64,000 nucleotides of DNA from Megamerina dolium (taxonomy: Eukaryota; Arthropoda; Insecta; Diptera; Megamerinidae), in assembly GCA_963854835.1 (NCBI GenBank), contig OY978527.1, positions 24,882,057 to 24,946,056 on the forward strand, given 5' to 3'. Position 1 is the first letter of the stretch; each line of letters starts with the position of its first letter. The translations under genes were made by a program, and so were the position numbers. The notes beneath the pieces were generated by a model. It was not told the DNA's origin. It made no database searches and saw nothing but the letters and a program-made list of their open reading frames with translations. Below, in pieces: positions 1 through 64,000 of the stretch.

Positions 1-459
1 AATAAAATCATGGTGTATGTACAAGAAATACGATATCTACTACACTACATCATTTGCAAATTACTGGTTGTTCAATAAGTTTTAACAATGGAAATTAAAA
101 ATATGTTTATATGTTTCAAAATACATTTTACTAATGAGCATATTCTTCCAGAAGAAACTCAATAGAATAGTTTCAACGATCCTCCTATAGATCTAGAATG
201 GACCATGCCTATAAAGATTTTCCGGGAGTTATGGCAGTCATCGCTTATACTTTTTATGAAAATGTTCTTCCACGAAGGCATTTCTGAGAGTGTTGCTACA
301 ATCAGAAGTCAATGAGAGTGAGTGAGTCAGAGAGTGAAAGATAGAGATGGAGTTAGAGTGGAATTTTGTGAATTAGGTGGCTGATGCAACAGATCACACT
401 TTAATTTGCTATGTTAATTTTTCTCTCCTAACATTTCCTTTCCTTATTTATACCCTATA
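1..459. other. Unassigned AT-rich sequence
   Basis: No convincing coding frame or element end is seen here. A purine-rich GA/GAGT stretch at about 303-360 is the only compositional oddity. It may be the degraded left part of the tandem repeat that follows. Confidence 0.4.
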
Positions 460-1248
460 AAGGGACTACCCTAAAAAATTTATCTTTTTCTTAAAATGAA
501 TATGAATTAGGGGGTTGGCGATAAGAAAATTTAAAAAAAATGTTGTAGCAGAAAAATTAATAAAAGTGGGTCGTTCAATTAAGTACTCTAGGTGTGATTT
601 CTGGGCGATTATGGACTCATTTGTGGATTTTCAGACGCTTTTAAGTTCATTTTGTATGAGAACCTCCCTAAGGAGTAAAGATAAGCGGTAAGTGTGCCTA
701 GAAAAACGTTAGAGTAAAAATAAATCAGGGTCGTTCCACTAGAAGTTTTCTGGGAACGAAATTTGTTAAGAATAACAATAATTTTGCGTTAGAGTCTCTT
801 TAAGGAATACACATAGGTACAAAAATATTGAGGAGACAATATTAATGAAGGCGGTCATGTATATAACCGCTCAAGGTACTGTTACCACACCATGTTGTCG
901 ATTTCCAGGTGCTTTTAAGTTCACGTTATAAGGGACCATCCCTAAGGGGTACGGATAGAGAGTGATTATGTTAAGAAAAAATATTTAATAGTGAAAATCA
1001 ATGAGGGTCCGCAATAGATTTTATCTTGCTGAGAGCATTCTGGAAGCGGTGGGACAAACAATTTTAAGAAAATCTCTATTTTCTAGGGCAATCCTCTCAA
1101 GGGATAAATATAGGGAGTAAGCATGTTCAAGAAAATGTTTAGGGATGCCAAATAATTGAGGTCGATCGAACCTCTCCAAGGAGTAAAATAGGGAGTAAGT
1201 ATGTTCAAAAAATATATTGAATAGTAAAAATGAATGATGGTCAGTTAT
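460..1248. repeat. Diverged tandem repeat array
   Basis: Related blocks recur at about 655-745, 925-1010, 1090-1160 and 1165-1245. Each has a CCCTAAGGAGTAAA-like start, then AGGGAGTAAGTATGTTCAA, then a run close to AATAGTAAAAATGAATGAGGGTC. A weaker copy may lie at 460-570. Copies are separated by unequal spacers, one of which repeats a CAGGTGCTTTTAAGTTCA-like phrase (about 635-650 and 907-924). The pattern suggests an old satellite or minisatellite, or the degenerate end of an unidentified element. Confidence 0.55.
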
Positions 1249-1251
1249 ATA

Positions 1252-1829
1252 TTAGGTGCGACAATTATGTATTAAGACTGCCTCTATAAAACACCATTAA
1301 AACACGATATCTGCTAATTTTTCGGTATATTTATTTGAAATATTCTCCTCCTGATTCAATACACTTGTTACATCGATTTAATAGTGATTCAAACGCGTGT
1401 TCCAGCTCATTTTTCGGAATTGCCTCCAGTACCCTCGTCGAAGCCCGTTGTATGGTCTGAATGTCATCAAAAAAGCATCCTTTCAACTTCAATTTCAGTT
1501 TTGGGAACAAAAAGAAGTCACACGGTGCCAAATCATATGAATACGACGGGTGATTCAACACACAGACCTGATTCCGAGCCAAAAAGTGACGAACAATGAG
1601 TGCTGTGTGACTTTTTTCTCTCTTTCCTCCATATTAAAATTTCAACATCAAACGAACACATATTTTGTAAAATTAATGTCAATAAACATTAAATGTCAAC
1701 CAAATGCTATGAAATTTTGACAGTTAGTACAGGAAAGTTGAAGCTTCAAAACGTATGTGCTCACACATAGATGGCGTGCTTGGTTGCTGAGGTATGGTTC
1801 GAGTCTTAATACATATTTGTCACACCTTG
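1252..1829 (-). mobile_element. Mariner deletion derivative with inverted ends
   Basis: A 578-bp unit is flanked by TA on both sides (1250-1251 and 1830-1831). Its ends are imperfect inverted repeats of about 30 bp: the left end reads TTAGGTGCGACAATTATGTA and the right end, reverse complemented, reads CAAGGTGTGACAAATATGTA. Both continue into TTAAGACT. The only coding content is the last part of a mariner transposase (1331-1582, minus), so most of the gene has been deleted. TA flanks and inverted ends fit a non-autonomous mariner mobilised in trans. Confidence 0.72.
1331..1582 (-). pseudogene. Mariner transposase C-terminal fragment
   Basis: The 83-residue frame carries the mariner signature HPSYSYDLAPCDFFLFPKLK. 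The final Asp of DLAPCD is the third catalytic acid of DD34D mariners. It ends in GGEYFK, a usual mariner C-terminus, so the 3' end is intact. The paired-like DNA-binding domain and the first two catalytic Asp residues are missing, so it cannot work as a transposase. One family-typical residue is changed (YSPDLAP to YSYDLAP). The apparent start is only the first possible initiator after the deletion. Confidence 0.85.
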
Positions 1830-2663
1830 TATGTATAACATCTCCCTAGCAGCGCTCTAGGAGCTGTGAACAGTGGGAGATCGTGGCAAAAAGAAAAAAA
1901 TTTAAGTGTTAGTAAATCTGTTTATTTAAGTACTGATTGACAGATCGTAACTAGGATAAGAAAAAATAATAAAAAAGTTTAGAAAGCTGCCATTTTATAT
2001 ATGAAATTTGTTCCTTGCTTTGAAGAGCTCTCACTAATTTATTTATTAACCAATATTCTTATGTGATATATCAATGTATAGACATTTGTTAAAAAATTAT
2101 TTTTTGCTTTATTGGTATATAATACACCTGGTTTTCTACAAATTTTAAAATATTGGTCACAAAATGACAAAATTTTTTTTTTGAAATATTAAAATTAAAA
2201 ATTAAATTATAAAAAAATATGTGACCCGTAATTTTATATGATTTGAGTTAATATGTAGTTCATCAGAAACTGTAGTTACGTATTGAATTCACCTGCTACG
2301 ATCGGTGTTATATTATTTTTGCTAAGTGACTAAAAATTCATTTTTGAAAACAGACAAAATGGTGCTAATTTCAGTACTGTAATGAAATGTGTATATAAAA
2401 ATGACTTAGTTAAAAATTGGACCTGTCATAAAAAATTATATTTTTCATCAGATCTTAGTCATTTTGCGACCTCTTTAGAAATATATATTTTTTTAATAAA
2501 TATATTTATACTGAAGTGTAAATCTAAATTAGGGAAAAATTTGAAAGTTTCAACGTTCAATTAGAAAAGTTTTAAAAATGTGTCCCCCGTAATTTTTTGA
2601 TACTAGGTGCTCAGAAGTTTATTTATTCCAAAACCAAAGCCAGTTTCAATATCCACTTGCCAG
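1830..2663. other. Unassigned AT-rich spacer
   Basis: Strongly AT-rich sequence with no recognisable domain in any frame. A 60-codon frame at 2382-2564 is low-complexity and is not supported. Confidence 0.4.
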
Positions 2664-4622
2664 TTTTTTTTTTTTTTATTATACATTTTCTTTATTTATT
2701 GAATCTATTCCTAAAGAATCTAACAATAAGTTTTTAAATCTTAATCTAATTCAACAACAGTAGCTCGTTATTATCTAGAGCAATGTTTTTCGAACGATGC
2801 TCTTCTTTTTATTGGAAGGCTGGCAGGTCCTTTCTCCGAAGGCGCGAAGTATAGCAGGTATTGAGCAAGGTTCTTGCTTCGTAATCTTCTAGTATATTCT
2901 TGTCTAGTATTTTTAACTTCAATTTCTACTATTGGGATATTTAAGTCATTGTGTATACATTCATTTCTAATATACCATGGTGCACCAGTTATCATCCTTA
3001 ACATTTTAGACTGAGATCTCTGTATGATTTCAAAATTGCTATTACTAGTGTTCTCCCATAATTGAATTCCGTAACTCCAAATTGGCTTTATTATGCTGTT
3101 GTACAGTAGGACCTTGTATTTCAATTTTAATGGGGATCTGAAATTGATGAGCCAGTGCAGACAAGAACTTTTAATTTCATCTGAGTTCTTTTTGCTTCGA
3201 TGTGCTTGAGCCATGTAAGCCGTCTATCTAAGTGTATCCCTAGGTAGGTGACTTCATTTGTATGAGTTATGGCGATATTATTTAGTGTAACTGTCGGGCA
3301 TGTGCTTTTGTTAAGTGTGAACGTTACATGTTTACATTTGGACTCATTAACTTTTATGCGCCAGTTAGATAACCATTTTTCAACAAGTACTAAATGCTCC
3401 CCTAAATCTGTGGATGCCTTAATTGGGTTTTGATTACGGCTTAGAATAGCAGTATCGTCAGCAAATGTAGATGTCAACAACCGTGCATCTGTTGGTAGAT
3501 CGGAAGTATATAATACATATAGAATGGGGCCAAGAACGCTACCCTGTGGAACTCCGGCTTTGATATTGAATTCTTCTGTGAAAAAGTCTTTATATTTTAC
3601 AACAAAACGACGGTTATCTAGGTATGATTCTAGTATTTGGTGGGAGCTTTCTGGTAGAAGTTTTCTTATTTTATACTTTAGCCCTTCATGCCACACTCTA
3701 TCAAATGCCTGAGCAACATAGAGGAATATAGCTGAACAATACTCTTTGTATTCAAATGCTTTCCGTATCTCATTGGTAATTCTGTTGACCTGCTCGATCG
3801 TCCCATGTTTTTCGCGAAATCCAAATTGGTGCTGAGGAATTATGTCACGTTCTTCAAGATGAGGTCTGAGTTTGGCTAACAGCAGTTTTTCAAATAATTT
3901 TGAGAGACATGGTAGCAAGCTTATGGGTCTGTAGGATGACGACAATGTTTTCTCTTTTACTGGCTTCAGGATCATTGTTACTTGTGATTTTTTCCATTGG
4001 TTAGAAAGTAGCCCAGTTTTAGCATTGCATTAAACAAAACCACTAAAAATAGTACAGCTGCCGTTGGAATTTCAATTAGGATTTTTGGTGTGATGCCATC
4101 GAAACCAGGAGCTTTCTTTGGATTAAGCTGGTACTTAATAATCTCGTTGATTTCTGATTGGAAATTTTGCATCAAGTGGCGTTTTCAGCTTTTTGTAAGA
4201 GTTCAAAAGCGAATTTGTTTTGGTAGTCATAGGAGAAAGCTTTTCGATATGCTTTAGCTGTTCAAATTCCTCATCCTGTTTTAATGCTTCTTTCAGAGCT
4301 CTTTCAGCACACTTAAGTCTTTGTTTTGATGTGGGTGACCGGCATGTCTGCCATTCTCTTCTACACCGGCGCTTTTCATTAACGAGTTTTTCAATTTGGG
4401 TGTTGGTGGGTATACGAACATTCTTTTGTTTTTGGTAATCACGTGGGGTTGAAACTATTGCAGCAGTAGTGAGCATGGTATTGATGATGTTTAGATTATC
4501 ATCGATGTCGATCTCAGACTGGATTACAGGACTGGTGTTGATATGACTACTTATATACTTTTTGTATTTCAGACAGTCTGTTTTTGGGGATGTCAGCTCA
4601 AATGGATGTCGGACTAAATGGT
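2664..4622 (-). mobile_element. 5'-truncated Jockey-like LINE (copy J1)
   Basis: A minus-strand non-LTR retrotransposon fragment. Its 3' end is the T run at 2664-2677, a poly(A) tail on the minus strand. The 3' untranslated part contains the phrase CTAACAATAAGT shared with the other Jockey-like copies here. Coding sequence covers the endonuclease-RT linker and RT but not the endonuclease, so reverse transcription ended early or the 5' part was lost. It is clearly diverged from copies J2, J3 and J7, so it is a different subfamily. Confidence 0.85.
2771..4601 (-). pseudogene. LINE ORF2 reverse transcriptase, broken
   Basis: ORF2 would copy element RNA at a nicked target. From 5' to 3' the frames show the linker (TSPKTDCLKYKKYI at about 4600-4560), the RT fingers block SYRPISLLPCLSKLFEKLL, HQFGFREKHGTIEQV, motif A, GVPQGSVLGP, the active-site box FADDTAIL at about 3445-3470, and the thumb/C-terminal block IWSYGIQLWE. 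The frame is broken at about 4150, 3976 and 3170. Motif A reads FLYVAQAFD where the other copies have FLDV or FLDI. The first catalytic Asp is therefore Tyr, an inactivating change on its own. There is no RNase H domain, as usual for Jockey-clade elements. Confidence 0.88.
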
Positions 4623-5882
4623 TCTTTTTTAAAATTAATTTTGTACGAAAGGAGTATATAAGTGTTCATGCAATATGTGCCAAATGAACTCCATATCCAT
4701 GTGATATTATACAGAAGGGAATGGCTAATATAAAAGATTGTATCAATATTAGATTAGATGTTGTCCGCTATAACTGAATGATGTATATAATATGAGGTAG
4801 GGGTGGGCGAAAAGTTAAAAACTGCACAAAGTGTTGATGTATGGATGGCTATTAGAAGAAGCTCAGGAAGAGTCGAATAAGATTTTTTTAATGCCCGGCT
4901 TCATAATAGTAGGTGCCTCTATTGGATAGCTAATAATAAGGATGTATTGAATAATCTCGTATCAAACGAGAAAAATTTATAAGGAATTGACAATAGAAGC
5001 ACAAGAAATACTCCTGCTTGGCGTGAAGGAAACCGAAATTATTTTCATTTGTATTGCAATAAAAGTGAAATATAGATTTTTTACCTTTATTTAGCTTTAT
5101 TTCAAGAGTGTATTACGTCTAGTAAAATGCTATATGTATATGGATATAAAAAACATATTTTTAGAAAAGTAAATATATTTTTGTTTAATTTAAATAAGAA
5201 ATTACAATATAAATCAAATAGATATGTACTTGTGCATTGAATATATTGTATTTGAGGAGTTCTATAACAAAACGTAATATTGTAATTCCAGTTTTAATTT
5301 TTTCCAGGTTTTTGGGATAATCTTATTCTATATTTCATTATCTATGTATTAGCGATTAAAAGTTGTGAGAATTTCGGGCTAACTTATTTAAAATTAAATT
5401 AAAAAATTTTGGTTTTACACCAAAATATAACATTTTTCGGTTAGATTTTCTTAGATCCTTATTTATATGAATAAACTTTATCCACTGTGTGGTAGATGGA
5501 GGCTTGTGGTGCATTTTCAGCAAGTGGCGTTTATTTGTCCTGGTTAATTCCCATTCTGAATTTGGTTGATTTCACTTAAGTAGTTTTTGAGATATAAATA
5601 CTTAATAAAACGTGGGTGGTTTCAAAATATGATCCTATAACTCCATTTTTACTTCAAATATATCCCTATGTATCGAGTTAGAGCATTCTAGCTTTATTAA
5701 TTTTGAAAATATTGCAATTCAAAAGTATTTCCCGTTACATGGAAAGTGGACGTAATTGTATACAGATTAAGTTCATGTTAGCATTATTTACTAATGTTCA
5801 TCAAAGAAGCTGGTATACCAAATTTGAAAATTGTAGGTCCATTTTTACTATTTATGGCCCACTGTGTGGTGTGAGCAAAATA
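4623..5882. other. Unassigned AT-rich spacer
   Basis: About 1.26 kb between two minus-strand LINEs. No coding domain is recognised. An 81-codon frame at 5703-5948 runs into the LINE tail and has no family signature. Confidence 0.4.
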
Positions 5883-6029
5883 TTTTTTTTTCTAACAAGC
5901 TTTTTTTATTGGATCTTTCTAAATTACTTAGAAACTAACAATAAGTAATCAAATCTTACAAACTAACTAAAATTATGTGATATTCCCAACGTTCCATCAC
6001 AATTTGTTGAGTCGCGAGGTTTAGCAATT

Positions 6030-6479
6030 TCACAGCATATTCAGTGCGTCTTTTCTTTTTAATCGACGATGCCCCGTGCTCAGCAACAATTGCCTAGCAA
6101 GGGGATTCGGATGATTGTGTAATTGAATGTAGCTTCTGCAGGACATTGCAACTTCCTCAGAAATTGTGGGTACATTTAAATCTGGATGGATGTTAACGTT
6201 CCTCATATACCAAGGCGCGTTTACAATAATTCGCAGACATTTGGATTGTATTCGCTGCATTTTTTCGATATTAGAGGGAGATGCGGTGCCCCAAAACTGA
6301 ATACCATAGGTCCAATTTGGCTTCAGGATTGCTTTATATAGTAGCACTTTGTATTCAAGATTCAACTTTGATCTTTTGTGTAACAGCCACCATAACTGAT
6401 TCATTTTAAGCTTGATCTGAGTTTTCTTAGCCTCTATGTGATTTTTCCATGTCAGCCTTCTATCGAGGTGAATAACCAA
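6030..6479 (-). pseudogene. LINE ORF2 C-terminal part (J2)
   Basis: This is the downstream portion of the J2 ORF2, in another frame from 6627-8627. It carries HLDRRLTWKNHIEAKK, the thumb block IWSYG-like WTYGIQFWGTASPSN, and the terminal RLKRKDALNML found in sibling copies. The true coding join lies near 6610, where the deletion relative to J3 changes frame. It has no catalytic residues of its own. Confidence 0.85.
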
Positions 6480-6626
6480 GTACTTTGTTGAGAAACATTG
6501 TGGAACTGATTGGCAATTAATATTAAGTGGGGGACATGTATCTAGCCTTAGCGTGAAAGTTACATGTACGCTCTTTGATTCATTGACTTTTATACGCCAT
6601 TTTGCTAGCTTCTATGGGGTTAGATA

Positions 6627-8627
6627 TCACAATATTGCCGTATCATCAGCAAAGGTCGATATAAATGTATAGTTATTGTTGGACATATCTGAAGTGTATA
6701 AGAGATACAGTAAAGGGCCCAAAACGCTTCCTTGAGGAACGCCAGCGTGAATATCCAATGGATTTGTTGTGTAATCCTTGTGATGTAAGAGAAATTGTCT
6801 TTTCGTGAGGTAGCTACTTAGCACTGAGGAGACATTTGCAGGCAGTAATAGTTTGATTTTGTAAATAAGGCCATCGTGCCATACTTTATCGAAAGCTTGA
6901 GTGATATCAAGAAAGACAGCTGAGCAATACTTTTTTTCTTCAAAAGTGTTCCTTATCAGAGTTACAATGCGGTGGACTTGTTCTATTGTGCCGTGCTGTT
7001 TTCTAAATCCAAACTGATGTTGAGGAATCAGTTGGTTGAGATTAATAAATGGAGTTATATTCATGACAAGTAGCTTTTCGAATACTTTAGAGAGTAGAGG
7101 CAGGAGGCTGATAGGTCTGTACGATGCAACTTTTGTAGGGTCTTTTCCTGGTTTTGCTATCATAATAATTTTTGAAATTTTCCAGCATTTGGGATAGTAT
7201 TTAATACGAAGGATAGCATTGAAAATGTGCATGAGATGAATTATTGAAGCCGGAGGTAGCTCTTTTATCATTTTACCGGTAATTTTATCTGGACCAGGTG
7301 ATTTTTTTGGGTTTAAATCTTTATAAATTGCTTTGAATATGTCCTTTTTTTTAATTTTGAGCGTTATTGAGCAAGGTTGAGAAGTTAATATTGGTAATGA
7401 GGACTGTGAAGAGGGTGGATTGGGTGTAAACACACTTTTTAGGTGGTTTGCAAAAGCCAAACCCTTCTCACAGTTGCTTCTAGCCCAATTACCGTCACTC
7501 AAACGGATGGGGGAATCAGTGAGAATTGGCCGATTTGATTTTTTTGCTGATTTCCACAAAGAGTAGTCTGACGCTTCACCAGGTGTTAATTTCGCTATGT
7601 GCTCTTCTAACTCTTTGTTGTTTTTATTTTTTAAGGCTTGCTTTAACTTTCGAGTGCAGTGCTGTAGCTGTGTTTTCAGATTCGGTGATCTGAATTCTTG
7701 CCATTGTCTTCGGAGTCTTCTTTTCTGTCTTACTAGCACTTCAATATCGGCTGGTGTGTATGGGCTATAGTTTGATTGCTTGCATACCTTTGTGCAGGTG
7801 GCTGAGCTGAGAGCTAATGAGAGCAGCTGGTTGAATTTTTCGAGTGCTGAGTCTACATCGTGTCCATTTCTTAATACAGTACTCAGAGGAAGATGGGAAT
7901 TTATATATTTCTTAAATTTCAACCAGTCTATTTTCTTTCTAACGCAATTGCCTTGGGGGCTTGGTGATTTTATAGATATTACCGTGGGTGAGTGGTCAGA
8001 TGATAGATCATAATTACACTCTGTGGAGTTATTTTCCATCTGCAAACCTTTGGCGACTCCAAAGTCTATGAGATCGGGTATCTTCCTCTTGTCCGTCGGC
8101 CAATATGTCGGTTGACCATTTGAAATAACATCGTAGCCGTGGTTAGTGATGATTGCACATAGTCTTCTGCCTTTTGGAGTTATTAAGCGGGAGCCCCAGT
8201 GAGTGTGTTTGGCGTTGAAATCACCAGCAACCAAGAATTTGCTACCAAGAGTTGAGCAAAATTCTTTATATTGCTGTTCGGTAATACTGTATCTTGGGGG
8301 ACAGTATATCGCAGATATTACTAGCTTAGAGATGTATTCTTCCAGACATATAGATGTTGCTTGCAAGTAGACTCTACTGAAATCTTCGAGAACATTATGG
8401 TTTATTTTGCTTTTTATCAATATTACAGTTCCTCCGCGTGCCTTACCATGCGGATGATTTGTGGTGTACAGTTTGTAATATGGCACTTGGTTGCAATTTT
8501 TGTCAGTGAAATGGGTCTCATATATCATCATTATGTCGATCTGGCTGGATTCAAGAAATTGAATTAGCTCCAAACGGTGCTGGCTTAAGCTGTTGGTGTT
8601 CCAGTGGCATATCTTGAGACAACTCAT
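6627..8627 (-). pseudogene. LINE ORF2: endonuclease plus reverse transcriptase
   Basis: A 666-codon open frame holds an AP-type endonuclease followed by RT. It would nick target DNA and prime reverse transcription on the nick. Endonuclease marks are CHWNTN (about residue 7), YETHF (about 40), GDFNAKHTHWG (about 140) and SSDHSP (about 215). RT marks are the YRPISLLPLLSKVFEKL fingers, HQFGFRKQHGTIEQV, motif A AVFLDITQAFDKVWH with its Asp present, AGVPQGSVLGP, and FADDTAIL at the very end. The frame stops directly after the active-site box because of the nearby deletion, so thumb and C-terminus are lost. The start codon overlaps the ORF1 stop as ATGA (8624-8627). This is the most complete Jockey-type enzyme in the window. 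Confidence 0.9.
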
Positions 8628-8830
8628 GGTCTGGATAGCAATGTTTGGAGTAACATCGATTGATTTTTCATCATTTCTTGCATCATTGTTTGCATTGAAT
8701 TCATGAATTGGTTCATATTCTGAATTAATGTTTGAAGCAAATGTTCAAGGGTACTTGGCTGTTGGGTGGGCAGTGAGTGTTTCTGCTCATTATTTACATT
8801 GCTTTGTTGGTGTGGGTTTTGTTTTAACAC
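8624..8830 (-). pseudogene. LINE ORF1 (Gag-like) C-terminal tail (J2)
   Basis: The last 68 residues or so of ORF1, rich in Gln and Met (LEHLLQTLIQNMNQFMNSMQ). The same tail is recognisable in copy J3, where zinc knuckles precede it. The stop codon TGA shares bases with the ORF2 ATG, an arrangement that suits reinitiation after termination. In this copy everything upstream of about 8948 is lost. Confidence 0.75.
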
Positions 8831-8948
8831 GCTAGCGTATGAATTGGTTTGATTCTTGTTTGGGATTGCAGAGAAGAATTGTGTTGCATCAATATTTTGT
8901 CTCTTACTTGAGTTGGCTATCTGAGTTTGATCAACTGGTTTAGAGGCA

Positions 8949-10682
8949 AAATATATAAAAAAGTTACCTTTGGTTGGTTAGATTTGAAATCCGACCTGAC
9001 CGAATCAAAACAACTCTTGATTTGGGCTCAACAACCGTAAACATATATAGAAATGCTTATCTGGTCTGCTGCACAATACCTATATCAACTAACTTTTAAT
9101 TTATTTTCTGAACCACAACTTGCTTTGGAGCGGAATAACCTGGCCTATTGTATTTTTTATCTTCTTGTCTGTATTCAGAATCATGATGGTCGATACGCAT
9201 CTCATACATATTGACTCCTATTTAACCATCCTAAAATGCTTTAGATGTTGCTGAACATTAGCATTCTACCATGTTTTCCATTGTTGACGAATGCGACACC
9301 TATTTTACACGCAGCTTTTTGAAAGCTATTTTTCTTAAATATTGCACACAATACCTAATTAGATGCCTAGATATTCTCATAAAGTTCTAACGGTCAAACA
9401 ACGATCTTCCAAAACAACATCCAATATTTTTTTTGTTCATAAAAAATAATACAATTATTTGTAAATATACAACTTCTACTTACGCCATATACATATGTGT
9501 AATTGCAGAAACTTATTGAACAGCCTTATTATTGATACGGTTGAAATTTTTTTTCTTCTTCGTGATTAATTTTTAGAAAAATCGTTTAAAACAACAAATG
9601 ATGTCATAATAATACATGTTGAATAATAAAATGCAATAACAAATTTCTAGAAAAAAGGTAAGTAAATACTTATATAATAAAAAGAAGCATTTCAAAACGA
9701 TTTAGTTGAGTAATACTTATGATTGGCAGGTCAATATCATCATTAAGAAAAATAATTTTGCAGACTATCAATTACAATTTTATTGTGTATATTTTTTACA
9801 AAAAAGCATATGGCGATTCACTTGTATTAATTTCAAATACCAGAAAATCACTTTTCACAGAGTGCCACTGAAATTTTTTGTGACAGATTTTTTTCGTACG
9901 GAACTATTGGCGAATATTTGCCGAGAATGGGGCACCATTAAAAAGAGTAAATGTTTGAGATTCTCAAAAATTTGATCAAATGTATCATCCAGCCCTATTC
10001 CATTTTAGTTTTTCCTCCAAATATACTTTACTCCCTATTACCACTCTTTCTACAAAATAAACGAAACGAGCACTTAAAAATCGAAAAATTTAACCAAAAT
10101 TTGCTTCCCAATATCTCTGCCCAACATATATACATATACATCTGCCCAACATATACCTTTTATATTCATAGCTTATGCTCCCATACAAAATGAATATAAA
10201 AATATTTGAAAATCGGATAGTATCCCAAACCTGCCGATATAGCGATCGAATGACCGTCCACACCAATTAACAATTCGACAACTTACCCACTATATCTGCC
10301 CTTTAAGCGGCCTGTCATATAACCTAAATGCAAAAAGACCTCAAATTCGACTTATAGCTATAAAGCTGCACAGTAAAAGCCTTTAGCCTATAAAGTATGT
10401 GACCGACCCCCGTAAAGTTTTTCTCCCTAACATTTCCTCTGAATATACCTAAAGGGAGCTCTCTAATAAAATTGATGCTTTTATCTACTTTTTTTCTATA
10501 TCTACTTTTTATGCATGATTGGCATTTATTATATAAATTAGTTGTAATGAAAAAAAGCAACATTAAAAATATTCAAACCTCGTTTTATTTGATTCAAACA
10601 GCCTATGAACACACTTTAATAACTTTCAAATAAGAATACAGTTTTGCATGTCTTAATTATAAAAAAATTAACTTACAGTATA
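8949..10682. other. Unassigned AT-rich spacer
   Basis: About 1.7 kb with no supported gene or element. Short frames at 9706-9975, 9951-10193 and 10324-10563 (minus) lack domains and have biased, low-complexity composition. Confidence 0.4.
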
Positions 10683-11043
10683 AAATAAATAAATAAATGT
10701 GGCACTTAAAGCCCCAAAGGGCTCATTGGCCGAGCTTCTCTTCCATTACTGTTGTGCGTCTTAAATTTGGACAGTATTAGAAGGGACCTACTTATTTTAG
10801 CCGGTTCCGAACGGCAGAACACTTGTGACATCACTTTTTCTGAGCTTTGTCACAGAGTTCTTTTTAGAAGCTTTTTCATGGCAAGTTGTTACTGTCGGAA
10901 GAATTGCCAATTGCTTGCCGACAGGTGGGTACCGTTCGAAAGAAAAATCTTTTCGATATTAAATTTGTTATGCATCAGCCGGGTATTGAACCACGACCTA
11001 CAGATCAGAAGGCGAACACACTAACCACTGAGCTACGGCACCC
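10683..11043 (-). repeat. tRNA-derived SINE, full-length copy
   Basis: The element reads on the minus strand. A tRNA-like head at 11043-10975 contains the A box TAGCTCAGTGG and a B box close to GGTTCAATACC. A body of about 270 bp follows, then a tail that appears here as (AAAT)n at 10683-10698. Sibling copies lie at 14601-14826, 22433-22554, 25054-25419, 47174-47313 and 63012-63378. The internal RNA polymerase III promoter would drive transcription, and copying would rely on a LINE enzyme. No clear target duplication was found for this copy. Confidence 0.85.
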
Positions 11044-11149
11044 AGAATTTAAAAGAATTTAAAAAGAATAAAAAGAAAATATGGGCTTTTGACTAAATAT
11101 AGTATGTACAAATACTTAAAAGCCAAAACAATAAAAGCCAAAAACAATT

Positions 11150-11152
<3 letters not shown>

Positions 11153-11187
<35 letters not shown>
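11153..11187. repeat. (TA)n microsatellite
   Basis: A pure TA run that served as the insertion target for the Tc1 element starting at 11188. Confidence 0.95.
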
Positions 11188-11190
<3 letters not shown>

Positions 11191-11447
11191 TGTCGGACAA
11201 AATAAAGTGCAAAGTAAAATGAAAAAATTCAATGTAGCTTAAATTTTTTTTTATATATTTTTATTAAAAAACGAAAACAGAAATAGTTTATATACTTCAA
11301 TAACATAAATTAAAAAACAAAAAATGGGAATTCATTCTCTGAAATATAGCACAAGGATAAAAATAGTATCTCATTGTCAAATTATATTAGACAAAATAAA
11401 GTGCAAACTAAAATTTTCAACTTCAATTATTAAAAAAAAAATATAAG

Positions 11448-12466
11448 TTAGTATTTTGTATGGCCTCCTTTATTTTTAATTACCTCAGCCAATCCTTTTG
11501 GAATACTTTTTACTAAATTTTTCAATATATCCTTCGATATTTCTTTCCACTCCTTCTGCATGCTTTCCCAAAACGATTTTAAGTTAGTACGAGAGTTAAA
11601 AGGAATTTTATCATCTAAAATGGTCCACAAATGTTCAATCGGATTTAGATCCGGTGATTGTGGAGGCCATTCTAATTTTTCAATTCCATTTTCATGAAAA
11701 TACTTAGTTGCGATCTTGCATGTGTGCTTGGGATCATTATCCTGTTGAAATATAAAATCACCCAAACTCATTTCCTCAGCACTTCTTCCTAGGTTGGCCA
11801 TCAAAATGTTGACATAATGCTCTCCAGTCATTTTGGTATCTATTTTGACAATTTGTCCTACACCGCTTGAGGAAAAACAACCCCACACCATCAGAGAACC
11901 TCCACCGTGTTTAACTGTGTGCGAAACGTTCTTCGAGTTCAGTCTCTGCGAAGGCTCACACCATACTCGCTTTCGTCTTTTTGAGTTTTTTAACTCAAAT
12001 TTAGACTCGTCAGACCAAATAATGCGATTCCAGAAGGATTCTGGCATGGAAATATACTTTTTTGCAAACTCAAGCCGTTTTTTATGTTTGCAGGTCGAAG
12101 GAGAGGCTTTTTCTTCGCATAGAAACTCTTTAATCCTTTTTCGTTGAGCCTCCTTTGTACTATTCGTGAAGAAATATCCAAATTGGTTAATTCTTTTATT
12201 TCCCTTGCTGAGTTCAAAGGACCTTTTTTGGCCAGAATTAAAATTTGTCTGTCATCCTGTGCTGTTGTCTTGCGTTTTCTTCCGCAGAATTTCTTTAAAC
12301 TTTCATTCGTTCCCAAAATTCGATGTTTTTTAACAATTTTTCTGGCTCCAGATATTGATATTTTATATTTTGCTGATAGCTCTTTATACCCATTGCCATT
12401 ATTACGGTCCTTGATCAGCGTATCCTTGACATCCTTCGACAACGGCTTCATTTTGCAAATCTTCAC
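11448..12466 (-). pseudogene. Tc1-like transposase A (one frameshift)
   Basis: A DD34E transposase that would cut and paste the element at TA sites. The N-terminal frame (12466-11990) has the helix-turn-helix region starting MKICKMKPLSKDVKD and a basic GRKRK hook. The C-terminal frame (12047-11448) has WSDESKF (first Asp), VKHGGGSLMVWG, FQQDNDPKHT (second Asp) and SPDLNPIEHLW (the Glu, 34 residues later), and ends in GGHTKY. The two frames are in different phases. Comparing what each encodes places a 1-nt loss in the A6 tract at about 12078-12083, between KKPLLRPANIK and the YISMPESFW segment. All three catalytic acids are present, so this single indel appears to be the main lesion. Confidence 0.9.
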
Positions 12467-12658
12467 AATCTATTAATCCATATTCTAATTATTTTTATGC
12501 CACACACTATTTTAATTCATAAAAATGCATTACCTTTAAATTTCCGGTGTAAATCAATGAAAAGTAGAAAAAATTATTTAATTATTCTCAGCGAAATTGC
12601 ACTTTGCACTTTATTTTGTCCGACAATGAAACAAGTAACACTACTCTTTGCATGTATA

Positions 12659-14309
12659 CAGTGGCTCCCAGCTTATTTCGTACAGTGACAGTTTAAAAAT
12701 TGCTGCAGTCGTAATTCCTAATATAGCAAAAATTTGAACAAAATATAAATGCCATTTTTGAAAGGAAGGTTTGTTTTTTATTTTCCAAAATTTACTTTTT
12801 CAAAATTTTAGTGTTTGACACTATAAAAAAATAAAATAAGAAAAAAATAGGAAAATTCATGTCACAGCTTATTTCGTACAGTCTCTTTAAGTTCAAACTA
12901 AAAACAAAGTAAGTTGATTTTAATATTTAGTATGACATCCCTTAGCGTTAATGACAGCCTGGAGTCTATTTGGCATTGAATCCACCAATTTTTGAGTGAT
13001 GTCTGGTGTGATTTTTTTCCATTCCTCCATTAGTACCTTCTTTAGGTCTTGCTTATTAGAAATCTTGTGTGTTCTTATTTTATTGTCCAAAATAGACCAA
13101 AGATTTTCAATCACATTCATGTCAGATGACTGTGGTGGTGGAGACATCAAGTGTGGGCAGTTCCAAATAAGCCAAGATTGCAAATCCCAGATTTATGTTT
13201 TGGGTCATTATCTTGGTAGTACCGAAATTCTTCCCGCAAACCCAGTTTGTCTGCACTTTGAAGTAAATTGTTTTTCAGAATCTCGAGGTACTTCATTTTG
13301 TCCATTGTTCCCTCAATAAAAACCAATTCACCTACTCCGGCTGCTGACATACAGGCCCAAACCATCACGCTACCGCCACCATGCTTCACTGTGGGCTTAA
13401 GGTTCTCCTTGTTTAGCTCGGTATTCGCTTTACGCCAAACATATGACATTCCGTCCGAGCCAAAAATATTAAACTTAGACTCATCCGCGAAAATAACGGT
13501 ATTCCAGAACGCAGGAGTCTTAATAATATGCTCTTTGGCGTAGTCAAGTCGGCGTTGTATATTCATTTTTGAAATGAATGGTTTCTTTCGGGCTACTCGA
13601 CCGTTCAAGTCATGATTGCGCAGCACACGTCGGACAGTTTCAGCACTGGATGATTTTCCTATTTCACGCTGAACCTCTGCAGCCAACTTCGGAGTGGATA
13701 ACTTTGGATTTTTCTTAATTTTTCGTACAATATAACGCTCGTCTGATGCGTTGAAAATCTTATTAGGTGCTTCTCTGCCCTTGTTCTCCAACCGATTTTC
13801 GCGAATGAAGCGTTGAATGATGTATTGGACAGTTGAGGCACTTAAATTTGTCATTTCAGCAATTTTTCGCACACTCTGACCTTTCCTAAAATGGTTAATT
13901 ACCAGTTTACGCTGTTCCATCGTTGTACGACGACCCATAACGCTAAATGTTTAATTTACAGCACTTTAACTATTTAAAATAAGAATAATAAAAATTGTTA
14001 TAATAGTTAAAAAGGTCCAAAAACTCATACAATTCAAAAAAACTTTGTAACTGCGCGGCAGAATGAAACTTACTTACATTGAAGTTTGTGTACGAAATAA
14101 GATGTGAGCTGAAAATCAGCTGATCAATAGTTTTTCTCTCTTGCATGACAAAAAGAACAATTTTTGGGGTTCCCCGTTTTCTTATTAGGTTTACTAAACA
14201 CATACACAGACATCTACATTCAAAACTTATCGATAAGTTTTTTAGTTTCGATGTTACAGCCATTTACATAAAAATATATACACTGTACGAAATAAGCTGT
14301 GAGCCACTG
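12659..14309 (-). mobile_element. Tc1-like element B, nested in element A
   Basis: Terminal repeats start CAGTGGCTCCCAGCTTATTT on the left and invert at 14281-14309 with one mismatch (CTCCC versus CTCAC). Both are flanked by TA (12657-12658, 14310-14311). Inner direct copies of the core CTTATTTCGTACAGT lie at about 12868 and, inverted, at 14087-14101. Offsets are 196 bp on the left and 195 bp on the right, so this is another IR/DR element, 1651 bp long. It lies inside the right inverted repeat of element A, so it arrived later. Confidence 0.92.
12920..13938 (-). pseudogene. Tc1-like transposase B (one frameshift)
   Basis: It starts at the ATG at 13938 (MGRRTTMEQRKLVI). An N-terminal helix-turn-helix (KIAEMTNLSASTVQYII) is followed by a second DNA-binding region. 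The catalytic core has FADESKFNIFG (first Asp), VKHGGGSVMVWACMSAAG, and YYQDNDPKHK (second Asp). The frame shifts near 13180-13190. The remainder, ending in GCHTKY, supplies SSDMNVIENLW with the Glu. That motif departs from the usual SPDxNPIE (Pro to Ser and Pro to Val). The protein is only about half similar to transposases A and C, so it is a separate family. Confidence 0.9.
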
Positions 14310-14478
14310 TAGCTAAAAATAATCAAGAGTGTGTATAATTTTTTTTTTCATTTGTACACTTTTGGGGAATCCCCCAATTAGAAAATAATATTTAACAGGG
14401 ATGCAACTATTAATTGAGTACAAAATATTCAAAATAATTTCGGCATAAAGGGTTTGCACTTTATTTTGTCCGACAGTG

Positions 14479-14826
<348 letters not shown>

Positions 14827-14834
14827 ACTTACAG

Positions 14835-14998
<164 letters not shown>

Positions 14999-14999
14999 T

Positions 15000-15931
15000 T
15001 GCTCGAATATTCATCTTTTTCTTTTATTTCCACTATTTTATATCGGAGCTACATTAAGAAGTACCCGTGCCTCACCAGTATTTGAGGAACAATTTTTGCT
15101 TATAACACTAATCTACACCCGAAATATGGTTGAATTTGACGAAGTATTTTGTAAGTTGTGAGGGTTTTAAGGGGTTTTTAAGATAATTCCAAGACTTAGT
15201 AGTGGGTGTGGCTTGCCTCATCTTTATAAATCTATTTATCTTCACAATATTCATTCACATCTTAAATTGGGTTGCCCTACGCTGAATAGTTCGTAAGTTA
15301 TGGCAGTTAAAATTTTTTTTAATTAACACAACTTTGTATGGGAGCCCCAATAAGATGTGGGCGTGGCATGCTGGATTCATGACACATTATTTCCGACTAC
15401 TATATTAAGCTAAGTATTAATTATGCTTGTTCTAGACAGAAGATTGCAGAAGTTACAGCTGTTTCAATTTAAAAGATGTACACATACTTTGTATGGGAGC
15501 TACTATAGAAAGTAAACGTGGCTCGCCCATTTCTGAAAGGTTATGTAGCAGTATAAAGTAACTCTATGTGCCAAATATTGTTGTCCCAGATGGTATATTA
15601 AGTGAGTTATGGCAAGTTAAAAATTTTGAAAATTCCGAGGTTAGTCGCTTTGAATGCTTGGTGTGGGCGTGGCTATTGACCGATCATTATCAATATCAAT
15701 CCCCTCAGTACCCTTGGATCATAGGTTACTTATACCAAATTTTCGTCAGTATAGCTCAATATTCGCTCAAGTTATCGTGCGATCCACCCGGTGGGGGGAA
15801 AGACCGACGGACGGTCAGACGGACATGGTTAAATCGAAAATTTAAGCGACGCTGATCACGAATATATATACTTTTCTATATCTCCGGAGATTCCTTCAAG
15901 TGGTTACAAACATCTGACCGAAATGAATATA
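15000..15931. repeat. Dispersed non-coding repeat (GTGGGCGTGGC type)
   Basis: The phrase TTTGTATGGGAGC, followed by GTGGGCGTGGC or a variant, recurs at about 15330-15370 and 15490-15520, with a GTGGGCGTGGC at 15662. Near the right end is a GACGGACGGTCAGACGGACA stretch followed by GCTGATCACGAATATATATAC, a type of sequence I recall from dispersed dipteran repeats. The part at about 15240-15420 is repeated at 43066-43212. No supported ORF is present; the 95-codon frame at 15568-15855 crosses the GACGGAC stretch and is not believable. Confidence 0.65.
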
Positions 15932-17027
15932 AAGAGTTATCCATTTTGCGGTTTCTAAAGTAAATGTAAATAAAACACATATAAAATATTTTTTATCATG
16001 ATATTTCTTTTTTATTATAAAGTTTGAACGTTGACATTATGTGTGAAATACAACATCATTTAAATGACCACCACGCGAATTGTTGCAAGCATCGATTCTT
16101 TTGAGGTAATTTTCGACCACTTTTTGACACATCTTGGGCGGTATCTCAGCCATAACGTGACGAATGTTGATTTTTAGGTGCTCAAGAGTTAAAGGTTTAT
16201 CTGCATAAACACGGTCTTTCGCGTAGCCCCACAAAAAAAAGTCAAGCGGTGTCAAATCGCATGATCTTGGTGGCCACTTGATATCGCCACGACGAGAAAT
16301 TACGCGGCCAGAAAATTTCTCTTGCAATAAAGCCATATTCGCTCGAGTTGTGTGGCATGTAGCACCGTCTTGTTGAAACCACATATTCTCTAAGTCGTAT
16401 TCTTCAATAGCAGGCAAAAAAAGTCGGTTATCATATGACCATAACGCTCCGAATTGACGGTGACAGTCGTTCCATCGTCGTTTTCGAAGAAGTAAGGTCC
16501 AATCACACCTCCGGACCAAAGAGCGCACCAAGCAGTGACTTTTTGTGGATGTAGTGCCCTCTCTTCAATTACTTGAGGATTTTCAGAACCCCAAATATGA
16601 CAATTTTGTTTGTTAACATACCCACCGAGTGAGAAATGTGCTTCGTCGCTGAAGAAAATTTTGTTCGAAAAATCGCCGTCCACCGCCTGTTGTTCAAGCA
16701 CCCATTCGACGTATCTACGACGTTGTGAATGGTCAGCTGGCTTCAGTTGTTGTGTGAGCTGGATTTTATATGGATGTAGGTGTAGATCCAAATGCAAAAT
16801 ACGCCATAATGTGCCGTAAGACAGTCCTAATTCTTGAGAACGACGAGGGTCTTCGGCAACACTTTCACTTACAGCAGCGATATTTTCGGTGGTACGAGCG
16901 AAACGATGATGCACAGGCCTTACAATATCTGTAACCGATCCAGTCTCTTCATATTTCTTCACAATTTTGCCAATTGCTGCGTAGTTGGACGATTATGTAA
17001 ACCATAATCTCCTCTTAAAGCACCCTT
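15932..17027 (-). mobile_element. rosa-like DD41D mariner, copy A
   Basis: The left terminal repeat AAGAGTTATCCATTTTGCGG begins at 15932 after TA. The right end retains only a few terminal bases (ACCCTT, 17022-17027) directly after transposase codons near 17020. The 5' untranslated part, the start codon region and most of the right inverted repeat are therefore deleted. Copy B at 17135 lies 107 bp away in the opposite orientation. Confidence 0.85.
16037..16962 (-). pseudogene. rosa-like transposase, copy A
   Basis: Same protein as copy B, minus its N-terminus. It retains FSDEAHFSLGG (first Asp), FQQDGATCHTTRAN (second Asp) and PPRSCDLTPLDFFLWGY (third Asp), ending GGHLNDVVFHT. The frame breaks at about 16415-16421: this copy has seven A residues in the run between GCAGGC and GTCGG, where copies B and C have eight. 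It has two lesions, the 5' deletion and this homopolymer slip, and is non-functional. Confidence 0.9.
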
Positions 17028-17134
17028 TAGTATGTTCAGATTGCCACCAAAATAATCCTATTAATGATTAATACTTATTGTTATTACTCTGCATATACTC
17101 AATTTATACGCTGCATAATGTAATATGCAAGGTA

Positions 17135-18428
17135 AAGGGTTATTCATTTCGCGGTTTCAAAAGTATAGGGCTAGAATTCGACATCTGTCAAACAGAGTTG
17201 TTAAAACAATTTCTTTCTTTTTCAGTTCAAAGTCTGACATTTGCGAAAATGGATCGCTTAACTATCGCACAACGCATTAAAATTGTAAAAACCTACTACA
17301 AAAATGGTGATTCTGCCACAGCCACATATCGTGCTTTAAGAGGAGATTATGGTTTACATAATCGTCCAACTACGCAAGCAATTGGCAAAATTGTGAAGAA
17401 ATATGAAGAGACTGGATCGGTTACAGATATTGTAAGGCCTGTGCATCATCGTTTCGCTTGTACCACCGAAAATATCGCTGCTGTAAGTGAAAGTGTTGCC
17501 GAAGACCCTCGTCGTTCTCAAGAATTAGGACTGTCTTACGGCACATTATGGCGTATTTTGCATTTGGATCTACACCTACATCCATATAAAATCCAGCTCA
17601 CACAACAACTGAAGCCAGCTGACCATTCACAACGTCGTAGATACGTCGAATGGGTGCTTGAACAACAGGCGGTGGACGGCGATTTTTCGAACAAAATTTT
17701 CTTCAGCGACGAAGCACATTTCTCACTCGGTGGGTATGTTAACAAACAAAATTGTCATATTTGGGGTTCTGAAAATCCTCAAGTAATTGAAGAGAGGCCA
17801 CTACATCCACAAAAAGTCACTGCTTGGTGCGCTCTTTGGTCCGGAGGTGTGATTGGACCTTACTTCTTCGAAAACGACGTTGGAACGACTGTCACCGTCA
17901 ATTCGGAGCATTATGGTCATATGATAACCGACTTTTTTTTGCCTGCTATTGAAGAATACGACTTAGAGAATATGTGGTTTCAACAAGACGGAGCTACATG
18001 CCACACAACTCGAGCGAATATGGCTTTATTGCAATAGAAATTTTCTGGCCGCGTAATTTCTCGTCGTGGCGATATCAAGTGGCCACCAAGATCATGCGAT
18101 TTGACACCGCTTGACTTTTTTTTGTGGGGCTACGCGAAAGACCGTGTTTATGCAGATAAACTTTTAACTCTTGAGGACCTAAAAACCAACATTCGTCACA
18201 TTATAGCTGAGATACCGCCCAAGATGTGTCAAAAAGTGGTCGAAAATTACCTCAAAAGAATCGATGCTTGCAACAATTCGCGTGGTGGTCATTTAAATGA
18301 TGTAGTATTTCACACATAATGTCAACGTTCAAACTTTATAATAAAAGAGAAATATCATGATAAAAAGTATTTTATACATATGTGTTTTATTTACATTTAC
18401 TTTTGAAACCGCGAAATGGATAACCCTT
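17135..18428 (+). mobile_element. rosa-like DD41D mariner, copy B, complete ends
   Basis: A 1294-bp element flanked by TA (17133-17134 and 18429-18430). The ends are inverted repeats of about 30 bp beginning AAGGGTTATTCATTTCGCGG (left) and AAGGGTTATCCATTTCGCGG (right, reverse complemented), with one difference. It is structurally complete and carries a transposase frame with one nonsense codon. The DD41D spacing and general protein match what is known of the rosa family first described in the fruit fly Ceratitis rosa; the family name is assigned from memory. Confidence 0.9.
17249..18319 (+). pseudogene. rosa-like transposase, copy B, one stop codon
   Basis: The start is the ATG at 17249 ([20 protein letters not shown]), preferred over the longer in-frame upstream extension because copy C retains the same Met and upstream sequence is untranslated. 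The 356-codon reading contains an N-terminal helix-turn-helix, FSDEAHFSLGG (first Asp), WFQQDGATCHTT (second Asp) and SCDLTPLDFFLW (third Asp). Counting from the second to the third Asp gives 41 intervening residues. A TAG at 18035-18037 replaces the GAG seen in copies A and C. Otherwise the frame runs unbroken, so this is the best-preserved mariner gene here. Confidence 0.92.
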
Positions 18429-18439
18429 TACAAACTGCA

Positions 18440-19115
18440 TATTCTCGCTACATTAAACGAACATCAATTTAAGAGCAAATGCTCTTGCTCTGGTATAAAC
18501 AATTACAGAGGCTGGGGTACAACTTTCATAACCAGCTGTTGCAGATTGGGGACTTCGTGAGTTCAGTCCCTATCAACCTCACGAATACAGCGACCTCAAA
18601 CTGCGCAATCATCGCTTGGGCATATATGGATGTGCTCCGTCTGCCGCCGGCGTATTCACCGCAACGCTGCTTCTGTTAGGTGCAACGGATGCGATCAGTG
18701 GTGCCATCTCAGATCTTGCTCAAGCCTAAATAATTACCATAAATGGCACCAGCTCTTCCGTGGGCTCTGTTGCCACACCGAGTGTCCTCCCTGCTGCATT
18801 ACCATCGAAATACACGCCAATAACATTGTCCTCAATGGCCACTCCCCGCCTATTGCCGCCGCCGAACTGAGCCTTTCTAAGTGTGTCAGAACTGCACTTT
18901 CCCAGCTGTGATCAGGATAGTTCACTGCTATATGCACAGACTCAACGACAATATCCCAGTTCTGTGTCTTCATTGTGGCTATGGCCCACATGACACCGAG
19001 CATCTGTTTGCATTCCCTTCCATCTTCTGTTAACTTCCCTTGTTCCATCTTCCCTGTGGACGCACACGATCGAGCCCTCTTTGAACTTGAACCCTGAACT
19101 TGATGACCTGAGCAC
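18440..19115 (+). pseudogene. LINE remnant: PHD-like finger joined to LINE C-terminus
   Basis: The stretch at about 18630-18790 encodes MCSVCRRRIHRNAASVRCNG and then CDQWCHLRSC, a Cys/His pattern (CxxC, CxxC, WCH, C) like the PHD-type fingers at the N-terminus of some LINE ORFs. Further on, 18865-19030 gives LSKCVRTALSQL and, in a shifted frame, CLHCGYGPHDTEHLFAFPS. This resembles the Cys-His motif closing many dipteran LINE ORF2 proteins (CPxCxxxPHDTxHLFxCP). Endonuclease and RT are missing between them, so this is an internally deleted copy with frameshifts. GC content is higher than in the flanks. The LINE clade is uncertain. Confidence 0.55.
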
Positions 19116-20655
19116 AGACATTAACAATAACAACGATACTAATTAAGTCACAGCATACACACTGTGTATGTGGAATCCGTATACTATTACAAAAACAACA
19201 GCAAATTAAGAAGCTACTAAAAAGGGAAAAGTCCCTGTTACCTATTTTTGACAAAATATTAAATCATTAATTTGTCCGTGTGATAGACCAATGCGGGAGT
19301 ATAGGCAGAATAATATTATTTTGAATTCTGCGATTCCTTCCTTAAATTTATTTACATTTTATGATATCCGCTAAATAAGGACGTTTAAAAATTTGACCCA
19401 CCCCGAAGAACCTGGAGAACTGATTTTCTCTACTACTTAGTATTATTTTACGTATTCAGCTGTCAAATGCACAACGAGAGAGACTCACTGAAATGGCGGA
19501 AGCAGAAAACTCTAAGAAATTGGTGTACGGCATCTTTTGGGAAAACTCGGATATTATAACAATTATTTTTATCATTTTTAGCCAACAGAGATACACTGTG
19601 GTTTATTATAACATAGAGTTTTTAATATTGGGGTTAATAAAAAAATGCTTATATATTTTTCTTATATCTAAAAGAGAAAATATAGGTATTACCATATGTA
19701 ATTTATTTTTATCTGAAAAATATTGTTTTCCATATCGAATTCTTTCGTATGCTTATTCAATTGTTGCGCCATATAGCTTACTGTAAAAGTAAGTAATTTA
19801 AATAACCATTCATTTAATGTTAAATATATTTATAGAGTTTATTTAACACTCAAAGGAGAGCACGTAATAAGTATTGTTTTTCACATTTAAATATATTTTC
19901 TACAAATTCGATTTAATTAAAATAACGAATTCACTGACAGACAGGTTTACAGTGAATGCGGCTAAAAAAAACAAATTTAAAGCAAATAATACATAAAACC
20001 CAAACCGAGAATAATAAACATTTTTAATCAATTTGATACTTCAGTTACCGTTAAATGACTTTTAAAGAAAAAGAATTGGGATGAAAGCATAAAATCTGAA
20101 AAAAATACAAAACAAAATATATGGTGAGCATACTGAAAAATATGTATGTCACTGTTCTTACACCGTTTATATTCACGCATACAAAACTGCAACACAAAGA
20201 AAAGTAGCCAACACATTTCAGACGTTAACATGATTGCTGAAAAATAAAACAATCAAATACAATGAGAGATGCATCATCCATCAGCGTCACATACTACATA
20301 ACCTCAATGTGTGTACTTTGCATTCAATGTATGTAATTAAATCAATCACATGTTCCTTCATGTGTCACTTCAACAATGGCATAGTGTTAAACAGTGGGCA
20401 GCGTATATTATTTTGCATATATAGTTGTGTCCATCATTGTTGTATTTAAAGAATGCTCATGGTTAATGTTAAAAGAGTCTGTCTTCATATAAATAAATAA
20501 ATATTAAAAATATTAAGTTTATTCTTAAAATATTAATATTAATAACTGTAACAAGATATCTAATAAAAAGTATGTAAATTCAGAACAACTTTGTGTATCA
20601 GAGCTCACCTTTCATCGAACACTTAGCTATGCAAATAGAAGATTATGAAAATAAG
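19116..20655. other. Unassigned AT-rich spacer
   Basis: No gene or element was recognised. The 97-codon frame at 19493-19786 has a hydrophobic, Ile/Tyr-rich composition expected from AT-rich DNA and no domain. Confidence 0.4.
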
Positions 20656-20809
<154 letters not shown>

Positions 20810-21001
20810 AAGAATGATAGAAATACGGATTGCGCCCAGAGTTATCTTTTTTGGTTTGAGTTTGACAGCCGACTGTTCGTATGCACACGTCATAAATGAA
20901 GAAAACATTAACCGAAAGGGGCAAATAAATTTTTATAATTCTTGTATATAGTACGCGGTTACTTAAAACAATTTTGATTGAATGAAAGGTGATTTTTATA
21001 A

Positions 21002-21888
21002 ATGAAGTGTGCAGTGTCGAGTTGCAATAACGATAGTTGCGACAAATCTTTATTAAAGAATTATTTTACCTCTCCGTGTGATGTGGATTTGGCAAAAAAG
21101 GGGATTAGTTTCTGCCGACGATTAAGTTCTTTCAACCATAAAAATAGTGTGATTTGCAAGGACCATTTCATAGATGATGATTTTATAAACCTCAAGCAAT
21201 ATGAAATGGGTAAAATTTATTTATTTTATTAGCACAGCATTCGCTTTTCTGAAATGTTCCTAATTTTCCAGGCTTTGCTTCAAAACTTAAATTGATGTGC
21301 GAGGTTGTGCCAACGATTTGCCAAGTATCTGGTGGGACAAACCTTCAGGAACAGAGGGTGCAACGAAGAGAAAATAAGCACATCATTGCTATGTTGTTGC
21401 ATCAACAACGTTCGGAAATTGCAGTTAATGGTAACAAAAAATCGTTGGTTATTGTATGGAAATATTCAACTGTTTAAATTAACTTATTAACAGATCTCGG
21501 ATTAGATTGTGTTGAAGTTGGCGTGGCCAGCACGGTGATCGAGGAAGATAAAGAAAATTTGCCCTTCCACTTTTCAAATGTCCTTGGAGAAGCCTCAAAC
21601 TCTCGTGTAAAAATGGATAACACTAGCAACGTGTTCAAGGAGGTGGAAAAATTGCGAAAGGAAGTGTAAGTAAATCGCACATTTGAACTAATAAATTTAT
21701 AAATATATATTGTATATGTTTATTACAAACGTAGCATAGCGTCTGTTCCTGCTCAGACTTCAGAAAATCATTCCGCAAGGTGTATCACCTTGAAGCTCTC
21801 ATTTAAACACACGGAAAGGAAGTATGAATATAACATACAAGTTTTAAAAAGAAGTTTAGCAAAAACTGCGCAAGAATATAGAATATAG
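21002..21888 (+). CDS. THAP-domain protein, four-exon model
   Basis: The model joins 21002-21209, 21272-21430, 21494-21665 and 21735-21888. It encodes 230 residues plus a stop and keeps phase through three short introns (62, 63 and 69 bp) with GT/AG ends; the third donor is a consensus GTAAGT. THAP domains are zinc-binding DNA-recognition modules. Here the C2CH ligands are C3, C8, C52 and H55 (VICKDHFIDDDF), followed by VVPTI, a version of the family's AVPTIF motif. The usually invariant Trp (expected in KKGISFCRR) is Gly. The C-terminal half is charged and likely coiled coil. Just past the stop, another frame resumes P-element-like sequence (see 21921-22017). The gene may therefore be a truncated THAP transposase or a host gene derived from one. 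No expression evidence is available. Confidence 0.7.
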
Positions 21889-21920
21889 AAAGAAGAAGAA
21901 TATAGAATAAAGAAAGCTTA

Positions 21921-22017
21921 AATGTGAAAAATGCGGACAAAAAGCAATATTGGCATGAGAATGATATTGCCCAATCAAACACTCTTCGTTCGGCAAGTGC
22001 TAAAGCCTACAAAATAC
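21921..22017 (+). pseudogene. Frameshifted continuation of the THAP protein
   Basis: In a different phase from exon 4, the stretch NADKKQYWHENDIAQSNTLR, then SASAKAYKI, resembles the segment after the coiled coil in P-element and THAP9-type transposases (DI..A..LR..S.KAY). A reiterated AGAATATAGAA/GAAGAAGAA stretch at about 21872-21910 separates it from exon 4 and probably caused the frame loss by slippage. The catalytic RNase-H-like part expected downstream is absent. Confidence 0.5.
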
Positions 22018-22030
22018 AATTAATGTGCAC

Positions 22031-22036
22031 AATAAA
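22031..22036 (+). promoter_or_regulatory. Candidate polyadenylation signal
   Basis: AATAAA, 143 bp after the stop of the THAP model and the first good signal downstream. In AT-rich DNA this motif is common, so position is the only support. Confidence 0.4.
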
Positions 22037-22331
22037 TCTTGTAATGAAGACACGAAACCACTTCGCTTTCATTTATATATTTTGATCCATTCATTTTGAT
22101 TCCACTTAGGCAACTACTGTCACTTTAGGTTACATACATATTTTCGCGGTATATTTATTTACTTGTTTCTTCTAATATTTTCCATAATAAAGTAATAAAT
22201 ATTGCTTATTTTACAATTTTGTATAAACGCTCGCAGTTTTATTTACCTTTTGTATGGGATTTTGGCACTTCTTATTTGCGTACTGTTTCGTTTATGACGT
22301 TGCAGGGCGCAATCTGTATTTCTATCATTCT

Positions 22332-22432
<101 letters not shown>

Positions 22433-22554
22433 ATGGCACTTATAAGGCCCGAGGGGCTTTTTGGCCGTGCTTCTCTTACATTACTGTTGTGCGTGTTAAA
22501 TTTTGGATAGTATTAGAAGGAAGCTACTTATTTTAGCTGGTTCCGAACGGCATA
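22433..22554 (-). repeat. SINE fragment, tail half
   Basis: Diverged tail half of the tRNA-derived SINE (GGCACTTATAAGGCCCGAGG onward). It ends near GGTTCCGAACGGCAT, before the head. It differs from other copies at many positions and is the oldest-looking copy. Confidence 0.75.
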
Positions 22555-23039
22555 CCTATTTTAAATTCTTTGAGTGAACTTTTAGAGGCAAGTGCGCAAA
22601 AAATTAGTTTGACTGGAAACTGTAGATCAATAGTCTACAGTTCCACTAGGTAAGGAGTCCTTGAGTAAAAAGCTGGTTTCAAAATGCATTCACAATCTAA
22701 TTAATTATTACTGCATAATTTATATTTTCCAAATAATGTGTTGATGGTAGATGGGGTTGGTGGGGGAACTAACAATTACCGCACTGTAATGCCATCTATC
22801 AAACGGTTCCTTACAAAATTTCAGGTTGAGTCATAGGTTAGCTTTTATTTGGCAGCCAGTTGTATTAAACGATTTCTATACCTGTTTTTGATGAGCACTG
22901 TATCGGAAGATGTGGTTATCGAGGTAATAATTGAAAAGGTCTACGAATAGATTTTCATCAGATGAGTACCATGAGTGTTTACTGTAGGCAACAAATGCAT
23001 AATGCCGAATCAATATTTGGACCTCTTTGAGCGAAATCT
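22555..23039. other. Unassigned spacer with a short hairpin
   Basis: No gene is recognised. An imperfect inverted repeat, TGGAAACTGTAGA and TCTACAGTTCCA around a 6-bp loop, lies at about 22611-22645. The right end may include unrecognised parts of the mariner relic that follows. Confidence 0.4.
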
Positions 23040-23270
23040 CATTACTTTTACATTGAATTGTCTTTGTTGATGAAATCTGGATACATCTTATACATCAGAG
23101 ATCAAGGCAAAGATCAGCTCCCATCAGATGCTCTTGATTGAATACTACAGTAAATTATTAGATCAATTCGATATAAAATTGGAAGAGACACGATTCCTTT
23201 TGGCTAAGATAATCGGGGGGTTTCACAGCGATAACGTACTAATTCACAATGTTCTTCCAATTAAATAAGT
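23040..23270 (+). pseudogene. Mariner transposase relic, central domain
   Basis: Two stretches match the mariner catalytic core. FVDEIWIHLIHQRSR at about 23060-23105 corresponds to VDETWIHHY around the first Asp. LIEYYSKLLDQFDIKLEETR followed by FLLAKIIGGFHSDNVLIH, at about 23137-23250, corresponds to the EYYxxLLDxL...FHQDNAxxH segment around the second Asp. Frameshifts separate the two. Both termini are gone or unrecognised. This is an old, dead copy of a family different from rosa. Confidence 0.7.
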
Positions 23271-24098
23271 ATTTACTAATTAATGACACCTAAAATTACA
23301 GTTATTCTATTTAATTACTATTAGGTACTAAATATTTCCGCGCTCTCTCTCTTTCTCTCTATTTCTATCTCTTAATCATTGATAATGTTATATAGTGTAT
23401 AATATATTATTAAAGATGTTGATTATACGTATACAATTTAAATATTTAATTCCGGAGTCTTTAATAAGTTATCGCATACCAAAATGGCGTCGTCTAGGCT
23501 ACTACGTTACAACAAGCAAAGCTAGACAAATCACAGCAAAATCGTCGTGCTGCCATGCTATCATTGTATATAGTACGAGAATATCGTGAGCTAATGACGT
23601 GACTATAATTTTATACACAATAATGTATTAGAGGAAAACGTCACTTTGATCACAATGCATTATAATATTTCGTACTTTAATGAATGTGAGAAAATTTGAT
23701 ATGGACTTTATACATGATCATATTTTTTAATTATACATTTAAATGGTATTTTCCATTTTATGTTTTAAATGGAATTTTTTTGTTGCATACTAAAATGTAA
23801 GATATTACCATAAAACAGTAAGTCAGAATGTTGATCTAATTTAGAATTTCTATATCATTCACAAAATACCGAACCTTGTGCTATTTGTGAGTGACTCAGC
23901 CCGCGTTGTTACCGATGACAAACGACTCAGTTATGTATTTCGGGAAAAATGCTTAAAATTATCTAAAATTTAATGTTTTTCGTTGAGCCAGGTTGTCGAA
24001 GGTTGTTTCATACAATTTGAACAACAAATGCACTATTTTCTGAAGAACATTGGGAATATTCTAAAGTGCATTATTACATTACAATATTTGTGAGCTCC
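23271..24098. other. Unassigned spacer
   Basis: AT-rich and non-coding as far as can be seen. A short CT-rich run (CTCTCTCTCTTTCTCTCT) lies at about 23343-23362. The frame at 23395-23589 has no domain. Confidence 0.4.
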
Positions 24099-24655
24099 AC
24101 GGTTAGAGGTTGTACTTTGGGTTGAGACTTACCGCATAAAAACTCCCATAAATGAAAAATTTTACAATGCCTCAGATAAGGACAACCCCTTTTGTTGGTG
24201 ACCCCCGCAAACGACATAAGGACCACGATTTACGGATATGCACCTGGAATGCCCGGTCCCTCTTTAGGGAAGGTGCCTCTATACAGCTGGTTGATGTCCT
24301 CGATAATTATTATATAAGGCTGACATTACCGCTCTTCAGGAAATGCTATGGACGGGACAGGGTTGCTTTAAAAGAGCATCCTGTGATATATATTACAGTT
24401 CCTATGCGGAGAGGCGCGAACTAGGATGTGGATTTGTTGTCAATAAGAGACTGAGACATCTTGTCTGACAGTTAACATTTGTCAGCGAACGGCTGCCCAC
24501 ACCCCGATGGATGAGAAGGACGTTGCGACCAAAGAAAGTTTCTTGTAGCGCCTCGAAGAAGCTTATGCCCTTGCCACGATATCAAAATTGTGCTTTAAAA
24601 CTATGGTTCAACTGTCGGAAAAGTAGTACCAGATTTCAGCATTTCGACAGAGCAG
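24099..24655 (+). mobile_element. RTE/BovB-like LINE 5' fragment
   Basis: It aligns by eye with the 5' part of the complete RTE copy at 50030-53355, from CGGTTAGAGGTTG to roughly CAGCATTTCGACA, with several internal deletions. It encodes the beginning of the endonuclease (24152-24424: DLRICTWNARSLFREGASIQ, then LVDVL). It lacks RT and the 3' end. LINE copies are usually 5'-truncated, so a surviving 5' piece points to later deletion rather than incomplete insertion. Confidence 0.8.
24152..24424 (+). pseudogene. RTE endonuclease N-terminal fragment
   Basis: About 90 codons beginning MKNFTMPQIRTTPFVGDPRK. The first endonuclease motif, TWNARSL, is present. The frame then decays: ADITALQEMRW in the sister copy is here scrambled by frameshifts. 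Non-functional. Confidence 0.8.
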
Positions 24656-25042
24656 TGGTAGAAATCTAAGATCAGATTCAGATTCAGCGACCCAAAATTT
24701 CAGAAAATGAGACTGCTTTGGTTAGGTGCTAATTCTTTTTTATTCTTATTTCTTTAGTATAATTATCTCATGGATGGACGATGGAAAAAATATTTTATCG
24801 AATCTTACTTTCTACCGTTTTCAGTATTGATAATAATAGTACTTGTAGGTTATCTCGAAAGATGAGCCAAAAATTGTTTATACGAAGAGCATTTCAAAAT
24901 GCTACTTTATCTTATTATCTTAATCTACAAATACAATTATGTTATACATAATACCTTTTCAATACGACTCTTAATTTATAATAATTAATTTTTTTTTTTC
25001 AATTTCAATTTCAATTTCATTGCTTGTGTAATTTGTATGACT
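24656..25042. other. Unassigned AT-rich spacer
   Basis: No coding potential is recognised. A short run of TTTCAATTTCAA-type repeats lies at about 24998-25020, just before the SINE target site. Confidence 0.4.
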
Positions 25043-25053
25043 AAGTACCTACT

Positions 25054-25419
25054 GGGTGCCGTAGCTCAGTGGTTAGTGTGTTCGCCTTCTGATCTGTAGG
25101 TCGTGGTTCAATCCCCGGCTGATGCATAACAAATTTAATATCGATAAGATTTTTCTTTCGAATGGTACCCACCTGTCGGCAAGCAATTGGCAATTCTTCC
25201 GACAGTAACAACTTCCCATGAAAAAGCTTCTAAAAGAACTCTGTGACAAAGCTCAGAAAAAGTGATGTCACAAGTGTTCTGCCGTTCGGAACCGGCTAAA
25301 ATAAGTAGGTCCCTTCTAATACTGTCCAAATTTAAGACGCACAACAGTAATGGAAGAGAAGCTAGGCCAATGAGCCCTTTGGGGCTTTAAGTGCCACATA
25401 TTTATTTTTTTTTTTTTTT
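25054..25419 (+). repeat. tRNA-derived SINE, complete, with target duplication
   Basis: The reference copy of the family, 366 bp. The head GGGTGCCGTAGCTCAGTGG holds the A box, and GGTTCAATCCC at about 25105-25115 is the B box. The body runs to GGGGCTTTAAGTGCCACA, followed by a T-rich (ATTT)n tail. It is bounded by an exact 11-bp duplication, AAGTACCTACT, at 25043-25053 and 25420-25430, which proves retrotransposition by a LINE-type endonuclease. By eye the head is most like tRNA-Lys or a related tRNA, but its anticodon stem does not pair properly, so it is not a working tRNA. Confidence 0.93.
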
Positions 25420-25430
25420 AAGTACCTACT

Positions 25431-27009
25431 AACTATACAATGCCAATCACGCATTTGTGTCATTCTATTTGTGTTGAGACAACATATTCGCTCCCCTAAA
25501 TATTTTTTCATTCATTACTACGTTCAATTTTACATTTTCTATCGAAATGTTATAATTTTTCACTAAACACTATTCGTACCTAAAGTTACTTAATTAATTC
25601 ATGTATTCATATGGAACAATGTGCTCATCCTAATGATGAGGTTGTTGAATAAGAAAAAGACGGAGAAGAAAAAATATAGGTTAAAAAATAAACAAAAGCA
25701 TACAACCAACACGAATACATTTATAGTTATTGTTGTGATTTAAAATATAATACAGTTTAGAGAAAAATGGAAAGACCATACGTATTCTCCCATTCGCAGA
25801 CGTTCGTATCTACTTAAGTATCGTATTGTAAGTGAAAGTTGTTTTATTAGCTACTTGTATTGTTGTTCAAGACAAGTTAAAGTCCAAATTAACTTGCTAC
25901 CACGGGAAAAAATACCAAATGCCATTGTATAGTAGGTACATAATTGCTTAGAGTAGACAATAATTTCTTACCATGGTCATGAGTTAAATACGGCAATGAA
26001 AACCCACATGAGTAAAGTCCCGTTAGCATATCATTGTATACTTGACTCAAATGCATCTGCATATTATTATTCTTTTTAAGGAGAAGAAGTAGTAAATGAA
26101 AGAAATCCTAATACCGTAATAATATTTCGATACCTACGTACTCTTAGTACCAACATACGAGTATATTATTCTGTTTGAAATCATACCACGATGAAATGTC
26201 TTTGCAGTCAAAACTTATAAATCAAAAAGTATGAGGATTGTAGATTGTTGCCAATACTGGTATGTAATTGCAAGCATGTGGAAAGATGGAAAGTACATTA
26301 GTATGTAAATTAGTGTTGCTAAGCCCGATATTCAGTGTTAGATCATAATTGCTGACCCTGGATGGTTTGAAATGTAGTTCAATACCTTTCAGGAGTATTT
26401 CCATTTTAACTGATTGTCAAACTGGGATAAAATCCCTATCTGGGATATCAATAAACTCATAAAAGCCATCCAATGTTGAAAAAAGCAAGATAGAAGAATT
26501 ACTCAATGTACATATAGTCTAAGTGTTAGTCAAACTGCTGAAAATGTGCTTAGTACTTTCAAGTTCCTAATTTCGCATTACTTTCGCAAATCCAATACAA
26601 GATGGAGCGACAAAAGCAGTTGGTCATTTTGCGATAGAAGGAACTCCACTTCAAAGTCGCATTAGACCATAGTAACGTCAGCGACACAATGGCAATTATC
26701 ATCGGCCGTTTGCTGGTGGGCAAACATGCAACCGGAATGGAACTGCCGATTAAGGACTCCTACATGAGTCGCTTAGATGAAAAAGAAAGCATTCTTTCTT
26801 TCACTTTCTATGTTAATATCCACCAATTGCTCGTCGTAGGCAAGTTATTCTTCAACGTCCTAAATGAACCCTCAGCAATTGATACAAAAGCCATATCTCT
26901 TTTTGTCTATTAATACATTCATATTTTTCTCTGTGGCACAATTGTACAAATTTTTGGCCAAGTGCCAAATAATCTATCTACAGGTGTGAGAAGTAATGCT
27001 TTCTCACTT
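25431..27009. other. Unassigned spacer with one unrecognised frame
   Basis: Mostly AT-rich. The frame at 26689-26913 (74 codons, MAIIIGRLLVGKHATGMELP at the start) reads less AT-biased than its surroundings and could be the end of an old coding segment. I do not recognise it, and there is no splice or neighbour evidence. Confidence 0.35.
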
Positions 27010-28758
27010 GTCCGATAATAAGAGAGGCTCCAATACGAATGCCAGATAGATCATGTGCAAGCAGCGATCAAGAAAAAGCAGAAGCATTTGCAAATCACTT
27101 AGAAGGCGTTTTTAAACCAAATGAATCTACAAGGGATGGAGGATTACCAATCATGACCAATAACAGCTCTACTACCTTAGTGAGATTTTCTTTAAAGGAA
27201 CTTAACAAAATCATAAATGAACTAAACGTCAAAAAAGCTGCAGGGTCTGATAAAATAAGTGCCAAAATAATCGCCGAGCTACCTCAAATTGCAGTAAAAC
27301 AGCTGTTACACATAATGAATGCAATACCACGCCTTTGTTATTTCCCCTCAGAATGGAAAATTTCCCAAATAATTATGATTGCAAAACCTGGAAAAGATTC
27401 AACTAATGTATCGTCGTACAGGCCTATTAGCCTGCTGCCTATCCTATCCAAAGTGTTTGAAAAACTATTAATGTTGAAGATACAGTCAATTGTTGAAGCA
27501 AATAACATTATACCGTTTCATCAATTTGGGTTTAGAGCAAAACATGGTACAGTAGAACAAGTTCACAGAATAGTATCTAACATTACAAAAGCGTTCGAAG
27601 CAAAGCAGTACTGATCAGCAGTATTTCTGGACGTCGCACAAGCTTTTGATAAGGTTTGGCATGATGGCCTACTTCACAAAGTCGGTTGTTTTTTTCCTGA
27701 TAACATTTGCAAAATATTAAAGAGCTATCTGTTGAATAGGAAATTTATGGTTAAACAAAGATCGTATCTAACTCAAACACGTACGATAATGGCTGGGGTC
27801 CCGCAAGGAAGCGTCTTAGGTCCCTTTTTATATCTAATCTACACTTCAGATATACCAACAAATGGCAATCTTTTCACATCAACTTTTGCAGACGATACAG
27901 CAATCTTGAGCGTCGATGATAATCCCAGTAAAGCGTCAGAAAAACTGCAAAGTCACTTAAAAAGAGTACAACACTGGCTGGAGACATGGCGTATTAGAAT
28001 CAACGAATCAAAATGCGTCCATATGACTTTCACGTTGAATAGAAAAACATGCCCTCAATTACAAATTAATAGTCAAAAAATACCACAAAAAAACGAAGTG
28101 ACCTATCTAGGCTTTCATCTCGATAGAAGGCTAACCTGGAAGAAGCACATTGAAACAAATCAATCGCATGCTAAATTAAAAGCAGCCAAACTTCATTGGT
28201 TGATTGGAAACGCCTCGAAATTGTCACTTCATAATAAAATGCTTATATTCAAGTCCACCATTAAACCAATTTGGAGCTACGGCATTCAGCTTTGGGGCAC
28301 TTCTTCAAACTCTAATATTGAGAAAATTCAGCGTGTTCAATCTAAAATCCTTAGACGTCTTTGCCGAGCTCCTTGGTACATCAGTAACACAAATATACAC
28401 AAGGACCTACAGATTGACACTATTAAAATAGACATAGGGAAACATTGCCAACGTTACTCTGAACGACTAAGTAATCATCCTAATACTCTAGCGAGAGAGC
28501 TCCTTAAGCTTAAATATATTAAAAGACTAAAAAGGAAAAATGTTTTAAATATATCTTTCACATAATCTTTCATTACTATTATATATGTCCTTCATGACAT
28601 CACATGTTATATTTGTTTGCTTTAAGTTATTTGAATGATGTACACATTGGTGTAGAAGCAACAAAATGTATTTTTTAGTATATAAGATTTGTATAATTAT
28701 TGTTAGTTTCGTAAGAAAGATACAATAAATAGAAGAAAATTAAAAATAAAAAAAAAAA
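27010..28758 (+). mobile_element. 5'-truncated Jockey-like LINE (copy J4)
   Basis: Plus-strand copy that begins in the endonuclease-RT linker (around IREAPIRMPDRSC) and runs through RT to a 3' end with AATAAA (28724-28729) and an A-rich tail ending near 28758. The 3' untranslated sequence TTGTTAGTTTCGTAAGAAAGA resembles that of J2 and J8 (minus strand), so the subfamilies share their 3' end. It is one of the least damaged RT frames here. Confidence 0.88.
27039..28565 (+). pseudogene. LINE reverse transcriptase (J4), one in-frame TGA
   Basis: One continuous phase from 27039 to 28565, interrupted only by TGA at 27612-27614. There the sibling copies encode Cys in KYCSAVFLD, so TGC or TGT became TGA. 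Downstream come motif A FLDVAQAFDKVWHDGL with its catalytic Asp, AGVPQGSVLGPFLYL, FADDTAIL, HLDRRLTWKKHIE and the thumb block IWSYGIQLWGTSSNSN, ending RKNVLNISFT. The endonuclease is missing through 5' truncation. There is no RNase H. The protein would be inactive for insertion but is a good consensus source for this subfamily. Confidence 0.9.
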
Positions 28759-29689
28759 TTAGCAATGCGACCTCAAGCGATCTATAATATACACCGTAGA
28801 TACCCTAACAGTAAGTGATTTGTTTTAGGGAGCTTTACTTCTATTAATTAATAGTAGTTACACTTGCTTCCTTTAGGTAAGGCTGGGTATCTTGCTCCTG
28901 CTCATCCTTCCCACAACAGAATCTGCAATGGTTGAAGTTAAATAAGTGAAGTTTTGTGAAGTATTGTCACAAATAAGATTTTGCAGTGGTTTGACACTGT
29001 CACCAGTTTTTTATAACCTTTTGTTTGTATTATCTTGTGAAGTCAAAAAGTAGGAATTCGTGTAATGGATGTCAGCTTCTAATCTTGCTCCTGCGCCTGC
29101 CTTTTTGTTGCCACTGTGACCTCTGTGATCTGGCGCTTAAATCGTACTTTTATTGTTTACTTCAATTGTTTGTTTGAAAGTATGGCCTTTCGGGCCATTA
29201 GGACAGCTTGATTGCAAAAAAAACAATATTGTTAGCGTGGAGATTATGAAGTAGAGCTCTGTATCCTTGTAGAGTGGCAAATGTGACATGCAGTTGGGGT
29301 TGATGCCTGCCAGAACGCCATTTTAGATCTTCGGTATGTCTGCGAACCAGAATTAGGCGCCCTTTCTATGCAGTTTTTACGTTGAATCCAAAAAGTTGCA
29401 TAATTATTTCCTCACTAAGATCCAAGAATAAATTGGTTGTTATAAATGCATGCAGATTACAACCTTTCAAAATCCTGAGTGATTATAGAATTCTTCAGAA
29501 ATTTCTGGATTCAGCGCAAAAACTTGATACTAATGATATCTCTAGTTTGTGGGACTGAAGAAAATTTAAAACAGTGTGAGCTTATCTTACTTAAGAAATA
29601 TAAGTGTAAATTTTTGAAGCCAATGAAGCCAATGAAGCCATGTCCAAAAGTTGTTCTTCCTAATGTACAAACACAAGTATATTGAAGTG
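28759..29689. other. Unassigned spacer
   Basis: No recognised gene or element. Frames at 29479-29705 on either strand include a CCAATGAAG triplication at about 29620-29640 and no domain. Confidence 0.4.
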
Positions 29690-29726
29690 AAGTTGAGTTT
29701 GGCAAGACATGAACGAGGGCACTCAG

Positions 29727-31178
29727 TCAAATAAAAATTGTGCCCAAACCCAGCAACTGAAAAGCAAATAGAAGGAAAGGGAAGATGAATCTTGTTCGTG
29801 CAAAGGCTGGACAGTGACAGAGGTAGTGCTCCGTAGTGTCCATATCCTCTAAACAAGACTGACATGGTGAATCGGTGATGTGTGGCCCACAAGTGATGTG
29901 CCCTGTAATGACCCCAATCAGTACCGTTAGATCCTTCCTCCTTAATCGTAGGAAAAAGTTCGCTCGTCTGCCGTCAGGTTCATTCACAAAGACAACCCTG
30001 CATATCTTCAGGATGGACCATCGAGTCTTGTGGATCATACCCACAGAGTCTTTGATCCATCGTTGGATTCATGCAGAGGAACCGCCAAATATAGGTTCAG
30101 GGCAAATGGGTGTACCAGCAAAGCCCTCATTAGCCAAACCATCTGCCAATTCATTCCCTTCGACACCGCAGTGTTCCGGAACCCAAAGAAGACGAAGAGA
30201 TGGCAGGGCTCACAATAGCCTTGAGTACAGCCTGAGTATCACTCCAAATGCCAATTCGGTTCCCATGCCTCTCAATAATCCAGTAGACCACTTTTAGAAT
30301 GGCATATATTTCTGTTAGAAAACAGTCGCCATACTTCCGGTGGAGAACGAGTACTTGGTATTTTCATTCCAGTACTAACCGGCCCCAGTACCATAAGAGG
30401 TTTTAGAACCGTCGATGTAGAATTGTGAATCAATCCCCGTAGTAGAGTCTCTGGACTTAACCATTGATCTCGTTCCGGGAAAGTAACATCAAATTTAAGT
30501 CCGAATCGTATATTGGCCACATGATCGTCCACGGGCCTTGCAAACAATGGGCACTGCTCCAATAGCTGGTGGTATATCTGCCATACGGGCAGATATACCA
30601 CCTGCCATACGGGCAGATATACCACCTGGACCGGACTTATATCCCACAAAAGTCCCGTCACGCCAGACTCCGTAAATTTTGAGTCTGAACGCAGCTTTCA
30701 CCTCCTCCTTCCGGATCTGAAGATCCAATGGAAATAAATTAAGTAAGGCATTTAGCACGTCACCAGAAGTGGTGCTTCTTTGTAGTCTATTCAGAGAAGA
30801 AGCAGCGGATTTAACCACAGTTCTGAACCATCAGACCAGAGACGCATACGTCACAATGGGTCTAATTAGACAGATGTACATCCAATGTAAACGAAAGCCC
30901 TCCTGCACTGCCAGTGTTTTAGAGGTTTTCTGCTCAACATGAATCCTCCAAGAAAGCTTATTACCTAGGATGACTCCCAAATATTTAACTTCAGAAGACA
31001 GCAGCTAGGTCACCCTTTTTAAGGTTGGCAGAAGTAAGCCATCCAATTTGCGTTTCCTGGTAAAGAGCACAAGTGTGGTTTTACCAGGATTCACGGAGAG
31101 ACCTTGCAGAAACTCAACTTGCAACTCAATTAAGAGATAGTCCACAACGAAGTACCACCTCTTCCTCAACCGTGACGC
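29727..31178 (-). pseudogene. K1 LINE: RT end, RNase H, Cys-His tail
   Basis: Read from 31178 downward: GLSVNPGKTTLVLFTRKRKL (RT connection), EVKYLGVIL, then SLNRLQRSTTSGDVLNALLN (RT-RNase H linker). VSTGMKIPSTRSPPEVWRLF is an eroded RNase H entry. CQSCLEDMDTTEHYLCHCPA at about 29880-29820 is the closing Cys-His motif. The frame is broken repeatedly, and a 24-bp in-frame duplication lies at 30579-30626. It is inactive. RNase H presence separates it from the Jockey-type copies. Confidence 0.8.
30579..30626. repeat. 24-bp tandem duplication within an inverted repeat
   Basis: TGCCATACGGGCAGATATAC-containing 24-bp unit twice (30579-30602, 30603-30626). The first unit is also the right arm of a hairpin: GGTGGTATATCTGCC (30568-30582) faces GGCAGATATACCACC (30588-30602) across ATACG. 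On the K1 strand it duplicates eight codons (GGISARMA). Confidence 0.9.
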
Positions 31179-31891
31179 TATCATTGTGTACTCCCCCTGT
31201 CAAGTGACGAAAAGGTAAACCTTATCGTTTCATCAGTAACTATTTTTCGAGATATAAAAAAAAACCTGGTGGTTGTCGAACGTAACATCTTATTGGCCAG
31301 GGTGACAACTTGCGGTAAGGCAATTCTACAACCGAGGAAATTGTTGTTAGAAGTATATCATTGACCGGGGGGTAAACGGTTGAGTGATGCGAAGTGTTAT
31401 ACACTGATAAGGTCGCTGTCTCCAGCTAGAACCTCTAGCCTCTCCTCATCAATTTTCTGTTCTCACCTGCATATGGTGCCCCCTGCTAATCCTAGCAACC
31501 TTACATGAGATTGGGTAACCAACCCCAATGGATTGTCTGGTAGGAGAAATATGAGAGTCAGAAGACCGTTGCTACAACAACGGGAGGAGGGAGTAAACCC
31601 TCTTAGTATTAAAAAAATCTCCTTAACCCAGGGTGTTATGCGACCCATGCCCAGTAGGTGAGTTTGGCAGCCAGGGGATTACGTTAGGCTGTCTTTGCAC
31701 GGAGCCATCCTGATACCAAGCTGCCTCAGGATGTAACGGTGGCCTTGCCATGGTATGGGGCGCTGCCATGGTCGACTGGAGATTTCCCCGATTATCCTCT
31801 TTGGTCGTCGCATATGGTGACTTGTCACTGTATGCAGCCCTGCCTTCTCTGAGAGCTGGCGAGGCAGACGACCGTACGAAACAGTTGACAT

Positions 31892-32860
31892 GCCGAATAA
31901 TAAAAACAAAAATTCGGATACCGGGACGGACGGACGGAGGGGTTGGGTACCACCTCGGAGGAGGATCTCTTGGCTTCTAGCTAGGAGACGGTTACTAGTG
32001 AGGCTGTGGGTCACAGCACACTAGTAATTAATCAACCAGAAAAAGCCGCTGGGGCCAAGGTGCCCAAGCGTAAACTGGAACAACCATCCTTGTATAAGCA
32101 GTAAAGCGGGCTCTGCACATCCTTGGTAGGATAAGCAAAAACATGGCCGCTGGTACTGTTCATCCAAAGGGTGAGTCCGACAAAATAAGGTATGGAAAAG
32201 TGGTCAAAGACTACAAGGAGTATTTGGCCAAAAAACCCAAGGTAAACGAGGCAACAAAGCGGAATCGGTCTCACGACGAATCCGGGGAGGCGCCTAAAAA
32301 ATTCAAAATGGCCTACGGAAGCAGTGTTGCTGTCCGTCCTCCAAAAACTGCTCCTAAACCACGTAGCTACAATGAGGTAGCACGTGATCATCTGCAGATC
32401 GCGTTGGTGGATGAGACCACTGGCCGAGGGAAGCCTGTGCTAGACAAGTGGGGCTAAAACAAGGCACGGCTGTCTCGAATCGTCGTCGATCACGTGATGG
32501 TAAACTCGGAGGGTGAGTCACCACGTTTCGATTCAGCAGAGGTTGTCCGCGGTTATAGGGCCATCAAATGCGGAGATCAGGACTCCTTAACATTCCTTAA
32601 CGACGCGGTTGCCAAAATCCATAATACATAATCGCGATATCCCGATGACTGATTGGTCAGTCATCAAAGCGGAGGCTTCGAAAAAGAATAGTGCGTCGTT
32701 CCTTCTGCTTATTAGAGAAGAGCATGCGGCATGCCAAACTAAAAATATTCCCCTCTGCGAACCCGGAGGAAGAGCAGGAAGGGGTGCAGCTGGACGACGA
32801 CACCGAAACAAACACCGACGTTTAACCATGGTCATCAAGGTTGTTCAAAATAACTAGCAG
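31892..32860 (+). pseudogene. K2 ORF1 (Gag-like), broken
   Basis: Begins near MPNNKNKNSDTG, continues as SEEDLLAS...LETVTSEAVGHS in a shifted phase, and includes the open stretch 32143-32457 (KIRYGKVVKDYKEYL, then PKPRSYNEVARDHLQIALVD). A TAA at 32457 interrupts the segment that goes on as RIVVDHVMVNSEG and YRAIKCGDQDSLTFLNDAVA. That order matches the ORF1 of LOA-like elements as I know them. It would bind element RNA. The C-terminus near 32857 overlaps the start of the endonuclease frame. Confidence 0.7.
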
Positions 32861-35800
32861 CACTCTACGGCTGCTACGGACAACCATGCCGTCTTCCTGG
32901 TGGAAGAGGACGTGGATATAGCCATTGTCCAGGAATCCTGGGTGCGGGGCACCGAGATCAAAGGGTTTCCGGGGAAAAACTACAACGTGCTCTATAAACG
33001 GATCCAAGGTAGGCCTACATCATGTATTGTAGCAAAAAAACACCTAAAAATTTTTCTAACCCCATTGTACAGTTGACAGGATGTAACGGTTGCTGACGTA
33101 GTAACTGACGGCGTCACACTACGGGTCGCATCGGTATACATGGCACACGAAAAACTTGCGCCGCCTGAAGAGGTTAGCAGACTAGCGCAAGAAAGAGGTG
33201 ACAGGACCCTTCCTCTTAGGTGCTACGCCAATACCAGGCACGCATTATGGAGCAGCTCCGAGACTAATGAAAGAGGTGAGTCTTTGTTTAACTTTTTATT
33301 AAACACAAATTTAGTAGTATGCAACAGAGGTGACACCCCACCTTTCACCTTTCCAAGCTAGGAGCAGTATGATGGATGGGCGGAAGTGTTTGATGTCGCT
33401 TTATTATCAGATAGTGATGTGATAGGGGTTAAAAATGGGGAATCTTCAGCAAAAACTCCTTCTCGGATAAGAGCTGGATACTCTACGATTTGGATCTTAA
33501 GGTAGACCCACCCTTGACACATCGTAATCCCCATAGAACTGACTGGGCACGGTTTGAAAATTTAGTTAGAAATAGAATAGCAGGGGCTCCCATTCATAGA
33601 ATAACATCCATTGATTCACTAAACAGTAGGGTCGAAACATTAGCAAAAGCTTTTGGTACGGCCTTTAAAATGTCGTGCCCACTAAAATATAGCAAAAAAA
33701 ACCTTCCCCCTGGTGGAGCCAGGAACTGTCGGAACTAAGGAAGAAAGCAAGAGCAGATTACAACATTAGCTACTCCACTGGTAATTGGCAATTGTACAAA
33801 GAAAGCCGGCGGCTGAACAAGAAAGCTATTAGGAGCGCCAAAAAGTAGGGCTGGAGAGAATTCTGCTCGTCTGTTGAATCTACCAAAGATTCAACAAGAC
33901 TAAGCCGTATCTTGTCCAAAGACCATTAGAGTGCTTCTTGAATTAGGAAGCAAGATGGAACTTGAGCGGAAACGGCAGAAGAATCCTTAGAATTACTCTT
34001 AAATACACATTTCCGGGATGCAGTCAAAACGAAAGCGGAGGTAGTATGACCGAGCGGCGCTCTTACGAGTCACTGCATCACACAAATGAAATAGTAACCA
34101 ACGAAAAAATTCCATGGGCTATTAAAAGTTTTTCACCCTTGAAGTCACCAGGTCCGGACGGGATCATGCCCAAAATGTTACAGGCAAGATTGGACTGTGT
34201 GCTCCCGTGGCTGGTGCAAATCTTTAAAGCGTGTCTGAAAATGAAATATGTACCTACTAGCTGGAGGCTAGTAAAGGTGGTCTTCATACCAAAGGTTGGC
34301 AAGAGAGGACAGGAATCAGCGAAGGATTTCAGACCCATCAGTCTAACCTCTTTCGTGTTAAAGACGTTTGAAAGGCTTCTGGATATATAATTAAGGAATT
34401 CTCTGGAGAATTCCATTATGTTTACTGCCCAACATGCATACCGAAAGAATAAGTCGACAGAAACGGCTCTCCATGAGGTAGTGCAAGCAATAGAGGGATT
34501 TCTGGACAACAAACAATACACCATGGCTACCTTCTTGGACATAGAGGGTGCATTCAACAATGTTAGCACAGAATCTATCAAACGGTCATTGATAGAAATG
34601 AGGGTGGACAACTGCGTTATAGATTGGATCATTTCTACGCTAGTGACTAGGGTCATAAGTGCTAACATGGGCAATATCTCAATAATAAAGGTAGTCAAAA
34701 GGGGAACCCCACAAGGGGGGGGTGGTTGATTTCCCCTCTTCTTTGGCTATGCGTAATAAACAACATACTAATAAAACTGAATAGAGGGGGTGTCAAAGCG
34801 GTGGAGTATGCCGATGATGTGGTGTTAATGGTGTCAGGACTGTGCCCTAGCGCGATCAGTGGGATCACGCAAAGGGCATTAGAAAAGATCAGCTCTTGGG
34901 CTATCAGGTGTGGCCTAAGGTTGAATCCGGATAAAACAGAACTGATGCTTTTCACCAACAGATTCAAAATACCCAAATTTGACTTGCCTAAATTAAACCA
35001 TCAAACCTTAACTCTTTCTTCCAATGCTAAATACTTGGGAATTATCTTGGACTCCAAGCTTAGCTGGAGGTTAAATACTGAAAACCGAGTAAAGAAGGCT
35101 TGAATTCCCCTCTATCCTGCAAAAGAGTAATTGGTAGGAAATGGGGTCTCCAACCAAAACTTACTTTATGGTTGTACAAAGCGGTTGTACGCCCAATCTT
35201 ATCGTATAGCTCGGTTGTTTGGTGGAAAGCCTTGGATAAGGCCTACACCACTAATAAACTTAGCAGTATACAAAGGTCAGCATGTGCAGCGGTAGTCGGA
35301 GCTATAAAGTCGTGTCCCGGGGATGCTCTTAACGTTCTGACACACATACTCCCTATTGATCTACACATCAAGAAAACGGCAACCATGACCGCAGTGAGGC
35401 TAAAGGAAGCAGGTCACTGGAAGAATAGAACCTACGGACATGAATGCATACTAACTAGAGAAACGCAATACATGTCTGACAGCACAGACTACATTATCCC
35501 GAAGATGAATTTCTATAGAAATTTCACGGTAGTTTTTCCTTCGAGGAAGGATTGGACTACGGGATGTCTGTTAAACAGCTTCGACACCACAATCTACACG
35601 GACGGCTCCAAAATGGATTGTGGCGTAAGGGCAGGAATATATTCCGAGAGATTAAAAGTGGACAAGTCTGTGCGCCTCCCCAACCTCTCTAGCGTATTCC
35701 AGGCAGAAGTGTTTGCAATCGGGGAAGCTTGTAGGATACTAATCGCAAACTTCAGATTCAAGTTCAATATAGCTATAATATCGGACAGCCAAGCTGCAAT

Positions 35801-36423
35801 TCAGGCCTTGAACTCAGCAGTCTTATCCTCCTTCCTAGTGAAACAAAGTAGAAGTAGTCTCAATACACTCAGCGAACGGCAAAACGTTTCATTGATCTGG
35901 GTTCCGGGACACCGGAACATAGAAGGAAACGAAAAAGCCGACGAACTGGCAAGAAGCTGATCTGCAGTGCAAAAGGCTCTTGCAGAACCGGTGTTCATAC
36001 CGCTGAGTGTAGTTAAATAACCATCAACACAAAATATCTACAAATAGCGGATTGTAGGTGGAAAACTCTTACGAAATGTAAGACTAGTAGGACACTTTGG
36101 CCTACACACACTCCTAAACAACCAACACTACTGATAAACAGAAATCGAAAATCGATATCTCTAGACTGACGGCAGTCATTACTGGCTTCTGTCTCATCGG
36201 AGAACAGGAGGCCAAAATGGGGATGTCCCACAACGATTTCTGTCATATTTGTAACCAAGTGGAAGAAAAGGAAACGCTCTTCCACTTCCTTTGTAAATGC
36301 CCTGCCCTTTGGAAGCAGAGAATTAACACCCTGGGCAAACCACTCTTCAACAACATTGAGGAGTTGGCGGAAATAAACATCAACAACCTCCTAAGGTTTC
36401 TAAATAGCACGAACTGGATTTAA
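32830..36423 (+). pseudogene. K2 ORF2: endonuclease, RT, RNase H
   Basis: Endonuclease segments include DVDIAIVQESWVRGTEIKGF (about 32920) and LRVASVYMAHEKLAPPEEV. RT segments are SPLKSPGPDGIMPKML (34140), FRPISLTSFVLKTFERLL, AYRKNKSTETALHEV, motif A FLDIEGAFNNV, RGTPQGG, and the active site VEYADDVVLM (34800). RNase H is at 35590-35960: IYTDGSKMDCG (Asp), FQAEVFAIGEA (Glu), ISDSQAAIQAL (Asp) and WVPGHRNIEGNEKADELA. The closing motif CHICNQVEEKETLFHFLCKC starts at about 36238. Breaks include a G-run frameshift at about 34718-34730 and a shift at about 35100. Catalytic residues of RT and RNase H survive, so the damage is mostly indels and stops. Confidence 0.88.
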
Positions 36424-36689
36424 CCGTGCTGCCCACACAAACAATCTAACGAACAGTTGGAAGCGAGGATGTGGTAACAAAACTGTGCGTAAGCGCTATT
36501 TGGACTCATGGATGAGTCACCACTTCAACCAACCAACCATATCATTGACCTCTGACTTCGAGCACGTATAGGTACCATCAGGTTTCAGAATAGAGTCCAG
36601 TCTGGCAGTTCGATCCTTTTGAAGCCTAGACGTTATTTTCTGAGCAGCGATCTCATTACAAAAATCTCTATAAGAGTCCAGTTAAGAGG

Positions 36690-38960
36690 TCATCACTGTC
36701 ATCACATCAACTACTGATAGTAGTTGTGACAGTCAGCTTCAGCATTTTTGGCCAGTAGAGTTATTTTCAACTTATTTTTTAGCTCATTTATCGAGTCATC
36801 ATGCCAAGAAACTACAAGAAAGTCACTGAAAACCCACGAAAATCAGCTTCAAGTGACGATGATTTGTTGGAAATGCTCAAGACAGTGAAAATCGATAAAC
36901 GAAAGCCGTTTGAAGTTTCAAAAGCCCATGAATATCCACAAGCCAGTTTGTACCGCCTTTTAAATGAATACGACAAACAAATGGGAAAAGATGATATCGC
37001 CGAAGAGAAAATGCAGAAGTTTTTTCAATACCGCAAAAAATACGGTGGTCAAACGGTTCGTTAATTTTTATTATTTTTTAGTGTGTTTTTGATTAACCAA
37101 ATATTTTCTTTTGTTTTGTTTTCAAGTTTTTTCGGCGTTGCAAAAAAACGGTTTGATACATTATATTTTGACTGCCAGCAAATTGAACTACTGTTTATCC
37201 ATCAATGAGCTGAGAACCATGGCATTCGAATTCGGACAGAAGGAAAAAATAAACAAGGATGTTTTGGAAAAATGGAATGGAATGGCCAGTAAGGACTGGT
37301 ATTATGGCTTCATGAAAAGACACACACAAATCTCGCTTCGAACACCAAAACAAATCAGCCTTCAACGAGTCAGAGGATTCAACAAGGAAAGTGTAAACGA
37401 ATTCCATACTCAACTTGGTGAACTTTATGATGAATTTAAATTTCCGCGTGAAAGGATTTGAAACATGGATGAAACGGGTTTTCCAACTGTCCCAACCCAT
37501 GTCCAAAAATTGTTGGCCGAAAAAGGTGTGAAACGCGTTGGGCAAATGTCATCCGCCGAACGTGGAACGAATGTTTCCGTTGCGCTAGCAGTTAATGCCG
37601 CTGGTCAATTCATTCCAGCCTTTTATATTTTCCCCAAAGCGAACATGCTAAAAACATTCATGATGCTCGCAGAAGGCGACGAAGAGCACGCGAATAAAAA
37701 TGGATACATGCAAATGGCTGAATTTTTAAAATTCATGAAACATTTCCAAAAACACTCGCATGCCAGCAAAGAATCACCAACTCTTCTGCTGCTGGATAAT
37801 CACACTTCCCACTTATAGATTGAATCAATCGATTTTGCTATTGAGCATGGCATCGACATGTTGACTTTTCCGCCCCATTGCACCCATAAATTGCAACGTT
37901 TGGACGTTGGGATTATCGGTCAGGTTAAGTCTCGTTATGTGAAAAGCATGATGCATGGATGAAATCGCACGGTGGACAGAAATTTTGTTTGGAGCATGTT
38001 GCACCAACAGTAGAACAGTGTTTGGATGAACGTCCCACACCAGCAGTCATAAAATCTGTATTCGAAAGATCCGGCATTTACGAAATGAACCCACATAAGT
38101 TCACCGATAGCGATTATTTTGCGGCACAAAAAATTGTTGAAGCTGTAGCTAGAGCTTCGATGAAAGAAGAAGAACTAGTAGACGGTGGACTTGATCGTTG
38201 TCTGTTGGTTTTGGATGAAGATATTCCGGCTGGATCCGATACAGAACTTAAGAAGCACCATCGACTTCGAGCATGATTTCAAATTTAAATGAATCTGGCC
38301 CAGTCAGAATTGTTGGCCAAAAGAAATCCAATCGTGGAAGACAACCCATGAAAAGTGCCGTTCTGACTTCACCATTGACACGTGATGCGATTAAGGGGGC
38401 TGCTGACAAACGCGCCAACAAAAAGCGCAAAGCAGAGGAACCGGCAAAAAAAACACAGGCCAAGAAAGAAGCAGCCAAGGCAAAAAATCCAAAGAAGAAG
38501 ATGTCATCCGATGAAGAGGAAGAAGATCGTGATTTTTGCCTAGTTTGCAAAGAATTGTTGCTGAAAAAGATGACCAAATTCAATACGATCCATTGCGACA
38601 CATGCGACCGTCCATTCCACCAGAAATGCGTCACCTTCTCTGGCTATTACCGATGCGACACTTGCGATGATGATTAAGAAACAAATCGGAACCATTTTTT
38701 TAAAAACCTCATTTTTCAAGGCCATTTCATTGGGGTCAACTTATTTTTTTAAATAATCATCCTAAAAGTATTATTCAACCTTGTTTTTGTCTACAATAAA
38801 CAAATAAAGTGTTTGCTATGAAATTTTCTAGCATTTTAAGTGATCGAAAATCGTCGATCTCTCACTTTTCGTTTGGATGATAATCTAGCTGACAAAGAAA
38901 GGTCAGATTGATCTGAAATTTTTACCCACTGTAGCTACCGTGATGACACGACATGACTGG
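36690..38960 (+). mobile_element. pogo/Tigger-like DNA transposon remnant
   Basis: Built around the broken transposase at 36801-38677. Exact ends are not fixed; no convincing terminal inverted repeat pair was seen. A hairpin, CAACTACT-GAT-AGTAGTTG, lies at about 36706-36724 near the left side, inside the longer arms CTGTCA and TGACAG. The left boundary abuts LINE K1. Confidence 0.65.
36801..38677 (+). pseudogene. Tigger/jerky-like transposase with C-terminal PHD finger
   Basis: MPRNYKKVTENPRKSASSDD begins a Psq-like helix-turn-helix region. KDWYYGFMKRHTQISLRTPK belongs to the CENP-B-type DNA-binding part. The DDE core has NMDETGFPTVPT (first Asp, about 37465), LLLLDNHTSHL (second Asp, 37785-37818) and FPPHCTHKLQRLDVG (third Asp, about 37870-37915). 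A basic, Lys/Ala-rich linker leads to a zinc-binding end, CLVCKELL...CDTCDRPFHQKCVTFSGYYRCDTC (38540-38670), a PHD-like finger. Breaks: a stop or shift near 37056-37110 (possibly an eroded intron), TGA at 37459-37461, TAG at 37816-37818, and a shift near 37960. The full catalytic triad can be read but not as one protein. Confidence 0.82.
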
Positions 38961-39061
38961 ACTGTCATTTTTGAAAAAAAAAAACAATTTTGGTACTATA
39001 AAAAATTCCGGAAAAAAACTCTTCAACTCACCCCTTACTGAATATATATATATATATATTC

Positions 39062-41520
39062 ATATGTATTCAGTGTGTCTTTTCTTTTTAATCGACGATG
39101 CCCCATGCTCAGCAACAATTGCCTAGCAAGGGGATTCGGATGATTGTGTAATTTTTGAATGTAGCTTCTGTAGGATATTGCAACTTCCTCAGAAATTGTG
39201 GGTACAATTAAATCTCGATGGATGTTAACGTTCCTCATATACCAAGGCGCGTTTACAATATTTCGCAGACACTTGGATTGTATTCGCTGCAATTTTTCGA
39301 TATTTGAGGGAGATGCGGTGCCCCAAAGCTGAATACCACAAGTCCAGATTGGCTTCAGGATTGCTTTATATAATAGCACTTTGTATTCGAGATTCAACTT
39401 TGACCTTTTGTGTGACAGCCACCATAACCGATTAATTTTAAGCTTGATCTGAGTTTTCTTTGCCTCTATGTGATTTTTCCAGGTCAGCCTTCTGTCCAGG
39501 TGAATACCCAAGTACTTTGTTGAGGAACATTGTGGAACTGATTGGCCATTAATTTTAAGTGGGGGACATGTATCTAGCCTTAGCGTGAAGGTTACATGTA
39601 CGCTCTTTGATTCATTGACTTTTATCCGCCATTTTGCTAACCAGATTTCGAGAGAATCGACATGAGTCTGCAAGAGTTTAGTAGCTTCTATGGGGTTAGA
39701 GCGAGAGCACAATATTGCCGTATCATCAGCAAAGGTCGATATGAATGTATAGTTATTGTTGGGCATATCTGAAGTGTATAAGAGATACAGGAAGGGGCCC
39801 AAAACGCTTCCTTGAGGAACGCCAGCGTGAATATCCAATGGATTTGTTGTGTAATCCTTGTGATGTACGAGAACTTGTCTTTTCGTGAGGTAGCTACAAA
39901 TCAATGAAGAGACATTTGCAGGCAATAATAGTTTCAGTTTGTAAATAAGGCCATCGTGCCATACTTTATCGAAAGTTTGAGTGATATCAAGAAAGACAGC
40001 TGAGCAATACTTTTTTTCTTCAATAGTGTTCCTTATCAGAGTTACAATGCGGTGGACTTGTTCTATTGTGCCGTGCTGTTTTCTAAATCCAAACTGATGT
40101 TGAGGAATCAGTTGGTTGAGATTAATAAATGGAGTTATATTCATGACAAGTAGCTTTTCGAATACTTTAGAGAGTAGAGGCAGAAGGCTGGTTTTGCTAT
40201 CATAATGATTTTTGAAGTTTTCCAGCATTTGGGATGGTGTTTAATACGAAGGATAGCATTGAAAATGTGCATGAGATGAATTACTGAAGCCGGAGGTAGC
40301 TCTTTTATCATTTTACCGGTAATCTTATCTGGACCAGGTGATTTTTTTGGATTTAAATTTTTATAAATTGCTTTGAATATGTCCTTTTTTTAATTTTGAG
40401 CGTTATTGAGCAAGGTTGAGAAGTTAATTTTGTTAATGAGGGCTGTGAAGAGGGTGGATAGGGTGTAAACACACTTTTTAGGTGGTCTGTAAAAGCCAAA
40501 CCCTTCTCACAGTTGCTTCTAGCCCAATTACCGTCACTGAAACGGATGGGGGAATCAGTGAGAATTGGCCGATTTGCGTTTTTTGCTGATTTTCACAAAG
40601 AGTAGTCTGACGCTTCACCAGGTGTTAATTTGGCTATGTGCTATTCTAACTCTTTCTTGTTTTTATTTTTTAAGGCTTGCTTTAACTTTCGAGTGCAGTG
40701 CTGTAGCTGTGTTTTCAGATTCGGTGATCTAAATTCTTGCCATTGCTTTCGGAGTCTTCTTTTCTGTCTTACTAGCAATTCAATGTCAGCTGATGTGTAT
40801 GGGCTATAGTTTGATTGCTTGCATACCCTTGTACAGGTGGCTGAGCTGAGAGCCAATGAGAGCAGCTGGTTGAATCTTTCGAGTGCTGAGTCTACATCGT
40901 GTCCTTTTTTTAATACAGTACTTAGAGGAAGATGGGAATTTATATATTTCTTAAATTTCAACCAGTCTATTTTCTTTCTAACGCAATTGCCTTGGGGGCT
41001 TGGTGATTTTATAGATATTACCGTGGGTGATTACACTCTGTAGAGATATTTTTCATCTGCAAACCTTTGGCGACTCCAAAGTCTATGAGATCGGGTATCT
41101 TCCTCTTGTCCGTCGGCCAATACGTCTGTTGACCATTTGAAATAATATCGTAGCCGTGTATCTTGGGGGACAGTATATCGCAGATATTACTAGCTTAGAG
41201 ATGTATTCTTCCAGACATATAGATGTTGCTTGCAAGTAGACTCTACTGAAATCTTCGAGAACATGATGTTTTATTCTGCTTTTTATCAATATGGCAGTTC
41301 CTCCGCGTGCCTTACCATGCGGATGATTTGTGGTGTACAGTTTGAAATATGGTATTTGGTAGCAATTTTTGTCAGTGAAATGGGTCTCAGATATCATCAT
41401 TATGTCGATTTGGCTGGATTCAAGGAATTGAATTAGCTCCAAACGGTGCTGGCTTAAGCCGTTGGCGTTCCAGTGGCATATCTTGAGACAACTCAAGATC
41501 ATCATTTCTTGCATCATTGT
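39062..41520 (-). pseudogene. J3 ORF2, deleted and frameshifted
   Basis: The C-terminal frame (40228-39035) runs from the RT fingers (LLPLLSKVFEKLL) through HQFGFRKQHGTIEQV, FLDITQTFDKVWH (motif A Asp present, Ala to Thr nearby), AGVPQGSVLGP and FADDTAIL to the terminal RLKRKDTLN. Upstream, 40961-40641 holds the linker. 41571-41083 holds the endonuclease start (CHWNANGLSQ, SETHF) but runs into a deletion that removes the GDFNAKH motif. The endonuclease is therefore dead, while the RT domain is among the best preserved. Confidence 0.88.
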
Positions 41521-41624
41521 TTGCATTGAGTTCATGAATTGGTTCATATTCTGAATTAATGTTTGAAGCAAATGTTCAAGGGCACTTGGCTGTTGGGTGG
41601 GCAGTGAGTGCTTCTGCTCATTAT

Positions 41625-42845
41625 TTACATTGCATTATATTGGTGTGGGTTTTGTTTTAACACACTAGCGTATGAATTGGTTTGATTCTTGTTTGGGATT
41701 GCAAAGAAGAATTGTGTTGCATCAATATTTTGTCTCTTACTTGAGTTGGCTATCTGAGTTTGCTCAACTGGTTTTAGAGGTTGATTGCTAGCGGAGAAAT
41801 TTAGCTTTAGGGTTGTATATACTGGGCAACCTCTATAATTTGCGGTGTGATTACCCCCACAATTGCTGCATTTTTTCATGCTAGCATCGCCTTTAGACTT
41901 TGGGCATATGTTTGATGTATGGAGATCTCCAGAAATCACACAAACAGCTGGCAGGGTACAATATGTCTTAGTATGTCCATATTCTTGGCAGTTGCTGCAC
42001 TGAGGAGGTCCAGTTCTCTTATGGGGTTCTTCGATTGTGATTTTGCGATGCAATAAATATCGAATTTTATATATGGGGTGTACTTCACCCTTTTTTAGGG
42101 GTTTTGTTTCAGGCTGAAGCTCAATGCGATATAACGGTTGAGGTATATTGCTCTTGTTGAGAATGTTGAATACTGTTTTGGCTTGAAACCCTTCTTCCTG
42201 AAGGGCAAGATTGATTTCGTTAAAATCAACGTTGGGTTCGACGCCTTTGAGTACAACGATTAAGCCCTTATTACTTTTTAGCTGATATGTGTAGTAATTC
42301 TTTTTTCCAGCATCAAATTCCGCAATTACTTTGCGATAATGAGTTTCACTGTAGATTTGCACTTTCGTTTCCTCAATTTGGCCTTTGCGAATAGGAACAA
42401 CATGGAAATTCTTTGGTCCTATAAGACTTGTAATTCTAGAAATCAACTTATCTGAGTTGCGTTCTCTTAAGTAAATGGGTGGGGGTTTGAAATTTTTCTT
42501 GGAGATAATATTTTCGTCACTTTCATCACCTGAAAGCAGAGCGTATCTATTTTCCGAACTAATAGGGGCAGTGTTCTGCTTTTGAATTTTTGTTGAATTC
42601 AATTGTTTTGAATTTTAGGGACTTCTTTTTCGCTTTACTACAGTAATATAGCGATCAATTCCAGTTTGAACAGCAACTGATTCTTTATTAGTCATCGCAC
42701 TAGTTGCTTTGACTACTGGGTTATGCATTTCAGTAGAAAGGCCGTTATTTGTTTGCTTTGATGTTGTAGCTGTTGGTGTTACAGCAGGAGAAGCGCATTG
42801 TACACTCCACGGTATAGAGAGAGATAGTATATCACGAGAGAACAA
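41625..42845 (-). pseudogene. J3 ORF1, Gag-like with three zinc knuckles
   Basis: ORF1 proteins of Jockey LINEs bind element RNA. One phase runs from 42845 to 41625 with a single TAA at 42615-42617 (after KRKRSP). The C-terminal half carries three Cys-His knuckles: CSNCQEYGHTKTYC, CVISGDLHTSNIC (second Cys of the first pair replaced) and CSNCGGNHTANYRGC. A 1-nt gain just before the end (HQYNAM instead of HQQSNVNN in J2) truncates it. The displaced tail is fused in frame to the endonuclease start. Further upstream coding (43042-42900, ICNHPSKPPPISVLSNKSVD) is in another phase. Confidence 0.85.
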
Positions 42846-43065
42846 ATTATTTTTTTGTCTGTATTTGTTGTTGTTGCAAAATTAGATATAGTATTAGAGT
42901 GAGGAATATGTGCAGGTAAAAGATTTGCACTGTTACTTTCACTTGTGCAGTGTGTATCAACTGATTTGTTTGATAATACACTTATCGGGGGGGGTTTGCT
43001 CGGGTGATTGCAAATCATTTTTTCGATGCAAAACACGTCCACTATTATTTTTCAATATTAATCCA

Positions 43066-43212
43066 CAATTTAAATTTGGTTGTCTTACGTTGAATAGTTC
43101 GTAAGTTATAGCGGTTTAAATTTTCGCAACTTTGTATGGTAGCCCCATTAAGAAGTGGGCGTGGCATGTTGATTTTTTGCCAGATTATTTGGTACTACCC
43201 TTTTAACCTAAG
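43066..43212. repeat. Dispersed repeat, second copy
   Basis: Matches 15240-15420: ACGTTGAATAGTTCGTAAGT, then AACTTTGTATGGTAGCCCC, AAGAAGTGGGCGTGGCATG and CTAAGTATTA. Both copies are followed or flanked by (TA)n sequence. Confidence 0.75.
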
Positions 43213-43323
<111 letters not shown>

Positions 43324-43457
43324 AGTGTAAACAAAAGTATGTTCTCGTACGTATTTTTTCATATTTTGTGCACCACGAAACTATCGAGTTAAAAAATGGG
43401 CGTGTTCGGAATGAAAAACCAAACCTATCTTCCATAGAAAAATATGCTTTAAATATA

Positions 43458-45081
43458 CAGTCAGGGACTAAAGTTTAAATACACCCCACAAATCTTAATT
43501 TTAACTCGTATAAAGCATTGCTGCGAAAATCTAAGTAAGCAGTTTTTTTACAGTCTATCAGTAAGCAAACACAATAACAAAAAATTTGTATTTGTCGCAT
43601 AGATAACTGTAAATTCATCAAAAACTCAAAAAATACGCTGGACAAAAGTTTAAATACAATACAAGAAAACACGTGTTTTTGCAATTTCTTTGGAAAAGTA
43701 CCGTTATATTTTTTTTGCTTTCTACACTTACGCATATTTATTCAGTATTATTAGTGATTTCATCGTTGTCGGTAGACTTGAAAGCAAAATAATGGGCAAA
43801 GGAAAACAAATAGAGTCTGGTGTTAAAGATTTAATAATTAAACACTTTAAAGAAAGCAAATCCTACCGTGATATAGGAAAAATTTTGAATTTGTCCTGTG
43901 CAAGTGTGCAAAACGTAATAAGAAAATATAAAACTTACAAAACAGTGGAAAATAGGCCCAGAACTGGTCGACCAAAAAAACTTTCTCGCCGAGATGTAAA
44001 CCTTATCCTAAGAGAAGTGGCCAAAATCCAAAAATAAGTGCGCCAAAGTTAGCCGGTAGTATTGCTGCGGTGTCAGGCAAACATGTTCACCCAAAAACCG
44101 TACAAAGAGCTTTACGGTATAACGGCTATCGAAGCAGAGTTCCACGTAAAAAACCGCTTATTTCTGGAAAAAATCGTCTTCCAAACTTCGTCTGGATTTT
44201 GCAAACAAGTACAAGGATATGGATGAGGACTTTTGGCGAAGAGTCTTATTCACAGATGAATCTAAATTTAATATTTTTGGCAGCGATGGTCGCGCAAAAA
44301 TTTGGCGCAAGCCCGGCACAGCACTTCAAACCAAAAATTGAATACCAACCGTTAAACATGGGGGCGGTAGTGTGATGGTTTGGGGAGCAATTGCAGCAGC
44401 TGGCGTGGGACACTTGGCTTTTATCGATGGAATAATGGACAAACACGTGTATAAAAGTATATTGGAACAAAATTTGCAGCCTTCTGTGGATAGCTTGGGT
44501 CTGGGAAGAAGTCGGATATTTCAACAAGACAACGACCCTAAGCATACCGCGCATTTGGTGAAGGACTGGTTGCTGTATTATGCTCCACGTCAGCTCTGTA
44601 GTCCTCCCCAATCACCGGACTTAAACCCAATTGAACACGTTTGGGAATTATTGGACCGAAAAATCAATCGCGCAGCTTTAAAGAACAAAGAATCCCTTAA
44701 AGAGGCTCTGAAAAAGGCCTGGTCAGAAATCAGCACATCCGAAACAGAAAATTTGGTTCTGTCTATGCCACGTCGTCTGCAGGCATTCATTGAAGCTCAA
44801 GGCGGACCTACCAAATATTAATTTAAGTTTAACGTTTTTTAATTAAGCTAAAATCAGCTAAAGAAAGAAAAGTTTGTATTGTATTTAAACTTTTGTCCCA
44901 TGTATTTTTTTAGTTTTTGATGAATTTTAAGTTATCTATGAAAAAAAGTGAATTGTTTTGGTTTTCGATATTGGTCATTATTCAACTAAAAATAAACTGC
45001 ATACTTACATTTGTTTTAAAATGCTTTATTTTTATTTAAAGCGATGTTTTATGGGTGTAATTAAACTTTAGTCCCTGACTG
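43458..45081 (+). mobile_element. Tc1-like element C, complete ends
   Basis: 1624 bp between TA dinucleotides (43456-43457 and 45082-45083). The outer ends are CAGTCAGGGACTAAAGTTTA and its inverse. The inner copies of AAAGTTTAAATAC lie at about 43645 and, inverted, up to 44893. Offsets are 175 bp on the left and 176 bp on the right. This is the third IR/DR-type Tc1 element of the window, with unrelated terminal sequence. Confidence 0.93.
43792..44821 (+). pseudogene. Tc1-like transposase C, broken
   Basis: It starts at the ATG at 43792 (MGKGKQIESGVKDLIIKHFK); the longer upstream frame lies in the inverted repeat. A helix-turn-helix (YRDIGKILNLSCASVQNVIR) and a GRPKK hook are clear. The frame breaks near 44030. 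The next part reads VHPKTVQRALRYNGYRSRVP with another shift near 44180, then FTDESKFNIFGSDG (first Asp) in a third phase. A TGA at 44339 precedes VKHGGGSVMVWGAIAAAGVG. The last frame, to 44821, has FQQDNDPKHTAH (second Asp), SPDLNPIEHVWELLD (Glu), and ends in GGPTKY. The catalytic residues are preserved but scattered over frames. Confidence 0.9.
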
Positions 45082-45729
45082 TATGTTCTCACAGTTTGCG
45101 CATGAAAATATGAAGTCATGAAGCTGAAACTTGGTTCGTACAATTATATTTATTGATTAACCAAGCTTCAAAATAGCCGTAATCGGGATAAAAATAACGC
45201 TTGCTTCCCGTACAAAAGTACCTTTTCAATTGTTATTTTCACAATTTGCTGCCGACAAAAGACAAATATTTAGCTGAAACTTGGCACTATCATATTATTT
45301 ACTTACTAATGTACATCTTGGAGAATGGCGCAAACGGATGAATACTATATATAGCTTCGATACAAAAATTTGCACCCTTTTTCATGGTTTCACATTTTGC
45401 GCATGAAATATAAAGCTATTAGACTGAAATTCATATAAGATTTATTTTCCAACAAACATGAAAATACTAAAATTTTCTAAAAATAGCCCACTTAAAGGAA
45501 AAACAATGGTTTTCATATAGAGCCTATTTTGGTGAATATAAAAAACGAAAAATTATTTCTCGCTAACGCTGAAATAAGTCGTGGCTCAAGGCCAAGTTGA
45601 AATTTGCGATCGAAATTACTCAATAAATGCTCAGAATTTTCTACACTATAGGTATAGAAAAAAAGTATTTTTAATATATTTTCAGTGATATATAACATTT
45701 TGAGTATTTTAAAAGTTAAAATCAACATA
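45082..45729. other. Spacer with degenerate short repeats
   Basis: Phrases like CACAGTTTGCGCATGAAAATA (45090, here cut to its start), ACAATTTGCTGCCGACAAAA (45240) and CACATTTTGCGCATGAAATA (45388) are each followed by GCTGAAACTTGG or a variant. Three diverged units, about 150 bp apart, belong to an unidentified non-coding repeat. No gene is seen. Confidence 0.45.
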
Positions 45730-47105
45730 TTTTTTTTTCCATATATTTATTGATAAATTGTATCGTTCTTATTTGGAAATTTACAATTTATATTCAAATC
45801 TTAAAAAACTATTATAATAGCAATATGTGGAATAACATTTTATGACCTACTACAAAAAATCACAAAGCAAAGATTTACAATTTACATCTGGATTTTTTTT
45901 AATTATGTTGACATAAGAATCTCTTTAATCTATTCATTATAGAAGCCATAAGCAGCTGTTTCGCTTTAGGAATTGGATGAAGTTATAGACTGTGGGAATT
46001 TGAAGGTCATTGTGAATGTGTATGCCCAGGGATTTGTCTGAGCAATTTATTTTGCACTCTCAGAATTTTTTCTACATTTGTAGAACAGGCTGAACTCCAC
46101 AGCTCAAAGCCATAGCACTAAATAGGTTTTATGATGGCATTATATATCAGGACTTTGTTAGGTAAACTGAGCTTAGAGTTTTTATTAATTAGCCAAAAGA
46201 GTTGCTGAGACTTTATTTTTATTTGTAGTCTTTTGCTCTCTATGTATTTAATCCATGTTAGTCTTCTATCAAAATCGATTCCAAGGTGATATGATGATGA
46301 TCAAGATGATGTTATTCAACTTCACAGGGGGACACGGCTCTTTTCACAGAGTGAAAGTGACGTGGACGCTCTTTGCTTCATTTAATTTGATGTGGCAGTT
46401 TGCAAGCCACTTTTCAAGGAGATCTAAATGGGCGGACAGACTTCTGGATGCCCTTATATGATCATTATGTGAACAGAGGATAGCAGTATCATCTGCGGAA
46501 GTAGAAACTACATGAGTCGAATGCAGTGGAAGATCAGCAGTATATGTCAAATATAGGAATGGTCTTAGAACACACCCTTGAGGAACTCCAGCCATTATAT
46601 CAACTTCTCTTGATGTAAAAGAATTGTAATTTAATTTAAATTTCCGGCAAAGTAAATAAGAACTGAAGAGCTTGTGAGTATTTTCTGGGAGATATTGCGT
46701 AATCTTATACATTAGGCCCTTGTGCCACACTTTATCAAAAGCTTGGGCTACATCCAAGAATATTGCAGAGCAGAAGAAATGCGGTGTTAATTTCTTTGGC
46801 GATACTATGCACTTGTTCAATAGTGCCATGACCTTTTCTAAAGCCAAATTGGTGAATCGGTATAACCTTATTTTGTGTAACAATTGGCATGAATAGCAGC
46901 ATTTTATCTAATATTTTGAAAAATGAGGTAGAAGACTGATAGGTATATGATGACGGCGCAGTTGGGTCTTTTCCAGGCTTAGAAACCATTATTATTTTTG
47001 AGATCTTCCATTATTTTGGGAAGTAGCCATAACGAAGAATACCGTTAAAAATCACCGTAAGAAACTAAGTAGCTATGTCAGGTAGTTGTTGAATCATTTT
47101 ACTCA
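45730..47105 (-). mobile_element. Jockey-like LINE fragment (copy J5)
   Basis: Minus-strand, 5'-truncated. The T run at 45729-45738 marks the poly(A) end, and the copy stops at a TA tract near 47110. It is a more diverged subfamily than J2 and J3. Confidence 0.78.
46344..46989 (-). pseudogene. J5 reverse transcriptase, broken
   Basis: Two overlapping frames, 46989-46735 and 46883-46344. They contain VSKPGKDPTAPSSYTYQSST (fingers, eroded), IHQFGFRKGHGTIEQVHSIA, AIFLDVAQAFDKVWHKGLMY (motif A intact), AGVPQGCVLRPFLYL (the usual VLGP is VLRP), and TSADDTAILCSHND at the active site (FADD is SADD). The pair of Asp residues is kept. A frameshift after GTIEQ and the missing endonuclease make it inactive. 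The C-terminal thumb is only traceable in pieces toward 45960. Confidence 0.82.
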
Positions 47106-47111
47106 AAATAT

Positions 47112-47112
47112 T

Positions 47113-47173
<61 letters not shown>
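47112..47173. repeat. (TA)n microsatellite
   Basis: A TA run between LINE J5 and a SINE tail half. Confidence 0.95.
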
Positions 47174-48795
<1,622 letters not shown>

Positions 48796-48852
48796 GGTTT
48801 GAATTCACACGAACTGCTTCTTTGACGGCGTTATAACGTAAAATAATAGGAG

Positions 48853-50029
48853 TTTGAACTCTCTGAGGAGATGAAATATTTGGGAGTAATTCTGGATAAA
48901 ACTCTTATTTGGAACAACCATTTATCATACATCACGAACAAAGCCCTGAGGGCAACCTTCGCTTGCCAAAGGCTGTATGGTAAAACATGTGGACTACGAC
49001 CTAAAATGATGGCGTGGTCTTACAAAACTGTAATAGTACCAATGGTAACCTATGCCTCGCTGGCATGGTGGCCGAAGGTAAATCAAATTGGGACTCAGAT
49101 GGTCCTTTACAAGCTTCATCGAATAGCCTAAGAATAATCACAGGTCTCAATCCTCTACATCTTGTGGTTAAGGGAACAGCAACCAGTGCAGCCGTAAGGC
49201 TTTCTAACTCTATTCACCTGAAAGAAGGTAATCTAAAAGGGCACATTAAGATTCTAGACGTAGTCTGGAATTCACCGGGCCTCACAGTCTTTGACAAGAT
49301 GGATAAAAAATTTATATTCTCTAAACCCTTGAAGTGATCATTCACGATCGTTCAGGGTGGAGAAACAACGAAATATTTCTAAAACAGGGCTCACAGCTAT
49401 GGTACACTGATGGGTCCAAAATGGAAGATGGCAGTGCTGGAGCGGGAATTGTAGGATCAAATTTCCGGAAGGCAATTACAATGGGGAAAACAGCTTTCAT
49501 TTTTCAGGCGGAGATCCACGCCTTAGAGCTATCTGCCAGAGAATGTCTACGAAGGGGCACCCGACGAACCAACATATGCATTCTATCGGACAGTCAGGCA
49601 GCTCTAAAATCACTAATGAATTTCTCATTCCAATCTAAGTTGGTTTAGGAATGCTTTGAACTCCTCAATACCTTAGCAAAGAGGAACTCTGTGACTCTAA
49701 TATGGGTACCGGGACACGAGGGGCATGCAAGCAATGAAATGTCAGAATTACTGGCCAAAAAGGGCGCAGACACTCCTTTCATAGGCCCAGAACCCTTCTG
49801 CGGGGTAAACAGTAGCTTCATAAACAACTTAATATGTGAAAAGGAAAAAGTAGTCTAACCGATTACTGGAGAGCCCAAACAGGCATGCGGCAGTCGAAAA
49901 GATTCATTGACCCTAAACATATTAAGGCAGATACTATCTTGAACCTCAGCAGAAAAGACATCAAACTGTACACTGAACTACTAACAGGTCATTGTAAACT
50001 TAATTATCACATGATGAAAATGGGTGTGG
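48853..50029 (+). pseudogene. K3 LINE: RT end and RNase H
   Basis: FELSEEMKYLGVILDKTLIW and KTCGLRPKMMAWSYKTVIVP are the RT connection and thumb, eroded from KYLGV onward by one shift near 49130. RNase H has LWYTDGSKMEDGSAGAGIVG (Asp), FIFQAEIHALELSA (Glu), ILSDSQAALKSL (Asp) and WVPGHEGHASNEMSELLA (final His/Asp region with Asn-Glu in place of Asn-Glu-Lys-Ala). TAG at 49648 and at 49857 interrupt the frame. It continues after the RTE insert at 53370. Confidence 0.85.
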
Positions 50030-53000
50030 GTGGTCTGGTGGTGTTTTCGCAAGGTAACGTGTCTAACTGCCTCAACTGGGTGGGGCTAGCGCAATCCTTG
50101 TTTAACTCATCGCAAGTCAACTCGCTGGCTGTCATGTAGTTTGATCTGAGCGCTATGTGATGATACCTTAATTTGTTAATGAGGGGTAATCATATAGCTT
50201 GCTCTGCTTACTATGTGACGGCGCTTTCATTATTATTAATGGGGGCCCTCCATGTGGCGACCACCGGGCAACGTCTTCCTGGCACCCGCTGGGAGGCGGC
50301 TGAAGTGAGTGGCGAAAATCTCCTCGGTTAGAGGTTGTGCGTTGGGTTTGGGACCCGCCACATAAAAAACCCCCCCAATGAAAAAAACAAATATGCCTCG
50401 GATAAGGACTACCGCTTTTGTTGATGACCCCCGCAAACGAAAAAAGGACAATGATTTACGGATATGCACCTGGAATGTCCGGTCCCTTTATAGGGAGGGT
50501 GCCTCTATCCAGCTGGTTGATGTCCTCGAACAATACAGAGCTGACATCACCGCTCTCCAGGAAATGCGATGGACAGGACAGCGCTGCTCCAAAAAGCGTC
50601 CTGTGACATCTACTACAGTTGCCATGCTGAAAGGCACGAATTAGGATGTGGATTTTTGGTCAGCAAGAGACTACGACATCTTGTCTCACAGTTCACGCCT
50701 GTGAACGAACGGCTGGCCACAATCCGCATCAAGGCAAAATTTTTCAACATCATCCTTATATGTGCCCACGCTCCGACGGATGAGAAGGACAATGTGACCA
50801 AGGAGAGCTTCTTTCAGCGCCTCGAAGAAGCTTATGACCGCTGCCCCCGCCACGATATCAAAATCGTTCTTGGCGACTTTAATGCCAGGGTGGGCAAGGA
50901 AGGTACCTTTGGTCCAACTGTCGGAAAATTCAGCCTCCACCAGAACACCTCCGATAACGGAATGAGGCTGATCGACTTCGCCGCAGCACGAAATATGGTA
51001 ATTGGTGGTACCAGATTCCAGCATCTCGACAAAGCGACATGGCTGTCTCCAGATCATCGTACAAGAAACGAAATTGATCATGTGGTGATTGACGGAAGGC
51101 ATGCTTCCAGTGTGATGGACGTGAAATCGATCCGTGGTGCCAACATCGACTCGGATCACTACCTTGTTGCAGCTAAGGTGCGCACACGCTTATGTGTCGC
51201 ACATAACAAGAGAAGTCCCACACAGAGAAAGCTCGACGTCAGTAAGCTGCGATCACCAGAGACAGCAGGTGCATTTTCCACTCGACTATCGGATCTGCTT
51301 ATGCAGAACACTCCCCCACTTGATGATACATGCGCACGGTGGACACATATATCCCACTCCATGACTACTGCTGCCGAGGAGGTAATCGGTTACTACCGGC
51401 CTCTGAGGAATGAGTGGTATGATCAGGAGTGTCGCGACGCTACCGCAGAGAAAGACGCCGCCTACAGAAGAACCCTGCGTGCAGGCGCAACGCGAGCTGT
51501 TAAGGAGCGGTACAGAGAGAAAAGGAGTGCAGAGAGACGTATTTTCAGGCGCAAGAAGAGGGAGTTGAAAAGACGTGAGTGTGAGGAGATAGAGATGTGT
51601 ACCGACAAGAATGAGACTCGAAAATTCTTCGAAAAGATCAAGCGCCTAAGTGGAGGTTTAAATCCCGGAGCCTCTTCTTGTCGTGATGGAAATGGGAATC
51701 TGGTTACAGATGTCCAGAGTGTACTGAGCCTATGGAGGGAACACTTCTCCACGTTACTGAATGGCGATGCTACGAACAATTCCGCCAGTGGAGGAGATTG
51801 CCCGATAACCCCAATTACAGATGATGGTGTTGATGTTCCACCACCTGACTATGACGAGGTTGAAACGGCCATTTTAAGGCTGAAGAACAACAAAGCTGCA
51901 GGTGCTGATGGCCTGCCTGCCGAGTTGTTTAAGACCGGAGGCGATGAGCTGCTCACCCGCATGCACCAGCTCATAAGCAGAATATGGTCGGATGAAAGCA
52001 TGCCTGATGATTGGAGGCTCAGTGTTCTCTGTCCTGTACATAAAAAAGGAGACCCCACAATTTGCGCCAACTACCGTGGAATAAGTCTCCTGAGCATCGC
52101 ATACAAGGTTCTATCGAGCGTACTGTATGAAGCCTATGCTTAGCAACCTGATTGGACCTTATCAGTGTGGCTTCAGACCTGGTAAATCCACCATCGACCA
52201 GATTTTCACACTGCGCCAAATCCTGGAGAAGACCCAAGAAAAATAGATCGACACACACCACCTATTTGTTGATTATAAAGCCGCTTTCGACAGTCCGGTA
52301 AGGGATTACCTCTACGCAAAGCTCATTCGACTTTGTAGAATGACACTGCATAACTCCCGTTGTGCAGTGAAAATTGGGAAGGACCTCTCCGCACCGTTTA
52401 ATACCGAATGGGGTTTCAGACAAGGTGATTCGTTATCGTGCGACTTCTTCAATCTTATTATGGAGAAAATAATACGAGCTGCTGATCTACGACATAATGG
52501 CACTATCTTCAACAAAAGTGTCATGCTGTTAGCGTATGCCGACGATATTGACATAATCGGCATGAACACGCGAGCAGTCAGTGCAGCATTATCAGAGTTG
52601 GAAAGAGAGTCGCGTCGGATGGGTCTCACGGTGAACGAGGGCAAGACGAAGTATCTAGTGTCTACAAACAAAGAGTCCCGGCGTCTTGGACAACTCGTCA
52701 CTGTTGACAATTACACTTTCGAGGTGGTGAAAGACTTCGTCTATCTTGGAACCAGCATCAACAACTGTAATGACGTCAGTTAGGAGATCATGCGTAGGAT
52801 AACTCTTGCTAACAGGTGTTACTTTGGGCTGAGTAAGCAATTGAAAAGTCGAGCCCTCTCTCGAAGAACTAAAACTACACTCTTCAAGTCTCTCATCATG
52901 CCTGTCCTAACATATGGCGCTGAAGCCTGGACAATTTCCATCTCGGATGAGCGAATGCTTGGAGTTTTCGAGAGAAAAGTCCTACGCAAGATCTTTGGAC

Positions 53001-53355
53001 CTATTTGCGTTGGTGGCGAGTACTGAATAAGGTACAACCATGAGCTGTACGAGCTATATGCCGATATTGACATAGTAAAGCGCATCAAAATCCAGCGGCT
53101 GCGCTGGCTAGGTCATGTCGAGCGAATGGAAGAACACGCTCCAGCTAAGAAGGTGTTATATTCGGAACCCGCTGGAGGACGGCGCAGAAGAGGAAGACCA
53201 AACCTCCGGTGGAAAGACCAAGTACTGGAGAACCTGACGGCGCTTGGAATTTCTAACTGGCGCCAGCTAGCGAAGAACAGAGATGGATGGCGAAGCATGT
53301 TATTTTCGGCCTAAATCGATATTCGGTTGTTATGGCCACATAAGTAAGTAAGTAA
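50030..53355 (+). mobile_element. Complete RTE/BovB-like LINE
   Basis: A 3.33-kb element flanked by GAAAATGGGTGTGG at 50016-50029 and 53356-53369, so both ends are defined. The 5' leader is about 350 bp. The 3' end is a short GTAA-type tandem repeat (53339-53355) rather than poly(A), typical of RTE elements. One ORF family with endonuclease and RT, and no RNase H. It is nested in LINE K3, so it is the younger of the two. Confidence 0.92.
50378..53314 (+). pseudogene. RTE ORF: endonuclease and reverse transcriptase
   Basis: From the ATG at 50378: DLRICTWNVRSLYREGASIQ (first endonuclease motif), ITALQEMRWTGQ (Glu), then a frameshift at about 50580. The 524-codon frame to 52143 holds VLGDFNARVGKEG, IDHVVI and IDSDHYLVAAK (endonuclease end) and KNNKAAGADGLPAELF (RT entry). 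Another shift near 52130 leads to [27 protein letters not shown] (motif A), GFRQGDSLSC and AYADDIDIIG (active site, about 52535). The C-terminal QRLRWLGHVERMEEHAPAKK follows. TAG at 52244, TAG at 52781 and TGA at 53024 are added lesions. All catalytic residues are legible, so decay is limited to two shifts and three stops. Confidence 0.92.
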
Positions 53356-53369
53356 GAAAATGGGTGTGG

Positions 53370-53556
53370 TAAACAACGATCTTTGTCGACTCTGCCTTGA
53401 AGAGCAGGAAACAGCAGAACACGTTCTTTGCAATTGCCTAGCTGTGGCTAGACGTAGACTAAAACACCTAGGTAACGGATTCATAGTTCCCAGGGATCTA
53501 GTTAAAATCAATCCCACAGAAGCGACAAGAGTTATAAATAGTCTTGAGATCTGCTA
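53370..53556 (+). pseudogene. K3 LINE C-terminal Cys-His motif
   Basis: NNDLCRLCLEEQETAEHVLC followed by NCLAVARRRLKHLG is the closing zinc-binding motif of the K3 ORF2. It continues the residues HMMKMGV that end before the RTE insertion at 50029. The frame stops at 53556. Confidence 0.85.
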
Positions 53557-53625
53557 GTTATTAAATAGGCTGCACAAAAGATCTTCGGGTCGCGGTGCTT
53601 CATAGCCTTAATAATAATAATAATA

Positions 53626-54109
53626 TGCGGAATGGTGATAGTTGGTTGGAAATTTGTAATTTATGGGTTTGGATGAAATACACTTTTCAAGTGTTTGGTT
53701 AGAATACAGCGCGCGAGTTACATACTGTAACCAACGACAGCCACTTCCACCACCAAAACCAGAACGCAGCAACAACAACAACCAACAATAATAACTACAA
53801 TCAACAACAACTCCTGGTGCAACGACCCAATATAATAAGCATTTATTAAATTTATTTACTTTAGTTAAATAAGCATTTTATTAAATTCATTTTACTTTAG
53901 TTAATTAAGCATTTTCACTCTTACAAACTGTAAATTATGCATTTTGCTTATGTTTTCGCAACACAATCAATAATGCGTAATAAACATTTTTACTTGATAA
54001 TAACTAAAATCAATAAGATATAAATGTATGTATTTTCAGTTTGAACAGCAGTTGTAACTTAGAAGTAGAGAAGATAAAAGTAAATTTTAAGAAAATATAT
54101 TTTTTTTAT
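53626..54109. other. Unassigned spacer with a CAA-rich stretch
   Basis: A CAACAACAAC-type stretch lies at 53766-53815, followed by AT-rich sequence with a repeated GCATTTTATTAAATTCATTTTAC-like phrase (here about 53840-53915). No gene is recognised. Confidence 0.4.
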
Positions 54110-54800
54110 TAAGTTCTACGAATAAAACTTATAACTCGCGCCCTGGATCCATCAGCTTCTCTAAGTGGCGGTTAGTTATCTATGGGAGACTTAAATTTTT
54201 TCGCAGCTCTCCATAGAGAAAAATTATCTCCTTTTTGAGGGATAAGCCTTTCTAGGTATTCACTAACTGCTCGATTTCGATCTTCATCCAGTGCTTTTTT
54301 AAGAGCTTTTGTAGATTTGTTTAACTTCTGTTTCGCGTTTGGAGATCTGGTTCTTTACCATACTCGCCTAGCTTGCCTTTTGGTTCTTATGAGAATATCG
54401 ATATCGGATTGGAAAGTTATAATAGAGTTAGTTGAGTGGCTTTTCCTCTGAGTAGCCTCGGTCACTGCATCATTTAATGTTTTATTTAAAAGATCTACTG
54501 CATTATCTATTTCTAGTGGCGAACTAAGAGATAAATCGGTATTTATTTTTTCACTTACTTTATTTCTGAATGTCTTCCAATTTATGAACTGCTTGCTTTG
54601 GATATTAGTAATATTATTGAGTTTCGTTAATGTTATTAAAACCGAAGAATGATCCGATGAAAAATCAAAAGACGGTTTTACTGCCATGAATTTGTTTGTT
54701 GTCTGTCTGCCAGTAGGTTGAATGACCCGAAGAGATAACGTCTAGATCTCTTCCAAGAGCATTGTATAGTTGACGACCTTTAGGATAATATAAAAATATA
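54110..54800 (-). pseudogene. Jockey-like LINE endonuclease fragment (J6)
   Basis: Reading on the minus strand: PKGRQLYNALGRDLDVISSG and HSTYWQTDNKF (endonuclease middle), then FDFSSDHSSVLITLTKL (the SDH motif), then the linker NWKTFRNKVSEKIN and IDILIRTKRQARRVW. The part between YWQTD and the SDH motif is shortened by a deletion. RT is absent. It belongs to yet another Jockey-like subfamily. The gypsy-like LTR element inserted about 100 bp beyond it. Confidence 0.75.
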
Positions 54801-54908
54801 AAATTTTACAAATTTTTTAATCAATTTTTTTCCCAAAATAACCGTTATTGACCTATGGAAAATTTAAAACCGTATTCATATTCCTTCCCAATGGTGTATT
54901 AAACATAT

Positions 54909-55346
54909 TGTAACGAGTATCGATAGTTGATTACTCATCACTATTGTGACTGGCACTATTGGCAGCATCGAAACGAATGTCAACAAAAAGAAATGAGCGA
55001 TAACCAGAACAAGCCAACGAGAAAGGAAGAGAAGAATCTCGATAAAGGAAGATTCTGGGGTGTTGCCAACAGAGTATAAATAGAGCCAGTGTTGAGAATT
55101 GACAATCAATCTAATTCCAAACGTGATTGCGAAAACATTGATACAGAGGCAAAAGTTGCAAGTACATTTAAGTGTTATAGTAAATAGTTGATTGTAAACA
55201 GAGTTGATTGTAAATAGAGATTATTAAATAAATTGTTGCTGTATATAGTTGTATAAAATAAGTGTTGCAGTTATCATTAACAGAATCCAGTGATCGAACA
55301 AGGTAATTCAAATAGAATTAAACGTTCACAGAATAAAAACGTAACA
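54909..55346 (+). repeat. 5' LTR
   Basis: Begins TGTAACGAGTATCG and ends CGTAACA (TG...CA). A TATA box, TATAAATA, lies at 55075-55082 and AATAAA at 55227-55232. A short internal duplication, AGTTGATTGTAAA, sits at about 55184-55217. These elements fit promoter and RNA end signals. Confidence 0.93.
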
Positions 55347-55348
55347 AT

Positions 55349-55364
55349 TGGTGTCAGAAGTGGG
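55349..55364 (+). other. Primer-binding site (tRNA-Leu type)
   Basis: TGGTGTCAGAAGTGGG begins 2 nt after the 5' LTR. It is the exact complement of the CCA-ended 3' terminus of an insect tRNA-Leu as I know it (CCCACTTCTGACA plus CCA). Confidence 0.85.
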
Positions 55365-55375
55365 ATTCTGTAAAA

Positions 55376-58333
55376 ATGGTGAAAATTGACCAACTAAAAG
55401 TGGATCAGCTTAAAAAGCTGTTGGTAGAGATGAATCTATCGTCATCAGGTGCAAAGGCGGAACTGCTGGTGAGGCTGAGGAAAGCCATGGAGGCTAAGGG
55501 AATTAATGTAGAAGAACATGAGTTCTTTGAGGAAGACGATATACATGCAGTTGTGCACGCCGAGGAAGAGAGTAAGGTAGATTCGAGTGGTCAACTCATG
55601 GAATTTATGAAATCCATGATGCAACAGCAGCAGCAGCAACTGCAAGGAATTAATGCGAAGTTACAAGAACATTCGGCTGAATTGCGTACGGAAATTCAAG
55701 GAAATGCGTCTCGCATTGACTCCAAGTTTCAAGAACATTCGGTACGTCAAGAAAACGCTATGGGAGAATTCCAGAAAACAATTGACTCCAAGCTTCAAGA
55801 ACATTCGGCTCGTCAAGAACATGTCATCGAAAAACTACAAAAGGGAATTGAGATTAGATTTCAGGAAATTTCCGGAGCTATTAATGACAAAGTCACAGAG
55901 CTGAAAGAACATGTGGATGATTTGGATGATAAGCTGAAGGAACATGTAGACAGACATGATGACTTGGAAGAAAAGCTTGAGAAATTAGAGCGCGAACTTA
56001 ATAAAATAAAAATAAGTGGAGCAACCACATCAGTGATAAGAGAGTCAACTACAATTAAACTAAAGCCACCAATATTTGACGGAAGCACGCCATTCAACAT
56101 CTTCAAGCTTCAATTCGAGACAACAGCTTCGAAGAATCAATGGGATGACAGCGACAAGACTGCTGCTTTAATAGTCGCATTAAAAGGTAATGCTTCCGAA
56201 GTGTTACAGATGATTCCAGAGAAAGATCGGGGTAGCTACCAATCACTGATGGACACACTCCAGCGAAAATATGGAAATGAATACAAGAGTCAATTACATC
56301 GAGTTGAATTGAGATCGCGAGTGCAACGGAGTAATGAGAGCCTTCAGGAATTCGCTTCCGATATTGAGCGCTTATGTCGTCTAGCGTTCTCCGGTAATTC
56401 GGAAGAGTTCGTCGAAAAAATAAAAATAGAGGCATTCATAGATGGTATACGTGATGGAGAGACAAAGCGTGCCCTAGTCATGTCACCCAGGAATACTTAT
56501 GCCGAAACAGTCAGTAGTGCCTTGACGTTTGAAGCCGCCAGTTTCATGTGTCGACCAGTGCCAGGAGTACGCAAACTAGAGGGGAAAACATCACATCTGG
56601 TTGAAGCAGTGTGTCAGGCAGTAAAATCAGTAGTGCAGCCTGAAGGAAGAACAACAGGTCGACGTGAAAACAAATTTAATGGTAAGTGCTTCATTTGCGA
56701 CAAACGAGGGCATATAGCTCGTGATTGCAATCAATCGAGTATGAAGCCTAAAGGAAGAACAAGGAATCAACACAAAAATAAATTTGCCGGTAAGTGCTTC
56801 ATATGCGATCAAAGAGGACACATGGCGCGTAATTGTCGGCTACGACGCAAGCAACAAAGATCGAATTCACCAGGACAACGAAAGGAAGATCGTGATGTCA
56901 TTCATCGTGGTAAAGCTGTTACTCCATATCATCGTACTTGCACCGTAGATAGTAAACATTGTTCTCGGGTAGGAAGCCAGAATCACATTGTTAACCTACG
57001 ACTTACGAATGTATTATCGGAAGAGTCATGGACAACCGAACGAGTTCAAGAAGATCAACGGGACGACCCAGATCTCGCAAAGATTATGGAACACAAGGAG
57101 CAGGGCATACGTCCAGATTGGCAAGAAATGGCTAATGAGAGTCCAATAGCAAAGGCATACTGGGCGCAGTGGCAAAGCCTGCACTTACGAGACGGATGTT
57201 TATTCCGAGCATGGGAAAGTGAGGATGGAAAAATCACTAATGATCTTCTAGTGGTACCCAAGGCGAGAATAAATGAAGTGATAGCTGAGTATCACAATGC
57301 CTCCAGTGGAGGGCATTTGGGAATCACCAAAACCGTCGAGAAAATAAAGAAACGATTTTATTGGGTTGGATGTCATGACCATGTCGCTGATTGGATTCGG
57401 AAATGTAAGCAATGTGCAATGGCCAAAGGTCCCACTAAGAAAAGTCGAGGTAAGATGCACCAATACACCGTGGGTGCTCCATTTGAGCGAATTGCTATGG
57501 ACATAGCTGGGCCATTTCCAATAAGCAACGCAGGAAACAAGTATGTTCTGGTGGTTATAGATTACTTCAGTAAATGGCCTGAAGTATACCCCATTCCAAA
57601 TCAAGAAGCTAGTACAGTTGCGGATGTATTCGTCAACCAATGGATTACTCGTTTTGGTGTACCGATGGAGTTACACTCAGACCAAGGTCGAAATTTCGAA
57701 TCAGTTGTATTCCAAGAGATATGCCGTATGCTGGGTATATACAAAACTCGTACAACACCTTTGCATCCACAATCTGATGGCATGGTAGAACGATTTAACC
57801 GTACCTTGGTGGAATATTTGAGAAAAGTCGTAGATAAATACCAAAGAGACTGGGATGTACATATACCAATGTTCCTCATGGCATATCGATGCGCACAACA
57901 TGATACGACGGCTGCTACACCGGCAATGGCAATTTTTGGAAACGAGTTAAGACTGCCAGCTGATTTAAAATTTGGAGTCGTAACACCAACGAGATCAACC
58001 GAAGGTAATTATACTAGCGAAAAGCGGGAACAGTTGGATGAAGTACATCGGTTCATCAGAGAGCGGTCGCAGATGATAAGCGATAAGATGAAGGCCAGGT
58101 ATGACTTGAAAGCAAATTCAAAAGGGTTCTATGAAGGAGAGCTTGTAATGCTTCATAATCCACAACGAAAGAAAGGCCTGTCCCCTAAACTACAGACTCA
58201 TTGGGAAGGACCATATGAGATTATAGCAAAGATAAATGACGTAGTGTATCGCATTCAACGTGCCTGGAATAAAAGAGCAAAGTTTAAAGTAGTGCACTTA
58301 GAGCGACTTGCGCCATATCGAGGGGAAGTATAA
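55376..58333 (+). CDS. Gag-integrase fusion protein of LTR element
   Basis: An uninterrupted 985-codon frame starting 12 nt after the primer site. Residues about 5-40 form a SAP-type motif (DQLKKLLVEMNLSSSGAKAE). Residues 83-88 are Gln. Residues about 90-212 are coiled coil with SKLQEHSARQE-like repeats. A Gag capsid-like region spans about 225-390. Zinc knuckles are C438/C441/H446/C451 and C474/C477/H482/C487. A short linker then leads into sequence normally found after RNase H (about residue 517 onward) and a complete integrase: HHCC zinc ligands H640, H647, C677, C680, then D709, D769 and E805 (D35E spacing), and a C-terminal GPYEI module. There is no protease (DTG/DSG) and no RT (YxDD). 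Gag would package RNA, and integrase would insert the cDNA. The junction stays in frame. Confidence 0.93.
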   Translation: MVKIDQLKVDQLKKLLVEMNLSSSGAKAELLVRLRKAMEAKGINVEEHEFFEEDDIHAVVHAEEESKVDSSGQLMEFMKSMMQQQQQQLQGINAKLQEHSAELRTEIQGNASRIDSKFQEHSVRQENAMGEFQKTIDSKLQEHSARQEHVIEKLQKGIEIRFQEISGAINDKVTELKEHVDDLDDKLKEHVDRHDDLEEKLEKLERELNKIKISGATTSVIRESTTIKLKPPIFDGSTPFNIFKLQFETTASKNQWDDSDKTAALIVALKGNASEVLQMIPEKDRGSYQSLMDTLQRKYGNEYKSQLHRVELRSRVQRSNESLQEFASDIERLCRLAFSGNSEEFVEKIKIEAFIDGIRDGETKRALVMSPRNTYAETVSSALTFEAASFMCRPVPGVRKLEGKTSHLVEAVCQAVKSVVQPEGRTTGRRENKFNGKCFICDKRGHIARDCNQSSMKPKGRTRNQHKNKFAGKCFICDQRGHMARNCRLRRKQQRSNSPGQRKEDRDVIHRGKAVTPYHRTCTVDSKHCSRVGSQNHIVNLRLTNVLSEESWTTERVQEDQRDDPDLAKIMEHKEQGIRPDWQEMANESPIAKAYWAQWQSLHLRDGCLFRAWESEDGKITNDLLVVPKARINEVIAEYHNASSGGHLGITKTVEKIKKRFYWVGCHDHVADWIRKCKQCAMAKGPTKKSRGKMHQYTVGAPFERIAMDIAGPFPISNAGNKYVLVVIDYFSKWPEVYPIPNQEASTVADVFVNQWITRFGVPMELHSDQGRNFESVVFQEICRMLGIYKTRTTPLHPQSDGMVERFNRTLVEYLRKVVDKYQRDWDVHIPMFLMAYRCAQHDTTAATPAMAIFGNELRLPADLKFGVVTPTRSTEGNYTSEKREQLDEVHRFIRERSQMISDKMKARYDLKANSKGFYEGELVMLHNPQRKKGLSPKLQTHWEGPYEIIAKINDVVYRIQRAWNKRAKFKVVHLERLAPYRGEV

Positions 58334-58355
58334 AAACTTGTTCGGGACGAACAAG

Positions 58356-58371
58356 GTTAAGAGGAGGGCAG
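58356..58371 (+). other. Polypurine tract
   Basis: GTTAAGAGGAGGGCAG directly before the 3' LTR, the expected site of plus-strand DNA priming. Confidence 0.8.
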
Positions 58372-58809
58372 TGTAACGAGTATCGATAGTTGATTACTCA
58401 TCACTATTGTGACTGGCACTATTGGCAGCATCGAAACGAATGTCAACAAAAAGAAATGAGCGATAACCAGAACAAGCCAACGAGAAAGGAAGAGAAGAAT
58501 CTCGATAAAGGAAGATTCTGGGGTGTTGCCAACAGAGTATAAATAGAGCCAGTGTTGAGAATTGACAATCAATCTAATTCCAAACGTGATTGTGAAAACA
58601 TTGATACAGAGGCAAAAGTTGCAAGTACATTTAAGTGTTATAGTAAATAGTTGATTGTAAACAGAGTTGATTGTAAATAGAGATTATTAAATAAATTGTT
58701 GCTGTATATAGTTGTATAAAATAAGTGTTGCAGTTATCATTAACAGAATCCAGTGATCGAACAAGGTAATTCAAATAGAATTAAACGTTCACAGAATAAA
58801 AACGTAACA
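58372..58809 (+). repeat. 3' LTR
   Basis: Same length and sequence as the 5' LTR except one C-to-T difference. TATA box at 58538-58545 and AATAAA at 58690-58695. Confidence 0.93.
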
Positions 58810-58943
58810 ATATTTTTAAAAAAATTGTATGTATTTTTAATATTTTTTATATTCTCATACTTTGTCTACTACAATTACGTGTATACGGAAAAAGTAGGGA
58901 GACAAAGAATAATTATGGTGATAAATATAAATATTGTAAAAAT

Positions 58944-59300
58944 ACTTATGGTCACGAAGCCAGCGTCGGGCATATAAGAATTATTTTTTTTGAGTTCGGC
59001 CGAATGCCGTCTATCAAGAAAACCTTTCATCCAAAAATACTGATTGCCGCGAAGCCGGAGTCGGACCTATAAGGGTTATTTCTTTTGCGACCGGCTATCA
59101 AGGAAAACTTTTATCCGAAAATACTGATTGTTGTGAAGCTGGTGTCGGGAATTTGAGATTTTTTTCCTCGGTTATCAAGAATGACTTTTATCTAAAGATA
59201 TTGATGGTCACGAAGCCGGCGTCGGGCCTATAAGGATTGTTTTTTGGCGAACAGCAAAGAACAGAAGAAAAACTTTTATACGAAAACACTGATGGTCGCG
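58944..59300. repeat. Diverged minisatellite, about 80-bp unit
   Basis: Four units plus a partial fifth start at about 58946, 59041, 59125, 59202 and 59290. The shared core is CGAAGCCGGCGTCGGGCCTA, then TAAGG.TTATTTTTT, then TATCAAGAAAACTTTTATCC and AAAATACTGAT. Unit lengths are about 95, 84, 77 and 88 bp. No coding meaning is evident. Confidence 0.85.
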
Positions 59301-59589
59301 AAACTAAATTTGAAGACATACAGGTAATTCTATCGAAAGCCATCCATATGAAAAATTTCATGAAGTATCAATTAAAAAATTTTTTTCCTGTGGGCTTTTC
59401 TGGACTTGTTCCATCTTCGATATCGCGCTGTCTGGGATGATTGTGGAGAAGCGCCTGCGGTAGCGTAGTTCTTGAGGCATGGAATCTGAGTTAGAACATA
59501 TTTCTATATTTGGAATATTTTTGATGATTGTTTCGTGTCCACTTGAACTCGAAGTTGAACTGTGAAAAAGGTATAAGCGAATGGCACTG

Positions 59590-59800
59590 ATTGCTGCTGA
59601 TTTTAGAGAATTTAGAATGAGAGATACAGCCATAGCATTTAAGTGCAATTCACCGGCTATCGTTTCTTGTGTCATTCGTGGATCTTCGCCAATTTTGTCC
59701 TTAACCAGAGCCACATTTATCACGACGGGCTACGATTTTGGCCTTCCTTCACGAGTCTCGTCCTCAGCGGAAAAATGTCCAGTCTGAATTCGTTGATGTC
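59590..59800 (-). pseudogene. Mariner transposase N-terminal fragment
   Basis: Minus-strand reading EDETREGRPKS, a stop, then VALVKDKIGEDPRMTQETIA and GELHLNAMAVSLIL. This is the GRPKS linker and second helix-turn-helix of a mariner DNA-binding domain. A stop follows GRPKS and the catalytic core is absent. Downstream residues in the same frame (KMEQVQKSPQEKN) are not recognised. Confidence 0.6.
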
Positions 59801-59814
59801 ACTTACAAAAGGTT

Positions 59815-59965
59815 GTATGGTCCAATTACCCACGAAGTAACGTAAAGTATCGTGTCAGCTGACACAACTTACCAAATTGTGTACAAGCGATTACCCAATA
59901 TCGTATCGTAAAGTAAAGTAACGTAGAAAACCTGCGTCGATTAGGTGTCTACTACAAAAGCGCGT
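59815..59965. repeat. Partial copy of the 61986/63390 repeat
   Basis: TCGTAAAGTAAAGTAACGTA, then GAAAACCTGCG and CGATTAG, resemble AACGTGAAGTAAAGTAACGT, GAAAATACTGCG and ATTAGCC at 63452-63505, in the same orientation. A perfect GTCAGCTGAC palindrome lies at about 59856-59865. It abuts LINE copy J7. Confidence 0.55.
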
Positions 59966-59984
59966 CAGCAGATTGGTTGATGAT

Positions 59985-61984
59985 ATCTGAGACCCACACA
60001 TCTCTAAGCTAGTAATATCTGCGATATACTGTCTCCCAAGATACAGTATTACCAAAGAGCAATATAAAGAATTTTTCTCAACTCTTGATAGCAAATTCTT
60101 GGTTGCTGGCGATTTCAACGCCAAACACACTCACTGGGGCTCCCGCTTAATAACTCCAAAAGGCAGAAGACTATGCTCAATCATCATTACCCACGGCTAC
60201 GATGTTATTTCAAATGGTCAACAGACGTATTGGCCGACGGACAAGAGGAAGATACCCGATCTCATAGACTTTGGAGTCGCCAAAGATTTGCAGATGAAAA
60301 ATATCTCTACAGAGTGTAATCACCCACGGTAATATCTATAAAATCACCAATCCCCCAAGGCAATTGCGTTAGAAAGAAAATAGACTGGTTGAAATTTAAG
60401 AAATATATAAATTCCCATCTTCCTCTAAGTACTGTTTTAAGAAATGGACACGATGTAGACTCAGCACTCGAAAAATTCAACCAGCTGCTCTCATTGGCTC
60501 TCAGCTCAGCCACCTGTACAAGGGTATGGAAGCAATCAAACTATAGCCCATACACATCAGCTGACATTGAATTGCTAGTAAGACAGAAAAGAAGACTCCG
60601 AAAGCAATGGCAAGAATTTAGATCACCGAATCTGAAAACACAGCTACAGCACTGCACTCGAAAGTTAAAGCAAGCCTTAAAAAATAAAAACAAGAAAGAG
60701 TTAGAATAGCACATAGCCAAATTAACACCTGGTGAAGCGTCAGACTACTCTTTGTGAAAATCAGCAAAAAACTCAAATCGGCCAATTCTCACTGATTCCC
60801 CCATCCGTTTGAGTGACGGTAATTGGGCTAGAAGCAACTGTGAGAAGGGTTTGGCTTTTACAGACCACCTAAAAAGTGTGTTTACACCCTATCCACCCTC
60901 TTCACAGCCCTCATTAACAAAATTAACTTCTCAACCTTACTCAATAACGCTCAAAATTAAAAAAAGGACATATTCAAAGCAATTTATAAAAATTTAAATC
61001 CAAAAAAATCACCTGGTCCAGATAAGATTACCGGTAAAATGATAAAAGAGCTACCTCTGGCTTCAGTAATTCATCTCATGCACATTTTCAATGCTATCCA
61101 GGAAAAGACCCTACAAATTTTGCATCGTACAGACCTATCAGTCTTCTGCCTCTACTCTCTAAAGTATTCGAAAAGCTACTTGTCATGAATATAACTCCAT
61201 TTATTAATCTCAACCAACTGATTCCTCAACATCAGTTTGGATTTAGAAAACAGCACGGTACAATAGAACAAGTCCACCGCATTGTAACTCTGATAAGGAA
61301 CACTTTTGAAGAAAAAAAGTAGTCTTTCTTGATATCACTCAAACTTTCGATAAAGTATGGCATGATGGCCTTATTTACAAACTCAAACTATTATTGCCTG
61401 CAAATGTCTCCTCATTGCTTAGTAGCTACCTCACGAAAAGACAATTTCTCGTACATCACAAGGATTACACAACAAATCCATTGGATATTCACGCTGGCGT
61501 TCCTCAAGGAAGCGTTTTGGGCCCCTTCCTGTATCTCTTATACACTTCAGATATGCCCAACAATAACTATACATTCATATCGACCTTTGCTGATGATACG
61601 GCAATATTGTGCTCTCGCTCTAACCACATAGAAGCTACTAAACTCCTGCAGACTCATGTCGATTCTCTCGAAATATGGCTAGCAAAATGGCGGATAAAAG
61701 TCAATGAATCAAAGAGCGTATATGTATCCCTTACACTAAGGCTAGATATATGTCCCCCACTTAAAATTAATGGCCAATCAGTTCCACAATGTTCCTCAAC
61801 AAAGTACTTGGGTATTCACCTGGAAAAATCACATAGAGGCAAAGAAAACTCAGATTAAGCTTAAAATGAATCAGTTATGGTGGCTGTTACACAAAAGGTC
61901 AAAGTTGATTCTCGAATACAAATTGCTATTATATAAAACAATTCTGAAGCCAATCTGGACTTGTGGTATTCAGTTTTGGGGCGA
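59985..61984 (+). mobile_element. Jockey-like LINE (copy J7), truncated at both ends
   Basis: Plus-strand sibling of J2 and J3. It begins inside the endonuclease (about ISKLVISAIYC, in part) and ends abruptly in the thumb region (CGIQFWG) at the inverted repeat starting 61986. Poly(A) and 3' untranslated region are missing. A deletion of about 60 bp at about 61098 lies between two CC pairs. The same repeat family lies on both sides of it. Confidence 0.85.
60010..61984 (+). pseudogene. J7 ORF2, multiply broken
   Basis: 60099-60332 has VAGDFNAKHTHWGS and the NGQQTYWPTDKRKIPDLIDF part of the endonuclease; SSDHSP is lost to a deletion. 60389-60709 is the linker. 61020-61320 gives SPGPDKITGKMIKELP and HQFGFRKQHGTIEQV. 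Motif A follows in a shifted phase as FLDITQTFDKVWH, then 61394-61858 with AGVPQGSVLGPFLYL and FADDTAILCS. HLEKSHRGKENSD marks a deletion of LDRRLTW that shifts the frame. The last part, to 61984, is the thumb. Catalytic Asp residues persist but no long frame does. Confidence 0.85.
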
Positions 61985-61985
61985 T

Positions 61986-62110
61986 ATGGCTAATCGCAGT
62001 ATTTTCTATGTTTACGTTACTTTACTTCACGTTATAATTGGACCATTAAGAGAATGTGTGTTCCTTCCATATGCTGTTTGAAATTCACTAAAAAATTTCT
62101 ATAGGCTCCA
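61986..62110. repeat. Inverted repeat, left arm
   Basis: About 125 bp, matching the reverse complement of 63390-63515 with roughly five mismatches. It contains GCTAATCGCAGTATTTTCTA and ATTGGACCATTAAGAGAATG. The arms are 1.28 kb apart, of which a SINE accounts for 0.37 kb. It could be the end of a DNA transposon, but no coding core was recognised. Confidence 0.75.
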
Positions 62111-63000
62111 ACAACATTTATAAATATATAATCATAAGTACTTTATATTATACATACTTAAAATCATGTAAATTGTCAATGTAAATATAGCCTTAGATAA
62201 TGACTTAAAATTACTTAAGTTCCAATATGTTACAAATAAATGGGAAATAAAAAAAATGATGACAATCTCAGATTAATTTTTCAGAGGAATATGTCAATCA
62301 CCATCATTGAGCGGATCACAATAATTACTTTATATAATTATTTTATACTTTACAATAATTACTTTATACTTTAGCAATAATTACTGCTTCGGTTCTAAAT
62401 TGCTCACCATTTGATTAATATAGGAGTAGAAGGAAGACGACACGGTTTTTGTATCAAATTTTTTCGAAAGATATCAATATTTGTGCATGTTATGAACCAG
62501 TTCAAAGATAGACGGGGAAGTAAAAATCTAATCTGAGTGAAGAAAAAATGTTTTCAATTAGTTACCAACTTCCGTTGAAAATGAATACACCCTCGAAGGG
62601 CATAATTGGCTTGAGTCTAGGTATTTATCATTCAGCCACCTTACATATGTTTTTATTTAAAATAAAATTTTATTTAATGAGACTACATACATACTTATAT
62701 GTACAAAGGTAAAATAGCAAAGCATAGGTGTAGATACACAATAATAAATGCAATAAGTACTCGTTTGGAATATATACGGAGGAACTAACAAAAGTTCGGT
62801 AAATTTATAATATTTTATATGATTATGAAGAATTAAAAAATAGTACACGATTTATAGTAATCTAACGATATTTCATTCTAAATTTCAGAAAAGTCGGTAA
62901 GAATGGAGATAAGAAAGCGTAAAATTACTGACGAAAGGTTGGTGGAAATTCCGCCACTAACATTAGAAGAAATTCAACATGCAATTTTTTACGGATTTCG
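62111..63000. other. Interior of the inverted-repeat unit
   Basis: AT-rich, with no recognised domain. A small frame begins at 62903 (MEIRKRKITDERLVEIPPLT) and would continue past the SINE target site for 42 codons in all. I do not recognise it. Confidence 0.4.
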
Positions 63001-63011
63001 ACGTCAACTTA

Positions 63012-63378
63012 GTTTAGGTTAGGTTATGTGGCTGCCCTCTCTCTGAGAGGACACACTTAGGCCGGAAAGGCCCATTGTGATACCACCGAGCTTCTCTTCC
63101 AATACTGTTGTGCGTGTTAAATTTGGACAGCATGAGAAGGGACCTACTTATGTTAGCCGGTTCCGAACGGCAGAACCCTTGTGACATTACTTTAACTTAG
63201 TTTTGCCACAGAGCTCTTTTAAGAAGCATTTTTGGTAAATTTTTACTGCCGGAAAAATTGCCAATTCTTGCCGCCAGGTGGGTACCGTTTGAAAGAAAAA
63301 TCTTTTCGATATCAAAATATATTATGCTTCAGCCGGGGATTGAACCCACGACCTAACCACTGAGCTACGGCACCCACC
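63012..63378 (-). repeat. SINE with a variant tail and target duplication
   Basis: 367 bp, head at the right end (GGGTGCCGTAGCTCAGTGG on the minus strand). It is bounded by ACGTCAACTTA at 63001-63011 and 63379-63389. The body matches the family, but the tail side reads TAGGTTAGGTTATGTGGCTG and GAGAGGACACACTTAGGCCG instead of the (ATTT)n/CCCCAAAGGG type. The tRNA head has lost about 22 bp between the boxes (ACCTAACCACTG instead of the longer form), so its polymerase III promoter spacing is altered. Confidence 0.9.
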
Positions 63379-63389
63379 ACGTCAACTTA

Positions 63390-63515
63390 AGCCTATAGAA
63401 TTTTTTTAGTGAATTTCAAACAGCATTTGGAACGAACACACATTCTCTTAATGGTCCAATTATAACGTGAAGTAAAGTAACGTAAACGTAGAAAATACTG
63501 CGATTAGCCATATCG
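63390..63515. repeat. Inverted repeat, right arm
   Basis: Partner of 61986-62110. Continues to the right with GTAAACTACAGTAGAAGTCA, then GCTGTTGTG. The repeated CGTAAAGTAACGT-type motif is also seen at 59845-59930. Confidence 0.75.
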
Positions 63516-63602
63516 TAAACTACAGTAGAAGTCAGCTGTTGTGTGTGTATTGCTGCGTATTATATTTGTGTTCAGAGAAAACATTGAGTACGTGTTCTGT
63601 AT

Positions 63603-64000
63603 TTTTTTTTAAATACTATGCATTTATTGAATCTTTCTAAAATACCTAGAAACTAACAATAAGTATTCAAATCTTACAAACTAACTAAAATTATGTGATA
63701 TTCCCTACGTTCCATCACAATTTGTTGAGTCGCGAGGTATAGCAATTTCACAGCATATTCAGTGTGTTTTTTCTTTTTAATCGACGATGCCCCGTGCTCA
63801 GCAACAATTGCTTATTGATTTTTTGAATGTAGCTTCTGTAGGATATTGCAACTTCCTCAGAAATTGTGGGTACAATTAAATCTCGATGGATGTTAACGTT
63901 CCTCATATACCAAGGCGCGTTTACATTAATTCGCAGACACTTGGATTGTATTCGCTGCAATTTTTCGATATTTGAGGGAGATGCGGTGCCCCAAAAATGA
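63603..64000 (-). mobile_element. Jockey-like LINE 3' end (copy J8), runs off window
   Basis: The T run at 63603-63612 is the poly(A) tail. The following 3' untranslated sequence matches J2 at 5920-6030 almost base for base. A coding remnant at 63748-63960 (minus) gives MQRIQSKCLRINVNAPWYMR, with a short deletion before QLLLSTGHRRLKRK. The rest lies outside the window. Confidence 0.88.

What the first reader, a model, noticed from the sequence alone, without database searches (positions are those of the whole stretch)
55376..58333. Intact Gag-integrase fusion ORF in an LTR element that lacks protease, RT and RNase H
Seen directly: one 985-codon frame contains Gag with two zinc knuckles and then a complete integrase with HHCC and D35E residues, with no YxDD or DTG/DSG motif between. 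Known: Ty3/gypsy elements order Gag, PR, RT, RH, IN. Inference: an in-frame deletion of roughly 2-3 kb, near residues 490-517, made a non-autonomous element that keeps Gag and IN under one start. Non-autonomous LTR elements usually keep no ORF or only Gag, so one retaining an uncleaved Gag-IN is unusual. It could package itself and bring its own integrase while borrowing RT.
Basis: partly seen in the sequence, partly recalled or inferred. Interest (0 to 1): 0.88.

Follow-up and report, generated by a model that had tools for sequence, protein, structure and literature searches.

The report
RT-less Gag-integrase retrotransposon family
A jumping gene that has lost the enzyme it needs to copy itself, but keeps its shell protein fused to its DNA-inserting enzyme, appears in several hundred places of one genome (probably an insect's), apparently by borrowing the missing enzymes from a complete sister element with which it keeps exchanging sequence.

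Summary
Window 54905-58813 is a complete 3.9-kb LTR element: 438-bp LTRs (1 mismatch), 4-bp TSD, PBS, PPT, and one 985-codon SAP-Gag-CCHC-CCHC-integrase frame with no protease, RT or RNase H. It is not a one-off: the junction pattern matches 784 times in the source genome (reversed control 0). An RT-bearing sister (its RNase H tail matches 1,365 times) shares LTR, PBS region and integrase sequence, and has Gag and Pol in two frames with a likely -1 frameshift signal, absent from 30 of 30 Gag-IN copies read. In samples, sister and Gag-IN cannot be told apart in LTR, Gag 240-380 and IN 600-985, but separate almost fully beside the junction: an old deletion in a recombining pool. dN/dS is about 0.2 in Gag and IN, 0.85 in the junction segment; integrase stops and frameshifts seen are all private to one copy. 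Best reading: a semi-autonomous element supplying its own Gag and IN and borrowing PR-RT-RH. No Gag-IN class appeared in paper searches.

The parts
54905..54908 (.). target-site duplication ATAT, left copy
   Evidence: right copy at 58810-58813
54909..55346 (+). 5' LTR, 438 bp, TGTAACG...CGTAACA
   Evidence: 1 mismatch to the 3' LTR; LTRs of one sister copy 97.3 and 97.7% identical
55349..55367 (+). primer-binding site TGGTGTCAGAAGTGGGATT; assignment to tRNA-Leu is recalled, not tested (the tRNA search did not complete)
   Evidence: same sequence in 9 of 11 sister copies (the other 2 gave no alignment) and 28 of 30 Gag-IN copies
55376..58333 (+). single 985-codon Gag-integrase ORF
   Evidence: 46 matches over 1-985
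55388..55489 (+). SAP domain (residues 5-38)
   Evidence: Pfam PF02037, 31.2 bits
55715..55846 (+). two 66-bp direct repeats in the coil part of Gag; this part varies in length between copies
56174..56452 (+). Gag core (Retrotrans_gag, residues 267-359)
   Evidence: Pfam PF03732
56687..56728 (+). first CCHC zinc knuckle (residues 438-451)
56795..56836 (+). second CCHC zinc knuckle (474-487); 12 of 20 pattern-chosen copies show two in one frame, 11 of 11 sister copies one
56903..56941 (+). deletion junction: decayed RNase H tail HRGKAVTPYHRTC (residues 510-522), aligning without gaps to HHGNADALSRRPC of the sister; the 35-nt counting pattern starts at 56903
57254..57427 (+). integrase HHCC zinc-binding domain (627-684)
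   Evidence: Pfam PF17921
57479..57769 (+). integrase catalytic core match (702-798); E805 of the D709/D769/E805 triad lies just beyond it
   Evidence: Pfam PF00665
58208..58315 (+). integrase C-terminal domain (945-980)
   Evidence: Pfam PF22938
58337..58355 (+). hairpin CTTGTTCG-GGA-CGAACAAG (8-bp stem, 3-nt loop) between stop codon and PPT; also in the more distant family L032
58359..58371 (+). polypurine tract AAGAGGAGGGCAG
58372..58809 (+). 3' LTR, 438 bp
58810..58813 (.). target-site duplication ATAT, right copy

Best explanation
This is one copy of an abundant, recently mobile, semi-autonomous Ty3/gypsy-type retrotransposon that lost protease, RT and RNase H in one old in-frame deletion and keeps Gag and integrase as a single protein. 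Shown: hundreds of places share the junction pattern; an RT-bearing sister with the same LTRs and PBS region (and, in the one copy read there, the same PPT) lies in the same genome; in the samples read the two differ consistently only around the junction. Inferred: Gag-IN RNA is packed with sister RNA into mixed particles; the sister's Gag-Pol, made by -1 frameshifting, supplies protease, RT and RNase H; the Gag-IN protein, made without a frameshift and so about one IN per Gag, supplies shell subunits and integrase, at least partly in cis; template switching between packed RNAs keeps exchanging LTR, gag and IN sequence, so that the deletion behaves like an old allele in one recombining pool while the dead RNase H stub drifts.
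For: 784 junction-pattern matches, control 0; 46 listed matches over 1-985. 30 of 30 fetched copies have both LTRs, 36 mismatches in 13,113 LTR bases (13 of them in L014), 15 of 30 with no substitution; 25 of 30 exact TSD. Sister: LTR 97.3-97.7%, UTR5/PBS 28/28, UTR3/PPT 38/38, IN 98% nt in one copy; 1,365 matches to its RNase H tail, control 0; 41 of 65 listed RT hits have a 1201-aa open frame, 40 of them without a stop in the match (ranked list, more than one family). dN/dS 0.16-0.26 in each Gag and IN segment, 0.85 in residues 498-545. Snn (about 0.48 expected without differentiation): LTR 0.48, Gag 240-380 0.56, Gag 381-452 0.97, IN 527-580 0.96, IN 600-985 0.54; net divergence +0.195 at 508-537, about 0 from residue 588 on and in Gag windows up to 384. 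13 IN stops (57 copies counted) and frameshifts in 8 of 58 copies are all singletons, whereas 21 of 82.5 private synonymous IN changes are shared (rough P 0.022 for stops, 0.002 with frameshifted copies). GTTAAAC at the gag end of 10 of 11 sister copies; the exact 10-mer GTTAAACTAA in 0 of 30 Gag-IN copies.
Against: Only 5 of 20 pattern-chosen copies keep one unbroken Gag-to-IN frame. The 30 copies were ranked by protein similarity, which lowers dN. Much shared IN variation also occurs in the sister, so constraint may be partly imported: for private variants alone the singleton/shared N-versus-S contrast is p = 0.088 over 57 copies and 0.009 in 27 pattern-chosen ones. Only 11 sister copies were read, so 'private' is provisional. 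The RNase H stub divergence rests on one sister copy (L034); ten further tails agree by eye but were not put into those numbers. 8 of 20 pattern-chosen copies show only one CCHC, so the second knuckle seems dispensable. No transcript, protein or mobility data.
Confidence: 0.75

Rival explanations
1. Passive passenger: the sister supplies everything in trans, and the Gag-IN frame looks constrained only because recombination with the sister keeps re-importing selected gag and IN sequence.
For: Gag 240-380 and IN 600-985 are not differentiated from the sister; 25 of 46 shared synonymous IN changes also occur in the 11 sister copies read; private N-versus-S contrast over 57 copies only p = 0.088.
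Against: Imports should not by themselves leave nulls unshared: none of 13 IN stops and none of the frameshifts is shared, against about a quarter of private synonymous changes. In the intact copies the frame is also kept through Gag 381-452 and IN 527-580, which are hardly exchanged with the sister.
Confidence: 0.17
2. Interfering element: Gag-IN protein acts mainly as a dominant inhibitor or copy-number control of the sister, like a defective interfering particle.
For: A Gag carrying a bulky C-terminal extension would join sister shells (inference); 784 against 1,365 pattern matches shows a heavy load relative to the sister.
Against: Inhibition does not by itself conserve integrase: its triad is invariant in 30 copies and its zinc ligands vary once (C680Y).
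Confidence: 0.06
3. Artefact: gene-model, assembly or isolated-deletion artefact.
For: Database gene models do leave out parts of such elements, for example P0005, which also lacks parts of Gag and IN.
Against: The window and the copies are genomic DNA with their own TSDs at many sites.
Confidence: 0.01

Closest known systems
RLG_Quinta / RLG_Cereba pair of wheat (PMC11302176; passages read)
   Same: Non-autonomous derivative that keeps an intact gag, shares PBS and LTR ends with an autonomous partner, is old, and shows recombination (there described between Quinta lineages).
   Different: Quinta encodes Gag plus a domain of unknown function and has no integrase; here a complete integrase is kept in frame with Gag, and divergence from the partner is concentrated at the junction instead of in gag.
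Semi-autonomous RLG_Sabrina_SA and RLG_WHAM of wheat (PMC9744471; passages read)
   Same: High-copy partner elements that contribute some proteins and lack RT and IN genes of their own.
   Different: Sabrina_SA keeps Gag and protease; here protease is gone and integrase is kept.
BARE2 of barley (as described in a PMC9744471 passage)
   Same: Partial loss of coding capacity, presumably complemented by a sister element.
   Different: BARE2 has a disrupted gag and keeps its other genes, the converse pattern.
TR-GAG and TRIM classes (names seen in paper listings) and LARD (recalled); definitions recalled
   Same: LTRs, PBS and PPT kept; RT borrowed.
   Different: TR-GAG keeps only gag, LARD and TRIM no canonical coding frame; none keeps integrase.
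Predicted SAP-Gag-IN proteins of Bactrocera dorsalis (P0001, 923 aa, cluster of 27) and Haematobia irritans (P0002, 972 aa, cluster of 3)
   Same: Same domain order without RT, 46% and 45% identity over 100% and 99% of the query, junction near the RNase H tail.
   Different: Each IN groups with an RT-bearing relative, not with the window, so they look like separate origins; they are database gene models whose DNA I could not see.

Membership tests
Ty3/gypsy (Metaviridae) LTR retrotransposon | LTRs with TG..CA ends, PBS, PPT, short TSD | tested here: met
   30 of 30 fetched copies with two LTRs and 25 of 30 with an exact 4-bp TSD
Ty3/gypsy (Metaviridae) LTR retrotransposon | Integrase of the Ty3/retroviral type | tested here: met
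   H2C2, rve and p58_C in Pfam; best solved relative Ty3 Gag-Pol 7q5b, E 1.2e-30, then PFV integrase
Ty3/gypsy (Metaviridae) LTR retrotransposon | pol order PR-RT-RH-IN in the parent lineage | tested here: met
   relatives P0003 and P0014; sister: PR motif, RT-RH match, IN; absent from the element itself
Autonomous LTR retrotransposon | own protease, RT and RNase H | tested here: not met
   missing by an about 2.2-kb deletion
[quoted passage not shown]
   (PBS region the same in 9 of 11 sister copies, 2 not aligned; PPT compared with one sister copy only)
[quoted passage not shown]
   young insertions show past mobility, not the helper
TR-GAG class (definition recalled) | gag as the only coding domain | tested here: not met
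   complete integrase in the same frame
Domesticated host gene | single or few loci without LTRs or TSDs | tested here: not met
   784 pattern matches; LTRs and TSDs at the loci read

The most novel reading that the evidence does not exclude
Gag and integrase are the two functions of this retrotransposon that must be supplied in cis, while protease, RT and RNase H can be supplied in trans. Loss of exactly PR-RT-RH therefore yields a stable, recurrent class of semi-autonomous element (Gag-IN) that has arisen several times in fly-type genomes and persists as a long-lived structural allele, marked by an island of divergence round the deletion in an otherwise freely recombining retrotransposon population.
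Probability: 0.4. Interest if true: 0.85.

Novelty: new variant of a known kind. Interest (0 to 1): 0.7.

Why it matters
It is a natural complementation experiment: it points to which retroelement proteins can be borrowed and which an element keeps for itself. It also gives a measurable example of balanced-polymorphism-like behaviour in a transposon: one deletion allele that looks far older than the insertions carrying it, with sequence exchange everywhere sampled except round the deletion. A Gag-IN protein made 1:1 without frameshifting (inferred) also bears on how much integrase a Ty3-type particle tolerates.

Tried and rejected
Relatives in IMG/VR and GTDB contigs: two scans each, none confirmed. 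A profile search with three Gag-IN proteins returned 25 proteins, mostly distant gypsy polyproteins and not its own members, and I draw nothing from it. A Gag-only search found 7 proteins; P0121-P0123 are SAP-Gags ending in LN, P0124 is a SAP-Gag with another end; used as context only. Cordylochernes RT-less models (P0022, P0061, P0075, P0082, P0091) and Lucilia P0005 were set aside as probable gene-model products because several lack internal pieces; Aromia P0043/P0044 and other RT-less rows were not examined further. Creation of the fusion by splicing of a full-length RNA was considered; the junction is in genomic DNA, and I did not test whether splicing once made it. The PBS assignment to tRNA-Leu stays recalled: searches did not complete. 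mis-cut the sister IN pieces (its helper numbers are void); replace it. One search missed copies on the minus strand; one search replaces it. L056 was dropped from the IN site counts (its 3' end is replaced); L071 was dropped from the LTR test (37 LTR bases); two Gag-IN rows under 80% coverage were dropped from the IN 600-985 test. Literature: seven answered searches showed no described Gag-IN LTR class in their listings; the library lacks most subscription papers.
Full report
OBSERVATION. The window holds a complete LTR element at 54909-58809, flanked by ATAT on both sides (54905-54908, 58810-58813). The LTRs are 438 bp with one mismatch; the PBS starts at 55349; the PPT ends at 58371; the frame 55376-58333 has 985 codons. 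Pfam finds SAP, Gag, two CCHC knuckles and a three-domain integrase and, among 23 families listed at E<=1, no protease, RT or RNase H. The catalytic spacing is D769-35-E805. The nearest solved relatives by sequence are Ty3 Gag-Pol (7q5b) and foamy-virus integrase. tblastn finds no second copy in the window.

COPY NUMBER AND ACTIVITY. In the window's own genome (500.5 Mb, 8 contigs, unnamed) the protein query returned 46 matches over residues 1-985, 95-100% identical, 38 of 46 without stops; only the best candidates are scored, so this is a lower bound biased to intact copies. A 35-nt junction pattern (up to 2 mismatches) matched 425 + 359 = 784 times, against 0 + 0 for the reversed pattern. 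The 30 loci returned all have both LTRs; 25 of 30 have an exact 4-bp TSD; four of the other five belong to two tandem pairs that share an LTR, and L003 has ATAC/GTAT. LTR pairs differ at 36 of 13,113 positions, 13 of them in L014; 15 of 30 pairs have no substitution, one of these (L012) an indel. So the Gag-IN form has transposed recently and often. In a sample chosen by the junction pattern, not by protein score (20 copies: every fifth of the 100 listed hits, all on contig C1 and all exact pattern matches), 5 of 20 have an unbroken Gag-to-IN frame.

THE SISTER ELEMENT. An RT-RNase H query gave 65 listed RT-bearing places, more than one family, 41 of 65 with a 1201-aa open frame. One of these (pieces L033, L034) has LTRs 97.3-97.7% identical to the window's, the same PBS region (28/28) and 3' UTR/PPT (38/38), IN 98% and most of gag 89% identical in DNA. 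The pattern for its RNase H tail (up to 3 mismatches) matches 671 + 694 = 1,365 times, control 0. Its gag (475 aa, one CCHC) ends in ..NPSLN and a stop, and pol is open in the -1 frame. The overlap carries GTTAAAC followed by an 11-bp stem (GAGTCAGTTCA / TGAACTGACTC) whose loop GGGGC could pair with a downstream GCCCC (read from the sequence). GTTAAAC is at the gag end of 10 of 11 sister copies (L071 has GTTAAAA). The more distant family L031 has GTTAAAT and a stem with compensating changes. That this is a -1 frameshift signal with a pseudoknot is inference from pattern; the heptamer type is recalled. The 10-mer GTTAAACTAA is in 0 of 30 Gag-IN copies, whose Gag and IN are one frame.

THE JUNCTION. 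Window residues 510-522, HRGKAVTPYHRTC, align without gaps to HHGNADALSRRPC, the RNase H tail of the sister copy L034; NADALSRRPC is kept in 10 of 10 further sister copies. The deletion is about 2.2 kb. The 30 ranked copies share this junction, so a single origin is likely.

SELECTION. Across the 30 ranked copies (pairwise Nei-Gojobori), dN/dS is 0.16 (SAP/coil), 0.21 (Gag core), 0.26 (knuckles and tail), 0.19, 0.24 and 0.18 (three IN segments), but 0.85 in residues 498-545. Singleton changes, mostly after insertion, are N:S 95.5:39.5 plus 4 stops; shared changes are N:S 98.3:114.7 with no stop. In the 20 pattern-chosen copies pN/pS is 0.23 in Gag core and 0.28 in IN, 0.47 in SAP. Of 58 Gag-IN copies, 57 were counted for sites: 13 stops in IN, all singletons; frameshifts in IN occur in 8 of 58, none shared. 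About a quarter of private synonymous IN changes are shared, so the chance of no shared stop is about 0.02, and about 0.002 with frameshifted copies (rough, variants not independent). Against this, the singleton/shared contrast for private N versus S changes is only p = 0.088 in 57 copies, and 0.009 in the 27 pattern-chosen ones.

RECOMBINATION AND AGE. The 5' LTR differs as much within the 30 ranked Gag-IN copies (0.0297) and within the sister sample (0.0313) as between them (0.0308). Hudson's Snn (30 draws of equal group sizes, about 0.48 expected by chance) is 0.48 for the LTR, 0.56 for Gag 240-380 and 0.54 for IN 600-985 (median permutation p 0.50, 0.22, 0.35), but 0.97 for Gag 381-452 and 0.96 for IN 527-580. 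Net divergence (20 pattern-chosen copies against 11 sister copies) peaks at residues 508-537 (+0.195) and is about zero from residue 588 on and in Gag windows up to 384; over roughly the first 17 codons of the IN-side profile only L034 stands for the sister. Synonymous divergence between Gag-IN and sister is 0.29 per site in residues 523-551 (0.32 in the stub, one sister copy) and 0.05 in IN 552-985. Three of 58 Gag-IN copies (L015, L017, L019; the last two a tandem pair) carry the sister's version of the block just right of the junction. The simplest reading is one old deletion whose flanks are steadily exchanged with the sister by template switching, so that only tightly linked sequence shows its age; set against mean LTR divergence within elements (0.0027) the junction flank is roughly a hundred times more diverged. 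An alternative, that the junction came in from a more diverged family and then decayed, would also make it old. No absolute date is claimed.

RELATIVES. Two database proteins have the same RT-less SAP-Gag-IN order over 99-100% of the query: P0001 (Bactrocera dorsalis, 27 cluster members) and P0002 (Haematobia irritans). In an IN tree of 52 rows the window groups with RT-bearing P0003 and P0004 (SH-aLRT 99), P0001 with RT-bearing P0014 (100), P0002 with RT-bearing P0037 (100). P0001 and P0014 differ at 4 of the first 60 columns after the junction and 6 of the next 430 (p 0.024), an echo of the same island. This suggests separate origins of the same design, but these are gene models whose DNA I could not read. 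The named relatives in the list are largely arthropod, with true flies nearest; that the host is a fly is inference.

MECHANISM. Shown: structure, pattern counts, youth of the insertions read, the sister with the same cis signals, low dN/dS in Gag and IN, relaxed junction segment, lack of differentiation from the sister away from the junction. Inferred: mixed particles, PR-RT-RH borrowed, template switching, IN used in cis, 1:1 Gag to IN. Not shown: expression, cleavage, the mobilising enzyme.

NOVELTY. Known wheat partner systems keep Gag (RLG_Quinta, PMC11302176, passages) or Gag and protease (RLG_Sabrina_SA, PMC9744471, passages), and BARE2 has a disrupted gag (same source). I found no described Gag-IN class in the listings of searches. 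I rate it a new variant of a known kind.

Noticed in passing
58337-58355: A perfect 8-bp hairpin (CTTGTTCG-GGA-CGAACAAG) between the stop codon and the PPT, also present in the more distant family L032, in whose record the window LTR finds no match.
   Followed up: partly
L033 2137-2196 and L031 around 2170-2230: Putative -1 frameshift signal of the sister family, GTTAAAC/T plus stem and possible pseudoknot, with compensating changes between two families.
   Followed up: partly
G000 C6:25073483/25076943, C6:2446099/2449545, C3:24598880/24602316, C3:39938687/39942109; also three junction hits at C1:47040937-47047667: Neighbouring Gag-IN copies at about 3.35-3.46 kb spacing, apparently head-to-tail; in the two pairs read (L017/L019, L018/L029) the flanks show a shared LTR.
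   Followed up: partly
56687-56836: Copies differ in zinc knuckle number: of 20 pattern-chosen copies 12 show two and 8 one in a single frame; two copies (L045, L058) lack exactly 108 bp there.
   Followed up: partly
L031 about 460-655 and L032 about 1700-1850: The LTR region of the more distant family shows many overlapping direct and inverted self-matches of about 138 bp.
   Followed up: no
61982-62107 and 63390-63515: A 126-nt inverted repeat, 97% complementary, 1.3 kb apart.
   Followed up: no
6627-8627, 39035-40228, 50569-52143 and 16037-18037, 47511-48137: Long frames that look like non-LTR reverse transcriptases/endonucleases and mariner-like transposases (my reading; no family scan run).
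   Followed up: no
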